Assembly (NCBI RefSeq): GCF_003151255.1
Contig: NZ_CP029481.1
Coordinates: 2,170,001 to 2,234,000, forward strand
Direction: 5' to 3'
DNA: 64,000 bases
DNA from: Microvirga sp. 17 mud 1-3
GTDB lineage: Bacteria > Pseudomonadota > Alphaproteobacteria > Rhizobiales > Beijerinckiaceae
Notes under the pieces: generated by a model
Seen by the model: the letters and a program-made list of their open reading frames with translations, nothing else
Database searches by the model: none
Told to the model about the DNA's origin: nothing
Program-made: the position numbers and the translations under genes
Shown here: piece by piece, positions 1 to 64,000 of the stretch
Numbering within the stretch: position 1 is the stretch's first letter
Layout: each line of letters opens with the position of its first letter

Positions 1-76
1 TCAGAACAAAACACGAACAAGCGTGGCCGTAAAGAGGGGGCCTCTTCGGTACCGGAGCGAGATCCAGCCCAAATCC

Positions 77-103
77 AATTTACCAACAGCCTGTTGGCAA
101 ATT
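77..103. promoter_or_regulatory. Near-perfect inverted repeat, operator-like
   Basis: The arms AATTTACCAACAG and CTGTTGGCAAATT flank a single C and match at 12 of 13 positions. The site lies beyond the 3' end of the OLD-family gene and resembles the second palindrome at 146-170 in its CC-A/C-ACA...TGT-G/T-GG core. That pairing suggests two operators for a gene left of the window rather than a terminator, and no T-run follows. The regulator is unknown. Confidence 0.5.
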
Positions 104-145
104 AGGATGGTGCCGTTCTCACCTGGAGCGCCCCTGCCCTTTGTA

Positions 146-170
146 AATGTCCCACAAGCTGTGGGACATT
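146..170. promoter_or_regulatory. Perfect 25-bp palindrome, operator-like
   Basis: The arms AATGTCCCACA and TGTGGGACATT are perfectly complementary around a 3-nt centre. The centre lies 68 bp from that of the similar palindrome at 77-103. It could also form a hairpin ending transcription of the leftward OLD-family gene, but there is no U-tract. Confidence 0.5.
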
Positions 171-205
171 CTGGCGTGATCTGGGAGGGTGGCTGCGTCT
201 TGCGA

Positions 206-2164
206 TCAACGAAGAAGGGCGTTGAGCCGATCGAACAGGGCCTGGAAGCGATCGAGGGATCGCTCGACCGCCTCGTCCTTCTTCTCAAGAAGGGCAGGAT
301 TGCGGATCAGCCAAGCCGACGGCGTGAAATGGCTGAACTCGGGCAAGGACGGACGCAACCTGAAATGCTCCTCGGTAGGGGCAAGGATCCGGACGGGTGC
401 TCCCTCGGGAGTCAGGGCCTTCGCTTTGAGCGCATCGGCACCTTTCAGCCCGTAGGTCCCGTTTACGATGTCGGCCCAGACGGGTTCCTCGAAGAAATCT
501 TCGATATCGGATTCGGGCTTTGATACGAACTCAGCGACCGTCATCACGTTGCTTGCCGCTAGAAGGCTGGAGTTGCGAAGCCGGTCGATGTTCTTCTTCG
601 TCCCTTGAGCCACGTCGGTGAGGACTGCCACGTGGAGGTGCTTGCCTGCAAACAGGGACACGAAGGGCCAAACCTTATCGACCCCGCCGGACGGGCAAAT
701 CGTCCAGCGGTCGCTCAGCCCGGCATTCCCCCTCTTCTTCAGCGCCTCCGAAGCCGCCTGCAAGTAGAGGATGTCCGAAGGCCCCTCGACCAGCAGGGTG
801 TCCTTGCCAACGAAGAGAGTCTGCGTGATCTCGTACCCGAGGGCGGCTTGCAGCGGAAAAACCGCATCCGCATCGGAGCTCAGGAACTGCTCTGACACTT
901 TGGTGCCAAGCACCTTGGGACGGAAGGTGCCAACGCCTTCGACCTTATCCTCCACGATCCGCACGGACTCGAGCTTGTCGGCCGGAACCATGAACGGCGA
1001 ATGGGTGCTGTAGATGACCTGATGGTTCGGGCGCAGCTTCTCATCGATAAACCGGAGCAAGTCGGCTTGGGCCTTGCCGTGGAGCCCGTGGCCCGGCTCG
1101 TCGAGCAGGATAATGACGTTACCGTGCTTCTTCTTGACCTGCGCAAAGGCGACCAGGAAGGAGAAGAACCAGACAAAGCCCGCTGACCGCTCATTGAACG
1201 GAACCGTGACCTTGTGCAGATCATTGTAGACGCGAGCACGGACAATCGTGCCGCTGTTGAAGGGGGCAGGATCTTCCGGACGCGCCTGATCGACCGCAAC
1301 CCGGATCGCCAGATACTGGTTCTGGGACCAGTAGTCGAAGACCCGGTCTGTGATCTTGTTGGAGGCCGACTCCAGGCGGGCGGTCAGCTCCTCATACTTC
1401 TTTGCTTCCTGTAGTTCCTTGAGGGATGTGCCCGCATACTCCAGGAACTGCTCGAAGAGGAGTTCGCCCTCGGACAGCGGTTCGGCCGGATTGCGCCCCG
1501 CCCGCTTGGCGTTCAGAGCATCGATCGCAACGTCGCCGGCCATCCTCGAATAGTTGGCGAAGTACAGGAACTCAGGGCATCTTTCTGCCAGGACGTCGAT
1601 AGCTGCAAGAAGCGGTCTATGGTCACGAAAGGCCTTAATCCGGCGCAGGACGTCATCTTGAGCCGGTGTTCTTTCGGTCAGCCCATCCAAGTAGGCGAGA
1701 AGATCGCTCACCCGGGAATATGGATGCTCAGTGGCTCCTCCGCCGGCCGCTTGCCAAAGGTTTTCTGCGACCTTGGCTTCGTCCAAAGGCACCGTCCAAT
1801 TTTTACTAGTCTGTTCGTAGGATTTCTCAGTCGTCACCTCTTTGGACTTAAGGCACCCGGGCCCGAGAAGCGCCTCAACTGCGGCGACATCGTTATCATC
1901 AAGCAGCCATTTCGCAACGATGACTGTGGCCTCGCCGTCAGAGTGCCGCTCGTCGTACTCCGACCAGTGCCGACGGGGATAATCCTGCAGTTTGTTGTAG
2001 ACTTTCCGCTCGGTGTCGACTGGGTTCAGGCGCTCGATCGCTTGTAGAACAGTCGTCTTGCCGGACTCGTTCTTGCCGACCAAGCATGTGACGTCACCAA
2101 TCGCAAATTCGCCTGTGTCCTCGATGCTGCGGAAATTCGTGACCTGAACCTTGGTCAATTTCAT
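206..2164 (-). CDS. OLD-family ATP-dependent endonuclease (AAA ATPase + Toprim-like)
   Basis: The 652-aa protein opens with an SMC/RecF-like ATPase core: KVQVTNFRSIED, then Walker A GKNESGKT near residue 32. A Walker B/D-loop region LLDEPGHGLHG follows near residue 350, then a switch-type STHSPF. The C-terminal third resembles a Toprim nuclease, with LLVEGPSD near residue 455. The expected DxD is LTDVA, so its second acidic residue appears to be missing. The ATG at 2164 is preferred over an upstream in-frame start because AGGGGGC precedes it at good spacing. OLD-family proteins act in phage exclusion and DNA processing. No GajB-like helicase lies beside it, so a two-gene Gabija system is not supported. 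A lone defence or maintenance gene next to a Tn7-like element is the inference. Confidence 0.8.
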   Translation of the reverse strand: MKLTKVQVTNFRSIEDTGEFAIGDVTCLVGKNESGKTTVLQAIERLNPVDTERKVYNKLQDYPRRHWSEYDERHSDGEATVIVAKWLLDDNDVAAVEALLGPGCLKSKEVTTEKSYEQTSKNWTVPLDEAKVAENLWQAAGGGATEHPYSRVSDLLAYLDGLTERTPAQDDVLRRIKAFRDHRPLLAAIDVLAERCPEFLYFANYSRMAGDVAIDALNAKRAGRNPAEPLSEGELLFEQFLEYAGTSLKELQEAKKYEELTARLESASNKITDRVFDYWSQNQYLAIRVAVDQARPEDPAPFNSGTIVRARVYNDLHKVTVPFNERSAGFVWFFSFLVAFAQVKKKHGNVIILLDEPGHGLHGKAQADLLRFIDEKLRPNHQVIYSTHSPFMVPADKLESVRIVEDKVEGVGTFRPKVLGTKVSEQFLSSDADAVFPLQAALGYEITQTLFVGKDTLLVEGPSDILYLQAASEALKKRGNAGLSDRWTICPSGGVDKVWPFVSLFAGKHLHVAVLTDVAQGTKKNIDRLRNSSLLAASNVMTVAEFVSKPESDIEDFFEEPVWADIVNGTYGLKGADALKAKALTPEGAPVRILAPTEEHFRLRPSLPEFSHFTPSAWLIRNPALLEKKDEAVERSLDRFQALFDRLNALLR

Positions 2165-2570
2165 GGGCGCCCCCTGTTCTGGTTTTGATCTGGCTGTCAT
2201 TTGATCTCACAGATAGGAATTTTAAACAGCGCGGCTGCTTCTTGAACAAGGATTTGAGGCTCAAAAGCTAGGAAAGTGGAATAATCCTTGGGTCGACACG
2301 AGCAGGCAGCTCGTGCTCTCGGTGATCCCGATTTCAACGGCTTGATCGATTTCTGACGCCATCACCCGACTACCCCTTTTGGGAGTCGCAGAATCCGAAA
2401 CTTGGCTGTTGACTCGGTTCCTATTTTGTTCTCTCCTTAAGCCATGAACACGACGCGGCACAAACGAGAACGGATGGACGGCCTGGAACGGCCGGCGGTG
2501 GGTCGCGCCCGCAAACGGACCCGCTTCATCCAACCTTAAGTCACGGCGCACTCGGCCTGAGGCGCCCTGT
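2165..2570. other. Intergenic region, no confident gene
   Basis: This separates the leftward OLD-family gene from the rightward TnsA-fold gene, so it should hold two divergent promoters. Only tiny reading frames occur (31 codons at 2443 on plus; 33 codons at 2362-2261 on minus), neither with a convincing ribosome site. No clear palindrome or -10/-35 pair was recognised. Confidence 0.4.
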
Positions 2571-3206
2571 ATGAGTGGTGCCATGGTCCTGCTTTCGAGT
2601 ACCGTTACCGGACAACAATCCCCCCGCCGACGCCTTCCCTTCAAGCTGACCAAGGCCCCCGGTCCCCTTGATGCGAAGACGGCCCTGCACGTCGACTTCC
2701 TGATGGTCTGCGAGTTCGATCCGCGGGTGGTCGCGGTGGCCGAGGCGGACAGCTCGATCGCTCTGTGGGACAGCCTGCAACACACGCCGGATTACCGGGT
2801 CGATACGGATGAGGGCCGATCTCTCGTCGACATCGTCATCTCGACTTACCCGCCAACCCTGGAGCATTTGGCCCACGTCGAGCGAGCGGCGGCGGAGCAG
2901 GGGATTGCGTACCGCGTCGAGACCGCCAGCACCCTTCGATCCGGCCTGCCCTTCTTGGCTGCCCGCCTGATCCATGACTGCCGCCGCCGGCTCGTCCCGG
3001 CCGGCGACCGGGTCCGCATCCTGCATGTCCTCGACGAAGTCGGCTCTCTGCCGCTGGTCGAGGCGGCGGGCCTCGCAACGGCCTCCGTGGATGGCGTGGC
3101 CGCCGTGCTCGCTCTGGTCTGCGAAGGCCTGATCGAAGTCGAGATTGCCAACGGCATCGTCCCTGAAGCTCCCGTGCGCCGGCGAAAGCGCACCTGCCCG
3201 GAATGA
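2571..3206 (+). CDS. TnsA-fold (Tn7 endonuclease-like) protein, catalytic residues apparently lost
   Basis: The 211-aa protein has the layout of a TnsA N-terminal nuclease: LHVDFLMVCEFDPRVVAV, then HTPDYRV, then SLVDIV, followed by GIAYRVETA and a C-terminal winged-helix-like part. In active TnsA proteins these stretches read LExDFL, TPDF and VEVK. Here the first Glu is His, and the Lys and one acidic position of VEVK are replaced; only the PDY Asp remains. It is therefore probably a non-cleaving relative. ATG 2571 and ATG 2583 are both possible starts with weak ribosome sites. It lies 110 bp before the FtsH-like gene on the same strand and 2.7 kb upstream of an intact tnsA. The family call rests on motif pattern alone. 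Confidence 0.55.
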   Translation: MSGAMVLLSSTVTGQQSPRRRLPFKLTKAPGPLDAKTALHVDFLMVCEFDPRVVAVAEADSSIALWDSLQHTPDYRVDTDEGRSLVDIVISTYPPTLEHLAHVERAAAEQGIAYRVETASTLRSGLPFLAARLIHDCRRRLVPAGDRVRILHVLDEVGSLPLVEAAGLATASVDGVAAVLALVCEGLIEVEIANGIVPEAPVRRRKRTCPE

Positions 3207-3315
3207 CACTCCCCCATGGAATGCCACGAACCCACCCTGCCCTGTTTCCCGCCCACGAAGCGACGCCGTTGAGATAACCGGCGTGGATCGCTCGCGGGCT
3301 GCCGCGAGACGATCC

Positions 3316-5334
3316 ATGACCGACAATGCCCCTGCCGATATTTCCGATATTCCCTTCGATGATGCTCCGGATGACCCGTCATCATCCGCACTGCGTGCCG
3401 ATCTCGTCACGGTTGAGCTCTGCCTCGACGCCGTGTTGCCGGATGGGCTGATCGACGCCCTTGCCCGCCGCAAGCCCGCCGCGGTGGCGATCACGGTGCC
3501 TTCGGAATCCTGGTGTGATCCGGTTCAGGATCGCATCACCGCGTTGGTGTCGGCGGCTCGCTTCGAGATCGCGGGCTCACCCGTCCGACCTCGCGACATT
3601 GAGCCTGCCTTTATCGTTCGCCGAGCCAGCCCGACGTCCAAGCTCCGTCGAGAGGATCAGGCACGAGCCGCAGAGGCGCTCTCGAGGAGCCATGGTCTGG
3701 TCGGCATCAGTGTCGGGTCTGCCAGCGCCCTGCCGGAGATCCTCGCCCATACCCCCGACTACCAGGTTGTCGTGGCCCGTCCCACGGAGCAGTTGCTGCA
3801 ACAGGTCATCGCATGCGTGACCGGTCAGCAGCCGGATCCCGGCTCTTTGGCGGGATTGGGCGGCTTCGATCTTGACGATCTGGCCACCTGTATCCGTCGG
3901 GGTTCCTCACCCGCCGACTGCATCCTGCGCCTCAGAGAGATCCGGCGGGCCCGTTCAGCTGCCCCAGGCGATGATGTGCCTCCGCTCGATCGGATGCACG
4001 GCTACGGTGCGGCCCAGGATTGGGGGCTGGCGCTCGCCCGCGACATCGACCGGCTCCGGTCCGGTCACCCTGACATCACGCTCGCGAGCCTGCCACGGGG
4101 CATTCTGCTCTCCGGGCCACCGGGGGTCGGCAAGAGCATCTATTGCCGAAGCCTTGCCAAGACCGCGGGCGTGCCTCTCGTGATCACGAGCGTCGGCGAG
4201 TGGCTGTCCTCGGGCGACGGCCATCTCGACGACGTCCTCAACGCGGCCCGTGCCAGCGCCGCTGCGCTCAAGGAGCGACCCGGCATCCTGATGTGGGACG
4301 AGGTCGACAGCATCGTCGACCGACGGATTGGCGACAGGAACAGCAGGGCGTGGTGGACGAGCTTCGTGAACGGAGTTCTCACCCTTGTCGACTGCCTGCC
4401 GGCCGGCACGATCCTGATCGGCGCCTGCAATCACCCCGAGATCGTGGATCCCGCGCTCAAGCGTTCGGGGCGGCTGGATACGGCCGTCACCATTTCACTT
4501 CCCGACGCTGCAAGCCGGGAGGGCATCCTGCGGGCTCATCTCCGCGGTGACCTGGCCGACGCCGATCTCACAAGGATTGTGCACGCAATTCATGGCCAGA
4601 CGGGTGCCGACATCGCCCGCTACGTCCGCGATGCCCGGCAACAGGCACGGGACAAGGGCGGTCCGCTGACTCTTGCCGATCTGGAGTTCGTGATCCTTCC
4701 GCCCGAGACCCGTTCGCCGGATGTGCTGGCCCGCTGTGCCATTCACGAGGCAGCCCACGCCGTCGTCGCCACCGCCCTTGGTCTCGAGGTCGAGGCCGTC
4801 ACTCTGCACGCAATGGGATCAACCGGCGGATCAACATCTGTCGTCGCCAGCCGGGATCCGATCCCCACACGGGCGACATTGGAGCTGGAGGTCATCGGTG
4901 CCCTTGCGGGCCGGGCAGCGGATCTGGCCGGATCTGGCGCCAATGCGGGGGCTGGTGGCTGCTGGTCGTCAGATCTCGGTTTCGCAACGCAGATACTCGC
5001 CAAGATTCACGGGTCCCTGGGCCTTGGTCCGTCTCTTGTCTTCCGCGGCTCGCCGGATGAGGTGGCGCAGGCTCTCGCTCACGATGCCGACCTGCGGGAC
5101 GTCGTTGAGGCCGACCTGGTGCGTCTGCTCAATCGGGCGATGACCTTGGTCGAACACCACGCCAACGCGATCGCCGCTGTCGCCGACGCCCTGATCCAGG
5201 AGCGCCTGCTCACCGGCGATGACGTGCTCGCGCTCATGGCGGCCCATCCGCCTTGGAAGCGGGCCCGCCGTGCACGACCCGCAATGGACTTTGGCAAGGC
5301 GCGAAATCGGGCCGCGAAACTCCGGGAGATCTGA
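3316..5334 (+). CDS. Soluble FtsH-like AAA+ ATPase with M41-type metalloprotease domain
   Basis: The 672-aa protein has an unrecognised N-terminal domain of about 210 residues. An AAA+ module follows, with Walker A GPPGVGKS near residue 266, Walker B ILMWDEVD near 322 and arginine-finger region RSGRLD. The C-terminal domain has HEAAH near residue 477 (HEXXH zinc site) and SSDLGFAT, matching the FtsH third-ligand Asp motif. Both ATPase and peptidase therefore look intact. Unlike true FtsH there are no N-terminal membrane segments. ATG 3316 is chosen because earlier starts overlap the upstream gene; its ribosome site is weak. The TnsA-fold gene precedes it by 110 bp, suggesting one unit. The substrate is unknown. 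Confidence 0.8.
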   Translation: MTDNAPADISDIPFDDAPDDPSSSALRADLVTVELCLDAVLPDGLIDALARRKPAAVAITVPSESWCDPVQDRITALVSAARFEIAGSPVRPRDIEPAFIVRRASPTSKLRREDQARAAEALSRSHGLVGISVGSASALPEILAHTPDYQVVVARPTEQLLQQVIACVTGQQPDPGSLAGLGGFDLDDLATCIRRGSSPADCILRLREIRRARSAAPGDDVPPLDRMHGYGAAQDWGLALARDIDRLRSGHPDITLASLPRGILLSGPPGVGKSIYCRSLAKTAGVPLVITSVGEWLSSGDGHLDDVLNAARASAAALKERPGILMWDEVDSIVDRRIGDRNSRAWWTSFVNGVLTLVDCLPAGTILIGACNHPEIVDPALKRSGRLDTAVTISLPDAASREGILRAHLRGDLADADLTRIVHAIHGQTGADIARYVRDARQQARDKGGPLTLADLEFVILPPETRSPDVLARCAIHEAAHAVVATALGLEVEAVTLHAMGSTGGSTSVVASRDPIPTRATLELEVIGALAGRAADLAGSGANAGAGGCWSSDLGFATQILAKIHGSLGLGPSLVFRGSPDEVAQALAHDADLRDVVEADLVRLLNRAMTLVEHHANAIAAVADALIQERLLTGDDVLALMAAHPPWKRARRARPAMDFGKARNRAAKLREI

Positions 5335-5944
5335 AATGGCAAACCAATCCTTTGGACGGCCACAAATATTTTCAGCCTGCCCAATGCTGATGTGCCGCTC
5401 AAAACATGGCGCTCATGATGTTCTTGCCGTTGGCGTTTCTGCGCTCGTTCCTAGTCGCATAACACCAAAAAATAGGAAACGTCACAAGACAGCGCGGCAA
5501 CGATCTCGGCTTGTTGTCAGTTGGATTGGCAGCCGAATCCTCCGACCCGAATCTCTGCATTCTTGGGGCCGCGAAGGATTTCCGAACAAGGAGATGGCTG
5601 TGACCGCAGGGCTTATTCGAGCGCCGCCGAGACCTTAGACAAACGAAACGCGCGGACCTGGCCGGGACCGCGCGCTCGAAGAGATCCGTGCCACTGCCCC
5701 GAAATTTTCCAAACCCGGCAGGGCACTTCCAGAACCAACCAAAGGACCGGCTCCGTGGAGGGGGCCAGCGTCTGTTGGACCGGGCGACTATTGCCGCCTG
5801 CGATACCAACATCGCAGGTCGCATCTGGTTCCCTTGGAACCGGACCCCGTCTCTTCGTGCCCCCTCCACCGGCCATCCCCTGTAAACGCGCAAGTCCGCT
5901 TGTGCGAACGATATTGCATGCCCTTGTGGGCGGGACTGAAAGCC
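5335..5944. other. Long intergenic region upstream of tnsA; candidate transposon end
   Basis: No gene is supported here. In Tn7-like elements an end lies outside tnsA, so the left end of this element may be in this stretch. I could not find a convincing TGT-type terminus with repeated TnsB sites or a partner end elsewhere. A hairpin-forming repeat lies at 5797-5818. Confidence 0.35.
5797..5818. repeat. Inverted repeat upstream of tnsA
   Basis: CCTGCGAT and ATCGCAGG are perfect 8-bp arms around ACCAAC. It sits about 130 bp before the tnsA start and could be a TnsB-binding or operator site, or a leader hairpin. Confidence 0.45.
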
Positions 5945-6679
5945 ATGAAGCGGGTGATCGACCTGGACAAACTGAACGCGACCTGCATCCCGCGGGAGCT
6001 GGCGCCGGACGTCACCCAGTGGGTGCATCCGGACGGCCGCCCAGTCCGCGACGTCATGAAACCCAATGCCCTGAACCGCACCGTGCGGGCGCCCTGCGTC
6101 AAGGCAGGCCGGGATCTGCATGTCGAGGGTCCGGACAACGAAGCCTTGGCCGTGATGTGGTACGACATCAACCCGAGCGTGCTCGATGTCATCGAGCAGC
6201 CGGAGGTGATCGAGTTCAAGCGTGAGGACGGACGCGAGACGTTCTTTGTTCCCGACTTCCTCGTCCGCCGCGTCGGCGATCTCTATCGCCGGGAGGAGGT
6301 CAAGAGCGCCCTCGCCTTCGTCAAGGATCCTGACCTTCAAGCGAAGCTGGACCGGAACAAGGCCATCTATGCCCGCGGCGGCCTGGAGTACCGGCTGCTG
6401 GTCGTGAACCGCATCGACCACCGATCCTTCTGGGACAACGTCCGGATCGTCGCGTCGAAGCGTGGCTATACGCCCGACGAGGGCGATGTCGAGCGCGTTC
6501 GCCTTCACCTTGCGGCCAAGGGCGGCGTCTCGACGCTCGGCGCCTGCATCAAGCACGTGAAGCACGACCCGGTCGATCCGTTCGACACCGTGCTGGCGAT
6601 GATGCCCCGCCGCCTGGTTCGCATTCAGTTGAAAGAACCCTTGGGCCTGCACAGCCGTGTGGAGCTCGTCCTGTCATGA
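5945..6679 (+). CDS. tnsA: TnsA-like transposon endonuclease
   Basis: TnsA cuts the 5' ends of Tn7-like elements and works with TnsB. This 244-aa protein keeps the nuclease pattern: NEALAVMWYDINPSVLDVIEQP supplies the first Glu, FVPDFLV the Asp, and EEVKS the E-x-K triad, all in the N-terminal half. A C-terminal winged-helix part (DEGDVERVRLHLA) follows. ATG 5945 begins the conserved part; ATG 5918 is an alternative, and neither has a strong ribosome site. It heads a rightward tnsA-tnsB-tnsC-tniQ cluster and sits 167 bp before tnsB. It contrasts with the degenerate TnsA-fold gene at 2571. Confidence 0.8.
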   Translation: MKRVIDLDKLNATCIPRELAPDVTQWVHPDGRPVRDVMKPNALNRTVRAPCVKAGRDLHVEGPDNEALAVMWYDINPSVLDVIEQPEVIEFKREDGRETFFVPDFLVRRVGDLYRREEVKSALAFVKDPDLQAKLDRNKAIYARGGLEYRLLVVNRIDHRSFWDNVRIVASKRGYTPDEGDVERVRLHLAAKGGVSTLGACIKHVKHDPVDPFDTVLAMMPRRLVRIQLKEPLGLHSRVELVLS

Positions 6680-6793
6680 CCGCGTACGCCCGGCCCTGTT
6701 CAGCCCGCGGCCCGCCGTGAGCGCTGCCTGATCCGCCCACCGGCCGCTTCCATCCCAACCCGCCGCAGATCGATCCCGATCTGTGAACGGCCT

Positions 6794-6808
6794 CGCTTTG
6801 CCAAAGCG
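6794..6808. promoter_or_regulatory. 15-bp palindrome before tnsB
   Basis: CGCTTTG-C-CAAAGCG is a perfect palindrome 39 bp upstream of the tnsB start codon. Its place suggests an operator or TnsB autoregulatory site controlling tnsBC-tniQ. Confidence 0.45.
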
Positions 6809-6846
6809 GTCTTCCCTTCCCGTCCGAAGGTCCAAGGAGACCGGAC

Positions 6847-9075
6847 ATGAATCTCAATGCATCCACCAACCTGACACCGATCGGCGCCGCCGTTGCTCTG
6901 GGGCGCAAGAACCGACCCACCAAGACTATCGCCCAGCACAAGATCCGCAAGCGGATCACCTTGAGCGCCGGCGTCGATCTCGAGGCGGGCCAGCTCGTCC
7001 GCCTCGACGGCAGTCACTTCATCTTCGAGCACGCAACCACCGATGACGAGATCGTGCTGAAGCACGAGCGAACCGGCAAGGTTTTTCCGCTGTCGCTCGA
7101 CGAGTTCTCCGGGCTGCATGCGGACAACCGGCTGTTCGTCCTGGCCCGCTGCGAGGTGACGCTGCCGAAGAACAAGGTGGCGCTCCTGACGATGCCGCTC
7201 AGTGCCTTCGAGCCGAAGACCCGCGCCGAGGCCATGCGAAAGGCCCGGTTCTGTATCGAGCTCGACAAGGCCCGTGACAGCGGCGAGGTGAAGTCGCTCG
7301 TTTTCGAGGAGTTGGAGCCGTTCATCAAGAAGGTCGCCGAGGAGCGTGGCCTCAAGACAACATCTGTCGCATCGCTGATCCGGTGGTACGGCTGGTGGCG
7401 GGCCGGCCACCGGCGGCTCTCCGTCATGTGTCATGCCCGTGCCAAGCGGCGGGCGACTGCCCGCATGAACGAGGCCGTTCTGGCTCACCTCCTCGATGCC
7501 ATCGAGGGCCTCTACGCCCAGGTCTCCGGAACCACCCTGGAGGACATTCGGCAGGCGGTTCGCAAGGCGCTCGAGACGGAGGATGAGCAGGATGGCCCGG
7601 ATCGACTGGAGCTGAAGCCCCCGGCCCTGTCGACGATCGCCCGCTACGTGAAGAACTACAACGAGTACCAGATCACGGCCGGTCGCGAGGGCACCTACGA
7701 GGCAAACGCGATCTTCGAGGCTCGCGGCAAGATGCAGATCCCGACCGTGCCGAATGCGCTGTGGGAGATCGACCACACCCGCATTCCGATTGAGGTGTGC
7801 TTCAAGGGGCGAGACCGCAACGGGAATGAGGTCGAGATCATCATCGGCCATCCCTGGTTCACTGCGGTGATCGACATCCACACGCGGGTCATCGTGGCGT
7901 GGGAGTTGTCGATGGAGCCGGCCTCGTCGCTGCGGACCATGCGGGTGCTCAAGAAGGCGATGTTGCCCAAGCACGAGTTGCACCAAACCTATCCGGAGCT
8001 CGAGAACCGCTGCGACTTCTTCGGGATCACCGCCCGGGTACGGGCCGACCGTGGCCGTGATTTCTTCGCCGATGCCGTAGCCGAGGCGTTGATGGACCTC
8101 GTGGTCGAGCTCGACCAGACCCATGCCTACACCCCAACCGAGAAGCCCTTCATCGAGCGGTTCTTCTGGTCCCTGAAGCGGATGCTCCTGCGCAAGATCC
8201 CGGGCTATGTGCCCAAGGCCGCCAAGCGTAAGCCGGGGCGGAAGAAGAAGGTCGCCAAGCATCTGACCATCGAGCAGCTCGACTGGGCGATCACGCGCTG
8301 GATCGTCGACGTGTACCACCAGCGGCCGCATGCGGGCCTTGGGGGTATTTCGCCGGCCGAGGCCTGGGAGCGCGGGATGGAGCGGGTCGCCCTGATGCGG
8401 AAGAAGAACCCACAGCTGCAGGTCCGCTCGAGCTTCGAGCGCAGCCAGGAGGAGTTCGACCTGGCCTTCACCATCCGCCGCACCCGCCGGCTCCGTAACG
8501 ACGGCGTCCGGATCTTCGGCTTCCAGTACCACTCCCGGGAGTTGGCTCAACTGGTGTCGGCCATCGGTGTAGACGCGCTGGTTGAGGTGCGGGCTGATCC
8601 GGCGAACATCTCCAGCGTCCGTGTGTTCGACCCGCGACCGGACCACATGCGCTTCATCACGGCGGACTGCACCGAGGTCGAGTATACCGCGAACCTGCCC
8701 CTGTGGTCGCACAATCAGCTCAAGGGTCCCCTCGCAAAGCGGCTCGGCCGCAAGCCTCGCAAGGGCGACTGGGGTCGCGCCTCGATCACGCTGGTGAGCG
8801 AAATTCTGGGACTCCTGGATGCCGGCCCGAAGGCCAGCCGGCGCGATTTGGCTAAAGCCGCCCGACACCTCGGCGGCAGGCTCGATCTCGGGCTGTTGGC
8901 GGCCAAGCTCTCCTACGAGGCCGACAAGACGGGCCAACCCATGCTCGAGGTCGCCTACGACGACCTCGAGGCCGACGATCAGGCCGAGGCCGTCACGCCC
9001 GCCACGCCGGTGAAGGCCGCCCCGACGGCTCCGCAGGGCCGCTCGCGGGACCCCTTCACCGAACTCGACCGCTGA
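6847..9075 (+). CDS. tnsB: TnsB-like DDE transposase (Mu/Tn7 family)
   Basis: The 742-aa protein has the rve/Mu-type core: WEIDHTRIPIEV (Asp near 309), ADRGRDFF (Asp near 401, where most relatives read DNGxEF) and EKPFIERFFWSLKR (Glu near 437). The DDE triad therefore looks complete. A Mu-type beta-barrel C-terminal region (HPGLGG-like RPHAGLGGISPAEAW) and an N-terminal helix-turn-helix region flank it. TnsB binds the element ends and joins 3' ends to target DNA. AAGGAG lies at good spacing before ATG 6847. A terminator-like hairpin follows it before tnsC. Confidence 0.9.
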   Translation: MNLNASTNLTPIGAAVALGRKNRPTKTIAQHKIRKRITLSAGVDLEAGQLVRLDGSHFIFEHATTDDEIVLKHERTGKVFPLSLDEFSGLHADNRLFVLARCEVTLPKNKVALLTMPLSAFEPKTRAEAMRKARFCIELDKARDSGEVKSLVFEELEPFIKKVAEERGLKTTSVASLIRWYGWWRAGHRRLSVMCHARAKRRATARMNEAVLAHLLDAIEGLYAQVSGTTLEDIRQAVRKALETEDEQDGPDRLELKPPALSTIARYVKNYNEYQITAGREGTYEANAIFEARGKMQIPTVPNALWEIDHTRIPIEVCFKGRDRNGNEVEIIIGHPWFTAVIDIHTRVIVAWELSMEPASSLRTMRVLKKAMLPKHELHQTYPELENRCDFFGITARVRADRGRDFFADAVAEALMDLVVELDQTHAYTPTEKPFIERFFWSLKRMLLRKIPGYVPKAAKRKPGRKKKVAKHLTIEQLDWAITRWIVDVYHQRPHAGLGGISPAEAWERGMERVALMRKKNPQLQVRSSFERSQEEFDLAFTIRRTRRLRNDGVRIFGFQYHSRELAQLVSAIGVDALVEVRADPANISSVRVFDPRPDHMRFITADCTEVEYTANLPLWSHNQLKGPLAKRLGRKPRKGDWGRASITLVSEILGLLDAGPKASRRDLAKAARHLGGRLDLGLLAAKLSYEADKTGQPMLEVAYDDLEADDQAEAVTPATPVKAAPTAPQGRSRDPFTELDR

Positions 9076-9090
9076 TCCTTGCCCTCCTCC

Positions 9091-9117
9091 CCACCGGGAC
9101 GCCATGCGCCCCGGTGG
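9091..9117 (+). terminator. Hairpin plus ATTTT between tnsB and tnsC
   Basis: CCACCGGG and CCCGGTGG form a perfect 8-bp stem, extendable through ACGC/GCGC, followed by ATTTTG. It looks like a weak intrinsic terminator or attenuator that would lower tnsC/tniQ expression relative to tnsB. Confidence 0.5.
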
Positions 9118-9139
9118 ATTTTGCCATTGGGAGACCATC

Positions 9140-10336
9140 GTGACCGAGCCTGTTCCAAGCCCATTCGCCGATCTCGCCGCCGGCGCCTTTGGTCGCCGTA
9201 ACCAAGCAAAGCCGTCCCGCCAAACCGCCCCCACAACCAGTGGCGGCGGGACAACTCCACGAGCTCCAACCGTGCGCTCTACCTTCCAGCCACCCTTGCT
9301 GTCTTTCACGGCACCAAAGCTCGTCTGGGATGAAGAGGAGCGTGACCACTCATACCGCGAGCTTTCGGTTGATGAGCGTCTGGATCGTGCCGACAAGATC
9401 TTCGTCTTCGATGATCAGGCCTACAACGCCGTCATGACCCTAGACAGCTTTCGCAAGGACTGCCGGACGAGCGGCAATCTGGTGGTGATGGCGGGCCCGA
9501 GCGGGACCGGAAAGAAGAAGCTGACTGAGCGCTATGCCGCTCGGTTCGAGGTCAAGCGAACACCTCGCTATGACACGCTGACGGTCGCCCGCGCGGATCT
9601 CTTCGGCCAAACCGATGGACGGAACCTTCTGTTCGCCATTCTCAAAAGTCTCGAGCACCCGGCGTTCGTGAAGTCGTCCAATCCGTACGAGGCATTGCGC
9701 CTGATCGGCGAATGGGTGAAGGCCCGTCAGACCGAAATGATCGTGGTTCTTGCCGCCGAACAGCTGTGCCCGAACGGCCGCATGCCCGATGAAGTGGTCA
9801 ATCTCATCGGCAGGATCCTCCAGCGCCGTCTAATCGGGACCTTGGTTCTGGTTGGAGACCCCGTCTTGCTCACGGCAGTCGACGCCACCCGGAAGCTCGA
9901 TACTCACATCCGAGCCCGCTTGCCTCTGACGGATCTCGCCTTTGAGGACGAAGCTGAGGCCAAGGTTCTTCGGGAGCGCGGGCTCCCGCTCCAACGCGAC
10001 GCAGCCGTGGAGTTTCTGACTGCCGTGGCCTGGGACTTGCCGTTCGATCCTAACGGTCTCAACTCCGAGATGATGGCGGAGCGATTCCATGTCGCCGACG
10101 GCGGCAACCGCGGGATCAGGATGAATCTGATCTACGGTGCGGCTCAAGTGGCCCTGAAAGCTAATCCGAAGACGATGGTCTTTGGCTCGGAGCACTTGGC
10201 CGTCGCCTTCGCCCGACTCTGGCCGGACCGGGTCAACCCCTTCTTGACCGTGTTGCCGCCCCGCAAGGGCGTGCCGGTCGAGATCCTCGAGGGCTTGTTG
10301 AAGAAGGCCCAAGATCTGGCGGCACTGAACCGATGA
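9140..10336 (+). CDS. tnsC: TnsC-like AAA ATPase with altered Walker motifs
   Basis: The protein has 398 aa. TnsC proteins form ATP-dependent filaments linking target selector to transposase. The fold is recognisable from NLVVMAGPSGTGKKKL, IVVLAAEQL and GTLVLVGDP. However, Walker A ends GKKK rather than GK-S/T, and Walker B reads LAAE rather than LDE, so ATP and magnesium handling may be impaired or unusual. GTG 9140 is chosen because GGGAG sits six bases before it; an ATG at 9104 lies inside a hairpin. The stop overlaps the tniQ start (ATGA), indicating coupling. Confidence 0.8.
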   Translation: MTEPVPSPFADLAAGAFGRRNQAKPSRQTAPTTSGGGTTPRAPTVRSTFQPPLLSFTAPKLVWDEEERDHSYRELSVDERLDRADKIFVFDDQAYNAVMTLDSFRKDCRTSGNLVVMAGPSGTGKKKLTERYAARFEVKRTPRYDTLTVARADLFGQTDGRNLLFAILKSLEHPAFVKSSNPYEALRLIGEWVKARQTEMIVVLAAEQLCPNGRMPDEVVNLIGRILQRRLIGTLVLVGDPVLLTAVDATRKLDTHIRARLPLTDLAFEDEAEAKVLRERGLPLQRDAAVEFLTAVAWDLPFDPNGLNSEMMAERFHVADGGNRGIRMNLIYGAAQVALKANPKTMVFGSEHLAVAFARLWPDRVNPFLTVLPPRKGVPVEILEGLLKKAQDLAALNR

Positions 10337-11295
10337 CTACGCCCCGTACATCGTGGCACGACTTGCCGGTCTCGCCGTGGCGGGCGCCCTTGCAGCCTGG
10401 CGAGACGCTGCCCAGCGTGGCCGTTCGGTTCGGGTCCATCTTCGGCGATGGTCGGGCCTTCGTTCCCCAACTGCTCGACATGCCCGGAGACCATCTGGCC
10501 GCCATCGCGGTGCGGGAGGAGGCCGCCCGTGCCTTCGCCCGTGTGAACGGGATCCCCGACGGGGCGTTGCAGACCGTCTTGATGCGCCCTGTCCCCGGCG
10601 AGCCCCTGGGGCGGGTGCATTATCATGGCCTGATTCTCGACCGGGATCAGGTTGAGACGGCCGCCATGCGGATTGCACCCAACCGGCTGGCGCAGGATCT
10701 CGCCGCGGGCCATGAGCCCTGGCAGCGGTATCTGTGGTCGATCCGATGCCTCCCCGCTGATTCGGAGACGGGTGAGGTCCTGCACGACCGCTGCCCGGAG
10801 TGCGGATGTCCCTTCTGGTGGCGCGACATCCATGAGATCACGCGCTGCCCCAATCTGTCCTGCGGCCTGCGGCTGGCGAGCATTCCCGCTCGCCGGCTCA
10901 GAGGGGCCAACCTGCTGAGCTTGCAGTCCCTGGCTAATCTGTTCCGGCCTCAGCGGGATGCCGGGGTCTGGAAGCGACTGCCAGAAGCCGTTTCGGAGTG
11001 GCCGGTCGCTGACGTCCTTGATCTGATCGACTGGTTAGCCCGTCTGGAAGGCCGTGTGCGAGGCTGGTCCGACGCTGGCCTTGGCCTGCGGGAGCGCTCA
11101 AAAGGCCTTGCCCTGCTGGAAGAGTGGCCGGTCTCAATCGAGCATCATCTTGAGCGATACTGGCGCGTTCGCGGCTCGAAGGGCCGCTTGGGCCGTGTTC
11201 TCGTGGCGGGCGAACTGGAGACGATCCTGCAAAACCTTCGCTCGGAGCGAGCCCGTGAATTCGTCGGGCCCGTTCTGCGTCGGGTGCGCCGGTGA
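10333..11295 (+). CDS. tniQ: TniQ/TnsD-family target-selection protein
   Basis: The 320-aa protein opens with the TniQ signature (RAPLQPGETLPSVAVR) and carries a zinc finger of CPEC and CPNLSC pairs near residues 155-180. Its C-terminal half is short compared with TnsD, more like TniQ of Tn5053/Tn6022-type or CRISPR-linked elements. No Cas genes or CRISPR array were seen nearby, so an RNA-guided element is not supported. The start overlaps the tnsC stop by four bases. TniQ normally dictates where the element inserts; its attachment site is unknown. Confidence 0.8.
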   Translation: MTTPRTSWHDLPVSPWRAPLQPGETLPSVAVRFGSIFGDGRAFVPQLLDMPGDHLAAIAVREEAARAFARVNGIPDGALQTVLMRPVPGEPLGRVHYHGLILDRDQVETAAMRIAPNRLAQDLAAGHEPWQRYLWSIRCLPADSETGEVLHDRCPECGCPFWWRDIHEITRCPNLSCGLRLASIPARRLRGANLLSLQSLANLFRPQRDAGVWKRLPEAVSEWPVADVLDLIDWLARLEGRVRGWSDAGLGLRERSKGLALLEEWPVSIEHHLERYWRVRGSKGRLGRVLVAGELETILQNLRSERAREFVGPVLRRVRR

Positions 11296-11414
11296 ACCCA
11301 GCGCCCCCCTTCCCCATTGCCCGGGGCCACATCCGCCCTGGGGACAGCTTGAACCTTGCTGAGAAAGATCGACCGGCAGCAAGGGTGGCACAGGCCCAAC
11401 CACCTTTGCGCAGT

Positions 11415-11663
11415 CTAGCGGCCAACCTTCAGCGGCCTCACGATTTCGTACACGACCGGAAACCCTTGGTAGCGGTCGGGTCGCCGCCCGGCCGGCAGGA
11501 GGACGGGTGTGGTCATCCGAACGACCAGGATATCGCTCTCTGGCGTCCGCCGCCGGGCGACCGTCGCGGTCCCCGGCGGCAAGCCGAGATCGTTGAGCAA
11601 CGCCTTGCGGGTTTGAAGGCTCGCCTTTCGGGCAGAGGGGACGGGATGCTGCGAAGGAGACAT
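11415..11663 (-). CDS. Small hypothetical protein
   Basis: This 82-aa frame starts MSPSQHPVPSARK and ends with RPDRYQGFPVVYEIVRPL. The C-terminal part looks like a conserved small-protein motif and codon positions are GC3-rich, but no family is recognised. The ribosome site is weak. It is convergent with tniQ. Confidence 0.4.
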   Translation of the reverse strand: MSPSQHPVPSARKASLQTRKALLNDLGLPPGTATVARRRTPESDILVVRMTTPVLLPAGRRPDRYQGFPVVYEIVRPLKVGR

Positions 11664-11985
11664 GAAATGAATGTGGCGCCACCATGCCCGTCGTACAGGG
11701 GATGCCGGGTCGCTTCTGGCCAAGGGTGAGGATAGTCTGAGCTATGGGCGCTGGCACCCACAGGCGGGTCTCGCTGATTGAAGAGGCTGTCGTTCGCCAG
11801 ATCGGTGCAGCCAAAGCCTGTGAGGCTGTTTGGCCATCGCTCGTGAGTGACTCCGCGGAGAAGCGGACCTTCGAAGGTGCTGCCTGGCGGCCCGAACCCT
11901 CCACGGCCTCCGGAGAACGGCCTTTGATATCCCGTTGGCGGTGACGGGTCAGATCCTGCTGCGTGTCACCACCATGCGGGGTTCA

Positions 11986-12005
11986 GTTGCCTGCCAGAAG
12001 GCAAC
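11986..12005. repeat. GTTGCCT-N6-AGGCAAC inverted repeat, copy 1
   Basis: Perfect 7-bp arms GTTGCCT and AGGCAAC flank GCCAGA. The same arms and spacing recur at 45097-45116 with a different centre, suggesting a protein-binding site rather than a terminator. Confidence 0.5.
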
Positions 12006-12066
12006 CGACGTGAAGATTCTATAAATATCGTTAGCAAATTGCCCTATTAGACTCAAAATCCAATTG

Positions 12067-12080
12067 TGACTTATAAGTCA
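12067..12080. promoter_or_regulatory. Perfect palindrome TGACTTATAAGTCA
   Basis: A 14-bp perfect palindrome lies in an AT-rich stretch about 320 bp before the phasin gene. It may be an operator or part of a promoter region. The regulator is unknown. Confidence 0.45.
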
Positions 12081-12397
12081 AATACGCGATCGCTAGCCCG
12101 AACTGGTAGAAATATTAAGTTATTCGCATTGGTCAATAAGAAATAAACCTTGCTTAGAACTCGGAACTTGCAATGCGAAAAGACGTTTTACCTTCGGTAG
12201 CGGGTTGTTGCAAGCGAGAGTGCCAGCAGAGACGTTTTGCGCATCATCTTGGGTCTCACGGTGGCGAACACAGCCGCTCCACTCCCAGTGATCCTATCGA
12301 GAGGGCTTACGGGCGCCTCTCGGGATACACGGGCGATGACCTGCAGCCGCCCCACCTGGATGTGGTCAGACGGTCTTGTTTTTGAAGGAGGATTGTT

Positions 12398-12952
12398 ATG
12401 CCTGCTAATCACGACAACACGGAGCGGATTGATCAAACCGCGAATGCCTTTCGGAACACGGAAGACAAGGTCGCTCGTATGCGCCGCAGAGCCAATCCTG
12501 CGCGAGATACATTTCAGTCCGACGCGACCGGAAGGAAGGGTCAAAGCGCCACTGATCGGCTAGCCCAGGGGTTTGTCCTGCGCGGCCTCATGGCGGAAGA
12601 ATTGGCTTACCGGACGACCCAGACTACGGCGGCCGTTTCGCAAGCCGCCATGGTATTAGCAAAGGGAGCACATGAGGTCTCGCAGCAGTGGTTCAGCCTG
12701 GCCCAGAAACGGCTGACGAACAACCTTGAGGCCTTAACTCGCTTGGTCGGCTGCCGCTCTTGGCAGGATTTCACTGAGGTTCAGAATGATATTGCCTGGG
12801 AGCGTCTCAGTTTGGCCGTTGAGAGCAGTCGCCTCATAGCGCAGGGCTCGGTTCGAGTAGCCGATGACGCTGCGGCGATCATTCAAAACCAAATCGAATC
12901 AAACGATAGAGAGTCGGAGCGGAAGGCGCAGCCTGTTCGTCAGGCGGCATAG
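12398..12952 (+). CDS. Phasin family protein
   Basis: Phasins coat polyhydroxyalkanoate granules and control their size. The 184-aa protein has a charged, likely disordered N-terminus. Long amphipathic helices follow (AYRTTQTTAAVSQAAMVLAKGAHEVSQQ, then WQDFTEVQNDIAWERLSLAVESSRLI), typical of the phasin_2 pattern. GAAGGAGG precedes ATG 12398 at ideal distance. It stands alone and the next gene is 170 bp away. Stress-related phasin paralogues without a granule role are also common, so granule binding is an inference. Confidence 0.75.
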   Translation: MPANHDNTERIDQTANAFRNTEDKVARMRRRANPARDTFQSDATGRKGQSATDRLAQGFVLRGLMAEELAYRTTQTTAAVSQAAMVLAKGAHEVSQQWFSLAQKRLTNNLEALTRLVGCRSWQDFTEVQNDIAWERLSLAVESSRLIAQGSVRVADDAAAIIQNQIESNDRESERKAQPVRQAA

Positions 12953-13123
12953 TATGCCATTGCTTTCTTGACGCCGCACACCCCCCGAGCCCGTTGAACG
13001 GACTGGATGGGGGCTATGCCGCTATGCTCGGGCAGGAATGACCGATCCGGCAAGAATCCTGATCCTTTCGGCCCACTTTCCAGTCTGTTTCAAGTTTTCG
13101 TTCTGACGAAGGAACACGCACAC

Positions 13124-13447
13124 ATGACTATTTTAAATCAGCGCAGGGACGCTTTTGAGGGAAAGTTCGCACACGATGAAGAGATGCTCTTCAAGGCCAT
13201 CGCTCGCCGAAACAAGCTGCTAGGGCTCTGGGCTGCTCGGAGGCTCGGCAAAGCAGGGGCAGAAGCGGATGCCTACGCTGACACGGTCGTGTTTGCAGAT
13301 CTCGAGGAGGCGGGAGATGGCGATGTGCTCCGCAAAATTGCCGGCGACTTCAATGCTGCGGGCATCCCGGTTGACGATGCGCAGATACGTCGTCAACTCG
13401 AAGAGTTGATGCCGCGTGCCATCAACGAGATCAAAACGGGTGGCTAA
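13124..13447 (+). CDS. ATPase inhibitor subunit zeta (DUF1476)
   Basis: The 107-aa protein matches the alphaproteobacterial F1-ATPase zeta inhibitor: NQRRDAFEGKFAHDEEMLFKAIARRNKLLGLWAA, then a four-helix body (DVLRKIAGDFNAAG, RRQLEELMPRAI). It binds F1-ATPase and blocks wasteful ATP hydrolysis. Start 13124 matches the family N-terminus; a longer upstream frame is unsupported. Such proteins are usually encoded once in the core genome; whether another copy exists cannot be told here. Confidence 0.9.
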   Translation: MTILNQRRDAFEGKFAHDEEMLFKAIARRNKLLGLWAARRLGKAGAEADAYADTVVFADLEEAGDGDVLRKIAGDFNAAGIPVDDAQIRRQLEELMPRAINEIKTGG

Positions 13448-13892
13448 GCGACGTCGAACGGATCCGATAGGGTGGACGCTCCCCAACGGCCTCAGTGTGC
13501 CACAGTGCAGGTGTTGGGCACCACGTGAGCGCGGCGTCCATGGGAGGAATTAGCACCGTTGACCGACCGCTCCGATCTCGAACAGACGACCTATGAGTGC
13601 TACCGTAGAATCGACCTCAGCGTCGAGAAGGTGGTCCCCGGCACCTATGCCGAGAGAGCTTGACAGTGGCTATCTGATGCGATGCCCAACCGGAGAGATG
13701 CTGTGCTGCCCATGACACCCCCTGATCGGGGCGGGAGGGATCGGGTTGGGCATTTAACCCTCTCGCTCGGGGATCGCAGGATTCCCTGTTTCTCATTGCT
13801 ACGCTTGATCGAGCGGACCAGCAATCCACCTATGGGAGGGCAAAAGCCCAGGCGACAGGCCCAAACCACCACAGCGAGGAGAGGAGATCGCG
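13448..13892. other. Intergenic region with inverted repeat
   Basis: No gene is supported. ATGCCCAACC (13682-13691) and GGTTGGGCAT (13744-13753) are perfect 10-bp inverted arms 52 bp apart and could form a leader hairpin ahead of the CBS gene at 13893. Confidence 0.4.
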
Positions 13893-14339
13893 ATGAAAGC
13901 TGGCGACGTGATGACGACGGGAGCGGCAACGGTCAAGCCGAGCGCCTCGCTCGCCGAGGCGGCCCGCCTCATGATCGAGCACCGCATCAGCGGCCTTCCC
14001 GTCGTGGATGAGGACGGAAAGCTGGTTGGCATCGTGTCGGAAGGCGATTTCCTACGGCGCAAGGGAGGCGACCGCATGCGCTGGATCGAGGCCTTCCTCG
14101 ACAGCGGATCCGGTGCTGGTGATCTGAGCAGCCGCCGCGTCGAGGACATCATGTCGAAGGATCCCGTCTCGGCCGGCGTCGAAACACCTCTGACCGAGAT
14201 CGTCGATGCGATGGAGCGGCACAACGTGAAGCGGATTCCGATCGTCGACAACGGCCGTGTCGTGGGGATCGTCAGCCGCGCGAACCTGCTGCTGGCCCTC
14301 CTGCGCAGGGCGGACCATCCGCAAGGGACTGCCACGTAG
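13893..14339 (+). CDS. CBS-domain pair protein
   Basis: The 148-aa protein is two tandem CBS domains: MKAGDVMTTGAATVKPSASL and HRISGLPVVDEDGKLVGIVSEGDFLRR, then VEDIMSKDPVSAGVETPL and HNVKRIPIVDNGRVVGIVSRANLL. CBS pairs bind adenosine nucleotides and sense energy status. Unlike the two other CBS proteins in this window (32660, 52206) it lacks the C-terminal BON domain. GAGGAGAGGAG precedes the ATG. Confidence 0.85.
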   Translation: MKAGDVMTTGAATVKPSASLAEAARLMIEHRISGLPVVDEDGKLVGIVSEGDFLRRKGGDRMRWIEAFLDSGSGAGDLSSRRVEDIMSKDPVSAGVETPLTEIVDAMERHNVKRIPIVDNGRVVGIVSRANLLLALLRRADHPQGTAT

Positions 14340-14404
14340 GGCGCGGAGACCTTCTCGGCAGGTGGGCATCGCCATCGCGACCTCCAGCAAGAACGGAGCG
14401 GCTC

Positions 14405-15349
14405 TCAGGCGCCCGCACTCGTTTGACCGCGTCTGATCTCTTCGTAGAGGCGCTCCACATCGGCCCGCCGGCACAGTTCCGTGCCCGCCGTCAAAACCGC
14501 GGCGGTTCCGGCTGCCATGCCCAAGGTGAAGGCCTCTTCCACCGGCCTGCCTTGGGCAAGACCGAGCGTCATCGCGCCGAGGAAGCTGTCGCCGGCGCCG
14601 ACGGCGCTCTTCGGCGTGACCTTCACCCCCTCAATCCGCAGGAGCGTGTCGCCGGTTGCCAGCACGGCCCCATCGCGCCCCAGGGTCAGAGCGATGATCT
14701 CCGCAGTGCCGGCGGCGATGAGATCCCGCACGGCGGAGTCCTGGTCCTGTGGCGTGGGGAGCGTGCGGCCGACCAGATCCTCCAGTTCGCCGAGGCTCGG
14801 CTTGATTAGGAAGAGCCCCTTGCCGGCCGCCTGCCGGAGCGCGTCGCCCGACGTGTCGAGCACGAACCTCATGCCCCGGCGGGCTGCAAGAGCCGCGACC
14901 TGCCCGTAGAAATCGTTGGGAACACCGCGCGGAAGGCTTCCGCTCGCCAGCAGATAGTCGCCGTCAATGTCTTCGAGCGCCGCTAGGCAGGCCTGCCACT
15001 CCTCCCGTGTCACACTCGGCCCTCCGGGAACGAAGCGGAATTCCAACCCTGACGAGGTCTCGTGGACGGTGTGGCTGATGCGGGTGTGGCCGGCGATGGG
15101 AATCCGCCGGCTCTCGATCCCGGCGGCCTGAACCAACGCATCGAGGATCGGGCCTGTCGTCCCGCCCGAAAGGTAGATCGCGAGCGCCGATCCTCCCAAT
15201 TCCTCGATCACTCGTGCCGCATTGATGCCGCCGCCGCCGGGATCGTAGCGTTCGGCCCAGGTCCTGATCTTGCGAATGGGCCGAACCTGCTCGGCCTCCT
15301 CCGCTCCGTCGATGGCAGGATTGAGGGTCAAGGTCACAATCCGTTTCAT
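14405..15349 (-). CDS. pfkB: PfkB-family sugar kinase (6-phosphofructokinase II/1-phosphofructokinase type)
   Basis: The 314-aa protein follows the PfkB/LacC layout: MKRIVTLTLNPAID, the GGGGINAARV substrate-binding motif and the C-terminal signature VGAGDSFLGAMTLGL with the catalytic Asp. It phosphorylates a sugar phosphate, probably fructose-6-phosphate or a hexose-1-phosphate. The exact substrate cannot be read from sequence. AAGGAGGAACG precedes ATG 15349. Its 3' end faces the CBS gene at 13893. Confidence 0.85.
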   Translation of the reverse strand: MKRIVTLTLNPAIDGAEEAEQVRPIRKIRTWAERYDPGGGGINAARVIEELGGSALAIYLSGGTTGPILDALVQAAGIESRRIPIAGHTRISHTVHETSSGLEFRFVPGGPSVTREEWQACLAALEDIDGDYLLASGSLPRGVPNDFYGQVAALAARRGMRFVLDTSGDALRQAAGKGLFLIKPSLGELEDLVGRTLPTPQDQDSAVRDLIAAGTAEIIALTLGRDGAVLATGDTLLRIEGVKVTPKSAVGAGDSFLGAMTLGLAQGRPVEEAFTLGMAAGTAAVLTAGTELCRRADVERLYEEIRRGQTSAGA

Positions 15350-15578
15350 CGTTCCTCCTTGGCACTTGACGAGACCTCCGCAGGCAAAGGGATGACCACC
15401 TCAAGTCCGGAGGAGTTGTTCAGGGGCTCATATCTATCCCCGCCTGAACCCAGAAGGGTCCCATGCCCACGATCGGGGTCGGCTTATCGCATCGGCAGCC
15501 TGGCCAAGGACTCGATCATTCGCAAGCTCACCTTGGAACACCCTGAGTTCGCCGAGACCCGGATTAAGGACCGGCCGC

Positions 15579-18020
15579 TCAGCCCCCCTGGATCATGCTC
15601 CTGATCCGCGCCGCCAGCGCGTCGACCGCGAACGGTTTGGTGACGAGGTCCATCCCCGGTTTCAGGAAGCCGTTCGCCAACGCCGCGTTCTCGGCATATC
15701 CGGTGATGAACAGGACCTTCACGTCGGGCCGGGCTTGCTGTGCCCCCTCGGCAAGATCGCGCCCGTTGATCCCGGGCAGTCCCAGGTCCGTGACCAGCAG
15801 GTCGATGCGCCCCTGGTGAGATCGCAGGATTTTGAGGGCAGCCCGTCCGTCCACGGCGGCGAGGGTTCGGTAGCCGAGGTCCTGAAGCACCTCGGTGATC
15901 AGATCCCGGATCAGCGGCTCGTCCTCGACGATCAGCACGGTTTCCCCCGCCCCGGTCCTCACGGCCTGCTGGGCGGCGATCGTGGCCGATACTTCCTCAA
16001 CGGCGGCGCCATGGTGCCGCGGCAGGTAGAGCCTGATCGTTGTGCCCTTGCTGACCTCGGACTCGATCCTGAGATGCCCTTCGCTCTGCTTGGCAAAGCC
16101 GTACACCATCGCAAGTCCCAGCCCCGTCCCCTGCCCTTCAGGCTTGGTGGTGAAGAACGGCTCGAAGACATGGGCGATTACCTCCGGCGGCATGCCGGTG
16201 CCGGTGTCGGCGACGGAGACTGCCACGTACTGCCCTGGGGTGATCCCGAGGGAGGCCGCAGAGGCGCCGTCGATCTCCGCGTTCGCGGTCTCGATGGTCA
16301 GCTGGCCGCCATCCGGCATGGCGTCCCGGGCGTTGATGGCGAGGTTGAGGAGAGCGGTTTCGAGCTGGTTGGGATCGCACCGGGTCGTCCACAGCCCATC
16401 CGCCCGGACGATCTCCAGGGCATGGAGCGGACCGAGTGTCCGGCGCAGCAGTTCCTCCATCGACGCAACGCGATCGTTGGCGTCAACCGGCTTCGGAGCG
16501 AGCGGCTGGCGGCGCGAGAAGGCGAGCAGGCGGTGGGTCAGCGCGGCGGCGCGCTGGGCGGAGTCCATCGCCGCATTCGCATAACGCCCGACCGTCTCCA
16601 TCCGACCCTGGCTGATGCGGGTCTGCATCAGGTCGAGCGCGCCGATGATGCCGGTGAGCAGGTTGTTGAAGTCATGGGCGATGCCGCCGGTGAGCTGGCC
16701 CACCGCCTCCATCTTCTGCGCCTGGCGCAGGGCGTCCTCGGTCTGACGCAAGGCCTGGGCCTGGGCAGCCTCGGCCCGCTTGCGGTCGCTGATGTCCCGG
16801 TAGAAGGCGGCGACGCCGCCCGGGATCGGATAGAATCGCAGCGCTAGCCAGAGGTCCAGTCCCTTTGCCTGGTTCACATAGCGATGCTCGAGCTCGACCG
16901 GCACGCGCTCGCTCATTGCACGCCGGTAGGCAGCCTCGATCGGGGTACCGACTGTGGCAGGGAAGACCTCCCAGTAGGTGCGCCCGAGGATCTCTCGAGC
17001 AGGACGGCCATCGAGCCGCAACCCTTCGGCATTGATCTCGGTGATACGGAAGTCCTGGTCGAGGATGACGAAGCCCTCGCTCATGGCCGCCAGCATGCTC
17101 GTGTAGCGGGCGTTGCTTGCCGCGAGGGCAGCCTGGGCCTGATGAGTCTCGGTAACGTCATGGCCCTCGACGAAGATGCCGGTTACCCGGCCGGCCTCGT
17201 CGGTCACCGGTTCGTAGATGAAGTTAAGGAACCGGATCTCCGGCATCGCACCGGCCGATCGGTGCAGACGGACGGGAACATCGTGGGCCACGACCCGCTC
17301 GCCGCTGGCATAGACCTGGTCGAGCCATTCGAGAAAGGCCTGGCCAGTGGCCTCTGGAAACACTTCCAGGGCAGTTTTGCCGACGAGCTTGCGATTGCCG
17401 GACAGGCGCATATAAGCCTGGTTGGCGAACTCGAACACGTGCTCGGGTCCGCTCAGGATGGCGATGAAGCCGGGGGCCTGCTCGAACAGGCGCCGCTGCC
17501 GCTCGGTCTCGGCCGCCAGCCGCCGCTCGGCTATGACCTGGCTGGTGATCTCGGTGCAGAGGCAGAAGAACCCGGCGACGGCTCCGGTTTCCTCGCGCAC
17601 GGGCGTGTAGGAGAACGAAAAGTGCGCTTCCTCCGGATAGCCCCGCCGCTCCAGGGTGAGGGCGAGGTCCTCGATGTGAACCGGCTCGCCCGCATAGGCC
17701 CGCTCGATGAGCGGCAGGAGGTGGTCTCGGATCTCAGACCATGCCTCCAGGACTGGCCTCCCCAGGGCAGCGGGGTGCTTGCGTGCGAGAATTTCAGCAA
17801 AACCATCGTTATAGAGCAGGGTGTGCCCAGGCCCCCAGACGATGTACATGGGTTGCCTGGAGCCCAGCATGACCCCGACGAGCGCCTTGAGTTCCTTCGG
17901 CCAGCCGGCGGGGCTTCCGAGGGGCGTTGCCGGCCAGTCGTGCGCCCGCATGAGGGCGCCCATCGATCCGCCTTCCGAGAGGAGGCCCTGTACTTCGCCT
18001 GAATCCCGGCAGTGATGCAT
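15579..18020 (-). CDS. PAS-domain hybrid histidine kinase with C-terminal receiver
   Basis: The 813-aa protein has an N-terminal PAS/GAF-like block (residues about 20-170), at least two more PAS domains (to about 430), a HisKA domain with H-box [12 protein letters not shown] near 449, and an HATPase with [10 protein letters not shown] and [13 protein letters not shown] receiver domain ([13 protein letters not shown], phospho-Asp in [10 protein letters not shown], Lys in VTKPF) ends it. There is no obvious membrane segment, so it is likely a cytoplasmic sensor with internal phosphorelay. ATG 18020 with AAAGGGC upstream is chosen over a longer frame. No cognate regulator lies beside it. Confidence 0.9.
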
Positions 18021-18446
18021 TTTTGCCCTTTCGTTGTTTGTTGTCTGGAACCTCGGCCCGCCTTCCGGCTCTGCCACAGAACATCTGACGACAGCTTCAT
18101 TCGGCTGCCTTCGCCCGCCCCGTCTGGGTCCGGTCGGCTTCGCAATATTGGCCGACGCCAATCTGGTCGACTTCCAGGGGCTCGCTTTATGTCATCAAGA
18201 TGATGCTCGATCCCTTGTCACATAAACGTTACCTGCCCCACGCCGGGAGCCTCCAAGCGAGCTCGTAACCTGGCCCAAACTCGCTGAGTCATTCTGGCGG
18301 TGTCCAGCGTCTGCCGGGCAAGGATCCGAATCTTTGTCGGTGTTGAGCACCAGCCCACCATCCCGCGGATGGCCTGATGACCGTGACGCGTCGATCCGTC
18401 AAACTGCCCCACCGCGGACGGCAAAGAAGACGCATGGGAGCAGGTC
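18021..18446. other. Intergenic region between divergent genes
   Basis: It should contain the promoters of the leftward histidine kinase and rightward mgtE. No magnesium riboswitch structure, clear palindrome or gene was recognised. Confidence 0.35.
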
Positions 18447-19814
18447 ATGGCAAACATTGGCACGACGCACGAGGCCGATCCCACGGCCCTTGCGGATGAC
18501 CTGCAGCTGCAACACGTGGCCGACATCGTCGAGACCTTAAATGGAACGCCGCTGCCGGTCGCATGCCGCATCCTGGCTCGCCTGCCTCTCGAGCAGGCGG
18601 CGGAGATCCTCGATGAGCCACAGCTGCGTGCCTCGGATGAGCTCGTCAAATCGCTGCCAGCTCCGAAGGCTGTGGCGCTGCTCCAGGCCCTATCGGCTGA
18701 CCGCGCCGCCGCGATCCTGCGTGTCCTGGAGGCGCCGGCACGCCTGCATTGGCTGGGGCAGCTCGACCCGGCAGCCAAGGCTTTGCTCGAGCAACTCCTC
18801 GCCTATCCTCCGGATACAGCGGGAAGTCTGATGACCAGCGCGTTCGTGAGCGTCCCCGCAACCTTCACGGTTGAAGAAACGCTCCAGCACATCCGCGCGG
18901 TGGAGCCGACCCGCGAGACGGTCTACGCCACCTATATTCTGGATCCTGACACCGAGAAGCTCCTGCGGGTCGCGAGCCTGCGCGAACTGATCGCCGGCGA
19001 GCCGCAGGCCTCGATCCTCTCCGTCGCCCCCGCTCGCAGCCCGATCGTGGCCGACCCGATGATGGACCGCGAGGATGTGGCCCGCCTTATTGCCAAGTAC
19101 AACCTGATCGCGATCCCTGTCGTGGATGAGGCCGGCCACGTGCTCGGCATCGTGACCGTCGACGACGTCATCGACGCCATGATCGCAGAGGGCACTGAGG
19201 ACGTGCAGAAGCTCGGTGGCATGCAGGCCATGCCCCAGCCGTACCTGGATATCGGGTTTGCCGAGATGATCCGGAAACGCGGGGGCTGGCTCGTCGCCCT
19301 CTTTCTCGGTGAGATGCTGACCGCCAGCGCCATGCAGTACTATGAGGCCGACCTCGCCAGGGCTGTCGTCCTGACGTTGTTCATTCCTCTGATCATGAGC
19401 TCCGGAGGCAATTCCGGGTCACAGGCCACCTCGCTGATCATTCGCGCCCTGGCGGTCCAGGCGTTGCGGCTGCCCGACTGGTGGCGCGTCGCCCTGCGCG
19501 AGTTGCCGACGGGCCTCATTCTCGGGGCACTGCTCGGCCTCATTGGCATGGGCCGGATCGCCTTGTGGCAGGTTGCGGGCTTCTACGACTACGGCGAGCA
19601 TTGGCCGCTCGTGGCGCTCACCGTTGGCGCAGCCCTGATCGGAATCGTGACGTTCGGCTCCCTTGTCGGCTCGCTGCTCCCCTTCCTGATGCAGGCCATC
19701 AGGCTCGATCCCGCGACCTCCTCCGCTCCGTTTGTCGCGACCCTCGTCGACGTGATGGGCATCGTGATTTACTTCAGCATCGCGATTTTTATCCTGCGTG
19801 GCACGCTCCTCTAA
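18447..19814 (+). CDS. mgtE: Magnesium transporter MgtE
   Basis: The 455-aa protein has the MgtE order: an N-terminal superhelical domain (residues 20-130), two CBS domains (MTSAFVSVPATFTVEETL; YNLIAIPVVDEAGHVLGIVTVDDVID), a plug helix and five membrane helices from about residue 285 on. FIPLIMSSGGNSGSQATSLIIRAL matches the pore signature. MgtE is a Mg2+-gated channel in the inner membrane. GGGAGCAGG precedes the ATG. Confidence 0.92.
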   Translation: MANIGTTHEADPTALADDLQLQHVADIVETLNGTPLPVACRILARLPLEQAAEILDEPQLRASDELVKSLPAPKAVALLQALSADRAAAILRVLEAPARLHWLGQLDPAAKALLEQLLAYPPDTAGSLMTSAFVSVPATFTVEETLQHIRAVEPTRETVYATYILDPDTEKLLRVASLRELIAGEPQASILSVAPARSPIVADPMMDREDVARLIAKYNLIAIPVVDEAGHVLGIVTVDDVIDAMIAEGTEDVQKLGGMQAMPQPYLDIGFAEMIRKRGGWLVALFLGEMLTASAMQYYEADLARAVVLTLFIPLIMSSGGNSGSQATSLIIRALAVQALRLPDWWRVALRELPTGLILGALLGLIGMGRIALWQVAGFYDYGEHWPLVALTVGAALIGIVTFGSLVGSLLPFLMQAIRLDPATSSAPFVATLVDVMGIVIYFSIAIFILRGTLL

Positions 19815-19892
19815 CGTAACTCCAACAAGATACCTCGTCTGATACAGATGTGGCCTCAGCCCTACTCGAGTTAGGCAGCAAGCAGACCGCCG

Positions 19893-20057
19893 TCATCCGA
19901 TCTGGTCGATGACAATCTTCCGAATTTCCGCAGGGGTCAGCGGGTTTGGTTGGGGTGCCCACGCCGGCACCGCGACCATCTTCGACTTCGTCGGCTCGAA
20001 CGCCTTTGATCTCTTCGTTGAGAGGATTTTTCTTTCAGCCTTCATTTTAGTCTCCAT
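19893..20057 (-). CDS. Small hypothetical protein (54 aa)
   Basis: This frame reads METKMKAERKIL..., a Lys/Arg-rich first half, then AVPAWAPQPNPLTPAEIRK and a hydrophobic C-terminus. It starts 38 bp downstream of the rnk-like gene at 20095 on the same strand, with a CTGGA-type ribosome site. Codon use and position suggest a real small operon partner. No family is recognised. Confidence 0.45.
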   Translation of the reverse strand: METKMKAERKILSTKRSKAFEPTKSKMVAVPAWAPQPNPLTPAEIRKIVIDQIG

Positions 20058-20094
20058 TCCAGCTTTCAGCGTGCTTCGGCGTCTGTTGCAGATT

Positions 20095-20517
20095 TCAGGC
20101 GCTGAGGCCGGCCATGCGCTCGGGCTGGAAGTGCACCCGCCGCACGGTCAGCCCACGCCATCCGCCCATTGGACCCTGCCACTTGATCGACTGCCCCTCC
20201 CGCAGGCCGATGAGCGCCGCACCGATGTAGGTCAGGATCGAAATCCGGTCCGCATCCAGATCCTCCTCATCCGGATACACCAGAGTCATGCGGCGGATCT
20301 GACCGGTCACGTCGTCCTGGTATTCGACTTCCGAATGCATGGTGACGACGTCCGGACGGATCGCCTCGGGAGGCACGATTTCGGCGCGCCTGAGTTCGTC
20401 CGTCAGCATCCCGGCGGCCTTGTGGCGTTGGCTTTGACCACCCGCGTTCGCGATCCACGACAGCCGGTCATAATCGATCGCAGAGATGGCGATGAGAGGT
20501 CGGTTCACCTGCTCCAT
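20095..20517 (-). CDS. rnk: Rnk-type GreA/GreB-like regulator, copy 1
   Basis: Rnk-type proteins (regulator of nucleoside diphosphate kinase) bind RNA polymerase through a GreA-like C-terminal domain but lack the cleavage coiled coil. The 140-aa protein shows ISAIDYDRLSWIANA, a short N-terminal helix pair, then VEYQDDVTGQIRRMTLVYPDEED and DRISILTYIGAALIGLREGQSIKW. ATG 20517 is preferred with TTGGAGGAGACA upstream. It lies 64 bp after a second, diverged copy at 20582. Confidence 0.85.
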   Translation of the reverse strand: MEQVNRPLIAISAIDYDRLSWIANAGGQSQRHKAAGMLTDELRRAEIVPPEAIRPDVVTMHSEVEYQDDVTGQIRRMTLVYPDEEDLDADRISILTYIGAALIGLREGQSIKWQGPMGGWRGLTVRRVHFQPERMAGLSA

Positions 20518-20581
20518 TGTCTCCTCCAAGATATCACTGCGTCCAGCCGCGCGAAGGCGGCGATCATGTTGGTTCTTCGTG

Positions 20582-21139
20582 TCAGGACCGTCGGCAGATG
20601 ATGACCGAGACTGGGTCGCTGGCCGGGAACGTCTCCATCAGGGCATCGTCAAGCCGGCGCTCCAGGTCGTCCCGCGAGTTGTCGTGCTCGTTGCCTGATT
20701 GATCCGACGTCGTTCGGGTAGGCTCCTCCTCATCCGGCAGAAGCCTGAACTGAACATCCTCCACTACGACCTCGTGCACGGGCCCGTTCGGGCCCGTCCG
20801 GAACGGCATGCGGTCGCCCACGCGCAGACCGAGGAGGGCGGTCCCCAAGGGCGTCGTCACGGACAGTTCCGCACCCGGCCAGAGCAGGTCCTCTGGATAG
20901 ACTAGAACGTGTGCCATCGGCGTTCCCCGGCCGTTGATACGGTACGTGACCTTCGCGTTGGTCGAGACCACGTCGTCAGGCAAAGCGTCGGGATGGCAGA
21001 GCGAAGCCCGCCGCAACTCCGACATCAGGAAGTCGTGGTGCGGTCCGCGGTGGCGGCGCTTCAGGGCGGTCGCCGAGATGAGGCGGTTGTAGTCGTCCGT
21101 CGCGATGGTGATCTGCGGCAATGGCATGTGGGTGTGCAT
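20582..21139 (-). CDS. Rnk-type regulator, copy 2, with FPASDP tail
   Basis: The 185-aa protein has an Rnk-like body (TIATDDYNRLISATALKRRH, VTYRINGRGTPMAHVLVYPED, ELSVTTPLGTALLGLRVGD). It then carries an extra 45-residue tail ending in LERRLDDALMETFPASDP. The tail resembles the C-terminus of the 63-aa protein at 53433 and the end of aconitase at 24514. AGGAGGAAC precedes ATG 21139. It is probably transcribed with the gene at 20095. Confidence 0.8.
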   Translation of the reverse strand: MHTHMPLPQITIATDDYNRLISATALKRRHRGPHHDFLMSELRRASLCHPDALPDDVVSTNAKVTYRINGRGTPMAHVLVYPEDLLWPGAELSVTTPLGTALLGLRVGDRMPFRTGPNGPVHEVVVEDVQFRLLPDEEEPTRTTSDQSGNEHDNSRDDLERRLDDALMETFPASDPVSVIICRRS

Positions 21140-21730
21140 AAGTTCCTCCTATGCAATGCCGATCAGGGCCTGAGAGCGGACCGAATGGGCGCAAACGGCG
21201 GCGCTCGCCCGTGATCAGGCGTGTTGAATGTGAAGATCTGTAACGTCTGTCATGACCCGAACGACGGCGGCGCAAGGCGCTCGGCCGAGTTCGGGATTAG
21301 CGGCCTGCGAAGAGGCAGCCTCCGTAGAGGAGAAAAATATGACGCGACGTAATCATGACAGTTTCAATATAAATATTAAAATTTATTAGTCAATAATTTT
21401 TAGGCAACATTATCAATATTGTTAGAGATTTATGCCATGTCTCGGGCGCTGAACATAAAAATTCCCCTGAGTTCATGCTATCCAATTAACTTGCGACTAT
21501 TCATCAACTGTATTTTTGATCGATGTTCACTTGGTGGATCCACTCTTCGATCTCGGTGGATGCGCCTGACCTTTCTAGCGCGCCCTCGATTTCTTGACGA
21601 TCATTCAACCCGCTTTCGACGAACAGACCCTATGGTCAGGTCGTCTGCCAGGGCGCGACTGTGGCGGTTCCGTTTGGCGATACCGGATCGGCCATGTCTT
21701 GCTCTCCCCTTCTCGTCCCTGCCCCGCTCA
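21140..21730. other. Intergenic region with AT-rich tract and mini-ORF
   Basis: This contains the promoter of the leftward Rnk-like pair. From about 21330 to 21530 composition drops to AT-rich. A 16-codon frame at 21339-21389 has a strong GAGGAG ribosome site. An imperfect dyad, AACATTATCAATATTGTT, lies at 21415-21432. No larger gene is supported. Confidence 0.4.
21339..21389 (+). CDS. Possible 16-aa leader or micropeptide
   Basis: GAGGAGAAAAAT directly precedes an ATG that opens MTRRNHDSFNINIKIY and stops. The ribosome site is much better than the length would suggest by chance. It may be a leader peptide or the truncated start of a lost gene; nothing in frame follows. Confidence 0.25.
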   Translation: MTRRNHDSFNINIKIY

Positions 21731-22585
21731 TCACCTGGTGGGCGGGACGGTGAGGATATCGACGTCGAGCGATCGCAACACTTCTTCGGCCACGCTCCCC
21801 AAGAGCATTTTGGCGATACCGGATCGGCCATGGGTCCCCATCACAAGGAGGTCGGGGCTCAACCGCTTCACGGTGCTGGAAATCACCTCGAACGGAGCGC
21901 CTTCCTCGATGTGCTTGGACTGCCCAACATCGCTGAGGCCATTCGCGTCCAGGAACGTGATCAGCTCCTGGGTCGCTCGGAGCCGTTCGCCCGCAACGTA
22001 CTCATCGATGTTATCCTTGCTGACCCCGGCATAGGACAGTTTCCCCTTTGCCAGCGGGAAAAACGCATGGACCAGCGTGAGCCTGAGGGTCCGGAGTAAT
22101 CCCAGGGTCATGCTGGTTTTGATGGCGTTTGCGGACGGCTCCGACAGGTCGACAGCCGCTAAGGCTGTCCGGTAGGGCCTCTCCACCTCGTCGTTGACCA
22201 TCAGAACCGGGTGAGGTCCGGTTCGGATCACGCGCTCGATCGTCGTACCAATGAAGACATCCCGCAAAAGCTGCTTGCGGTGCGCCCCCATGACGATCAG
22301 GTCTGCCTGAACCGTCGTCGCCGTTCGCAGGATCCCGTCGAATGGATCGCCGGCAACCGCCATCGGACGGCATCGGAGACTCTGAAGCTCGGCCATTGCA
22401 CCGATCTGCTCGGCGAGGATGCGTTCGGCCTCGCGTGTCTCGATCGCGACCAGATTCGGCGGCTGATCATCGTCGACGACATGGACGAGGGAGAGCTCGG
22501 CGCCGCAAGCCTTTGCCAGCAAGCCGGCTCGCCGCAATGCCCGGTATGATCGGGTCGAGAAATCGGTCGCTGCGAGAATTTGCAT
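21731..22585 (-). CDS. Universal stress protein, tandem UspA domains
   Basis: The 284-aa protein is two UspA domains. The first has MQILAATDFSTRSYRALRRA and IVMGAHRKQLLRDVFIGTTIERV; the second has ALAAVDLSEPSANAI and LVMGTHGRSGIAKMLLGSVAEEV. Both show the G-x2-G-x9-GS-type ATP-binding loop, clearer in the second. AGGAGATGAGCGG precedes ATG 22585. It sits 67 bp downstream of the SLC13 permease gene on the same strand and may share its transcript. Confidence 0.88.
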   Translation of the reverse strand: MQILAATDFSTRSYRALRRAGLLAKACGAELSLVHVVDDDQPPNLVAIETREAERILAEQIGAMAELQSLRCRPMAVAGDPFDGILRTATTVQADLIVMGAHRKQLLRDVFIGTTIERVIRTGPHPVLMVNDEVERPYRTALAAVDLSEPSANAIKTSMTLGLLRTLRLTLVHAFFPLAKGKLSYAGVSKDNIDEYVAGERLRATQELITFLDANGLSDVGQSKHIEEGAPFEVISSTVKRLSPDLLVMGTHGRSGIAKMLLGSVAEEVLRSLDVDILTVPPTR

Positions 22586-22651
22586 CCGCTCATCTCCTGG
22601 TCTGGATGGGGCCTGTGGCCGGAAGAGCCGACCTCTCAAGGGAAATAGAGC

Positions 22652-24433
22652 CTACGGCGCCAGAGGCCAAAACAATGGAATCAGGATGCAGGCCGCAATC
22701 CACATGATCGCGCTCAGGGGAACGCCGACCCGGAGGAAGTCCGTGAACTTGTAGCCGCCCGCACCATAGACAAACGTGTTGGTCTGATACCCGATCGGCG
22801 TCGCGAAGCTGGCGCTCGCTGCAAAGACCACTGCGATGACGAACGGCCGTGGGTCGACCCCAAGTTGCTCCGCCAGGGCGATGGCGATGGGCGTGACCAG
22901 GAGAGCCGTCGCGTTGTTGCTCATGAACTCGGTCAGAATCGAGGTGAACAGGTAAAGAAGAGCGAGAATGGCGACGGGGCTCAATCCGGAGGCCACGGTC
23001 GCGACTTCCCGAACCAGCACGTCCGCGGCTCCCGTCTTCTCGAATGCGATGCCGAGCCCGAGCATGCCGAAGATGAGGAAGAGGATGCGCCACTGGATGG
23101 CCTCGTACGCCTCATCGGGCCTCAGGCAGCCAAGCGCCACCACCGCGGTCGCACCGATAAGCGCCAGCATCTCGATCGGCAAGACGTCGAACGCGCCGAG
23201 AACCGCGACGGCAGCCACTGCACTGATGGCGATCGGAGCCTTGTCCGGGCGCAGCGGACGGTCGCTCGGCTCCGTCAGGTTGACCAGCTCTCCGCGGTCG
23301 AAGAGACGCCGCAGGCCGTCTGTCGTTCCCTCCAACAGCAGGATGTCTCCGGAGGCGAGCGTCAACTCGTCGAAGTTGCCGTGGAGCTCAGCGCCCCGAC
23401 GGTGGACAGCGAGAATGTAGACGCCATACAGCCGGAGGTTCAGGTCAGCAATCGGATGGCTGATCATCCGGGAGTGGGGACCGACAACCCCCTCCATCAG
23501 CACCCCAGGTTCCTCGCGGACCGGCTCGACGAGGTGCCGATCACGGGCGCCGAAATCGAGTCGCCCGGTTTCGTGCAATCCCAACAGCCCACCGGCGTGG
23601 GTTTCAAGGACGATCCGGGAGCCGGGCTCGAGGACGATGTCGTCGATGGCGTATCGGAAAGATTGTTCACCCTTGATGACCTCAAGAACCCGGACAGCCT
23701 CGCCGCTCCGTAGGCCGGCTTGCGCCAGGGTGCGGCCAACGAGCGGAGAGTCTGACGGGATGAGGACCTCCGACAGGAACAAGCGCTCCGGCTGCTCCAC
23801 AACCGGCGACCGCCGATCCGGCAGCAGCCAGCGCCCGAACACAGCCAGGTAGGTGATGCCAAGCACGGCCATGACGACACCCGGCGCTGTGATCTCGAAC
23901 ATCGAAATCGGTGGGAGCCCATGGCTGACGGCCACGCCGCTCACCAGAAGGTTCGTCGAGCTGCCGAGCAGGGTCGTCGTGCCGCCAAAGATACTGGCGT
24001 ACGAGAGGGGGATCAGAAGCCTGGACGGGGCAACCTGAAGCGTTCGGGCCATGAGAATGGCCACGGGCGTCAGGATCACCACGACCGGCGTATTGTTGAT
24101 GAACGCGGAGACCGTCAGGACGACGACGCCCATCCCGATGAGCGCGAGGCGCGGCGACCGACCGGCCGCCTTGATGGCAATTCCGCCCAGCCTGTCGACG
24201 ACACCAGTCCTTTCCAAGGCGGCGCTGAGGATGAACATACAGGCCACCGTGATCGGGCCGCTGTTGCTGAACACGCTCAATGCCTCATCGCTGGTCAGGA
24301 TGCCGGTCGCGATCAGGGCGCTGAACGCCAGCATCGCGATGACATCCGGGGCGAGGCGCTCGCGAACAAAGCCGACAAGAACCAGCGCCATCAGCATCAG
24401 GACGATGGGGATCTGAAATGACTCCCAGGGCAT
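22652..24433 (-). CDS. SLC13/DASS-family permease with two RCK_C (TrkA-C) domains
   Basis: The 593-aa protein has about twelve membrane helices split by a cytoplasmic insert. The first half carries SAFINNTPVVVILTPV and GTTTLLGSSTNLLVSG; the second carries TEFMSNNATALLVTP and TPIGYQTNTFVYG, the repeated SNT-type substrate motifs. Between them lie two TrkA-C domains (SEVLIPSDSPLVGRTLAQAGLR; GVVGPHSRMISHPIADLNLR). Such proteins carry sulfate, dicarboxylates or other anions. The substrate is not clear; its position just before aconitase hints at an organic acid, only as inference. Confidence 0.85.
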   Translation of the reverse strand: MPWESFQIPIVLMLMALVLVGFVRERLAPDVIAMLAFSALIATGILTSDEALSVFSNSGPITVACMFILSAALERTGVVDRLGGIAIKAAGRSPRLALIGMGVVVLTVSAFINNTPVVVILTPVAILMARTLQVAPSRLLIPLSYASIFGGTTTLLGSSTNLLVSGVAVSHGLPPISMFEITAPGVVMAVLGITYLAVFGRWLLPDRRSPVVEQPERLFLSEVLIPSDSPLVGRTLAQAGLRSGEAVRVLEVIKGEQSFRYAIDDIVLEPGSRIVLETHAGGLLGLHETGRLDFGARDRHLVEPVREEPGVLMEGVVGPHSRMISHPIADLNLRLYGVYILAVHRRGAELHGNFDELTLASGDILLLEGTTDGLRRLFDRGELVNLTEPSDRPLRPDKAPIAISAVAAVAVLGAFDVLPIEMLALIGATAVVALGCLRPDEAYEAIQWRILFLIFGMLGLGIAFEKTGAADVLVREVATVASGLSPVAILALLYLFTSILTEFMSNNATALLVTPIAIALAEQLGVDPRPFVIAVVFAASASFATPIGYQTNTFVYGAGGYKFTDFLRVGVPLSAIMWIAACILIPLFWPLAP

Positions 24434-24513
24434 CTCCGCTCATCGGTCAAGGTCGCGGCGACTCGGGCGTCAAAGCATTGCTTTGATCCAGAGCCTGAGC
24501 GGCTGGAATCTCA

Positions 24514-27438
24514 TTAGCCTCCCGTGCTCCCGGTGTAGGAGGCCGGATCGCTTGCCGGGAAGGACTGGATCGAGCCCTCGTCCACCGTCCCGTCAGGGTC
24601 GCCTATCGGAAGTGGATGGGGCTTCGGGGCGGGCGCAGCAACGTGTTCCGAGCGCTCTCCAAGGAGCTGGCGCAGAACGTATTGCAGGATGCCCCCGTGG
24701 CGAACGTAGAGCACCTCTTGCGGCGTTTCGATGCGGGCGCTCACCTCGAATTCGGTCGCACTGCCATCCTCCCGCCGTGCCCGCACGGTAAGCCGGCGCG
24801 ACTGTGCAAAACCGCTCGCCACCCCGGCGGTGATCCCAGTGATGTCGCACACCTCGCGTCCGGTCAGGCCAAGGCTTTGAACCGAGGCGCCGTCCACGAA
24901 TTGCAGCGGTAAGATACCCATGCCGACGAGGTTCGACCGGTGAATCCGCTCGAAGCTTTCGGCGATCACCGCGCGCACGCCCTGCAGGTATGGGCCCTTG
25001 GCGGCCCAGTCCCTGCTGGAGCCGGATCCATAATCCTTTCCAGCGAGGACAAGCAGCGGCACACCGTCCTGCATATAACGCTGGCTTGCCTCATAGATGG
25101 TGGTGACGTCGCCAGTCGGCAGATGGCTGGTGTATCCGCCTTCGGTACCGGACGCGAGCTGGTTGCGGATGCGCACATTAGCGAAGGTGCCCCGCACCAT
25201 CACCTCGTGATTGCCGCGCCGCGCCCCATACGAGTTGAAGTCCCTGGGCGCGACGCCCTGCGCCACGAGATACACTCCAGCGGGGGATTTTTCCTGGATC
25301 GTTCCGGCCGGCGAGATGTGGTCGGTGGTGATGCTGTCGCCAAACACCGCAATGACGCGCGCTCCCTCGATCTCCGGGACTGCCGCCGGGGTCTCGCGCG
25401 TCATTGTCGAGAAGAAGGGCGGACTGCGCACGTAGGTGGAGTGTGGGTCCCACTGATAGATGTGCCCGGAGGGCGCCTCGAGCGCCCGCCATTCCTCGTC
25501 ACCGGTGAAGATCTCGCGGTAGTTCTCGAGGTAGAGCTCCGAACCCGTCGCCTCGCGAATGGTCCGCTGGATCTCGTCCTGGCTCGGCCAGAGATCGCGC
25601 AGAAAGACGGGGGTTCCGTGCGGATCGTGCGCGAGCGGCTCGCTTTCAAGATCGATCGTGATGCGTCCGGCGAGCGCGAAGGCCACGACGAGCGGCGGGG
25701 ACATCAGGTAATTCGCGCGGACCTCCGAGTGAATGCGTCCCTCGAAGTTGCGGTTTCCCGACAGCGCCGCCGCGACCACGAGTCCCCTGCGGTGGATCTC
25801 CTGGGAGATCTCCGCCGGAAGCGGCCCGGAATTGCCAATGCAGGTGGTGCAGCCGTAGCCGACGAGGTTGAAGCCCAGCCGTTCGAGATAGGGCGTGAGG
25901 CCGGCCCGCTCGTAATAGGCCGTGACCACGCGCGATCCGGGTGCGAGGGTGGTCTTCACCCAGGGCCGACGATCAAGCCCGCGTTCCACCGCGCGCTTGG
26001 CGAGCAGCCCGGCCGCCAGCATAACGGAGGGGTTCGACGTGTTGGTACAGCTGGTGATCGCCGCGATCACGACGGAGCCGTGGCCCAAGGCTTCGGCCCC
26101 GCCTGTGGGCGGCCCGGAAGAGGGATCGTCGCTGGCCGATTCACCCCAGACGTTGAGGCGCTCGTCTGACGAGGTGCGGGCATCCGCCCCCTTCTGCGAC
26201 CGGCGTGGCTCGGGCGGGAGAAGCAATGGCAGAGAGGCCGCGAAGGCCTCCTTGACCCGGGGCAGCGGAATGCGATCCTGCGGCCGGCCAGGACCGGCGA
26301 TGCTCGGTTCGACCTCGCCCAGGTCAAGCTCGAGCGTGTCGCTGAACACCGGCTCCGACGCGCGACTGTGGTGGAACAGGCCCTGCTCCTTCATGTAGGC
26401 CTCGACAAGGGCGATCCGCGCCTCCGGGCGGCCGGTCAGGCGCAGATAGTCGAGGGTGAGGTGATCGACCGGGAAGATCGCACAGGTCGATCCGTATTCA
26501 GGTGACATGTTGCCGATCGTGGCGCGGTCCACGACGGGCACGTTCTCGATGCCCGGGCCGTAGAACTCCACGAACTTGCCGACAACGCCCTTCTTGCGCA
26601 GCATCTGCGTCACGGTGAGGACAAGATCGGTGGCGGTCACGCCCTCGCGCAAATGACCGGTGAGCTTGAACCCCACCACCTCCGGGATGAGCATGGAGAC
26701 CGGCTGGCCGAGCATCGCGGCCTCGGCCTCGATGCCGCCGACCCCCCAGCCGAGCACACCGAGCCCGTTCACCATCGGCGTATGCGAGTCCGTTCCCACC
26801 AGCGTGTCCGGATAGGCCAGCGGGAGCGTACGGCTGTTTCCACGGTCGTTTGAGCCCTCTTCCGCCCCGAAGACCACACGGGCGAGGTATTCGATGTTGA
26901 CCTGGTGGCAGATGCCACTGTTGGGCGGCGCGACGCGGAACTTCTCGAAGGCTTGCTGGCCCCATTTGAGGAAGGCATAGCGCTCGCCGTTGCGGCGGTA
27001 GTCGAGCCGCTGGTTGATCCGCATGGCCTCCGGAACCCCGAAGGCGTCGGCCTGGATCGAATGGTCGATCACCAGTTCCACCGGCTGCAGCGGATTGATT
27101 TTGGACGGATCGCCACCGAGCCGGACCATGGCGTCGCGCATCGCCGCGAGATCGACGATTGCAGGAACCCCAGTGAAATCCTGCAGCAAAACGCGGGCGG
27201 GCTGAAACGCGATCTCGGTGCGGTCGGTCGAACCCGGTTTCCACCCCGCAAGCGCCTCGATGTCGTCCCGGGTCACCGAGGAGCCGTTCTCGTTCCTGAG
27301 CAGGTTCTCGAGCAGGATCCGAAGGGAGTAAGGCAGGCGCTGGATATCGATCCCATGCTGTTGTAACGCATCGAGGCGGTGGATCGCATAGGTGAGATCT
27401 CCCACCTTCAGTTCTGACGTGGCTCCGAAGCTGTCCAT
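24514..27438 (-). CDS. acnA: Aconitate hydratase AcnA with linker insertion and FPASDP tail
   Basis: This TCA enzyme interconverts citrate and isocitrate with a [4Fe-4S] cluster. The 974-aa protein shows the aconitase signatures, including [37 protein letters not shown] and [13 protein letters not shown] with the cluster cysteines, plus C-terminal [16 protein letters not shown]. Typical AcnA has about 890-900 residues. Here a roughly 45-residue Pro/Ser/Asp-rich linker interrupts the region before [10 protein letters not shown], and a C-terminal extension ends [25 protein letters not shown] precedes the ATG. Confidence 0.93.
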
Positions 27439-27508
27439 GTGGCCCTCCGATCCATCCGGCCGCCTGCCATCTTCGCCGCAGCCGATCGCAAGCGTTTTGA
27501 GATTTGGA

Positions 27509-28792
27509 TCAGTTTTTCGTCACTCTCCAGATCGTATTCGACATGTCGTCAGCGACGATCAGGGCGCCGCGGGGATCCACCGTCACCCCGACCGGCCGTC
27601 CCCGCGTGTTGCCGTCGTTGACCAGGAACCCGGACACGAAGTCGATCGGTTCTCCGGCGGGTTTCCCGTCGCGGAACGGCACGAAGATGACCCGGTAGCC
27701 GACCGGCACGCTGCGGTTCCAGCTGCCGTGCTCGCCCACAAACACCCCGTCGGCGAAGTCCGCGCCCATGGCCGGGTTCGAGAAGGACACGCCGAGCGCC
27801 GCCACGTGCGACCCCAGACTGTAGTCCGGGCGGATCGCGGCGGCGACCATCTCCGGATCCTGCGGCTGGGCCCGCGGGTCGACGTTCTGACCCCAATAGC
27901 TGTAGGGCCACCCGTAGAAGGCGCCCTCCCGCACGGAGGTGAGATAGTCCGGCACGAGATTGGGGCCGATCTCGTCCCGTTCGTTCACCACCGCCCAGAG
28001 CTGGCCCGTTCCCGGCTGGATGGCGAGGGCCGTGGGGTTGCGAAGTCCGGTGGCGTAGGGTCTGTGCATTCCCGTCTGGACGTCGATCTGCCAGACCATC
28101 GCCCGGTCCTCCTCGGCATCCATCCCGCGCTCGGTGATGTTGCTGTTGGAGCCGATGCCGACATAGAGGAAGCGCCCGTCGGCGCTGGCGGCCATCGACT
28201 TCGTCCAGTGGTGGTTGATCACCGCAGGCAGGTCCGTGACCTTCGTCGGCGGCCCGCTCGCCTGGGTCTGGCCGTCACGGTAGTCGAAGCGCACCAGCGC
28301 ATCCTGGTTGGCGACGTAGATGGCGCCGTTGACCAACGCGAGGCCATAGGGTGCGTTGAGCTTGTCGGCGAAGACGCCCTGCATCTCGTAGGTGCCGTCG
28401 CCGTCGCCGTCACGCAGCAGCGTCAGCCGGTCGCCGCCCTTGACCGAACTCTTGCCGAGGCTCTTGATGTAGCCCGCGATCAGGTCCTTGGGACGTAAGG
28501 TCGGCGCGTAGCCGCCCGATCCCTCCGCGACCAGAATGTCGCCGTTCGGGAGGACCAGGGTCTGGCGCGGGATCCTGAGGTCGGTGGCGATGGGTTGGAT
28601 CCTGTAGCCCTGCGGCACCTTCGGGAGGTCGGTTCCCCAATTGGCCGGCCTCGGGATCTTCATGGAGGGCAACAAGCCACGCTGCGGTTCGGGCAGGTCC
28701 GGGTTGGAGCCGTATTGCACCGGCCTGGGTTCGTCGTTGCAGGCGGATAGGGCAATGCCAAGGGCACCGATCAGGAGGAAGGGGCGGATCAT
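27509..28792 (-). CDS. Sorbosone dehydrogenase-like (PQQ-type beta-propeller) lipoprotein
   Basis: The 427-aa protein starts with a lipoprotein signal [18 protein letters not shown], placing it at the outer face of the inner membrane or in the outer membrane. The body matches the glucose/sorbosone dehydrogenase propeller: [78 protein letters not shown] and [19 protein letters not shown]. It would oxidise a sugar or related aldose with PQQ, substrate unknown. Its ATG overlaps the stop of the upstream DUF2231 gene (ATGA), so the two are translationally coupled. Confidence 0.88.
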
Positions 28793-29220
28793 GTCACTTC
28801 TCCGGTGCGGAATCCGGAATAGCCGATCCAGGCGGCCACGAGGGCCAGCAGCGTCGCGATCACCGAAAGATAGAGGCTCTCTGGCATGGTCGCCCAGGCG
28901 TCTTTCGCGTGGACGAGGGCGTTGACGAAGCCGAGGACCCACATGGCTAGCAGCACAAGGAAATAAACCGCCAATCGCCCCTTGCTGGCCGTTCCGCGGC
29001 GAAAGAGATTGACCAGGGCCCAGAGCGCGGCGAAGCCACCGCCAACGAGTCCGCCGGCGATGAGCCAGGACGAGAAATTCGCCCACTGCACATGGAAGGT
29101 CGACCGGTAAGCGAGATCGCTGAGCAGTGCGCCCAGGAACAAGGGAAGCGGAAAGGCGAGCAGGATGGCGTGAAGGGGGTGAAGCGGCCTCAGAGCCCCC
29201 GGGCTGGATAGGGCAACCAC
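28789..29220 (-). CDS. DUF2231-type membrane protein
   Basis: The 143-aa protein has the family start ALRPLHPLHAILLAFPLPLFLGALLSDLAY and four membrane helices. GTG 29220 is chosen because GAGAGGAG sits five bases upstream. It is coupled to the sorbosone dehydrogenase-like gene by a four-base overlap. DUF2231 proteins often accompany oxidoreductases and c-type cytochromes, so an electron-acceptor or membrane-anchor role is inferred. Confidence 0.8.
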   Translation of the reverse strand: MVALSSPGALRPLHPLHAILLAFPLPLFLGALLSDLAYRSTFHVQWANFSSWLIAGGLVGGGFAALWALVNLFRRGTASKGRLAVYFLVLLAMWVLGFVNALVHAKDAWATMPESLYLSVIATLLALVAAWIGYSGFRTGEVT

Positions 29221-29358
29221 AGTGTCTCCTCTCGTTTCTGAACCCGATCGCGTGACCGGCATTCGGCGAAGGGGTCGATGGATCAATGCATCGGCAGTCG
29301 GTAAGTTTCGGAAGCAATCCACGGCCTCGTGGCTGTGCCCATACAGCTAGTCTCTTCT

Positions 29359-31017
<1,659 letters not shown>

Positions 31018-31030
31018 TCACTATCAGTCT

Positions 31031-31050
31031 GGCAAATAAATTCTTTTGCT
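31031..31050. promoter_or_regulatory. Shared 20-bp palindrome, copy 1
   Basis: GGCAAATAAATTCTTTTGCT follows the pattern GGCAAA-N8-TTTGCC. It lies 50 bp upstream of the orphan ctaD start, where it could control that gene. Confidence 0.55.
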
Positions 31051-31148
31051 GAATAAATGCAAAAATATTGTTAGCTGCCGGATCAGCTCGGGATTGCTGT
31101 CCCGGCTGCAAGCAGATCTGTGAAGATGCAGAAATTCCGCGCGGAACA

Positions 31149-31168
31149 TTCAAAAGAATTCGTTTGCC
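31149..31168. promoter_or_regulatory. Shared 20-bp palindrome, copy 2 (one arm degenerate)
   Basis: TTCAAAAGAATTCGTTTGCC keeps the right arm and centre of the site. It and copy 3 share the following bases (ATTCGTTTGCCACATA-N-CCT). It lies upstream of the hypothetical gene at 31287. Confidence 0.5.
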
Positions 31169-31286
31169 ACATAGCCTCGTTGGGACGAGCTTTGCTGATG
31201 TTGTCGAAGGGACCAAGTCGCATCTTAGGCCCACCGGCTGGTCCACCCTCGCGCTTGAGGGGGGTCGCGACAACGGGAGGTTGGCC

Positions 31287-31727
31287 ATGCGAACCTACAA
31301 CTTGTTCCGCCGCGCGGATCGGGATGAACTCATCTGCGCTGTTCCGGAAGATCGACCGGTGCCATCGTTCATCACCGGCCCGCCATGGGAGTTCGTCGGA
31401 CGGGTCAACGAGAGTGCCATCGGCCCCTTGAGCTTCAACCACGAAGCGGCGGAAGCAAGTGTTCAGTGGAACGGCTTCTATCTCTTCCAACTCATCAACG
31501 TGGCAGACCTTCACCTGAAGGCCCGCCGAGGCAGTGCGACAGCGTCTGTCGAAGGCGTGCCCGCCAGCGACAAGGATCCTCGCCGGAAGGCGCCGGCGCA
31601 CCCGTCCGAGATCCGACTTATTCCCGTTCAGGTGAAACTGGAGCTTGAGGTCGGAACGCCTCATGGCCGGGCATCGTCCCTGTCCGTCCCGATCGACGAC
31701 GCCGGCTTCCGTTTCGTGAGGAAATGA
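31287..31727 (+). CDS. Hypothetical protein
   Basis: The 146-aa protein begins MRTYNLFRRADRDELICAVPEDRPVPSFI and looks like a compact soluble protein with mixed alpha-beta content (WEFVGRV, FYLFQLINVADL). It has no signal peptide and no recognised domain. GGGAGGTTGGCC precedes the ATG. Its stop overlaps the start of the AhpD-like gene (ATGA), so the two are coupled. Confidence 0.65.
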   Translation: MRTYNLFRRADRDELICAVPEDRPVPSFITGPPWEFVGRVNESAIGPLSFNHEAAEASVQWNGFYLFQLINVADLHLKARRGSATASVEGVPASDKDPRRKAPAHPSEIRLIPVQVKLELEVGTPHGRASSLSVPIDDAGFRFVRK

Positions 31728-32062
31728 CCATGACCGCCACACTATACCCGCAGCCGTCTCCTGAGGCAGCCCGCAAACGCCGGGACCTCGCGCCCGACAC
31801 GCAGGCTGCATTCCAGGCCTTCGGACGCCAGGTGTTCGCGGATGGTGCTCTGGACGCCAAGACAAAGCAGTTGATTGCCGTCGCCGTCGCACACGTCACT
31901 CAATGTCCCTACTGCATCGTGGGGCACACCAAAGCGGCCCAGCGTGCGGGCGCGACCGCGCAGGAGCTCATGGAGGCGGTCTGGGTCGCGGCGGAGATGC
32001 GGGCCGGAGCGGCCTACGCCCATGCCGCCATCATGATCGCCTCTCTGTCCGAGGATCGGTAG
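31724..32062 (+). CDS. Carboxymuconolactone decarboxylase/AhpD-like protein
   Basis: The 112-aa protein has the AhpD core with redox motif QCPYCIVGHTKAAQRAGAT: Cys-x2-Cys followed by His three residues on, as in alkylhydroperoxidase D. LIAVAVAHVTQCPYC and MEAVWVAAEMRAGAAYAHA are typical. It probably reduces peroxides or acts in thiol redox. It starts within the stop codon of the preceding gene. Confidence 0.85.
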   Translation: MTMTATLYPQPSPEAARKRRDLAPDTQAAFQAFGRQVFADGALDAKTKQLIAVAVAHVTQCPYCIVGHTKAAQRAGATAQELMEAVWVAAEMRAGAAYAHAAIMIASLSEDR

Positions 32063-32124
32063 GGAATGCGCGATGAGACGGCCATGGTGCGCCCTGCCGC
32101 TGATCTCTGGCCTGGAGCATTCCA

Positions 32125-32529
32125 ATGAGCGTAAGGGTTCCGGAAAACAACGTGCAACTGAAGCGGGCTTATGAGCCGCCGTCGCCCGACGACGGTGCCC
32201 GCATTCTCGTCGACCGGCTCTGGCCGCGTGCGATCTCCAAAGAGGCCCTTGCTCTCGACGATTGGATGAAAGACATCGCGCCCAGCACCGAGTTGCGCCG
32301 CTGGTTTGGCCATGACCCCGACCGATGGCACGAGTTCTGCCGCCGCTATGCTGCCGAGATACATGACCATCAAGATCTGGTGGAGGAGTTGCGGGCCCGC
32401 GCCCGCAAGGGCCGGATCACCCTGGTGTTCTCCGCCCATGACGAGGTGCACAACGATGCCGTTGTCCTCAGGAACGTCATTCTGCACGACGGGACAAACC
32501 GAAAAGCAGCCAAGGAGCAAAAAAAGTGA
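32125..32529 (+). CDS. DUF488 family protein (YeaO type)
   Basis: The 134-aa protein has the YeaO-type pattern: VQLKRAYEPPSPDDGARILVDRLWPRAISKEAL, then DDWMKDIAPSTELRRWFGHDPDRWHEFCRRY and ITLVFSAHDEVHNDAVVLRNVI. The biochemical role is unknown. GGAGCATTCCA precedes the ATG. The C-terminus ends in a Lys-rich tail. A second, different DUF488 protein is at 43553. Confidence 0.85.
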   Translation: MSVRVPENNVQLKRAYEPPSPDDGARILVDRLWPRAISKEALALDDWMKDIAPSTELRRWFGHDPDRWHEFCRRYAAEIHDHQDLVEELRARARKGRITLVFSAHDEVHNDAVVLRNVILHDGTNRKAAKEQKK

Positions 32530-32537
32530 TTTGAAGC

Positions 32538-32557
32538 GGCAAAGCTATTCGTTTGCC
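32538..32557. promoter_or_regulatory. Shared 20-bp palindrome, copy 3
   Basis: GGCAAAGCTATTCGTTTGCC has both arms GGCAAA and TTTGCC intact. It lies 103 bp before the CBS-BON gene at 32660, a good operator position for it. Confidence 0.6.
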
Positions 32558-32659
32558 ACATACCCTGACCAAGCGTACCTTTTGCCTGTGGACCGATGGC
32601 GCCGATGACCGGCATACCTTCACAAGCCTCTCGTCAGCGCAGACCAAGAGGAGGCAGGC

Positions 32660-33352
32660 ATGCTCACCGCCGCAGATGTGATGACGAGAGCGGTCGTTAC
32701 GGTCAGGCCCGAGACGTCAATCCATGAGATCGCCAAGTTGCTCTGCGACCATCACATCAGCGGGGTTCCGGTGGTCGACGACGAGGAGCAACTGCTCGGC
32801 ATTGTCAGCGAAGGCGACCTGATCGGGCATGCCCAATTGGTCGGTGAACAGCGCCGCTCCTGGTGGCAGACTTTTCTGAACGGTCCCACCGTGCTGGCTC
32901 AGCACTACGCCAAATCACATGGTCGGAGGGCCAGCGACATCATGACGATAGACGTGGTCACGGTCCTGGAGACCACGTCGGTCGCCGACACAGCCCGCGC
33001 TCTGGAGCAACACCGGATCAAGCGCGTTCCGGTGCTGCGGGACGGGAGGCTCGTCGGCATCGTGACCAGAAGCAACCTGCTTCAGGTCCTGGCGACCACC
33101 GACCTGTCGAAGCCGATGAACGTTGCCGACCGCATCATCCGGGAGCGGCTGAACGAGGAACTCGAAGGACAGCCCTGGGCCTATCTCCTGTCGAAGAACA
33201 TCGTGGTTGAGGATGGCGTCGTTCACCTGTTCGGCATTGTCCAGTCGGACGAGGAACGGCACGCCATTCGCCTCGCTGCGGAGAACCAGGCCGGCGTGAG
33301 GGCTGTGGAGGATCACCTCTCGATAGTACCGCCCGCCTCCTACGTCTTCTGA
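32660..33352 (+). CDS. CBS-BON protein, copy 1
   Basis: The 230-aa protein carries two CBS domains (VMTRAVVTVRPETSIHEI with HISGVPVVDDEEQLLGIVSEGDLIG; IMTIDVVTVLETTSV with HRIKRVPVLRDGRLVGIVTRSNLL). A BON domain at residues about 155-230 follows (VEDGVVHLFGIVQSDEERHAIRLAAENQAGVRAVEDHL). It probably senses adenylates and binds a membrane or partner surface through BON. GAGGAGGCAGGC precedes the ATG. A shared palindrome lies upstream. Confidence 0.88.
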   Translation: MLTAADVMTRAVVTVRPETSIHEIAKLLCDHHISGVPVVDDEEQLLGIVSEGDLIGHAQLVGEQRRSWWQTFLNGPTVLAQHYAKSHGRRASDIMTIDVVTVLETTSVADTARALEQHRIKRVPVLRDGRLVGIVTRSNLLQVLATTDLSKPMNVADRIIRERLNEELEGQPWAYLLSKNIVVEDGVVHLFGIVQSDEERHAIRLAAENQAGVRAVEDHLSIVPPASYVF

Positions 33353-33420
33353 GTGCGCGAAGGCTTGTCCTCCCTGCTGCTCGACACAGTCGGGTTCGTC
33401 CCAAGGACTTCAGTGCGGCG

Positions 33421-33450
33421 GGAACCTTTTGATCGGCCCACCATCCAATG
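33421..33450 (+). promoter_or_regulatory. Candidate ECF-type promoter GGAACCTT-N14-ATCCAATG, copy 1
   Basis: GGAACCTT (33421-33428) and ATCCAATG (33443-33450) are 14 bp apart, upstream of the gene at 33494. The same two elements with identical spacing occur at 34461-34490. GGAAC is the usual -35 core of ECF sigma factors, including the alphaproteobacterial general stress factor EcfG. The second element is not the canonical EcfG -10. Confidence 0.5.
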
Positions 33451-33493
33451 CTTTGCGTAACCCGCGTTTTCAGCTGTCCCCATGGAGGATCTC

Positions 33494-33913
33494 ATGCTTG
33501 CCCGCGTTGCCGCCATCGCTCTCACTGCTGCACTCGCCATGCCGGCCTTGGCCGCCGACCAAGTCGAGAAGGTGCCGCCTTCGGGCGCTTACAAGAAGGT
33601 GAGCGACCTCGTGAAGCTGCCGGACTTCCTGCCGGGACTCGGCCAGCTCTATGTCGACCCCAAGACTCTGCCAGCCGGGCCTTTCCTGGCCTATGACCGT
33701 GACGGACGGCTCGTCAGCACCGTCTACATGCTGCCCATCGAGGACCTGTCGAACAAGGACAAACGCTTCGATGATCTCGCCGCGCCTGGCGGCAAGGTCG
33801 ATCATGTCGATGTCTATTTCAACGCCGGCCATCCGGGCGTGGAGAAGCCCCACGTCCACGTCGTGCTCTGGCATGTTCCCAAGGCCGACGAGCAGCGGGT
33901 GGCCGGAAAGTGA
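33494..33913 (+). CDS. Exported protein, DUF5602/TTHB210-like
   Basis: The 139-aa protein has a clean signal peptide (MLARVAAIALTAALAMPALAADQ) and a periplasmic body ending in VDHVDVYFNAGHPGVEKPHVHVVLWHVP, a His-rich stretch typical of this small family. GGAGG lies five bases before ATG 33494, favouring it over the ATG 12 bp earlier. It overlaps the next gene (GTGA), a cupredoxin, so a role in periplasmic redox or metal chemistry is inferred. Confidence 0.7.
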   Translation: MLARVAAIALTAALAMPALAADQVEKVPPSGAYKKVSDLVKLPDFLPGLGQLYVDPKTLPAGPFLAYDRDGRLVSTVYMLPIEDLSNKDKRFDDLAAPGGKVDHVDVYFNAGHPGVEKPHVHVVLWHVPKADEQRVAGK

Positions 33914-34440
33914 TCATCTCGCGCAGAAGCGTCCTGCAGATCGGCGGGGGACTCCTCGCCGGTCTGGCATGGCCCCGGCTTTCGCGGGCTGGCGAACCAG
34001 TCGAGATCCGGATGCAGGGCAACACCGATGGCTCGCAGGTGTGGTTCGATCCAATCGGCTTGCGCATCGCGCCCGGACAAACGGTCCGCTGGATCAACCT
34101 GGATCCCGGCAACTCCCACACGGCCACGGCCTATCATCCGACGAACTTCGAACATCCGCGGCGCATCCCTGAAGGGGCGGAGCCCTGGAATTCGGACTAC
34201 CTGCTGCCGAACGAGAGTTTCTCGGTCACGCTGACTGTCGAAGGCGTGTATGACTTCTTCTGCATCCCACACGAGCATGCTGGCATGGTGGGGCGGATCA
34301 TCGTCGGTCAACCCGGCCCGCCTCCGGCAGCCAGCGTGTCGGCGCAGGCGGCGGGTGGGGAACCCATCCCTGACATCGCGCTCCAAGCCTTTCCGGCCGT
34401 CGATGACATCATGCGCCGCGGCATCGTCAGGCGCACGTAA
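33910..34440 (+). CDS. Cupredoxin (plastocyanin-like blue copper protein), exported
   Basis: The 176-aa protein starts at GTG within the stop region of the previous gene. ISRRSVLQIGGGLLAGLAW resembles a Tat signal. The cupredoxin domain shows type-1 copper ligands: His in NSHTATAYH, then Cys-x2-His-x4-Met in FFCIPHEHAGM. It would shuttle electrons in the periplasm, possibly to an oxidase. A 40-residue C-terminal tail (QAFPAVDDIMRRGIV) is extra. Confidence 0.85.
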   Translation: MIISRRSVLQIGGGLLAGLAWPRLSRAGEPVEIRMQGNTDGSQVWFDPIGLRIAPGQTVRWINLDPGNSHTATAYHPTNFEHPRRIPEGAEPWNSDYLLPNESFSVTLTVEGVYDFFCIPHEHAGMVGRIIVGQPGPPPAASVSAQAAGGEPIPDIALQAFPAVDDIMRRGIVRRT

Positions 34441-34460
34441 GGACTGAACCGACATCGGCG

Positions 34461-34490
34461 GGAACCTTCCTGGTTTCTTCCGATCCAATG
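34461..34490 (+). promoter_or_regulatory. Candidate ECF-type promoter, copy 2
   Basis: CGGCGGGAACCTT is identical to the first copy, and ATCCAATG follows GGAACCTT after 14 bp. It sits 40 bp before the GH1-like fusion gene at 34531. Confidence 0.5.
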
Positions 34491-34530
34491 GTTAGCCATT
34501 AAAGTCCTACCAGGCACTGAGGAGGGCGCC

Positions 34531-36333
34531 ATGATCCGCTCGGTTGCCTACTCGAAGGCGGTTCTCGCCGGCATGGCAGGTGCTGTTGCCTGGGAAGCCA
34601 TCGCCCGGGTGCTGATCTGGGCAGGTGTACCGTTCTTTGACCTTGTCATGACGCTCGGGACCTTGGTCCTCCCCCACGCGCCGGCATGGGAGGCTTGGCT
34701 GGCCGGCATGGCGGTTCACCTGCTCGTCGGCGCGATCTGGGCCGTGTTCTACGCCTACTTCTTCTGGTCCGTCCTGCCGCTCCGCCCTGCCCTGCAAGGT
34801 CTTGTGTTCGCCTTCGTGCCGATGCCGCTGGCGATCTTCATCATGCACCCGCAGTTCGACCTCATGCACCCGCTCGTCCAAAGCGGCCAGTTCTCTTCCT
34901 CCGGCCTGTTCGGGCTGAGCGGCGGCGTGCACGAACCGCTCTCCATCGCGGCTGGCCACCTGATCTGGGGCACGGTGCTGGGCCTGCTCTACACCCGGCC
35001 AGTTGGCTTTCCGTCGAACCGGCCGCCACTCCTGGTTCGCCAGCTCGGCAACTCGCGTCCGTCCTCCGATGCGGCTCCCAAGATAGCCGAACATCGGTTC
35101 ATGTTCGCGACCGGCATCGAGTGCAGCTATCCCACCCTTGAGGGTGGGCGCTGGCGCATGGACCAGATGGCGGCCTGCGGCCATTATCGCCACTGGCGCA
35201 CCGACCTTCGGCTCGTGCGGGATCTCGGCCTGCGCTATCTGCGCTACGGCCCTCCCCTGCATCTGATCCATCGGGGTCGAGGCCAATATGATTGGGCATT
35301 CCTGGACGAGGTGGGCACCGAGATGCAACGGCTCGGGATCGTGCCGATCATGGACCTGTGCCACTTCGGCCTGCCCGACTGGCTGCAAAACTTTCAGAAC
35401 CCGGAGGTGCCGCAAGCGCTCGCCGACTATGCCCGGGCCTTCGCCCGGCGCTATCCGTGGGTGCGGTTCTACACGCCCGTGAACGAGATGTATGTGTGCG
35501 CCAAACTCAGCGCGTTGGATGGCCTCTGGAACGAGCAGTGCCGGGACGAGCGTGCCTTCGTCACGGCGGTGCGCCATCTGGCAAGAGCCAGCGTGCTGAT
35601 GATGCAGGCGATTGCAGCCGAGCGCCCCGATGCCGTGTTCATCAACAGCGAGAGCGGCGAGTTCTACCAGCCCTGCTGTCCCGATCCAGAGATCCGCCGC
35701 ATCGCCGCCTTCGAGAACGAACGGCGGTTCCTGCCGTTGGATCTCCTCTACGCCCGTCCGGTGCACGAGGACACGCGCGCCTACCTCCTCCAGCACGGCA
35801 TGCCATCTGAGGAGTATGCGTGGTTCATGCAGCAGGACGTGCGCCAGAGGTCGATCCTCGGTGTTGACTACTACGAGTGGAACGAGAAGCTCATCGACAG
35901 CAATGGCCGGGCGCAGGCGCTGGGTGAGCTGTTCGGGTGGTATGCCATCGCCGGCCAATACTATCAGCGCTATCGCCGGCCGATGATGCACACCGAGACC
36001 AACCGCATGGATGCCCGCGACGGGCCGCGTTGGCTCTGGCGCCAGTGGCACAACGTGCAGCTCATCCGTCAAACCGGCGTGCCGGTGGTTGGCTTCACCT
36101 GGTACTCGCTCACGGATCAGGTCGACTGGGACATCGCCCTGCGGGAGCAGCTCGGCAACGTCAATCCGGTCGGCCTGTTCGACCTCAACCGCGATCCGCG
36201 AACCGTCGGCCTTGCTTACCAGCACCTCGTACGCCTCTTCGGCGCCGACCTCGCCAGGGCCCCAACCATCGGGACCGTGCTGGAAGAGGCCGCGGAAGCC
36301 GCAACTTGGGAGACAAGAAGAATCCATGCTTAG
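34531..36333 (+). CDS. Fusion: N-terminal membrane domain + GH1-like glycosidase domain
   Basis: The 600-aa protein has about four membrane helices in residues 1-165 (AVLAGMAGAVAWEAIARVLIWAGV, WLAGMAVHLLVGAIWAVFYAYFFW and others). A soluble domain from about 190 follows that resembles family 1 glycoside hydrolases: MFATGIECSYP, LRYLRYGPPLHLI, FYTPVNEMYVCA (the acid/base NE position) and MHTETNRMD (the nucleophile TEN position). The catalytic domain would face one side of the membrane. The membrane part is similar in style to the next gene, which overlaps by eight bases. Substrate unknown; such a fusion is unusual for GH1. GGAGGGCGCC precedes the ATG. Confidence 0.75.
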   Translation: MIRSVAYSKAVLAGMAGAVAWEAIARVLIWAGVPFFDLVMTLGTLVLPHAPAWEAWLAGMAVHLLVGAIWAVFYAYFFWSVLPLRPALQGLVFAFVPMPLAIFIMHPQFDLMHPLVQSGQFSSSGLFGLSGGVHEPLSIAAGHLIWGTVLGLLYTRPVGFPSNRPPLLVRQLGNSRPSSDAAPKIAEHRFMFATGIECSYPTLEGGRWRMDQMAACGHYRHWRTDLRLVRDLGLRYLRYGPPLHLIHRGRGQYDWAFLDEVGTEMQRLGIVPIMDLCHFGLPDWLQNFQNPEVPQALADYARAFARRYPWVRFYTPVNEMYVCAKLSALDGLWNEQCRDERAFVTAVRHLARASVLMMQAIAAERPDAVFINSESGEFYQPCCPDPEIRRIAAFENERRFLPLDLLYARPVHEDTRAYLLQHGMPSEEYAWFMQQDVRQRSILGVDYYEWNEKLIDSNGRAQALGELFGWYAIAGQYYQRYRRPMMHTETNRMDARDGPRWLWRQWHNVQLIRQTGVPVVGFTWYSLTDQVDWDIALREQLGNVNPVGLFDLNRDPRTVGLAYQHLVRLFGADLARAPTIGTVLEEAAEAATWETRRIHA

Positions 36334-36874
36334 GATGCTGCAAGCCCATGGCCTCGATGCCGGCCCGACGCAGCGACCACTCTTGACCGGCGCTATCGCA
36401 GGCGTGACCGCCACTGTTCCAGCGTTAGCGATCCTCGCCGGGTTCCAGGCACTCGACGCGCCTGCCCGGGCAGCCGGCACATCGGTGTTCGCGGCCGCTC
36501 TCGCCTACGTTGCCCTGATGCTTCTCGGCGGGATCCTATACGGCTGGTTGTTCCAGCGCGCGGCCAATGACCCGCGCGGTGGCTGGCTGTTCGGGATGGC
36601 GTTCGGTTTTGTCCTCTGGATGCTTGGGCCGGTTCCGCTGCTGCAATGGCTTCCGGACCACCCCATCCTGCACGGCTACCCCGCCGCTGGGCTGCTGTTG
36701 GCTCAATTGCTCTGGGGGCTGGGGATGGGGGTGGTGTTCCCCCTCATCCACCGCCATCTCCGTGCGAGCTTGGTGAGCCAATCAGGCTCCGCATCAAAAC
36801 GCACGGGACCGGAGGCGGTGGCTCAATCTCAGCTGCTTCGTCCGCTGCCGTCATCGAAGGGCTCATCACCGTGA
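36326..36874 (+). CDS. Membrane protein, four predicted helices
   Basis: The 182-aa protein has hydrophobic segments at LTGAIAGVTATVPALAILAG, AALAYVALMLLGGILYGWLF, WLFGMAFGFVLWMLGPVPLL and AGLLLAQLLWGLGMGVVFPLI. It has no recognised family and resembles the N-terminal domain of the preceding fusion protein. Its start lies inside that gene's last codons, so they are coupled. The last 30 residues are Ser-rich and may be tail drift. Confidence 0.65.
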   Translation: MLRMLQAHGLDAGPTQRPLLTGAIAGVTATVPALAILAGFQALDAPARAAGTSVFAAALAYVALMLLGGILYGWLFQRAANDPRGGWLFGMAFGFVLWMLGPVPLLQWLPDHPILHGYPAAGLLLAQLLWGLGMGVVFPLIHRHLRASLVSQSGSASKRTGPEAVAQSQLLRPLPSSKGSSP

Positions 36875-37029
36875 TCGGACGCTCCAGCCGAACAAGCCGT
36901 TCCAAGTACCTCTACCACGTGGCCCGCAGCGTACTCAACGACGATGCCGAGGCGGAGGACGTGGTCCAAAAGGCCTATGTTCGCGCCTTCTCAACCTGCG
37001 ACGCCGTCCGATCAAAGGGACCACTTTGA
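36871..37029 (+). pseudogene. ECF/sigma-70 region 2 fragment
   Basis: After a GTGA overlap with the previous gene, 52 codons encode KYLYHVARSVLNDDAEAEDVVQKAYVRAF, a clear sigma-70 region 2 segment (normally YxxARxxLRDDAEAEDVVQEAYVRAF). Regions 3 and 4 are absent and the frame ends at once. It is most likely the remnant of a sigma factor gene, though a short translated peptide is possible. Confidence 0.6.
37012..37029. repeat. TCAAAG-N6-CTTTGA inverted repeat
   Basis: A perfect 6-bp dyad with a 6-bp centre lies at the end of the sigma fragment and 27 bp before the DUF2231 gene at 37057. It may be an operator for that gene. Confidence 0.35.
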
Positions 37030-37056
37030 AACTTCCCGCTGAACGAGGAGAACGCC

Positions 37057-37533
37057 ATGCGAGCCGAGAACCCTGTACGAGACCGCAATCCCCAGAGCAC
37101 AGCGCAGATCGCCGGACATCCGCTGCACCCGATGCTGATCCCCTTCCCGATCGCCTTTCTCGTGGCCACCCTCGTGTGCGACCTGCTCTTCTGGAACACG
37201 GGCAACAGCGCCTGGAGCACGGCCTCGCTGTATCTCCTGGGCGCTGCGCTCATCATGGCGGCCCTTGCGGCCCTTGCCGGCCTGACCGACTTCATGGGGG
37301 ACCGGCGTATCCGCGGCCTGTCGGCGGCCTGGCACCACATGATCGGCAACGTCGTTGTGGTCCTTCTCTCCTTGTGGAACTGGTATCGCCGCTACGAGGC
37401 CGGCGATGCCGCCGTGCTGCCGACCGGGCTTCTCATCTCGCTCGTCGTGGTTCTCCTCCTGCTCTACACAGGTTGGCGCGGGTGGGAGATGGTCTACCGT
37501 CACCGGGTCGCCGTCTCGGATCAAGGAAGCTGA
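37057..37533 (+). CDS. DUF2231 membrane protein
   Basis: The 158-aa protein has IAGHPLHPMLIPFPIAFLVATLVCDLLFW, the classical DUF2231 start, then three further membrane helices (LYLLGAALIMAALAALAGL, HMIGNVVVVLLSLWNW, LLISLVVVLLLLYTGW). GAGGAG precedes the ATG. Function unknown; the family often sits with cytochromes and oxidoreductases, as a distant paralogue at 28789 does here. Confidence 0.88.
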   Translation: MRAENPVRDRNPQSTAQIAGHPLHPMLIPFPIAFLVATLVCDLLFWNTGNSAWSTASLYLLGAALIMAALAALAGLTDFMGDRRIRGLSAAWHHMIGNVVVVLLSLWNWYRRYEAGDAAVLPTGLLISLVVVLLLLYTGWRGWEMVYRHRVAVSDQGS

Positions 37534-38022
37534 TCCGAACGCTCGGCGCCGTGCCACCAACTGACGGCCGCCGAGGTCGCCGGTCATGCAGCGTACCCTG
37601 CAGTCCACGAGTAATGACGCGCGGCGGCCTCGAACTGCTGGCGACCTATGCAAATGAGGTGCAATCCCTCGTCCTCTATAGATGAACAAGGGCAGCACCG
37701 CTCTGGCTGGCAACGTTGGATTGCGGTCCGCTTAGACCTCTTCCGCGATAGTCACCAATGATACTGCTTCAAAGCGGCAAACAAATTCGTTTGTCACTTG
37801 AAGTGAACAGGCCGATGGTGATCATCGGGTTCAATGCGCTGCTGTCGAAGACCACATTGGGTTGATTGACACCCGGGCCGGACTTCGCCGAGGGCAGGAA
37901 GAGCTTGCCTGACGAAAGTTAATCTGATGAGCGGCGCCAATCCTCTTACAGGCGCCTGCACGCTGATAACCGAGCGCATGCTCGCGTTTTGGGTGTACGC
38001 CCGAGAGTTCGGGAGATCGATC
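37534..38022. other. Intergenic region with shared palindrome
   Basis: No gene is supported. It carries the shared operator-like site at 37776-37795 ahead of the Rieske-FAD oxidoreductase. Confidence 0.4.
37776..37795. promoter_or_regulatory. Shared 20-bp palindrome, copy 4
   Basis: GGCAAACAAATTCGTTTGTC matches its own reverse complement at 16 of 20 positions. It lies about 230 bp before the start chosen for the Rieske-FAD oxidoreductase at 38023. Confidence 0.55.
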
Positions 38023-39588
38023 ATGGGAACTTATAGCGTGATTGACCAGGTGAAGGCCAAGCCCGCAAGCTCCAGTAATCCGGATCTTGCCCAAGGTGTT
38101 GCATTCGACGATCTGGAAGACGGTGGCATGCTCGCAGGTCACGCCGGGGGCAAGGCTGTTCTGCTGGCGCGGCGTGGCGATGAGGTGTTCGCGATAGGCG
38201 CTGCCTGCACACACTACGGCGCTCCCCTCAAGGACGGCTTGCTCGTTGGCAACACGGTCCGCTGTCCCTGGCATCATGCTGCGTTCTGCTTGCGTACCGG
38301 CGAGGCCTTACGCGCCCCTGCCTTGAACCCTGTCTCCTGTTGGCGGGTCGAACGGCAACACGGCGTCATTTATGTTAGGGAGAAGCTCGAACGGACTACG
38401 GAAACACCACCCCCCGTTAGGTCCGACACGCCGAAATCTGTCGTGAGTGTGGGCGGTGGTGCGGCGGGCAATGCGGCCGCGGAAATGCTCCGCCGCGAGG
38501 GTTATTCTGGTCGTCTCACAATGTTGAGTGCCGATGAGTCGGTTCCTTGTGACCGGCCCAACCTGTCGAAGGGATTTCTCGCCGGCACCGCGTCGGATGC
38601 ATCCAATCCCTTACGATCATTGGAGTTCTACGAGCAGAACGATATCGATCTGAAGCTGAACGCGCGCGTTGCCACAATTGATCGGGGTGCGAGCGTTGTG
38701 CATCTCGTGGACGGCAGCAGCTATCCGTATGACGCACTGCTCCTCGCCACCGGTGCCGAGCCGGTGCGCCTTGATGTTCCAGGCACCGACCTGCCCCATG
38801 TGCGTTATCTGCGGACATTGGCCGACAGCCGCGCCCTGGTCGCTAGGGCTCACAGCTCACGGCAGGTCGTGGTGATCGGCGCGAGCTTTATCGGCTTGGA
38901 GGTCGCAGCGTCGCTCCGCGCACGCGATGTCGAGGTCCATGTGGTCGCGCCGGACAGCATCCCTATGGAACGTGTGCTCGGAGCGGAGGTCGGCACCTTC
39001 GTACGCAGGTTGCACGAAGGCCACGGAGTGGTCTTCCACCTCGAGACGACGGTGAGGTCCATCGACGAGCAATGCGTCACGCTGGCCAGCGGAGCAAGGC
39101 TCAATGCCGATCTCGTCGTGGTGGGAATCGGTGTCAGACCGGTCCTCGCCCTGGCGGAGCAGGCAGGCCTCGCTATCGATCGGGGCGTCGCGGTGGATGC
39201 GTACCTGCAAACGAGCGCAGCGAACATTTTCGCGGCCGGCGATATCGCGCGCTGGCCGGATCGGCTCACGGGGGAGGACATCCGCGTCGAGCATTGGGTT
39301 GTGGCCGAACGCCAGGGCCAGACCGCGGCGCGCAACATTCTCGGACAGCGTGAACGCTTCGACTGCGTTCCGTTCTTTTGGACCGAACAGTATGACTTCA
39401 GTCTCGGCTACGTCGGTCATGCCGAACGATGGGACACGGTGGAGGTCGAGGGTCAGCTTGCCGCGAGGGACTGCACGATCACGTATCGACGTGGCGCCGA
39501 GAAGTTGGCGATGGCGGTCGTTCACCGGGACCTCGAAGGGGTACAGGCGGAGGTCGAGTTTGAGCGAGTGATGGCTGAGCGAAGATAA
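38023..39588 (+). CDS. Rieske-type FAD/NAD(P) oxidoreductase (AIFL/ferredoxin-reductase family)
   Basis: The 521-aa protein has an N-terminal Rieske [2Fe-2S] domain with CTHYGAPLKDGLLVGNTVRCPWHH (CxH and CxxH ligands). A pyridine nucleotide-disulfide reductase fold follows, with SVGGGAAGNAAAEML (FAD), VVVIGASFIGLEVAASLRARD (NAD) and TSAANIFAAGDIARW. The FAD motif reads VVSVGGG where VVIVGGG is usual. It would pass electrons from NAD(P)H to an iron-sulfur partner or quinone. ATG 38023 with GGGAG upstream is preferred over a start 96 bp earlier. A shared palindrome lies upstream. Confidence 0.88.
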   Translation: MGTYSVIDQVKAKPASSSNPDLAQGVAFDDLEDGGMLAGHAGGKAVLLARRGDEVFAIGAACTHYGAPLKDGLLVGNTVRCPWHHAAFCLRTGEALRAPALNPVSCWRVERQHGVIYVREKLERTTETPPPVRSDTPKSVVSVGGGAAGNAAAEMLRREGYSGRLTMLSADESVPCDRPNLSKGFLAGTASDASNPLRSLEFYEQNDIDLKLNARVATIDRGASVVHLVDGSSYPYDALLLATGAEPVRLDVPGTDLPHVRYLRTLADSRALVARAHSSRQVVVIGASFIGLEVAASLRARDVEVHVVAPDSIPMERVLGAEVGTFVRRLHEGHGVVFHLETTVRSIDEQCVTLASGARLNADLVVVGIGVRPVLALAEQAGLAIDRGVAVDAYLQTSAANIFAAGDIARWPDRLTGEDIRVEHWVVAERQGQTAARNILGQRERFDCVPFFWTEQYDFSLGYVGHAERWDTVEVEGQLAARDCTITYRRGAEKLAMAVVHRDLEGVQAEVEFERVMAERR

Positions 39589-39644
39589 CAAAAGGCTAAT
39601 TTTACATCTGCCAGTTTCGGAAACGGCTATATTCAGGAGCCACA

Positions 39645-40037
39645 ATGCGCAATCCAGATCAGACCGCTCTTGATTCCGTAAGGCAGCTGGAGCAAGTCCG
39701 TCTTCAAGCCATCCGCACTAATGACGCCGATGCCATGGCGCTGATATTGGATGACAAGTTCATTTATATCAGCAACAGGGGAAAGATCTTTGATAAACAA
39801 TCCTATCTTACTGCTGTTCGCTCCCATGAGCTAACTTACTCAACCGATCTTGACCTCACAGAAACGGATTGCCGAGTCGACGGCGACTTGGTGATCCTCG
39901 TTGGGATGATGCGTGGACACGCTCGCATCGGTCTGGAGCAGGACGTGTTTCTTCACAGGAATATGCGGGTGTGGCGAGAGCGTGGTCATAAATGGAGGTT
40001 ACTAGCCTGGCAGTCATCAGATCTGCTGCACGGGTAG
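39645..40037 (+). CDS. NTF2-like/DUF4440 family protein
   Basis: The 130-aa protein shows the SnoaL/NTF2 pattern: LEQVRLQAIRTNDADAMALILDDKFIYISNRGKI, then VDGDLVILVGMMRGHA and MRVWRERGHKWRLLAWQSS. The fold binds small hydrophobic ligands; function unknown. CAGGAGCCACA precedes the ATG. Confidence 0.85.
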   Translation: MRNPDQTALDSVRQLEQVRLQAIRTNDADAMALILDDKFIYISNRGKIFDKQSYLTAVRSHELTYSTDLDLTETDCRVDGDLVILVGMMRGHARIGLEQDVFLHRNMRVWRERGHKWRLLAWQSSDLLHG

Positions 40038-40332
40038 ATCGAAATGCGAACTCGGCCACAGACGTAGTGCAAAAGTTTAGCTGCAAAGGAAAAGCTGTGT
40101 TTGGTTGATAATGCCGCTCGCCGTCGCTTGAGAACAGCGGAAACCCCGCGGGCACTCGGACGACATGGAACCCCTGTTCCGCAAGAGCCGTCAGGACTGC
40201 TGCTGCAATGCTCATACTCTCGTCGGAACCAAGCGCCCCTCTGATTGCAGCGCCGCTGCGGGGACTTGGACCTTGGACGGCAAACTGCATGGCGTTGGCG
40301 ATCACAGATCGCACGACCTCCTGATCATCCAT
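39856..40332 (-). CDS. Uncertain hypothetical protein, antisense overlap at 3' end
   Basis: This frame starts MDDQEVVRSVIANAMQFAVQGPSPRSG and continues ALGSDESMSIAAAVLTALAEQGFHVVRVP, which reads like a real protein. Its last 180 bp, however, run antisense to the NTF2-like gene. An AAGG precedes the start. It may be real, a decayed gene, or chance. Confidence 0.3.
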   Translation of the reverse strand: MDDQEVVRSVIANAMQFAVQGPSPRSGAAIRGALGSDESMSIAAAVLTALAEQGFHVVRVPAGFPLFSSDGERHYQPNTAFPLQLNFCTTSVAEFAFRSTRAADLMTARLVTSIYDHALATPAYSCEETRPAPDRCERVHASSQRGSPSRRRLGNPFL

Positions 40333-40418
40333 CACAGCCTTCAGGCCCGCTGTTTCGTCAGCAACCCACCTCGTATTCTATTGCTTGCCCCGGCGCTGGG
40401 GACAATGCCAGTGGCCTA

Positions 40419-40544
40419 TCAAGATGCGAGGATGTACCAGAGAATGAAAATGAAGGCACTGCCGCTAAGGGCCAAGTGCATCCAGACTTCGTGGTCAGGC
40501 GTGCCCGTTAACATGACCGCACGGGCTCTCCGGATTGTTCGCAT
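40419..40544 (-). CDS. 41-aa single-span membrane protein
   Basis: The frame reads MRTIRRARAVMLTGTPDHEVWM then a membrane helix LALSGSAFIFILWYILAS. AAGGAGAAGCATC precedes the ATG at ideal spacing. The positive N-terminus predicts an inside N-terminus. No family is recognised, but the ribosome site and clean helix make it credible. Confidence 0.6.
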   Translation of the reverse strand: MRTIRRARAVMLTGTPDHEVWMHLALSGSAFIFILWYILAS

Positions 40545-40891
40545 GATGCTTCTCCTTATCCCGCGCCTGAATTATACACTGGTCCGAGTATGGCCAGGGT
40601 CAGGCTTACAAGCGTCAAGTCCGAGGAAGTGTGCGCCCATCATGCTCGAGCGCCAAATGAATTCATTTGGCCTTTGAGAGCAATTTTATTGATCTGAACG
40701 GTTCAGCTACGTTGCTGCCAGCAAAGCCATGAGACCGAAGCTGACAAGCGGAATTCTTGCAGTGATTTCGCAAAATTATTCATTTTTCTGTCTTGGGCTG
40801 ACGACTTACTCTGGCTTCAGGAGTTCCTGCGGCACCGCTCTCGTGATTGGCAGGGTTGCCACCGTTGCTGCAGGGCAGCTTGGAGGCCATC
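40545..40891. other. Intergenic region with perfect palindrome
   Basis: This holds copy 5 of the shared palindrome and the promoter region of the gene at 40892. No gene is supported. Confidence 0.4.
40652..40671. promoter_or_regulatory. Shared 20-bp palindrome, copy 5 (perfect)
   Basis: GCCAAATGAATTCATTTGGC is a perfect 20-bp palindrome. The following TTTGAGAGCAATTTTATTG is repeated with one change after copy 6, so site and promoter were copied or conserved together. Confidence 0.65.
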
Positions 40892-41353
40892 ATGAAATAC
40901 CAACCCATCAGTGAAGTGCGCAGCGCGTCGGAGGTTCGGTCAACCCCGCCGCTGGCGATGACGCGTGATGAACGGATTAAACGTTGGGCCATGCTGCTGG
41001 AGGCAGACCCCGACCGGCAGATCCAGACCTTATCGGAGATTGAAACGAAACACGGGCGCCAGCACGACATTCTGCGGGCGGACAACTCGGCGCTGACCGT
41101 CGCATTCGAAGATCCGGTCCTGCGGTCCGAAGGCCTGAAAAGCGACACCCTCGCCGACGCGATAACATTCTTCGGCCTCTGGGAGTGCGACGCTCATTAC
41201 GTGCTGTGTTCATGTCTCAATGGGCAAACGATGGCCGCAGGCGCTGTCGCGTCGAAAGTGCGTGGGCTGGCGGGCCAGAGGGCATCGCTCGTCGCAGCCT
41301 GCATGATCGTTGGTGCATTGATGGCATTTCCCGTCGCGGTTGCCTTGCTCTGA
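40892..41353 (+). CDS. Hypothetical protein with C-terminal membrane helix
   Basis: The 153-aa protein has a soluble N-terminus (ERIKRWAMLLEADPDRQIQTLSEIE, DILRADNSALTVAFEDPVLRSEGL) and a single hydrophobic span near the C-terminus (ASLVAACMIVGALMAFPVAVALL), as in tail-anchored proteins. TTGGAGGCCATC precedes ATG 40892. It stands about 220 bp downstream of the perfect palindrome. Family not recognised. Confidence 0.6.
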   Translation: MKYQPISEVRSASEVRSTPPLAMTRDERIKRWAMLLEADPDRQIQTLSEIETKHGRQHDILRADNSALTVAFEDPVLRSEGLKSDTLADAITFFGLWECDAHYVLCSCLNGQTMAAGAVASKVRGLAGQRASLVAACMIVGALMAFPVAVALL

Positions 41354-41567
41354 GGTTGCGTGCCTATCGCGGATGGCAGCCAGCCCAGAGCACCTGGGGC
41401 AACTCTCTTCCGGAATGAGACTGGTACGCAGGCCATGGGCTGCCTTGTCGGTTTCGGAGCGTTTTAATGGTATGATGAAGCTTCGGGGCCCCGCTTCCCC
41501 ACCTTCTTTCCCCGTCAGGCGATCCGCGCTGTCTGGCCTGGCCTGGGCTCGCGTTGCGAACCGCAGG

Positions 41568-41753
41568 TTTGCTGGCGCCGCGCAGCCACAGCACCGAACT
41601 CGCAACCGCCGCACAGAGCAACCAGTCACCAAGGCTCAGGCTCGCCGTCGAGAACACCTCCTGCAGGAAAAGTATGGAGACAACGGCCCCGTGCAGCATG
41701 AGCGAGAGCCCGACGCCTGCCCAGAGCCACCCTTTCGCCTGGGCGCGGCGGCT
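41568..41753 (-). pseudogene. Remnant of a cation-transporting P-type ATPase C-terminus
   Basis: One frame encodes KGWLWAGVGLSLMLHGAVV, SILFLQEVFSTASLSL and GDWLLCAAVASSVLW. This matches the last two membrane helices of PacL/MgtA-type P-ATPases, which read roughly LWxAVxLSLxLQxAVVYxPFLQxxFxTxPLSLxDWLLxLxVASxVLW. The rest of the gene is absent and the frame runs into unrelated sequence. It marks a deletion event between 41354 and 41979; the remainder of that gap holds nothing I recognise apart from palindrome copy 6. Confidence 0.6.
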
Positions 41754-41928
41754 TCATGATCCCGGATCGGCGTTCCAGGCGAGACTGCCGGCGCGGCCCG
41801 ATCACGGTTTCTCTGCTGCGACGCAGCACTCACGATATGCTCCATGAACCGGCACAAGCCCATTGCCATCAGGGAGACGCAATACGCTCAAGGTTTGAAT
41901 GGTAACTCTACACGATGCCCAATCATAG

Positions 41929-41948
41929 GCCAAACGAATGTGATTGAC
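41929..41948. promoter_or_regulatory. Shared palindrome, copy 6 (half-conserved)
   Basis: GCCAAACGAATGTGATTGAC keeps the left half. ATTTGAGTGCAATTTTATTG follows at exactly the spacing seen after copy 5. It ends 31 bp before the LysR start codon, suggesting autoregulation. Confidence 0.5.
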
Positions 41949-41979
41949 ATTTGAGTGCAATTTTATTGTTATATATTCT

Positions 41980-42828
41980 ATGGACATCGAACTCGCCCGA
42001 ACGTTCCTTGAGATCGTTTCGACTGGAAGTTTCATTCGTGCGTCCGAGAGGCTGAACGTCAGCCAGACCACGGTCAGCGCGCGGGTTCGCAATCTGGAAC
42101 AGCAGCTTGGGCGGCAGCTTTTCGTTCGCCACAAGGGCGGAGCCTCGCTGACCCCAGCAGGCGAGCAATTCCTGCGCCATGCACCTATGTTCGTCCAGTT
42201 GTGGCAACGCACGCTTCATCAGGTTGCGGTGCCGCCCGGCCGCCGCGCGGTGTTGACCATTGGCAGCGAGGTCAGCCTCTGGCAGCCGCTTCTGCTGGAC
42301 TGGGTTCAGTGGATCCGCCATTCAATGCCCGACATCAGCCTCCGCGTGCACGTCGATGTGCCACAGGATTTGATCAATCAGGTTGCGTCTGGGCTTGTCG
42401 ACGTTGCCATCATGTATGCGCCCCAGCAGCGGCCCGGACTGAGAATCGATCTTCTGCGGGAGGAGAAGCTGGTGCTCCTCACAACCAACCCCGATGGACG
42501 CCTCCAGGACGGAACCGACTATGTGTACATGGATTGGGGACCGGACTTCGTGCTTCACCACGGCATGAACTTTCCCGATGTCGTGCCGGATATCTTTATC
42601 GATCTCGGTCCGCTCGCCCTCAACTATGTTCTTGAGGTTGGCGGATCCGGTTATTTTAGGATGAGCGCGGTTGAGGCTTATATCGCATCCGGGCGGCTGC
42701 ACCTGGTCCGTGACGCGCCCCAATTTTCCTATCCCGTCTATGCGGTGCATTCCGCCACTGCGGATATGTCGGTGGTGAGCCCTGCCTTGGGGGGCCTGCA
42801 CACGATTTCAGGGATGAAAGCTGGGTGA
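41980..42828 (+). CDS. LysR-family transcriptional regulator
   Basis: The 282-aa protein has the LysR HTH at residues 1-60 (MDIELARTFLEIVSTGSFIRASERLNVSQTTVSARVRNLEQQLG). A periplasmic-binding-protein-like effector domain follows (AVLTIGSEVSLWQPLLLDWVQWI, ASGLVDVAIMYAPQQRPGLRIDLLREEKLVLL). No Shine-Dalgarno sequence is visible before ATG 41980, and an AT-rich promoter sits directly upstream, so the mRNA may be leaderless. It is a candidate reader of the shared palindrome. Confidence 0.9.
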   Translation: MDIELARTFLEIVSTGSFIRASERLNVSQTTVSARVRNLEQQLGRQLFVRHKGGASLTPAGEQFLRHAPMFVQLWQRTLHQVAVPPGRRAVLTIGSEVSLWQPLLLDWVQWIRHSMPDISLRVHVDVPQDLINQVASGLVDVAIMYAPQQRPGLRIDLLREEKLVLLTTNPDGRLQDGTDYVYMDWGPDFVLHHGMNFPDVVPDIFIDLGPLALNYVLEVGGSGYFRMSAVEAYIASGRLHLVRDAPQFSYPVYAVHSATADMSVVSPALGGLHTISGMKAG

Positions 42829-43104
42829 AGCAGCGGGGGTTCGCGCAAAGGCTTGGTTCTCTGGTCGCTGATCAGGAATGGGGTATCATCAGGGCAGATT
42901 TGGGTGCGAGTTGCACGAGCTCTACCGTGCCGAAGCGCGGCTCGTCAGGTGCTAGGCCTTCAGAGGCGCTCCCCTGTGGACGATCAAATGAGCCTGGAAT
43001 GGTCTGGGAGAGGAAACACCGTTCCGGCTGCGGATCTGCTCCGAAGCGGAGGTGGCATTCTGCCCAGCCCGCCCCACATGACCTCGGCAGCAAAGGAGGC
43101 CTGA

Positions 43105-43545
43105 ATGGACATCTCCCGGCTTGCTGCCGATGCCATTCTTTCTGCGGCCACTGATGCTGTGGTGGCGACCGACCGCGACGGCATCATTCAGGTGTGGAAC
43201 CCCGGGGCCAAGCGGATCTTCGGCTACCGTGCCGACGAGGCGCGCGGGCAGTCGCTGGACCTGATCATCCCGGAGCGCCTGCGCCCGCGCCACTGGGTGG
43301 GCTTCCGCCGTATCATGGCAACCGGCGAGAGCCATTACGGCGAAGGCGATCTGCTGTCGGTGCCGGGTCTCCGCAAGGACGGCCAACGCATCTCGCTGGA
43401 ATTCACCATCGTGCCGCTCAAGGATGCGCAGGGCCAAATGCATGGCCTCGCCGCGGTCATGCGTGACGTGACCAGCCGCTTCGAGGAAATCAGGGGCCTA
43501 AAGAACAAGTTGGCGGAGGCAACCGCACGACCAAGCCCGCATTGA
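43105..43545 (+). CDS. PAS-domain protein
   Basis: The 146-aa protein is one PAS domain (AADAILSAATDAVVATDRDGIIQVWNPGAKRIFGYRADEARGQSLDLIIPERLR ... MRDVTSRFEEIRGLKNKL) with a short helical C-terminus and no output domain. It probably binds heme, flavin or a small ligand and signals through a partner. AAAGGAGG precedes the ATG. It lies seven bases before the DUF488 gene. Confidence 0.88.
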   Translation: MDISRLAADAILSAATDAVVATDRDGIIQVWNPGAKRIFGYRADEARGQSLDLIIPERLRPRHWVGFRRIMATGESHYGEGDLLSVPGLRKDGQRISLEFTIVPLKDAQGQMHGLAAVMRDVTSRFEEIRGLKNKLAEATARPSPH

Positions 43546-43552
43546 CCCGGTA

Positions 43553-44134
43553 ATGGCAAACCCGTTTTACACCATCGGGCATTCCACCCGCACTATTCCG
43601 GAATTCGCGGATCTCCTCCGCGAGGCGAAAGTCGGGCTTGTGGTGGATGTCCGGACCGTTCCGCGCTCTCGGACGAACCCGCAGTTCAACCGCGATACCC
43701 TGCCCGAGAGCCTTGCGGAGTACCAGATTGGGTACGAGCACATCGCCGAGCTCGGCGGGTTGCGCGGCAGGCAGCGCCAGACTGAGCCGTCCCCTAACAG
43801 CTTCTGGGAGAACACGAGCTTCCGGAACTACGCCGACTATGCCCTGACCGACCGGTTCCGGGAGGGGCTTGGCCGCCTGACTACCCTGGGCAGCGAGAAC
43901 ATCACGGCGATCATGTGCGCCGAGGCGGTGTGGTGGCGCTGCCACCGCCGGATCGTCGCCGATTACCTGCTCGCCTCCGGCCACTCAGTGTTCCACATCC
44001 TCGGACCTGGCAAGATCGGGCCCGCATCGATGACACCCGCCGCCCGGTTGACCACTGATGGGATTGTCTACGCGGACCTGCCGGAGCCGGACCCATCAAG
44101 CGAAGCCGAGGCGGCGTCGCGCCACATCTCGTAG
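43553..44134 (+). CDS. DUF488 family protein
   Basis: The 193-aa protein shows the DUF488 pattern: FYTIGHSTRTIPEFADLLREAKVGLVVDVRTVPRSRTNPQFN, then ELGGLRG, and ITAIMCAEAVWWRCHRRIVADYLLASG with the conserved CxE..CHR motif. Function unknown. Its last 67 bp overlap the 3' end of the convergent deaminase gene at 44068. Confidence 0.87.
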   Translation: MANPFYTIGHSTRTIPEFADLLREAKVGLVVDVRTVPRSRTNPQFNRDTLPESLAEYQIGYEHIAELGGLRGRQRQTEPSPNSFWENTSFRNYADYALTDRFREGLGRLTTLGSENITAIMCAEAVWWRCHRRIVADYLLASGHSVFHILGPGKIGPASMTPAARLTTDGIVYADLPEPDPSSEAEAASRHIS

Positions 44135-44565
44135 AGATCCCCGTTCTCGCGACGAACGGGCACATAGGCGATCTCGAGCGACTGCTCGTCCAGCGGCTTT
44201 GACAATTCGGCATAAATAGCCGCCGTCGACAAGCCGTACGGCTCGCCATCCTCGTTGTAATAGGCGTAGCTCACTTCGCGGATGCCCGTGAGATGCATGG
44301 CCGAAAGGCACATCGGACACGGATGACTGCTGGCATAGATGACACAGCCATCGAGGCGGGGGCTACCGAGCGCCCGGATCGCGGCTCGGATCGCCTGGAG
44401 TTCGGCATGGGTGGTCGGGTCATGCGTGATGTGAATCTCGATGACGCCCGTGGCGATCACGACGTCGTCCTTGACGAGGACGGCCCCGAAGGGGCGACCG
44501 CCGTTGCGGACGTTCTCACGGGCCAGATCGATCGCCTCACACAAAAAGCGCTCGGCAGTGGACAT
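44068..44565 (-). CDS. Nucleoside deaminase (guanine deaminase/TadA-like)
   Basis: The 165-aa protein has the cytidine deaminase-fold zinc site: HAELQAIRAA (His and catalytic Glu) and SSHPCPMCLSAMHL (PCxxC). RPFGAVLVKDD and an Asn/His-rich front end fit the guanine deaminase subgroup more than TadA. It would deaminate guanine or a related base. GGGAGGAGGAACGAC precedes the ATG. The 3' end overlaps the DUF488 gene. Confidence 0.85.
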   Translation of the reverse strand: MSTAERFLCEAIDLARENVRNGGRPFGAVLVKDDVVIATGVIEIHITHDPTTHAELQAIRAAIRALGSPRLDGCVIYASSHPCPMCLSAMHLTGIREVSYAYYNEDGEPYGLSTAAIYAELSKPLDEQSLEIAYVPVRRENGDLYEMWRDAASASLDGSGSGRSA

Positions 44566-44687
44566 GTCGTTCCTCCTCCCTTCTCACGGACAGCTGGGCA
44601 CCGAGAGCGGCGACCGTGACCGCCGCTGTTGGATTCGTGTGCCCTATCCTACCTCTTGGGGTGCTTGGACCATAGTTGGAGGTGTTC

Positions 44688-44996
44688 ATGACCCCGACTG
44701 GATCCCACTGGACTTATGAAGCCGTGCAAACGCTGATTGCGTTGGTCAAGGAGAGCGCACCCGCCTCGGTGATCAGCCTCAAACTGAAGCGCCTGATCAG
44801 CGAAGTCCGAGCCAAGATCGACGACCTGGGGCTTGCTAACCCCCGCGAAGGCTTGAGCCGGCCGGAGCGACGCGGACCATCCGGCGTCGCCCTTTCGGCG
44901 GGCGTGGGTTGCCGGAACCGCACCTTAGGGCAGATCCCCAACCGTGCTCCGTCCACATTGATGCGCACGATGCGAAGCACGTCCGCCGCAAGTTGA
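44688..44996 (+). CDS. Small protein with Myb/GcrA-like helix-turn-helix
   Basis: The 102-aa protein opens MTPTGSHWTYEAVQTLIALVKESAPASVISLKLKRLISEVRAKIDDLGL, the WT..x..L..L...G.s...Is..L.r....vr.k...LGl pattern of small Myb/GcrA-like DNA-binding domains. The second half has no recognisable fold and may be disordered. GGAGGTGTTC precedes ATG 44688. Confidence 0.6.
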   Translation: MTPTGSHWTYEAVQTLIALVKESAPASVISLKLKRLISEVRAKIDDLGLANPREGLSRPERRGPSGVALSAGVGCRNRTLGQIPNRAPSTLMRTMRSTSAAS

Positions 44997-45298
44997 CAGC
45001 TGACGCAGGCTGGAAAGCTTGTATTCGTGGGCGCCATAGTTATCTTAACAAGCATGACCATGCTCGTGAAACATCGTCGCCCCTTGGCGCACGCGGGTTG
45101 CCTCAAATCAGGCAACTAACCCCGGACGCTGGCTTGACCGCCTGTGGTCGCTGGCACTCCGGGGACATGAAGTCTTTCTCCACCCATCGTTGAGCCGTTG
45201 CATGCGCCACCTCGCGCATGCCGGCTCGTCATGTCTGTTCGCCCTGCGGAACCGCGCGCCAGCGCCGCTGCAGGATGACCGTTCCTAAGGAGGTATTC
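44997..45298. other. Intergenic region with inverted repeat
   Basis: No gene is supported. It holds the second GTTGCCT-N6-AGGCAAC repeat about 180 bp before the Rnk-like gene. Confidence 0.4.
45097..45116. repeat. GTTGCCT-N6-AGGCAAC inverted repeat, copy 2
   Basis: The arms are identical to those at 11986-12005, with centre CAAATC. It may be an operator for the Rnk-like gene at 45299 or a terminator for the gene at 44688. Confidence 0.5.
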
Positions 45299-45781
45299 GT
45301 GAACGCGCCGCACCATCTTCCACCCATCACTTTCGCGAGCTACGACTCCAACCAAGAAAGCCTTCCGCCGGTGACCATCTCGGCGGACGATTACGACCGC
45401 CTTGCGTTCCTCGCATCGTTCGGCTTGAACTTTGAGCAGGACCGCTCGGCGGCGGCGATGCTGGCCGACGAGCTGATCCGGGCGACGGTCGTGACGCCCG
45501 GTGACATTCCGCCGTCCGTGGCCACGATGCACGCGCGGGTGGAGTTCCGCGATGATGTCACCGGGGATGTCCGGAGTGCCACGCTGGTCTACCCCGACGA
45601 GGACGATGGCGAGCTGGACCGGGTCTCGGTGCTGTCGCCGGAAGGCGCGGCGCTGATCGGCCTTGGCGAGGGCCAGTCGATCACCTGGCGGACGCCCAAG
45701 GGCTGGCGCAGCCTGACGCTGCTGCGCGTCCTTTATCAGCCGCATGGACACTTCGTCGAGCCATGGAGGGAAGTGTCATGA
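45299..45781 (+). CDS. rnk: Rnk-type regulator, copy 3
   Basis: The 160-aa protein has VTISADDYDRLAFLASFGLNFEQDRSAAAMLADELIRA, VEFRDDVTGDVRSATLVYPDEDD and DRVSVLSPEGAALIGLGEGQSITW, the same layout as the copy at 20095. GTG 45299 is chosen because AAGGAGGTATTC precedes it. It overlaps a 38-codon membrane protein gene (ATGA). Confidence 0.87.
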   Translation: MNAPHHLPPITFASYDSNQESLPPVTISADDYDRLAFLASFGLNFEQDRSAAAMLADELIRATVVTPGDIPPSVATMHARVEFRDDVTGDVRSATLVYPDEDDGELDRVSVLSPEGAALIGLGEGQSITWRTPKGWRSLTLLRVLYQPHGHFVEPWREVS

Positions 45782-45894
45782 TGGACCAGGAGCTTATTTC
45801 CATTGTGCTCATCGTGGCCTGCTACCTGATCTATCGGGTGGTCATTCACTCGGGAATCCGGCGTCCCTCTGACGATCGCAAGGTTCGGAAGTGA
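45778..45894 (+). CDS. 38-aa single-span membrane protein
   Basis: The frame reads MMDQELISIVLIVACYLIYRVVIHSGIRR and ends with a charged tail. One membrane helix is followed by positive residues, predicting a cytoplasmic C-terminus. It overlaps the Rnk-like stop (ATGA), and a strong terminator hairpin follows 43 bp later, so the two genes form a closed unit. Confidence 0.65.
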   Translation: MMDQELISIVLIVACYLIYRVVIHSGIRRPSDDRKVRK

Positions 45895-45937
45895 GTGTCC
45901 GACTGTCAGCTCGGAACCACGTCATCATCGGCGGCAG

Positions 45938-45965
45938 GACGGCCCCGGTCTTACCCGGGGCCGTC
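45938..45965 (+). terminator. Strong hairpin after rnk/small membrane protein unit
   Basis: GACGGCCCCGG and CCGGGGCCGTC form a perfect 11-bp stem with a 6-nt loop. No U-tract follows, but its position ends the unit 45299-45894. The rest of the gap to 46275 contains no supported gene. Confidence 0.6.
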
Positions 45966-46275
45966 ACGTCTCGGAGCGATACCTGCCCGCGGAACAATCG
46001 GATGACGGCGGCTTGCATCCTCGCAGAGGCGTGCGGCACGAGGATGAGGTGAACCGACCGGGTTCGGGCCCTTTGCCCAACAGGAGCATGACCGGAGGTC
46101 AGGGGGAGCCTGTACCCTGCTACGGCCACCCCACCGAGCCGGTGATGGAACGCCTGATGCGCCGGGTGGCCTGGGGACTCCGGCTGCTCGGAACGGCAGC
46201 CGGCCTGTGGGAACACTGATATTGCTGAGCGGACGGGCAGCGCCCGCCGGGGCTCATCACCGGCCCCTGCCCGCC

Positions 46276-46731
46276 TCAGGCCTTAGGCACAGAATGGTAT
46301 CGATGCCCAGCCGGAAGGATTGCGGTCGCCGCGATCTCCACGATAGCGGTCGGCTCGACCAGCCCCGTGACCTCCACCAGCACCATTGCGGGATAGTGGC
46401 TGCCCATGACCTCGCGGTAGACCACTCCGAGTTCCGGGAGCAGCATCCGGTAGTGATCGATGTCGAGTACGTACCAGGTCATCTGTGCGATGTGCTCGGG
46501 CGTGCCGCCCGCCTCAGCGAGAACCGTGCGCACGTTCCGCAACGCCTGACGCGCCTGCGGAACAAGCCCGACGGACGTGACCCTGCCCGCATCGTCGGTG
46601 GCGATCTGCCCGCCAACAAACACGAAGGTGCCGGTGCCGGCCATGGCGTGCGAGTAGCCTCGCGGGCTCGGCCATTGGGGTGGATTGATCTCGCGCAGCG
46701 GGGGCGCCAGAGGCGGTGGAACGATGGTCAT
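46276..46731 (-). CDS. RidA family protein
   Basis: The 151-aa protein has the RidA/YjgF fold: FVFVGGQIATDDAGRVTSVGLVPQARQALRNVRTVLAEAGGTPEHIAQMTWYV and a C-terminal MVLVEVTGLVEPTAIVEIAATAIL. Relatives hydrolyse reactive enamine/imine intermediates. The usual catalytic Arg near the C-terminus (VEIEA, R in VEV..L) is not clearly placed, so it may belong to a divergent Rid subfamily. GGAGGATATT precedes the ATG. Confidence 0.82.
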   Translation of the reverse strand: MTIVPPPLAPPLREINPPQWPSPRGYSHAMAGTGTFVFVGGQIATDDAGRVTSVGLVPQARQALRNVRTVLAEAGGTPEHIAQMTWYVLDIDHYRMLLPELGVVYREVMGSHYPAMVLVEVTGLVEPTAIVEIAATAILPAGHRYHSVPKA

Positions 46732-46801
46732 AATATCCTCCTGTCGGGCTCCGTCCTCCCGGCGGAGCCATGATGATCCGAAAATGAAGCCGGTGATGTT
46801 T

Positions 46802-46833
46802 CCGGGGCAGCGCCTGACCGGCTGCCGCCCCGG
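46802..46833 (-). terminator. Hairpin downstream of speE
   Basis: CCGGGGCAGC pairs with GCTGCC-G-CCCCGG (one bulged base) around a 9-nt loop. It lies 18 bp past the speE stop and probably ends the speD-speE transcript. Confidence 0.5.
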
Positions 46834-46850
46834 GGCTCAGGTTCCGGTTT

Positions 46851-47723
46851 TCAGGAAGCCATGGAGGACAACGGATCCTCGCGCAGCGAGGTCGGCTCGA
46901 ACGAGGGGGCTAGCGTGAAGGCCGCCCGGTGCACCTCCGGCGTGTAGTAGCGCGTCCGGCCTTTCAGCGAAACGAAACGCTCTCGCAGGACCTTGCATGG
47001 GGGCCGCAAGGCATCGCGGGACTCACCGGCCGCGACGAGCGCCAGCATGCCGCCGGCATAGGTCGGGACCGGTGCCAGATAGGGCCGTACCCCAGCAAAG
47101 GATCCGGCAAGGCGCCCGCACACCGTCTCCAATTCCTTTGGCTGATAGAACGGAGCACCACTCTGGACCGCTATCATCCCACCAGGCCGAAGGCGGGCTC
47201 GGCAGGCTCTGTAGAAGCCCGCCGTAAATAACGCCTCCCCCGGTCCGATCGGGTCCGTCGAGTCGATGATGATGACGTCGAACTTCTCCCGCGTTTCCGC
47301 GATGTAGCGTGTTCCGTCCATCACCTGCACGGTTGCCCGCGGATCGTCGAAGGATCCGCCCGACACTTTAGGAAGGTAACGACGCGACAGGTCGATTACC
47401 TCGTCGTCGAGTTCGACCAGCGTGGCACTCTTGACCGGGTGCTTCAGGACCTCCCGGAGCGTGCCGCCATCCCCACCACCGATGATGAGCACGTCCCGCG
47501 CCGAGCCATTCGCCATCAGCGGCACATGAGCGATCATCTCGTGATAGATGTGGTTGTCGCGCTCCGTCAGCTGCACGACGCCATCGAGCACCAGCACCTT
47601 TCCGAAGATCGCATTCTCAAAGATCAGGACTTCCTGAAAGCCGGTCCTGCCTTGGTAAAGGACAGATTCGATGGAAAGCACCTGCGCGTGATCCTCGTAG
47701 AGTTTTTCCTGAAACAACGTCAT
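46851..47723 (-). CDS. speE: Polyamine aminopropyltransferase (spermidine synthase)
   Basis: The 290-aa protein transfers an aminopropyl group from decarboxylated SAM to putrescine. It shows YQGRTGFQEVLIFEN, LDGVVQLTERDNHIYHEMIAHVP, LIIGGGDGGTLREVLKH (SAM site) and DVIIIDSTDPIGPGEALFTAGFY (catalytic loop). ATG 47723 overlaps the stop of speD by four bases. Together they make spermidine from SAM and putrescine. Confidence 0.93.
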   Translation of the reverse strand: MTLFQEKLYEDHAQVLSIESVLYQGRTGFQEVLIFENAIFGKVLVLDGVVQLTERDNHIYHEMIAHVPLMANGSARDVLIIGGGDGGTLREVLKHPVKSATLVELDDEVIDLSRRYLPKVSGGSFDDPRATVQVMDGTRYIAETREKFDVIIIDSTDPIGPGEALFTAGFYRACRARLRPGGMIAVQSGAPFYQPKELETVCGRLAGSFAGVRPYLAPVPTYAGGMLALVAAGESRDALRPPCKVLRERFVSLKGRTRYYTPEVHRAAFTLAPSFEPTSLREDPLSSMAS

Positions 47724-48241
47724 AGGATCACCCCCCGCTTGTGCTCGGCGAGCGTCACCATCCCAGGCAGGAACACGCCCTTGAGGACCTCGATGGCCTT
47801 GTGCGGCTGCGCGTTGCCGCACATGAACACGTCGACGGCCGCGTACGAGATCTCGGGCCAAGTGTGGATCGAGATGTGGCTCTCGGCCAGGACCGCCACG
47901 CCGGAGATGCCTCCGTTCGGCGAGAAGTGGTGGAGGTCGACATTCAACAACGTCGCGCCGGCGCGGTCTGCCGCATCCCGCAACCCCTGCTCGACGACAG
48001 GAAGGTCGTCCAGGTTCGAGGCGTGCCAGAGATCGACGATCAGGTGCGTTCCGGCAAAAACAAGTCCGTCGCATTGGATGAAATGGTCGAGACGGCCGTC
48101 GTCAGCCGGCGCATTGGCGGCGGTGGGTACGATCGCGAGGGGTGTCGTCCGATCAGCATGACGCGGGCGGCCCTCAAAACCGAGTGCCGGGGGGCGCAGA
48201 TCAGGGGTGGCAATCACGCTGAGGCGGTTGGTTTTCTTCAT
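47720..48241 (-). CDS. speD: S-adenosylmethionine decarboxylase proenzyme
   Basis: The 173-aa protein carries the self-cleavage site in AESHISIHTWPE: Ser121 would become the pyruvoyl group. GVAVLAESHISIHTWP and VDVFMCGNAQPHKAI are the bacterial SpeD signatures. About 50 N-terminal residues precede the usual family start at LDHFIQCDGLVFAG, an unusual extension. CGGAGAAGTGA precedes the ATG. It is coupled to speE. Confidence 0.92.
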   Translation of the reverse strand: MKKTNRLSVIATPDLRPPALGFEGRPRHADRTTPLAIVPTAANAPADDGRLDHFIQCDGLVFAGTHLIVDLWHASNLDDLPVVEQGLRDAADRAGATLLNVDLHHFSPNGGISGVAVLAESHISIHTWPEISYAAVDVFMCGNAQPHKAIEVLKGVFLPGMVTLAEHKRGVIL

Positions 48242-48351
48242 TCACTTCTCCGTTGGCAGGACTTCTGCCGGTTGCAAGGCGAGGGTGGGCCGCGCGGCCG
48301 GCAAAGACCGCATGGCGTTTTGTTCGTCTGGACGGCACGAGACATGCGCGC

Positions 48352-48801
48352 TTACGCCGGCACGAGCTCCGTGGTAGCTGGCTCGAGCTCCGCTGCGGCT
48401 GGTTCGCGGACCTGCAGCACCGTCAACCGCTTGGTCTCGCCGGTGCGCGTGGTCCAATCGATCGACTTGCCGACCGGAAGGCCGATCAGGGCGGTGCCGA
48501 TCGGCGTCAGCACCGAGATGCGGCCCATCGAGATGTCGGCCTCATTCGGGTAGACGAGGACCACCGTCTGCACCCGCCCCGTGATGTCGTCGCGGAAATC
48601 GACCTCGCAGCCCATGCACACGGTGTCGAGGGGATGGCGTCCCGTGCTAAGGACCTGCGCGCGGTCGAGCTCGTCTGCGAGCTCGGCGGCGACATCCGGC
48701 ATGGTGTGCGCGGCGGCATTGGCGATCACCGAGAGCTTCTCGTGGTCATTCGCCGTCAGGGTGATGCGGGGCTTGGCGCCACCGCGGGTTCTCTTCGTCA
48801 T
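48352..48801 (-). CDS. rnk: Rnk-type regulator, copy 4
   Basis: The 149-aa protein has ITLTANDHEKLSVIANAAAHTMPDVAAELADELDRAQ, VDFRDDITGRVQTVVLVYPNEAD and GRISVLTPIGTALIGLPVGKSIDWTTRTGE, close to Rnk of other proteobacteria. A Glu/Pro-rich tail follows. ATG 48801 with AGGAG seven bases upstream is preferred over a TTG two codons earlier. A small proline-rich protein gene precedes it by about 20 bp. Confidence 0.87.
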   Translation of the reverse strand: MTKRTRGGAKPRITLTANDHEKLSVIANAAAHTMPDVAAELADELDRAQVLSTGRHPLDTVCMGCEVDFRDDITGRVQTVVLVYPNEADISMGRISVLTPIGTALIGLPVGKSIDWTTRTGETKRLTVLQVREPAAAELEPATTELVPA

Positions 48802-48825
48802 TTTCAATCTCCTGTCTTGGTGTCG

Positions 48826-49122
48826 TTACTGCCGCGGTTCACGTCGCGCCGGGGCCGGGATCGTCGTCGTCCGGACTTGGGGCTCGGGTCTTCGCTCCGG
48901 CTTTGGACGTGGCCGCGGCGTGAACCGGATAATCTTGCCGTCCGGCTGCTCCGCATCCTGGGAAGCGGGTCTTGGCTCGGGCGTCCGCGTCAGGATTCTC
49001 GCCGGAAGGGTCTCAGGCTCCGGACGCGCCTCTCCCGTCGGCAGCCTGAGCCGCTGGTCGGCCGGGCGAACGGCTTTGTGCTCCGTCGTGCGGAACACGA
49101 GTTTGAAGAAGTGTCGAAGCAT
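48826..49122 (-). CDS. Pro/Arg-rich small hypothetical protein
   Basis: The 98-aa protein starts MLRHFFKLVFRTTEHKAVRP and continues as a Pro/Arg/Glu-rich, probably disordered chain with repeated R-P-E-P motifs. It lies just upstream of the Rnk-like gene on the same strand. No family is recognised; the skewed composition means it could be a chance GC-rich frame. Confidence 0.45.
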   Translation of the reverse strand: MLRHFFKLVFRTTEHKAVRPADQRLRLPTGEARPEPETLPARILTRTPEPRPASQDAEQPDGKIIRFTPRPRPKPERRPEPQVRTTTIPAPARREPRQ

Positions 49123-49282
49123 ACCGCCGCACCGGATACGTTCGCACCCGGCCTCACAAGATGTCTAAAGCTGTCAGGATCTTGCGCTCCCCCGAACTCG
49201 GGGCGCGGACGCACGTCGAGCTCGGGGCTACTGGCCCGCGATAAGGTTGCCTGAACGAAGCAGGCCGCGACGGAGGTGTGCA

Positions 49283-49411
49283 ATGCTCAACATGATGCTC
49301 TTAAGCTGGTGTCTACTGCACCGTTTGTCAAATCGCCGGTTGGCTGTGTGGCGGAATGTCCAGTTTCGGGTTCGTCATCGAGCTCACGCCAAGTGTCTCT
49401 GGTCAAAGTGA
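49283..49411 (+). CDS. Possible 42-aa basic peptide
   Basis: GGAGGTGTGCA precedes ATG with six-base spacing. The frame reads MLNMMLLSWCLLHRLSNRRL and goes on as an Arg/His-rich chain. The ribosome site is strong, but composition gives no further support. Confidence 0.35.
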   Translation: MLNMMLLSWCLLHRLSNRRLAVWRNVQFRVRHRAHAKCLWSK

Positions 49412-49547
49412 CGTGGATGGCCCCCGCATCCGTCGCCGCTCGCTTGAATCGCGGCCCTTTCGATCTATGTTGAGAAGGTCATGCCGAGGCCCATTGCTAC
49501 AATCTGCATTGCCGCTTCCGCGGCCCACCGCGCCTCAGGCCGCTGAG

Positions 49548-49579
49548 CCCGGGCGCGGGACACCTGTCCCCGCCCCGGG
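49548..49579. terminator. Long GC-rich hairpin
   Basis: CCCGGGCGCGGGACA and TGTCCCCGCCCCGGG pair at 14 of 15 positions around a 2-nt loop. It may terminate transcription from the small frame at 49283 before the Rnk-like gene at 49705. Confidence 0.5.
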
Positions 49580-49704
49580 TCCTCTGACAACCAGCAACCA
49601 TGCGTCAGTCGCTGACCAGCTCCCTGGAGCCGGATCATGGCTGACCACCAGCGCGTCCAGGCCCCTGCCCGCCTGGACGACGGCATCCGTTTCAGGAGTT
49701 TGAA

Positions 49705-50184
49705 TTGTCCGCGTTCCCCGTCACCCCGATTGTTTCGTCGATCGATCATGCCGAGCTGCAGCGGATCGCCTCGGCCGGCATGCGGATCCGCAGGGCGCCA
49801 CCGTCGGCGCACTTCCTCGCGGAGGAACTCGAGAGGGCTCGGGTGGTTGGGCCTGCCAGCCTTCCGCCGAACGTGATCTCGATGCATTCGGTCTTCGAGT
49901 TCCGTGACGGGATCACCGACCAAGTCCGGCGCGGGATGCTGGTTTATCCGGGCGAGGAGGATGAAGGCTCTGAACGGATCTCGGTGCTGTCACCGCTTGG
50001 CTCGGCGCTGATCGGCCTGGCCGAGGGGCAGTCGTTCCGATGGCGCAGCGCCACAGGCGTAAGGCGGACGCTGCAGGTCCTTCGTGTCGTGCATCAACCC
50101 GAACGCGTCGACACGAACGAGGACCACATTGCGAGTGCAGCGAGAGCATCGGCGCAGAGCGACCAGATGCGGATGGCGCGTTAG
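49705..50184 (+). CDS. rnk: Rnk-type regulator, copy 5
   Basis: The 159-aa protein has IDHAELQRIASAGMRIRRAPPSAHFLAEELERARVV, FEFRDGITDQVRRGMLVYPGEED and ERISVLSPLGSALIGLAEGQSFRW. TTG 49705 is chosen because CAGGAG lies six bases upstream. A bidirectional terminator hairpin follows, shared with the convergent HPF-like gene. Confidence 0.85.
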   Translation: MSAFPVTPIVSSIDHAELQRIASAGMRIRRAPPSAHFLAEELERARVVGPASLPPNVISMHSVFEFRDGITDQVRRGMLVYPGEEDEGSERISVLSPLGSALIGLAEGQSFRWRSATGVRRTLQVLRVVHQPERVDTNEDHIASAARASAQSDQMRMAR

Positions 50185-50191
50185 TAGCAAA

Positions 50192-50218
50192 CCGGGCCGG
50201 AGGTCGTCTCCGGCCCGG
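50192..50218. terminator. Bidirectional terminator hairpin
   Basis: CCGGGCCGGAG and CTCCGGCCCGG form a perfect 11-bp stem with loop GTCGT, exactly between the convergent stops at 50184 and 50227. Confidence 0.65.
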
Positions 50219-50226
50219 CGGCGGGA

Positions 50227-50574
50227 TTAGGCGAGCGCTGGAGCCGACGCTTCGCGTCTCGTAGTGTCCACCACCCGGCGGCTCCTCCGGTGCAGCTGCC
50301 GGCCGATCTTGGCGAGCGCCTGATCAAACGCCTGATGGCAATCGCCGGCGGACGCTTCCGCGACGATCATCTTCAGATTGCCGACCTGGACGTTGATCGT
50401 GCAGCAGTACCAGTGCCCGTCGCGCGTGAACCCGACAGTCGCGTGGTTCAACCGCCCGAAATGGGTTTCGACGATATGCAGGAGTTCTTCCTGGACCTTG
50501 TGAGGCAGGGCCTCGCCAAGGTCGATGTTCGTTCCGTTGATCTTGATCGGCGTGCCGGTGCCATTCAGTTTCAT
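50227..50574 (-). CDS. HPF/RaiA-family ribosome hibernation factor, copy 1
   Basis: The 115-aa protein has the HPF fold order: IKINGTNIDLGEALPHKVQEELLHIVETHFGRLNHATVGFTRDGHWYCCTINVQVGNLKMIVAEASAGDCHQAFDQALAKIGRQLHRRSRR. Such proteins bind the 30S A/P sites and silence ribosomes in stationary phase. It lacks the long-HPF dimerisation domain. It is coupled to the upstream zinc-ribbon protein by an ATGA overlap. A paralogue lies at 53724. Confidence 0.85.
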   Translation of the reverse strand: MKLNGTGTPIKINGTNIDLGEALPHKVQEELLHIVETHFGRLNHATVGFTRDGHWYCCTINVQVGNLKMIVAEASAGDCHQAFDQALAKIGRQLHRRSRRVVDTTRREASAPALA

Positions 50575-50789
50575 GCGAATGTCTCCTTCATAGGTTCGTG
50601 ATGTGGAAATGCTCCCGATGAGGCGTTCACCTCATCGGCCACCGCCGCAGCATGTTGCCTGGCCGTCATGGAGTGTTGGTTTCCGGCCGGTTCGTCGCTC
50701 CCGTAGGAACACCAAGGGCACCGGGCCGCAGCCCTTGGCAAACTGCGCTTGCAGATACTGCAGACGGCACGATGGACGCGCCTGAGCAT
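50571..50789 (-). CDS. 72-aa zinc-ribbon protein
   Basis: The frame reads MLRRVHRAVCSICKRSLPRAAARCPWC and continues with a polar tail. Two CxxC pairs (CSIC, CPWC) about 12 residues apart form a likely zinc ribbon. ACAGGAGGTCA precedes tandem ATGs (50792, 50789). Its stop overlaps the HPF-like start, so translation of the two is coupled. A ribosome- or RNA-linked role is inferred from that. Confidence 0.65.
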   Translation of the reverse strand: MLRRVHRAVCSICKRSLPRAAARCPWCSYGSDEPAGNQHSMTARQHAAAVADEVNASSGAFPHHEPMKETFA

Positions 50790-50792
50790 CAT

Positions 50793-51553
50793 TGACCTCC
50801 TGTCGCGAGCCTTGGCTCGGCAAAGTCGTTGTTGTGGTTGCGTGCAGGAGTCGCGGCGGCAAAGCATGCGTTGTCCTGCCGTCGTTCATGCACGTCGGGT
50901 TCGTCGAAAGCCGATTTCGGGAAATCCCGCCTACGGGCTCTTGTCCAAGCGGAAGGCGTGCGTCGTGGCGACATAGGCCGCGAGGATCAGCGAGACGGCC
51001 GCTCTGGCATTTCGATTATGTTCGCAAGAAAACCCGCACGCGCCGGATCATCCACTTCGTGGATGACATGAGCCTAGGACTGTCGGGTTTTTGCCGTGTA
51101 CCGATCATCCCCGGACTGAAAGCGTCCGGGGCTCAGGATCCCGTCTTGAGACGGCCTGCGCGTAAAGCGGAAATGGTACGGATTGTGGGCATGACCCCAT
51201 CAATGTTGGTTGCGCCGACTCAAGAGTCAAGGTTGAGGGCCGCGACAGAAGGCAACGTTTGACAAAGCCCCCGGCCGACCTACGTTGATGACATCATGTT
51301 GATGTTCCCGAGACTTATCCGTGGCCTCTGCCACGCCGGAACCTTGACCGCAGGCCTCTAACCCCGAGGTCCGGCGCGTAGACGCGTGGGCCCGGGGTTA
51401 TGACATCAATAAAACACTCAATCAGGCAGGGATCCGGGCGCGCAGGCATGCCGTAATGCGTCGTTCAGCGTGCGTGCCCGTTGGCTCAGGCATGGGCTGA
51501 CCCGCGGTGCGGTAGCGCCCGATGCCCGAAAAAGCGAGGAAAAGGAGAGCGAC
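50793..51553. other. Long gene-poor region with two hairpins
   Basis: No gene with a ribosome site was found on either strand. CCCCGGAC/GTCCGGGG form a hairpin at 51109-51131. TAACCCCG/CGGGGTTA bracket a 42-bp imperfect hairpin at 51359-51400. The region may hold a small RNA or be a degraded gene. Confidence 0.4.
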
Positions 51554-51778
51554 ATGTCCAGTCATGCACAACGTTCGGCGAGCCGACGCACCATGGTGTC
51601 CGCGTCGGTGGACGTCGAGGCGCTGGCCCGGCATCTGTTCGAGCGAGCCCGCCGCGACGACACCTTCGACGACCTCAAGCGGCGCGCTGCCTTCGACCGG
51701 CAGGACGCCGGCCGGCTCAGGCACTGGCTCAGGGCTGCGCAGGCCATGGCAGCGGGGGGACGTCTCCCTCCGCGCTGA
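51554..51778 (+). CDS. Small hypothetical protein (74 aa)
   Basis: The protein reads MSSHAQRSASRRTMVSASVDVEALARHLFERARRDDTFDDLKRRAAFDRQDAGRLRHWLRAAQ, predicted helical and charged. AAAGGAGAGCGAC precedes the ATG. Family not recognised. Confidence 0.55.
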   Translation: MSSHAQRSASRRTMVSASVDVEALARHLFERARRDDTFDDLKRRAAFDRQDAGRLRHWLRAAQAMAAGGRLPPR

Positions 51779-52205
51779 CGGCTGGCGTCCCGCAAATCGC
51801 CGCACGACGGCTCGGCTGTGAAAAGTATTCTGTGGGAATTTTACGCAGAAAAGTTTATCTTAACTTCACTTGATCTATCCCTCGCCCCGCTCAAACTCCG
51901 CTGACTTGGCCAGTTACTTCACCTTAATGTTAGATATTCTTTGGCATACTTGAACATTTAGAAGCTGTGCCTATATAAAGAACATCATGAATACACTGCG
52001 TCACATCTCCATTCTTCGCGCGGGGCGCCTCCAAGCAGGCCGCTGATCCCCGAACGCCGGCCTGCCCGTCGCGGCGGCCCGCTGTTCGGGGCCCATGACG
52101 ATTCCTGAAATCCCTTTGACCAAGATGCCCCTGTTGAGGGGCCGGCGCGGCATGCGCCCTGTCAGGATCGTCCTTCTGCATGCTGCGCCGCGCGGAGGAA
52201 AAGAC
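51779..52205. other. AT-rich intergenic region
   Basis: Composition falls to AT-rich between about 51830 and 51990, then returns to GC-rich. It probably carries the promoter of the CBS-BON gene at 52206. No gene is supported. Confidence 0.35.
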
Positions 52206-53132
52206 ATGACCGCAAGTTATCGCCGCTCGACTGAGCCACTGTCGCCGCACCTGCTGCTCTCAATGGCCCATAGCCCGTTGTCCGCTCCGAACGACGGCCG
52301 CTTTCCGCTGTTGCCGTGGCACCTGAGGCGCGAGTCCATCGGCAGCCCGAACCAGCGAACCGTTCACTTCAACAGGAGACACGAGCCTCGACATCCGACC
52401 GCAGCACCCGACAAGGCGGCGCGAACGAAGGATGAATCGGTGCAGCCTATGACTGTGGCCGATGTGATGACGCGTAACGTGGTCTCCGTCTCAGGTGCAA
52501 CCCCGGTGAGCGAGATCGCCAATGTCCTGGCCGGCAAGCGGATCAGCGCCGTGCCGGTGGTGTGCGCGAAGGGTAGGCTCGTTGGCATCGTCAGCGAGGG
52601 CGACCTGATCCGCCGGGCCGAGATCGGGACCGAGCGCCAGCGCTCCTGGTGGCACAGGATCCTAGCCGACGTCGAGACGGAGGCCGCCGAGTACGTCCGA
52701 ACCCACGGCCGCAAGGCGCGGCACGTGATGACGTCCCGGGTGGTCACGGCCACCGAGGACATGACGCTCGCGGATGTCGCCGACATTCTGGAGAAGCAAC
52801 GTCTCAAGCGGCTTCCGGTCGTGCGCGGTAACCGTCTCGTCGGCATCGTCAGCCGCAGCGACCTCGTCAAGGCGGTAGCGCGCCACCGTGCTCCGCTGTT
52901 CGCCGATCCGCCCACGGACGACGTAATCCTGCGGGACCTGATGGAGCGGGTGAAGGCGGCAACGCCCTCTCACCAGCTCATCAACATCTCGGTGCATCAG
53001 GGCAACGCCGACATTGCCGGGCTCGTGGACTCCGCAGCCGAACGCGAGGCGTTTCTCGTTGCCGTCGAGAACACGCCGGGGATCCGGTCGATCCAGGACC
53101 GGATGATCCTGCGGCCCCGCTCCGTTGTCTGA
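52206..53132 (+). CDS. CBS-BON protein, copy 2, with N-terminal extension
   Basis: Two CBS domains (VMTRNVVSVSGATPVSEIANVLAGKRISAVPVV; VMTSRVVTATEDMTLADVADILEKQRLKRLPVVRGNRLVGIVSRSDLV) and a BON domain (LINISVHQGNADIAGLVDSAAEREAFLVAVENTPGIRSIQDRM) form the body. ATG 52206 follows GGAGGAAAAGAC and adds about 78 basic, disordered residues. A GTG at 52440 (AAGGATGAATCG upstream) would give the usual family start. I favour 52206 on ribosome-site strength, but the shorter form is possible. Confidence 0.82.
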   Translation: MTASYRRSTEPLSPHLLLSMAHSPLSAPNDGRFPLLPWHLRRESIGSPNQRTVHFNRRHEPRHPTAAPDKAARTKDESVQPMTVADVMTRNVVSVSGATPVSEIANVLAGKRISAVPVVCAKGRLVGIVSEGDLIRRAEIGTERQRSWWHRILADVETEAAEYVRTHGRKARHVMTSRVVTATEDMTLADVADILEKQRLKRLPVVRGNRLVGIVSRSDLVKAVARHRAPLFADPPTDDVILRDLMERVKAATPSHQLINISVHQGNADIAGLVDSAAEREAFLVAVENTPGIRSIQDRMILRPRSVV

Positions 53133-53149
53133 GCCGGGAGGACCAACCG

Positions 53150-53365
53150 ATGACGCACCTTCGCGCTATCCTTATGGCCGCCATCCTGTTCGGGGGCGTG
53201 TGCCTGGTGCTCGGGGCCCTTGGGGCAATGGTAATCGAGTCCGAGAGGGTTCTCGGCATCTACGGCATTGCGGTTTTCGGCTTCGCGACCTGGGTGTCCC
53301 TGGACACGTACCAAGGCTGCCGGGACGGGCAAGTCGGTCCGAGGTCCTGGAGACCTTTGCCCTGA
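53150..53365 (+). CDS. Small membrane protein (71 aa)
   Basis: The protein has two hydrophobic helices (LRAILMAAILFGGVCLVLGALGAMVI; ILGIYGIAVFGFATWVSLDTY-like) joined by a short loop. GGGAGGACCAACCG precedes the ATG. It begins 18 bp after the CBS-BON stop, so it is probably in the same operon. Family not recognised. Confidence 0.65.
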   Translation: MTHLRAILMAAILFGGVCLVLGALGAMVIESERVLGIYGIAVFGFATWVSLDTYQGCRDGQVGPRSWRPLP

Positions 53366-53432
53366 GCGTCGCAGCCCCCCTGTGACCGCCTACAATGCTT
53401 GCCCGTCATGGGCACAACCGATGGAGAAGGTG

Positions 53433-53624
53433 ATGAATCGAAACGAAACTTGGACAACCCACAGCAACCCCACCTCGAACACGTGGCCGGTCGAGAGACG
53501 GCCAATGCATGACGATGTCAGGGATACGCCCACCAACAATTCGGCGGACCTTGACCGGAGGCTCGACTTGGCGCTGGAGGAGACCTTTCCTGCAAGCGAC
53601 CCCGTATCGGTCATGTGCTGCTGA
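53433..53624 (+). CDS. 63-aa protein with C-terminal FPASDP motif
   Basis: The protein begins MNRNETWTTHSNPTSNTWPVE and ends LDRRLDLALEETFPASDPVSVMCC. The end is nearly identical to the tail of the Rnk-like protein at 20582 (LERRLDDALMETFPASDPVSV). GGAGAAGGTG precedes the ATG. It looks like a free-standing version of that tail. Confidence 0.6.
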   Translation: MNRNETWTTHSNPTSNTWPVERRPMHDDVRDTPTNNSADLDRRLDLALEETFPASDPVSVMCC

Positions 53625-53723
53625 CGGCGCGTCCCTCACCCTGCACGCCACTGACCTTTCGGAGCCCTGAGCCTCTCACCGCCTACCCCTGACTAAGGAC
53701 CCTTTGACCCTATGGAGGAGCCG

Positions 53724-54104
53724 ATGAAACTCGACCGGACAAACACCCCTATCACCGTCCAGAGCTCGACCGTGGAGCTGGGCGAAGCGCTTCCTGCCTA
53801 TGCCCGAAACGGCGTACAACGGGCGGCGGGCAAATATTTCGGTCAGCTCAGTGGCGCGGCCGTGTACTTCAGCCGCGAGGGGGGCTCCTACCGGTGCACG
53901 GTGAACATGCAGATGGGAGCCCTTAGGATCGTGACCGGTGAGGCGATTGCCCCAGACTGTCACAAGGCCTTCGACGCAGCCCTGGAGAAGGCCGCCAAGC
54001 AGCTCCGGCGCCGGAAGCGGGCTTTGCGGGACAACAAGCCTATCGGACCGGTCAAGGACGCCCTCCTGCGCGAGGGGCTGCACATGGGCACTGAGCGGAA
54101 GTAA
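53724..54104 (+). CDS. HPF/RaiA-family ribosome hibernation factor, copy 2
   Basis: The 126-aa protein aligns by eye with the copy at 50227: ITVQSSTVELGEALPAYARNGVQRAAGKYFGQLSGAAVYFSREGGSYRCTVNMQMGALRIVTGEAIAPDCHKAFDAALEKAAKQLRRRKR. GGAGGAGCCG precedes ATG 53724. It probably binds the small ribosomal subunit. Both copies are of the short type. Confidence 0.82.
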   Translation: MKLDRTNTPITVQSSTVELGEALPAYARNGVQRAAGKYFGQLSGAAVYFSREGGSYRCTVNMQMGALRIVTGEAIAPDCHKAFDAALEKAAKQLRRRKRALRDNKPIGPVKDALLREGLHMGTERK

Positions 54105-54214
54105 ACCGAATGTCCGGACCTGCTGGGTGAGCGGACCTTCAAAGGACATTCCTTTGAGTTCGGTTGCGCCTCAATGCTGACACCAAGTTCAAGGTCTGCA
54201 AAAGAGGCCGACGA

Positions 54215-56221
54215 TCAGTTCTGCGCTCCGCCAGCCTCCGCGAAATTCTGTCGAAGGACATTCGCCGCAGGCGCGTCTCCCAAGGCAAGAATCTCCTGAT
54301 ACATCGCAACTACTAGGTCGCAGTAGGTCCCGTATTGGGCAGGCTGGATGCTTTGTGCCGTCAGGAGAGCGATCGTCTCGCTGTTGAAGCGTGACGCGAG
54401 GCGAACGCCTACCCTGCTCCAGTACTGGTCCAATGTGGCGGGGCTCGCCGAAACTCCTGTTTTGGGGGAACGGATAAGCCTCTCGGAAATTTCGAGTTCC
54501 TTCGAGACGAGCGCCGGCGGAAGATATTGGGTATAATTGGCGTTCGCCCCAACCCCAGACGCGTACTGGTAACACAGTGCTTTGTCTTTGGTTGAGAGGG
54601 CCTGGAGTTGCTCGATCAGAAGGCGTCCCAGGTCAAGGACGGTCCTATCATCGGCTGTGCCCCGCCGGGATTGAATGACAGGGAAGATCTTGGCCCGAGC
54701 CTTCTGGAAAAGGATCTGCTCCGTCTCACCGGCGAAGTAAGACTGGCTGAAATCGTCAACGATGTTGGAAAACACCCGAGGCTCGACATCTCTAATAGCC
54801 GCGAACAGTCCGACCTTGGTGAGCTTATCAGATATCGCCTCGCGAGTGAGGTTGGCTCCGAAGCCAGAAGCTGCGTAGCGTGAACTATCAACGACACCGC
54901 TGATGGCCCTGCCGGCTATCAGTTCATCTGGGTTCGGCGTCCACATGGACTCGTTTGGCGTAGAGAGAGCTCTTCTGACGAAATCAGGCGTAATGCCTGA
55001 TGCGATATAGAGGTCACGACCTTCCTGATCAGCATCACGAATTTCCTGGGCGGTCATCCCCGGGAAGCTTGATGCATGGTAGCCAAGTTTTGCATTTCGG
55101 AGGATCCATCTCTCACGTCCCGCCGCGAAGGCGATCGTGCAGGCGGACTGGCATCGATCCGACGTATAGGTGGTGAGCCCCAGCTTTTGGATCGTCCGGT
55201 AGAGTTTCTTGGCCTCTCCGATACGTCCACCGTCGCTGTTGAGGTGAACCACCCTCAGGTTCGGAAGAGCTTTGATCACCCGGTTGAAGTCATCGTCCAA
55301 GCCGAACTTGAAGCCCCCCGCCACCTCGACCTCTGTCCCATTTCGCATGACGCGTATGGAATAATCCGGGATTGTAGGATCGTCGTAGAAGACAATCTGA
55401 TAGGTTTCACGGAGCTGCGGGTAACCGCTCTGTGTAAAGTCGATAATGACTCTTAGAACCCCGAGGATAACGGCGATCTTTGCCAGCGTGGGCCAGAGGG
55501 TTTTGTGTTTCTGATCAATGTAGCGGTTCGCCGATCGCCAGATACCCATCATCTGCCACACAGCAACCAGTCCGACAGCTGCCCAGATCGCAATCAGCAT
55601 GATCAGGATCTTGGTGGGGTCGTATCCACCTGCCGGCGTCAATGTGGCACTGACCACTCCAGAAAAGATCAGGAGTGCCACGTTCGCGAAGAACCCAAAG
55701 ATCCAGTAGGAGATCCAGAGAGGGAACTCGCCGCGCCAATGACGGGCGATGAAACTGCGACGACCGGGCTTGGATGTTGGGGGTGAGGCTGCTGGAGGCG
55801 CAGGAATCACAGCGGTTTTGATGTCTTCGTCGACTTGCCGGGCGATCTCTGTTGGAACAGGTGCGGGATTCTCAAACTTGGGCTCGATCCGGCCCTGAGA
55901 ATCCCGCCCGCCGGGACTAGTCTGAGAAGCCCCCATATTTTCCGACGATGTACCAGACTTCTTATTGACCCGGTACAAACCCACCAAAAGGTAGACGATC
56001 TGGGGCAACACATAGCTTGCGAAGCTCTTCTGGAAATCAGGAGCGCCACCGTCGGCATGCCCGAACCCAGCCAGAACAGTGGCAAGGAACAGAGATAAAC
56101 CGTTGGCGGTGATCAGACGTGGGTATTCGGCTTTCCATGAGCGAAGAAGCCAAAGGAACAGTTGGGTCAGCAGCACCGTCCCCAATAGAGCGCCGACAAA
56201 CCATGCAAGCAGTCCAGCCAT
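54215..56221 (-). CDS. Multispan membrane protein with ClpP-like (COG3904-type) domain
   Basis: The 668-aa protein has two N-terminal membrane helices, a Pro-rich linker (residues about 90-150), three or four more helices (to about 270), and then a ClpP/crotonase-like domain. VVHLNSDGGRIGEAKKLYRTI, CQSACTIAFAAGRERWI (candidate nucleophile Ser) and AKLGYHASSFPG (candidate His) match the periplasmic ClpP-like family. A long helical C-terminal domain follows. It is probably a membrane-anchored peptidase or sensor. GGGGATCACGTA precedes the ATG. It is divergent from the gene at 56466. Confidence 0.7.
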   Translation of the reverse strand: MAGLLAWFVGALLGTVLLTQLFLWLLRSWKAEYPRLITANGLSLFLATVLAGFGHADGGAPDFQKSFASYVLPQIVYLLVGLYRVNKKSGTSSENMGASQTSPGGRDSQGRIEPKFENPAPVPTEIARQVDEDIKTAVIPAPPAASPPTSKPGRRSFIARHWRGEFPLWISYWIFGFFANVALLIFSGVVSATLTPAGGYDPTKILIMLIAIWAAVGLVAVWQMMGIWRSANRYIDQKHKTLWPTLAKIAVILGVLRVIIDFTQSGYPQLRETYQIVFYDDPTIPDYSIRVMRNGTEVEVAGGFKFGLDDDFNRVIKALPNLRVVHLNSDGGRIGEAKKLYRTIQKLGLTTYTSDRCQSACTIAFAAGRERWILRNAKLGYHASSFPGMTAQEIRDADQEGRDLYIASGITPDFVRRALSTPNESMWTPNPDELIAGRAISGVVDSSRYAASGFGANLTREAISDKLTKVGLFAAIRDVEPRVFSNIVDDFSQSYFAGETEQILFQKARAKIFPVIQSRRGTADDRTVLDLGRLLIEQLQALSTKDKALCYQYASGVGANANYTQYLPPALVSKELEISERLIRSPKTGVSASPATLDQYWSRVGVRLASRFNSETIALLTAQSIQPAQYGTYCDLVVAMYQEILALGDAPAANVLRQNFAEAGGAQN

Positions 56222-56465
56222 TACGTGATCCCCCGAGTCGAGATTTCAGACTGGCAGGATCACTGTCAAGCTAGCGATAGGAATACCTGCTTCGTAGCCA
56301 CCTGATTGTTCTAATGTTCCACTCGCGCGAGAAATTCGAGCCTTGGCACTCTGTGATTGGTGAGGCACCCACCTGCTCACGACTCCATCTGGGGCGCTAT
56401 CTCGTAGCTGCTCAATTGCACCAACCAATCCAACCTGAGAGAATTGTCCCACATTCCAGCAGGTG

Positions 56466-58039
56466 ATGACCGACTTCATGAGCCACGATGACGAGCACGA
56501 ACAGCCGGACGAGATCCCGTTTGAGCCGGCCGAGCCTCCGCCGGGAGAACTGTGGGTTTCCTTGACGCTGCCCGACGTTCGGGGCCTGTCGGATGAGCAA
56601 CTGGAAGCATGGTTTCCCGGCTACGATGGAAAGTGGAACACCCAGACGAAGGCGCTCGTGCAGCAGTTCGAGGCGACCGGGCTCGATCTGAACTGGAATT
56701 GGGCGGATGTGCCTCCGACGTGGCAGTGCGTCTGTTGCCGTCGCCTCAAGTCCGAGATCGTGCGCAAGGCTGAGAACGGGGTCCTGATCTGCCATCTCGA
56801 TTGGCACCATGACCACATCGTCGATCTGTTCGGACACCGGATGAACGAGCGGTTCGGCATTCCCTGGGTACAGGGCGTCCCCGAGGCCTGCCGCCTGGCG
56901 GATCAACCGATCAAGGTCCTGCTACGCCGGTTCCGGGATGCTCTGATCTGCGATGCCTGCAACCGCGCCGATGGCCGAGCCAAGGAGGCGCTGAAAGGCG
57001 AAATCCATCCCGATTTCAGCTTCACGCCAAGCCAGATTGCCCAATTCATCCGTCCCCAGCCGAACCAACACCATGACATCGACGTCGCGATCGCCAGATC
57101 CATCTGGCAGGCGGCGAAGGAGGATTTCGAAGACCGCATCGCGTTCATGGAGTTGATGATCGATCGGCTGGAGGCAGGCCGGCATGCACTCGAGCGCCAT
57201 GGCGCCGCCGAGTCGGGCGTTTCGCAGGGGTCGCCAATCGCATTCTCGACACTGTGCGGAACCTCGATCCTGACGCCAAAGCCTTCCAGCGCTGGCACTA
57301 CAGGGTTGCGTTCGACTTGGGTGATCGCTCGGTTTCTCGGGATGGCGTCGGGCGTTCGGGCCGCGTGCGCCCATCAAAACTTGTCCGGTCTCCCACCGAT
57401 GAGGAGTTCACAGCCTTCGATCAGGCCGCCCACCTTGGGTGGAAACGAACCCCTGCCGACTGGTCCTGTCCTTGTTGCGGTCGCAACAAGCGCGGCATCA
57501 TGCGGCTCTCCAACCAAGGCAAGTGGTTCGGGCAGATTCGCGATCACCAGGTGTTCTATCTCGAGCGGGATCCCGTCAGCATTCGCTTTCGCCTGCTCTT
57601 GTACCCGTGGCACCCGTCGGAACCGATCATTGGCAAAACTCAGACCATCAAGATCTGCTCCGACTGCGGCGACGTCTCGTCCGAACTGCAACGGAGACGA
57701 CCAGACCTGGGCGAATTTCATCTGTCCGTGCAAGACCTCAAGGCCTGCATTGGCGAGATCCTGCCCAACCAGAAGCTGGAGATCGACTTCAGCGAGGCCG
57801 CGACCTGGGCACAGGCCAACGCTCCCTGGATTGCCGCTCGTGAGGCCTTTCTCGAGCACGCGGCGTTGACGACCAAGTTGAATGCAAAGCGTGCCGCGAT
57901 CGAACAACGCCGTCCCTTGGGGCAGGAAGACTGGGACTGGATTGTCAGCTTGGCGGAAGAGCGGGACGTGCGCCTCGAAGGTCGCCCTGAAGCCTTGGAG
58001 TGGTTGATCCGCGAGGGGCAAAGGCTATCCCGAGGGTAA
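56466..58039 (+). pseudogene. CxxC/HNH-like protein, split by a frameshift
   Basis: The first frame (56466 to about 57220, 250 aa) encodes an HNH-like zinc module: WQCVCCRR, ICHLDWHHDHIVDLFGH and ICDACNRADGR. The second frame (about 57218-58039) carries a similar double CxxC module: WSCPCCGRNKRGIM, IRDHQ and IKICSDCGD. The frames join around 57216-57221, where the second reads RFAGVANRILDTVRNLDPDAK without its own credible start. Intact, it would be one protein of about 525 aa with two related zinc modules. It could be a real mutation or a sequencing error. Function is unknown; a nuclease is the inference from the HNH-like site. Confidence 0.6.
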
Positions 58040-58136
58040 AGGGACTAAATCTGTTCCGACCGTTTCAGTTTGGCCAGCGTGCGAACTGGCTAGCAGATGA
58101 CACCAGCTAAGCCCCCGCTCGGCGGACCTCCTGAGT

Positions 58137-59315
58137 TCATTCTTGGCAGTACTCGCGAACCCGGTTGATCCAGGCGTCGTACCACCACCAATCACCGTCT
58201 TTGAGAAAGACACCATAACCTTTCTTCGGATCCCGCGCCTCAAGCCGCTTCCACAACTGAGAATGGTGGTGAGAGTTGAACCACGTAAACCCTTCCCGGT
58301 GCATCTTCTCAATGATCTGGCCGGGCTTGTATTTCGGCCGTTCGGCTTCCTTCATGAGGATGCGGCTGACCTTCTCGCTCTCGTCCGTGCCCGCTCGGAC
58401 GAACTGAACCGCTTCGTCCGCGCCGCCCTTGCGGTTGGCGGCGACTTCGATGAACGCCACTCGATAGGCATAGCGGGGATCCCGCATCATCTCGGCTGCG
58501 AGGTCGGATTCGTAGTCGTTCTGCATCGCAAGGATATGGGCTGGCAAATCCGATGCCTTGAGGAGGGTATTGCGCTGGTCCCGGTCGATCGCAGAGAACT
58601 GCAGGGCGAAGGAGAGCTCTTGTTCGAGGCCGAACCGGTCCCCAGCGATCAGCTTCAGCGCCGAATTGAAGTTAAGGGCGCAGGCCTGCAACTTCGCCGA
58701 GATCGCCAGATCGATCTGCTGGGTCATCTGATGCTCGATCTCGTGGCGGATCGCGATCAGGAATTTCAGATTCGCCTTGGTGGGTGCGTCGAGCGGGCAG
58801 CTTGAGCAATCCAGGCACCCCTCGAGCTCCCAATGCTTGTCGGCGCCATGGCGTGTCTTCTGCACCACCCCGTCCTTCTTGTAACGGTAGTCGATGCCGA
58901 TCCGCTTGTAGTGATAGTGAAGCAAATAGGTCCATGCGATCACGGCCGTGACGATGAAGACCTCCGCTTTGAAGAACGTTCGCGGATTGTTGTAGCCCTG
59001 CACCGCGTGGAGCATGGCCTCACGGGCCTTGATCAAGAGTTCGTCCCCAAGCAGGTGGGCCCCCGTGGACCAGTCGATCTGAGGCCAATCCTTCAGGAAG
59101 CGAGCCAACTCTTCGGGCGCAGCGGCTGGAACCGTCTTGTGGCGACGGCCCTCGCGAATTTCCAGGATCCGGGCGTGATTGATTGTCCGGGTCGGTCGCG
59201 TGAAGTAAGCCTGGATTTCCTGGTCGGCGTATTGGCCATCGGCCGTCATTGCCTTGATCAGGCTGATTTCCCAGCGTTCGAGCCGATTGGCAGGGTTCCG
59301 TTTTGGCTTTGGCAT
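58137..59315 (-). CDS. DUF3644 domain-containing protein
   Basis: The 392-aa protein has an N-terminal HTH-like part (WEISLIKAMTADGQYADQEIQAYFTRPTRTINHARILEIREG). A helical domain follows: LLIKAREAMLHAVQGYNNPRTFFKAEVFIVTAVIAWTYLLHYHYK, then FLIAIRHEIEHQM, typical of DUF3644. A C-terminal winged-helix-like region (GFTWFNSHHHSQLWKRLEARDP) completes it. DUF3644 proteins turn up in accessory and defence-associated regions; the mechanism is unknown. It is convergent with the frameshifted gene at 56466. Confidence 0.75.
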   Translation of the reverse strand: MPKPKRNPANRLERWEISLIKAMTADGQYADQEIQAYFTRPTRTINHARILEIREGRRHKTVPAAAPEELARFLKDWPQIDWSTGAHLLGDELLIKAREAMLHAVQGYNNPRTFFKAEVFIVTAVIAWTYLLHYHYKRIGIDYRYKKDGVVQKTRHGADKHWELEGCLDCSSCPLDAPTKANLKFLIAIRHEIEHQMTQQIDLAISAKLQACALNFNSALKLIAGDRFGLEQELSFALQFSAIDRDQRNTLLKASDLPAHILAMQNDYESDLAAEMMRDPRYAYRVAFIEVAANRKGGADEAVQFVRAGTDESEKVSRILMKEAERPKYKPGQIIEKMHREGFTWFNSHHHSQLWKRLEARDPKKGYGVFLKDGDWWWYDAWINRVREYCQE

Positions 59316-59794
59316 GCTGATTCAGAAGGACATGGAATAGGGCCCCTATTCTCGTACTTCTGCCTTGCCTGTAACTTGCTCACGACTGGAAGGCGCCACC
59401 TCCTGTGAGAAGGATCTGGATTGATATCCGGACCCTAACGGTTGCATTCCCTGAGCGCGCATGAGCAAGGGCGACCTCAATCACTACCTCGCCTCGCACG
59501 CTCTCTGTTGGGGATCACTGACCTGCGGGCAGACGATCGTGCAGCTGCCGAAAACACGTCGGCAAAAAATCTAATCTCTACAGACACTTAGACCTAATCC
59601 GTCGAGCGATGAACAAGGCGGATCACTTTGAGACGAAGCCGCGACAAACCTAAATCGGTTTGAACGAAAACGGATCAGAAACCAATCGAAATGGCCCCCT
59701 TATTTTCCGCCGTTTCAGCCACCGCTTCAGATCTTTCTCAATCGAAATTCGCACCCCTCCCGCTCATGCAGCCCGCGATGAAACTGGCTGACGG
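59316..59794. other. Intergenic region, possible island edge
   Basis: There is no supported gene; a 37-codon frame at 59461 lacks a ribosome site. CAATCGAAAT occurs twice near 59685 and 59740. Base composition is lower in GC than in the flanking genes. It separates accessory genes on the left from core-like genes on the right. Confidence 0.35.
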
Positions 59795-60562
59795 TTACTC
59801 GCAGATTCGATAACGGTCGCTGGAGCCGTGCTTTTGAATGTCCACGTGCAGGTGATCCGCGTGCGACGGATCGGAGCCTGGACCGAGGATCGTCGTGAAC
59901 CAGCCACAGGCAGCCCTCCGCAAGGCTGCCACGACACTCGTGTGGCTGGCGTTGTCACCGGGCTTGATACCAAGCCTCGTCCCGTCTGCCAGATCGAAGC
60001 CGGCAATATCGATGGCGAGGCCCGTGGCATGGGCCGACAGCTTGCCGGATGCGGCACGGTTCCGGTTACGGCATTCGAACCCCGGCCCTGTCCGAACTGC
60101 CGCGAGGTCCGCGCCCAGGCCTCCAGTCACTGTCGGAGCCGCCAGGTCACCGAGCCAACGGCCGAAGCTTTCGGCAAACTCGCAGGCCAGGATGGGCTTT
60201 TCCTTGAGTGTGACGCTCCGTTCGGATCGAAGCGCCACGGGAACCGACAGCAGGCGGACCGGAGCCGCGATCCGGCACAATTCGTTCTCCGTTTGCGGCG
60301 TTTCCACCTCTTCCAGAACGAAACCTGCCCTCCGCAAACGCTCAGGACAGGCTTGTGTAGCTGCTGAGGGTTCGGAATGAGGCTCGGAAACTTGAGGCAG
60401 TTGAGGAGCCAGCGGCGCTGCCGGGGCTGGTATTGCTTCGGCTGGCCGTGGAGGCGGCAAGGGAATCTGGTCGGACGCAATCGCAGCGGCGGGCAAGTTT
60501 ATCGAAAGGAGGAGGGGAGAAGATACCTTCGCCCTCGCCTGCCCTGAACGGCATGATATCTC
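59795..60562 (-). CDS. Extensin-like family protein (start unresolved)
   Basis: The C-terminal domain is typical extensin-like_C: GFECRNRNRAASGKLSAHATGLAIDIAGFDL and HADHLHVDIQKHG, with the zinc-binding HATGLAID and HLHVD of the D-Ala-D-Ala carboxypeptidase-like fold. It would act on the cell wall in the periplasm. LLLSINLPAAAIASDQIPLPPPRP looks like the end of a signal peptide plus a Pro-rich linker. However, no in-frame ATG, GTG or TTG precedes it before the reading frame enters DNA antisense to the DUF4186 gene. A small indel in the signal region is possible. The right coordinate is approximate. Confidence 0.7.
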   Translation of the reverse strand, partial: EISCRSGQARAKVSSPLLLSINLPAAAIASDQIPLPPPRPAEAIPAPAAPLAPQLPQVSEPHSEPSAATQACPERLRRAGFVLEEVETPQTENELCRIAAPVRLLSVPVALRSERSVTLKEKPILACEFAESFGRWLGDLAAPTVTGGLGADLAAVRTGPGFECRNRNRAASGKLSAHATGLAIDIAGFDLADGTRLGIKPGDNASHTSVVAALRRAACGWFTTILGPGSDPSHADHLHVDIQKHGSSDRYRICE

Positions 60563-60631
60563 ATCTGCACGTTTATAGGTCGCGCATGCAGGATCTCGAC
60601 CCGTCTCGGCGAACGGAAAAGGAAGTTGCGT

Positions 60632-60994
60632 GTGAAGAACGTTGATCAACTCTTTGACAAGCTGAAGAAATCGCCTTTTCGGCGTCGATTTCACCTTGGC
60701 CCGAAGGAGCAAACCTATCTCGCTGAGAAAGGGCTCGATCGCATCCTCGACCATGCCCGTGACTTCATCGGCAAGCGTCTTGCGCCGGCCAAACCTGAGC
60801 GCGACGGGAAGCAGACGCCGTTTCGTGGTCATCCGGTCTTTATCGCTCAGCATGCGACCACCACCTGCTGCCGCTCCTGCCTGGAGAAGTGGCACGGAAT
60901 CCGGCGCGGGCATTCTCTTCCGGTTCAGGAGCAGGACTACATCGTCGCGGTCCTAGAGCGCTGGCTTCGCGGCGAAATGACGGAACGAAACTGA
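60632..60994 (+). CDS. DUF4186 domain-containing protein
   Basis: The 120-aa protein has LFDKLKKSPFRRRFHLGPKEQTYLAEKGLDRILDHARDFIGKRLAPA. The family signature GHPVFIAQHATTTCCRSCLEKWHGIRRG, with conserved His and two Cys, and EQDYIVAVLERWL follow. Function unknown; the Cys/His cluster suggests metal binding. GTG 60632 is chosen, six bases after GGAAG. A hairpin at 61013-61029 follows. Confidence 0.85.
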   Translation: MKNVDQLFDKLKKSPFRRRFHLGPKEQTYLAEKGLDRILDHARDFIGKRLAPAKPERDGKQTPFRGHPVFIAQHATTTCCRSCLEKWHGIRRGHSLPVQEQDYIVAVLERWLRGEMTERN

Positions 60995-61012
60995 CCTCAA
61001 CAGCATAGCTGC

Positions 61013-61029
61013 CCGTCGTTCGACGACGG
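61013..61029 (+). terminator. Hairpin after DUF4186 gene
   Basis: CCGTCGT and ACGACGG form a perfect 7-bp stem with loop TCG, 18 bp after the stop at 60994. There is no U-tract. Confidence 0.45.
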
Positions 61030-61066
61030 TTGATCCCCATGGCGAAACGAGACCATAAGCAACACC

Positions 61067-61966
61067 ATGATCCTTCGCGACTTCACCTTGATGCTTCTGG
61101 TCTGCCTGACTTGGGCGACGCATACCATCGTCAGCAAGATCGTGGTGTCGGGAATGGAGATCCCGCCCCTGTTCTATGCAGCGATACGGTATGGAATCGT
61201 CGCTCTCGTCACGGTGCCGTGGCTGTTGCCCGTCCCACGACCCCGCTGGCGCATGGCTCTCGTGGGTTTTCTCATGGGCGGAGGCGGCTTTGCCCTGTTC
61301 TTTCTCGGCATCAAGACAGCGACACCGTCGAGTGCCGCCGTCGTTAGCCAACTCGCCCTGCCGATAACCGCGCTGCTGTCAGTTGCGGTTCTAGGAGAGC
61401 GCATTCAATGGAAGCGGGGCATTGGTATCGCTCTGACCTTTGTCGGTGGACTGATCGTGATGTGGCATCCGGGCGAGCGCTTTCCGATCTCCGGTGGCTT
61501 GCTCCTGGTCCTCGGTTCCGCCTCCGTGGGATCGCTGGCGGCCGTGATGATGAAGCAGATCACAGGCGTGAAGCCCCTGCAGTTCCAGGCCTGGGTGGGC
61601 GTAGCCTCGGCCCTGCCTCTGGCAATCCTCTCGGCCAGCTTCGAAACGGGACAGATCACCCAGGCAGTCCATGCGGGCTGGCCGTTCGTGATGGCGGTGC
61701 TGTTCTCGGCTCTGGTGGTCTCACTCCTCGGCCACACGATCTATTACGACCTCATCCGGAAATACCCGGCAAATCTCGTTGCCCCGCTGCTCATCATGAA
61801 CCCGTTGATGACCGTGATCCTTGGCATTCTCGTCACTGGGGATCGTTTCGACCTGCGGATGGCAATCGGCACTGCCCTCGCCCTGTGTGGGATCCTCATC
61901 ATTACGCTCGGCGGCGGACAGATCAGGCTTCTGACCAAGCGGCTGGCCATGCGAGCGCGCCGGTGA
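61067..61966 (+). CDS. EamA/DMT-family transporter
   Basis: The 299-aa protein has ten predicted membrane helices in two EamA repeats (residues about 5-140 and 150-285), with LTWATHTIVSKIVVSG, SSAAVVSQLALPITALLSVAVLGERIQWKRGIGIALTFVGG and APLLIMNPLMTVILGILVTGDRFDLRMAIGTALALCGI. It exports or imports a small metabolite, substrate unknown. The ribosome site is weak. It stands before mazG on the same strand with a 78-bp gap. Confidence 0.88.
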   Translation: MILRDFTLMLLVCLTWATHTIVSKIVVSGMEIPPLFYAAIRYGIVALVTVPWLLPVPRPRWRMALVGFLMGGGGFALFFLGIKTATPSSAAVVSQLALPITALLSVAVLGERIQWKRGIGIALTFVGGLIVMWHPGERFPISGGLLLVLGSASVGSLAAVMMKQITGVKPLQFQAWVGVASALPLAILSASFETGQITQAVHAGWPFVMAVLFSALVVSLLGHTIYYDLIRKYPANLVAPLLIMNPLMTVILGILVTGDRFDLRMAIGTALALCGILIITLGGGQIRLLTKRLAMRARR

Positions 61967-62044
61967 CCAGCCACGAGCGCGGGCCTAGCCGGTGCCGAGA
62001 TCTGCCGCTATGGCTTGCCATCCTTTCAGAAGCAAAAGTGATCG

Positions 62045-62899
62045 ATGGATCAGCCCATGAAGCCTTCCCGGGACATTTCCGGTCTTCTCGCCATCATGGC
62101 GGCCCTGCGGACACCGGGGAGCGGGTGCCCCTGGGACCTGGAGCAGACCTTCGCGTCGATCACGCCCTATACGCTCGAGGAAGCCTATGAAGTCGTCGAC
62201 GCAATCGAGCGCGGGGATCTCGGCGACCTGAAGGAGGAATTGGGCGACCTGCTGCTTCAGGTGGTCTTCCATGCCCGCATGGCCGAGGAGCAGGGCGCGT
62301 TTGCGTTCCCGGATGTGGTCGAAGCTATCACGCACAAGCTGATACGGCGCCACCCTCATGTGTTCGGCAATGCCCGAGACCTGAGCCCGGACGAGGTCAA
62401 AGCTCTTTGGGACGACATCAAGCACGAAGAAAAGGCCGAGAGGAGGGCGGAACGTGAGCGCCTGGGCGTGCCTTCCGATGAAGGCGGCAAGGGATATCTC
62501 GGCGGCATTCCGGCTCCCCTGCCCGCCCTTACGCGGGCTCAGAAACTGACAGCCAAAGCCGCGAAGGTAGGGTTCGACTGGCCGGATGCCGCCCAGGTGA
62601 TCGACAAGATCCATGAGGAGTTGGATGAGGTGAAGGAGGCCGCAGAGACCGGCCAGCCTGATCGCATCGAAGACGAGATCGGCGACCTGATCTTCGCCGT
62701 CGCAAACCTCGCCCGGCATTACGGGGTCGATCCTGAAACGGCACTGCGGCACACCAATGCAAAGTTCGAGCGCCGCTTCAGCGCCATCGAGACGTCCCTT
62801 CAGGAGCAAGGAAGGTCCCTGGACGACGCGAGTCTGGACGAGATGGAAGCTCTGTGGGTGGCGGCCAAGAACCGGGAGCGCGCTCCCGGTGGGTCATAA
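62045..62899 (+). CDS. mazG: Nucleoside triphosphate pyrophosphohydrolase MazG
   Basis: The 284-aa protein has two MazG repeats. The first has GCPWDLEQTFASITPYTLEEAYEVVDAIERGDLGDLKEELGDLLLQVVFHA, with the EExxE..ExxD magnesium site. The second has KIHEELDEVKEAA and RIEDEIGDLIFAVANLARH. It hydrolyses NTPs to NMPs and pyrophosphate and lowers ppGpp or damaged nucleotides. ATG 62057 is an alternative start. Its stop overlaps the convergent hflX stop by a few bases. Confidence 0.93.
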   Translation: MDQPMKPSRDISGLLAIMAALRTPGSGCPWDLEQTFASITPYTLEEAYEVVDAIERGDLGDLKEELGDLLLQVVFHARMAEEQGAFAFPDVVEAITHKLIRRHPHVFGNARDLSPDEVKALWDDIKHEEKAERRAERERLGVPSDEGGKGYLGGIPAPLPALTRAQKLTAKAAKVGFDWPDAAQVIDKIHEELDEVKEAAETGQPDRIEDEIGDLIFAVANLARHYGVDPETALRHTNAKFERRFSAIETSLQEQGRSLDDASLDEMEALWVAAKNRERAPGGS

Positions 62900-64000
62900 G
62901 ACTTTGGCTTGAGGGAAGCGGTTCAGGAAACGAGGTTCCTTTCCGGCCACGAGCCTGACCTGAAGGATCGAATGGCCGGTCTCCGTGGTCCGCCGGTCGA
63001 GAATCTCCGTGTTCTCGTGAAGCCAGGCGAGCCCCTGCCCGTCCTCCGGCGGCACATCCACCTCGTAGCTCGACCGTCCGGCTGCGAGATGCTCCTCGAT
63101 GGCCGTGAGCAGCTCTGAAATACCCTCCCCCGTGAGGGCCGAGATCAGGATCGGCCTCCCCTCCTCCCGGGTCCGCAGGGAGGTTGTCCCGAGCCGCTGA
63201 CGATCCTCGGCAGAGAGTAAGTCCGCCTTGTTCCAGACCTCGATTATGCGCCGCGTATCGTCGGGGTCGATTCCCAGTTCTCTGAGCACGAGGGAGACGT
63301 CTTCCGCCTGGGCTTCGGTTTCCCCATGCGAGACATCGCGGACATGGAGCAGGATGTCCGCCTCGATCACATCCTCAAGCGTCGCCCGGAACGCCGCGAC
63401 CAGCATGGTCGGCAGGTCCGAGATGAAGCCGACCGTATCGGAGAGAATCGCCTTTTCACCGTGGGGCAGGTCGATGGCTCGCGAGGTCGGGTCGAGGGTC
63501 GCGAACAGCATGTTCTCGGCCAGGACCTCGGCCTCCGTGAGCCGGTTGAACAGGGTCGACTTTCCGGCATTGGTGTAGCCGACGAGGGCCACGATGGGAT
63601 AAGGCACCCGCCGCCGGCTGGCTCGATGGAGAGAACGGGTCTTTACGACCGTCTCCAGCTCCCGCTCGATCCGGCTCATGCGCTCCTGGATCATGCGGCG
63701 GTCAGCTTCGATCTGGGTTTCGCCAGGGCCGCCCAGGAAGCCGAAGCCGCCGCGCTGGCGCTCCAGGTGGGTCCAGGACCGGACGAGCCGGCCCTTCTGG
63801 TAGGAGAGATGAGCCAACTCGACCTGGAGCGTACCTTCCTTCGTGCGGGCGCGACGCCCGAAGATCTCGAGAATGAGGCCCGTCCGGTCGATCACCTTGG
63901 CGCCCCAGGCCTTTTCCAGATTGCGCTGCTGGACGGGGCTGAGCGCGCAATCCATCACCACGAGGCCGATGCCCTCGGCCTTGATCAGCCCTGCAAATTC
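62894..64000 (-). CDS. hflX: GTPase HflX (5' end outside window)
   Basis: The visible 3' part includes the HflX N-terminal [32 protein letters not shown], the helical linker [15 protein letters not shown], and the GTPase domain with [14 protein letters not shown] (G1), [10 protein letters not shown] (G3), NKADLL (G4) and SALTGEG (G5). HflX splits stalled 70S ribosomes under stress. The reading frame continues past position 64000, so the start is not seen. Confidence 0.93.

Follow-up and report, generated by a model that had tools for sequence, protein, structure and literature searches.

A TnsA-fold protein without its catalytic Glu and Lys and a soluble FtsH-like protease recur beside TnsA-bearing Tn7-like transposons

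The C-terminal domain of Tn7 TnsA contacts TnsC and DNA, and ClpX acts on the Mu transposition complex. A Tn7-like transposon is defined by TnsB and TnsC together with TnsA, TniQ or both; TnsA nicks outside the 5' ends, and the C-terminus of TnsC can interact with Tn7 TnsA through a tail that is missing in many Tn7-like elements (excerpts of PMC11406308). How a Tn7-type complex is disassembled once integration is complete, and how elements keep their own activity in check, are open questions in the field. In the excerpted text of PMC12326709, added ClpX aids one CAST in human cells, where it boosted integration by wild-type PseCAST 4-fold on average at three sites; propagation of a TnsB selection phage fell about 200-fold in a clpX-deleted E. 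coli host, and the hypothesis reported has the post-transposition complex taken apart by ClpX. ClpX was not among the factors recovered in E. coli by a CAST host-factor screen, as described in the available part of PMC12757027.

Here we describe an AAA+ protease gene, and a partner with the fold of TnsA, that lie next to such an element. The window (the whole 64,000-nucleotide stretch analysed, bases 2170001-2234000 in a single-contig genome of 4.40 Mb) contains the following genes:

206..2200, minus strand: OLD-type AAA_15/TOPRIM gene (Pfam AAA_15 7.2e-26; OLD-like_TOPRIM 1.6e-4, just under the cut-off)
2571..3206, plus strand: pseudo-TnsA (dTnsA), 211 aa, an open reading frame with the two-domain TnsA fold (degenerate TnsA nuclease, residues ~32-124; C-terminal winged-helix-like domain, ~143-208)
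3316..5334, plus strand: soluble AAA+/M41 protease, 672 aa, Pfam AAA and Peptidase_M41 (predicted degenerate AAA+, ~29-213; active AAA+, ~217-461; M41, ~470-645)
5834..6679, plus strand: tnsA, catalytic Glu, Asp and Lys kept (PF08722 above cut-off; residue alignment)
6847..9075, plus strand: tnsB transposase (Mu-transpos_C and rve by Pfam; PADLOC TnsB)
9104..10336, plus strand: tnsC ATPase, TniB/AAA (Pfam TniB 5.6e-6; family HMM)
10333..11295, plus strand: tniQ/tnsD-type target selector (PADLOC TniQ 0.0016; 2e-56 to a family HMM built from its own family)

TnsB and TnsC stand here with both TnsA and TniQ, which makes the element Tn7-like. The OLD-type gene is a divergent neighbour of the pair, and we do not count it in the module; it has a relative at just one other locus (L135) among the 129 scanned. 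G+C content dips to 0.57 in the gap before tnsA (5335-5833) and to 0.55 in the gap before the pair (2201-2570), against 0.64-0.67 in the surrounding genes, and neither a gene nor a repeat was recognised in the two gaps. The same genome holds a second Tn7-like element, from which the protease is absent (L216, C1:245000-264900); its genes for TniQ, a degenerate TnsA-like protein, TnsA, TnsB, TnsC and TniQ all run in one direction.

Does the pair lie inside the element? Its place there is putative, since the transposon ends were not found. Nothing convincing appeared among the longest inverted-repeat pairs listed across the window (a run without a control), in a scan for TGT/ACA termini with a 5-bp duplication that covered the window and the adjoining 20 kb on the left (best 11 of 16 bases, no shuffled control), or among short repeats between protease and tnsA at 21 loci, judged by eye with no control. 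When this gap and the roughly 1 kb preceding dTnsA were compared in four related loci, no pair of motifs beat its 10 shuffles. The motif TTTCCTATTTTTTG, at 2262, 2417 and 5466, was rejected, as 6 of 100 shuffles also reach three matches.

The 211-aa protein has the fold of TnsA without the catalytic Glu and Lys. All four motifs of the TnsA nuclease layout given in the preliminary description (LHVDFL, EFDP, HTPDYRV and SLVDIV) are present, and the predicted structure matches the TnsA fold: comparison with the PDB gave four matches at E <= 0.001, every one a TnsA, and 176-185 residues align with the Tn7 TnsA structures 1f1z, 1t0f and 9bw1. Fold comparison alone found this relationship. Searching solved structures by sequence missed TnsA, neither Pfam nor PADLOC gave a match, and the NCBIfam model TnsA_like_Actin scored 7.5e-6, under its cut-off. 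Aligned with the TnsAs of similar loci, and in Tn7 TnsA numbering, the protein has His for Glu63, keeps Asp114, and has Asp for Gln/Glu130 and Val for Lys132. The loss of the first Glu and of the E-x-K Lys, claimed earlier, is thus borne out; of the features of an active TnsA endonuclease the protein has the two-domain fold and lacks the Glu/Asp/Lys set. Among the 31 additional TnsA-like proteins (one from L216 and 30 from near the protease, a few rows being gapped at catalytic positions) none keeps the complete set, compared with 17 of 24 TnsAs beside TnsB.

The protease gene follows on the same strand. Its likely start is the ATG at 3316, giving 672 aa and an intergenic gap of 109 bp, rather than the TTG at 3145 in the program-made list of reading frames; a relative (P0097, 82% identical) opens likewise with MTDNAPAD. 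A relative of the 211-aa protein (P0001) is also 82% identical. Contigs of 7,384, 756,585 and 22,358 bases turn up among the relatives of both genes, so in these three cases the two probably share a contig. Pfam recognises AAA (3.2e-20) and Peptidase_M41 (4.4e-8); the NCBIfam FtsH model matches at 3.5e-34, yet its 118.5 bits fall short of the 600 required. Across 39 aligned sequences the key ATPase residues and those of HExxH and the distal Asp are invariant. The protein has the AAA+ and M41 features of FtsH and lacks the N-terminal membrane anchor: no membrane helix was found, the highest 19-residue hydropathy being 1.76, within the AAA core. In a structure model (pLDDT 87.1) the best Foldseek matches are FtsH-type, the N-terminus is modelled as a degenerate second AAA+ domain, and residues 29-461 match the tandem-AAA proteins NVL/Rix7. 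The preliminary description's anchorless protease with intact HEAAH and SSDLGFAT motifs, close to an intact tnsA, is confirmed.

Does this arrangement recur? With a threshold of E <= 1e-40, protease relatives were found in 79 of 397 genomes from the family and in 48 of 397 from the order, and one genome may have as many as three; the order count marks the gene as accessory. In the order draw, PF08722 found 34 TnsA places, of which 7 were set aside as frames over 900 aa. (The order draws for TnsA and protease are of equal size and, by their listed handles, the same.) Of the 27 plausible TnsA genes that remained, one of them the window's, 11 have a protease relative within 10 kb, or 10 of 25 if this genome is left out, where about 0.1 would be expected by chance on our own estimate; 8 are on the same strand and 3 divergent, and one of the 11 (G712) is a contig-end fragment added from a family HMM search.

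A second count started from the transposase. In 67 protease-bearing genomes PF09299 (TnsB-type) found 48 places. At 18 of these a listed protease lies no more than 12 kb away; the two genes share a strand in 17 cases, 15 of them at 2.9-3.8 kb and the other two at 5.3 and 9.3 kb, and are on opposite strands in one. Family HMMs, which were iterated on the same loci later counted, added L233 and L254, with broken or truncated protease genes, for 20 of 48. TnsA is present at all 20. The other 28 comprise 13 elements with TnsA, 13 without detectable TnsA (two of them on contig ends or short contigs) and two fragments of elements already counted. The protease is therefore found at 20 of 33 TnsA-bearing elements and at none of the 13 places where TnsA was not detected (Fisher p 1.4e-4, with classes assigned by hand and elements that are not independent). 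Two loci scored TnsA-less by the automatic rule, L223 and L239, show TnsA in other searches and count as TnsA-bearing; TnsB genes split into two frames (L176, L178, L183, L247 and L254) count as they stand. A pattern-based contig scan for the protease mostly returned ordinary FtsH, and 10 of its 80 loci were used.

Because the TnsA and dTnsA models cross-match, the two classes were assigned by position. A second TnsA-like gene is present at 14 of the 20 protease-bearing places (partial in L243) and at 3 of the 13 TnsA-bearing elements without protease, L216 among them; it is absent from 10 of 26 loci with a protease and a TnsA directly beside TnsB, two of these being contig edges. Gene order varies while adjacency is kept: dTnsA-protease-TnsA in the window, protease-dTnsA-TnsA in L244 and a divergent protease in L209 and L237. 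In four protease-bearing elements without a second TnsA-like gene, the TnsA beside TnsB is itself altered in the alignment, with Arg for Lys in L149, L158 and L181 and all three catalytic residues absent in L180. In the Methylopila-type elements (L175-L178) an SRAP-like gene or piece adjoins the pseudo-TnsA; in L175 some 6.7 kb of other DNA seems to interrupt it.

The histories of protease and transposase disagree. On a tree of 54 TnsBs the protease-linked members are scattered, with 13 changes against 18.0 when labels are shuffled (8 of 500 shuffles as low), and a single protease-bearing clade is unsupported; on a tree of 91 proteases the tns-linked members are scattered too (16 changes against 25.4). 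L043, the same locus as L246, was left out of the TnsB tree and the second-TnsA count and retained in the TnsA residue alignments. Protease and TnsB distances are uncorrelated, both in the full set of 30 loci (rho -0.06, a value reached by 1660 of 2000 permutations) and in the 25 less similar ones (rho -0.13; 1946 of 2000), so strict coevolution of protease and transposase is unsupported. At the DNA level, the pair is about 72% identical between L248 and L249, whose tns genes show no match, and tns is 69% identical between L249 and L251, the latter without the protease. The conflicting histories point to exchange of modules: adjacency is kept and partners change. Pairs recur at a fixed place by many different Tn7-like elements and may give them built-in protease control.

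What might such a pair do? We tentatively favour, with a little less than even confidence, the reading that the pseudo-TnsA adaptor and the AAA+ protease form an accessory module of the cut-and-paste, TnsA-bearing Tn7-like transposons of the window's order (Hyphomicrobiales), acting on the transposition complex. The pseudo-TnsA would have lost DNA cleavage, while it keeps the TnsA fold and above all the C-terminal winged-helix-like domain; it would dock on the TnsA/B/C-DNA complex, where TnsA docks, as an adaptor or decoy subunit. If the two genes are co-expressed and their products interact, the docked protein would bring in the FtsH-like tandem-AAA protease, which would unfold or degrade transposase subunits. 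Either the post-integration complex would be cleared, leaving the gaps repairable, or transposase levels would be held down. The effects of ClpX on PseCAST and the TnsB phage are a precedent for the module reading, which also draws on the fold and catalytic state, the recurrence beside TnsA and TnsB, and the tie to TnsA-bearing elements. The failure to recover ClpX in the CAST screen and the missing TnsA-binding tail of many TnsCs count against it, as do the uncorrelated distances, the scattered labels on both trees, the loci without a second TnsA-like gene and the many protease loci without tns. If it is true, an element-borne adaptor and protease would open dismantling to direct tests and might provide a dedicated factor.

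We regard as rather doubtful the bolder version in which the dead TnsA paralogue is the substrate adaptor of a dedicated double-AAA M41 protease, a class of Tn7-like transposons clears its own transpososome with it in place of host ClpX, and related proteases partnered by GIY-YIG-like proteins do the same for other recombinases. No paper in the open-access library searched brings Tn7-like elements, TnsA and FtsH together; two surveys of Tn7-like elements gave nothing relevant on protease or peptidase, and one of them nothing relevant on FtsH. Among the best-ranked titles we found no prior description of the recurrent module of degenerate nuclease fold and soluble double-AAA M41 protease.

The preliminary description had left the choice between a transposition regulator and a defence pair. 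A regulator fits the fixed position and the tie to TnsA-bearing elements. Defence is a serious rival, because tns genes are missing from most of the protease loci, although we rate it below the module reading: a sensor or effector with a nuclease fold (pseudo-TnsA, GIY-YIG-like or restriction-nuclease-like) and the AAA+ protease would act against phages or foreign DNA and travel with whatever recombinase is near. Among 81 protease loci (the window and L135-L214, the 80 picked mainly by score and so non-random), tns genes are present at 22, or 21 without L186, which has a weak TnsB match, and absent at 59. The 59 include all 29 loci with a GIY-YIG-like neighbour, all 17 with a tyrosine recombinase and the 7 with a restriction-nuclease-like neighbour, a label assigned by eye; the GIY-YIG label draws on a PF01541 match in 2 of 18 members (3.3e-4 at best), on the conservation of Y, G and R, and on public annotation in Bosea. 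A TnsA-like match lies upstream at 35 loci, 11 of the 22 with tns genes and 24 of the 59 others (several of the latter only partial), and is thus not tns-specific. None of four named plasmid protease loci has tns genes listed. At one plasmid locus (L262, Methylorubrum extorquens CM4, pCMU01) the protease relative stands between two phosphoesterase genes, beside a 3'-5' exonuclease gene and downstream of two TIR-domain genes. The OLD-type gene adjoining the window pair also suits defence, as does the match of the protease's AAA part, and that part only, to the PADLOC IetA models (8.6e-23), which may reflect merely a common AAA family.

On the other side, offset and strand are fixed next to tnsA and the pair is not among variable cargo; it was not seen at the 13 places without TnsA; a degenerate second TnsA occurs also without the protease; and PADLOC has no model that covers dTnsA and protease together. 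Among the relatives of the 211-aa protein, seven are close (59-96% identity), and then comes a group at about 37-48%, mostly a near-core gene of the genus standing without the protease. Of 48 same-genus genomes 42 have this solitary relative, among them the present one (C1:3555187-3555735, in L023). At 19 of 20 of its loci (L004-L023) it adjoins genes for a calcineurin-type phosphoesterase and an AAA_23 ATPase, a Mre11/Rad50-like pair, and at none of the 20 is there a protease, within 1.5 kb each side at 16 and within 19 kb at four; it is perhaps a domesticated TnsA. The interpretation in the preliminary description is supported in part. Pairs recur beside tnsABC and at other loci; the protease is also common away from tns, and the more distant homologues mostly do without it.

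Could the pair instead be aimed at competitors? A dominant-negative pseudo-TnsA and degradation by the protease would then disable the transposase of competing Tn7-like elements. The swapping of pairs between unlike transposases with adjacency kept (L248/L249; L249/L251) and a partner that shares the fold of the targeted machine are in keeping with this; two TnsABC elements nonetheless coexist in this genome, and we consider self-exclusion improbable. In Tn7 itself glmS is followed by the right end and then tnsA. That the protease gene is likewise a mere landing place, downstream of which Tn7-like elements insert, is about as improbable, in spite of the similar protease-gap-tnsA layout and the very unlike TnsBs found there. 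In L244 dTnsA lies between protease and tnsA, L209 and L237 have the protease reversed, no end-like motif is common to the gaps of four related loci, and the gene is accessory (48 of 397 genomes).

The module reading can be set beside the systems that it most resembles. With Tn7-like transposons (TnsABC-TniQ) the locus shares the tnsA-tnsB-tnsC-tniQ order; it differs in the pair upstream of tnsA. dTnsA shares with Tn7 TnsA the two-domain fold and the active-site Asp, but its catalytic Glu and Lys are replaced, identity is 13-15%, and it is an extra gene beside an intact tnsA. The protease has the AAA+ plus M41 core of FtsH, m-AAA and i-AAA proteases with zinc and ATP motifs intact; unlike them it has no membrane anchor and carries a predicted degenerate AAA+ domain in front, and it falls far under the cut-off of the FtsH equivalog. 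Its AAA domain resembles IetA of the IetAS defence system, but an M41 domain and a pseudo-TnsA take the place of the IetS serine protease, and a Pfam scan of seven genes of the window (206-11295) revealed no serine protease. The closest functional parallel would be ClpX on Mu and CAST complexes, likewise an AAA+ unfoldase thought to dismantle a transposition complex; ClpX is a host factor, whereas here the protease and its putative adaptor sit beside the element.
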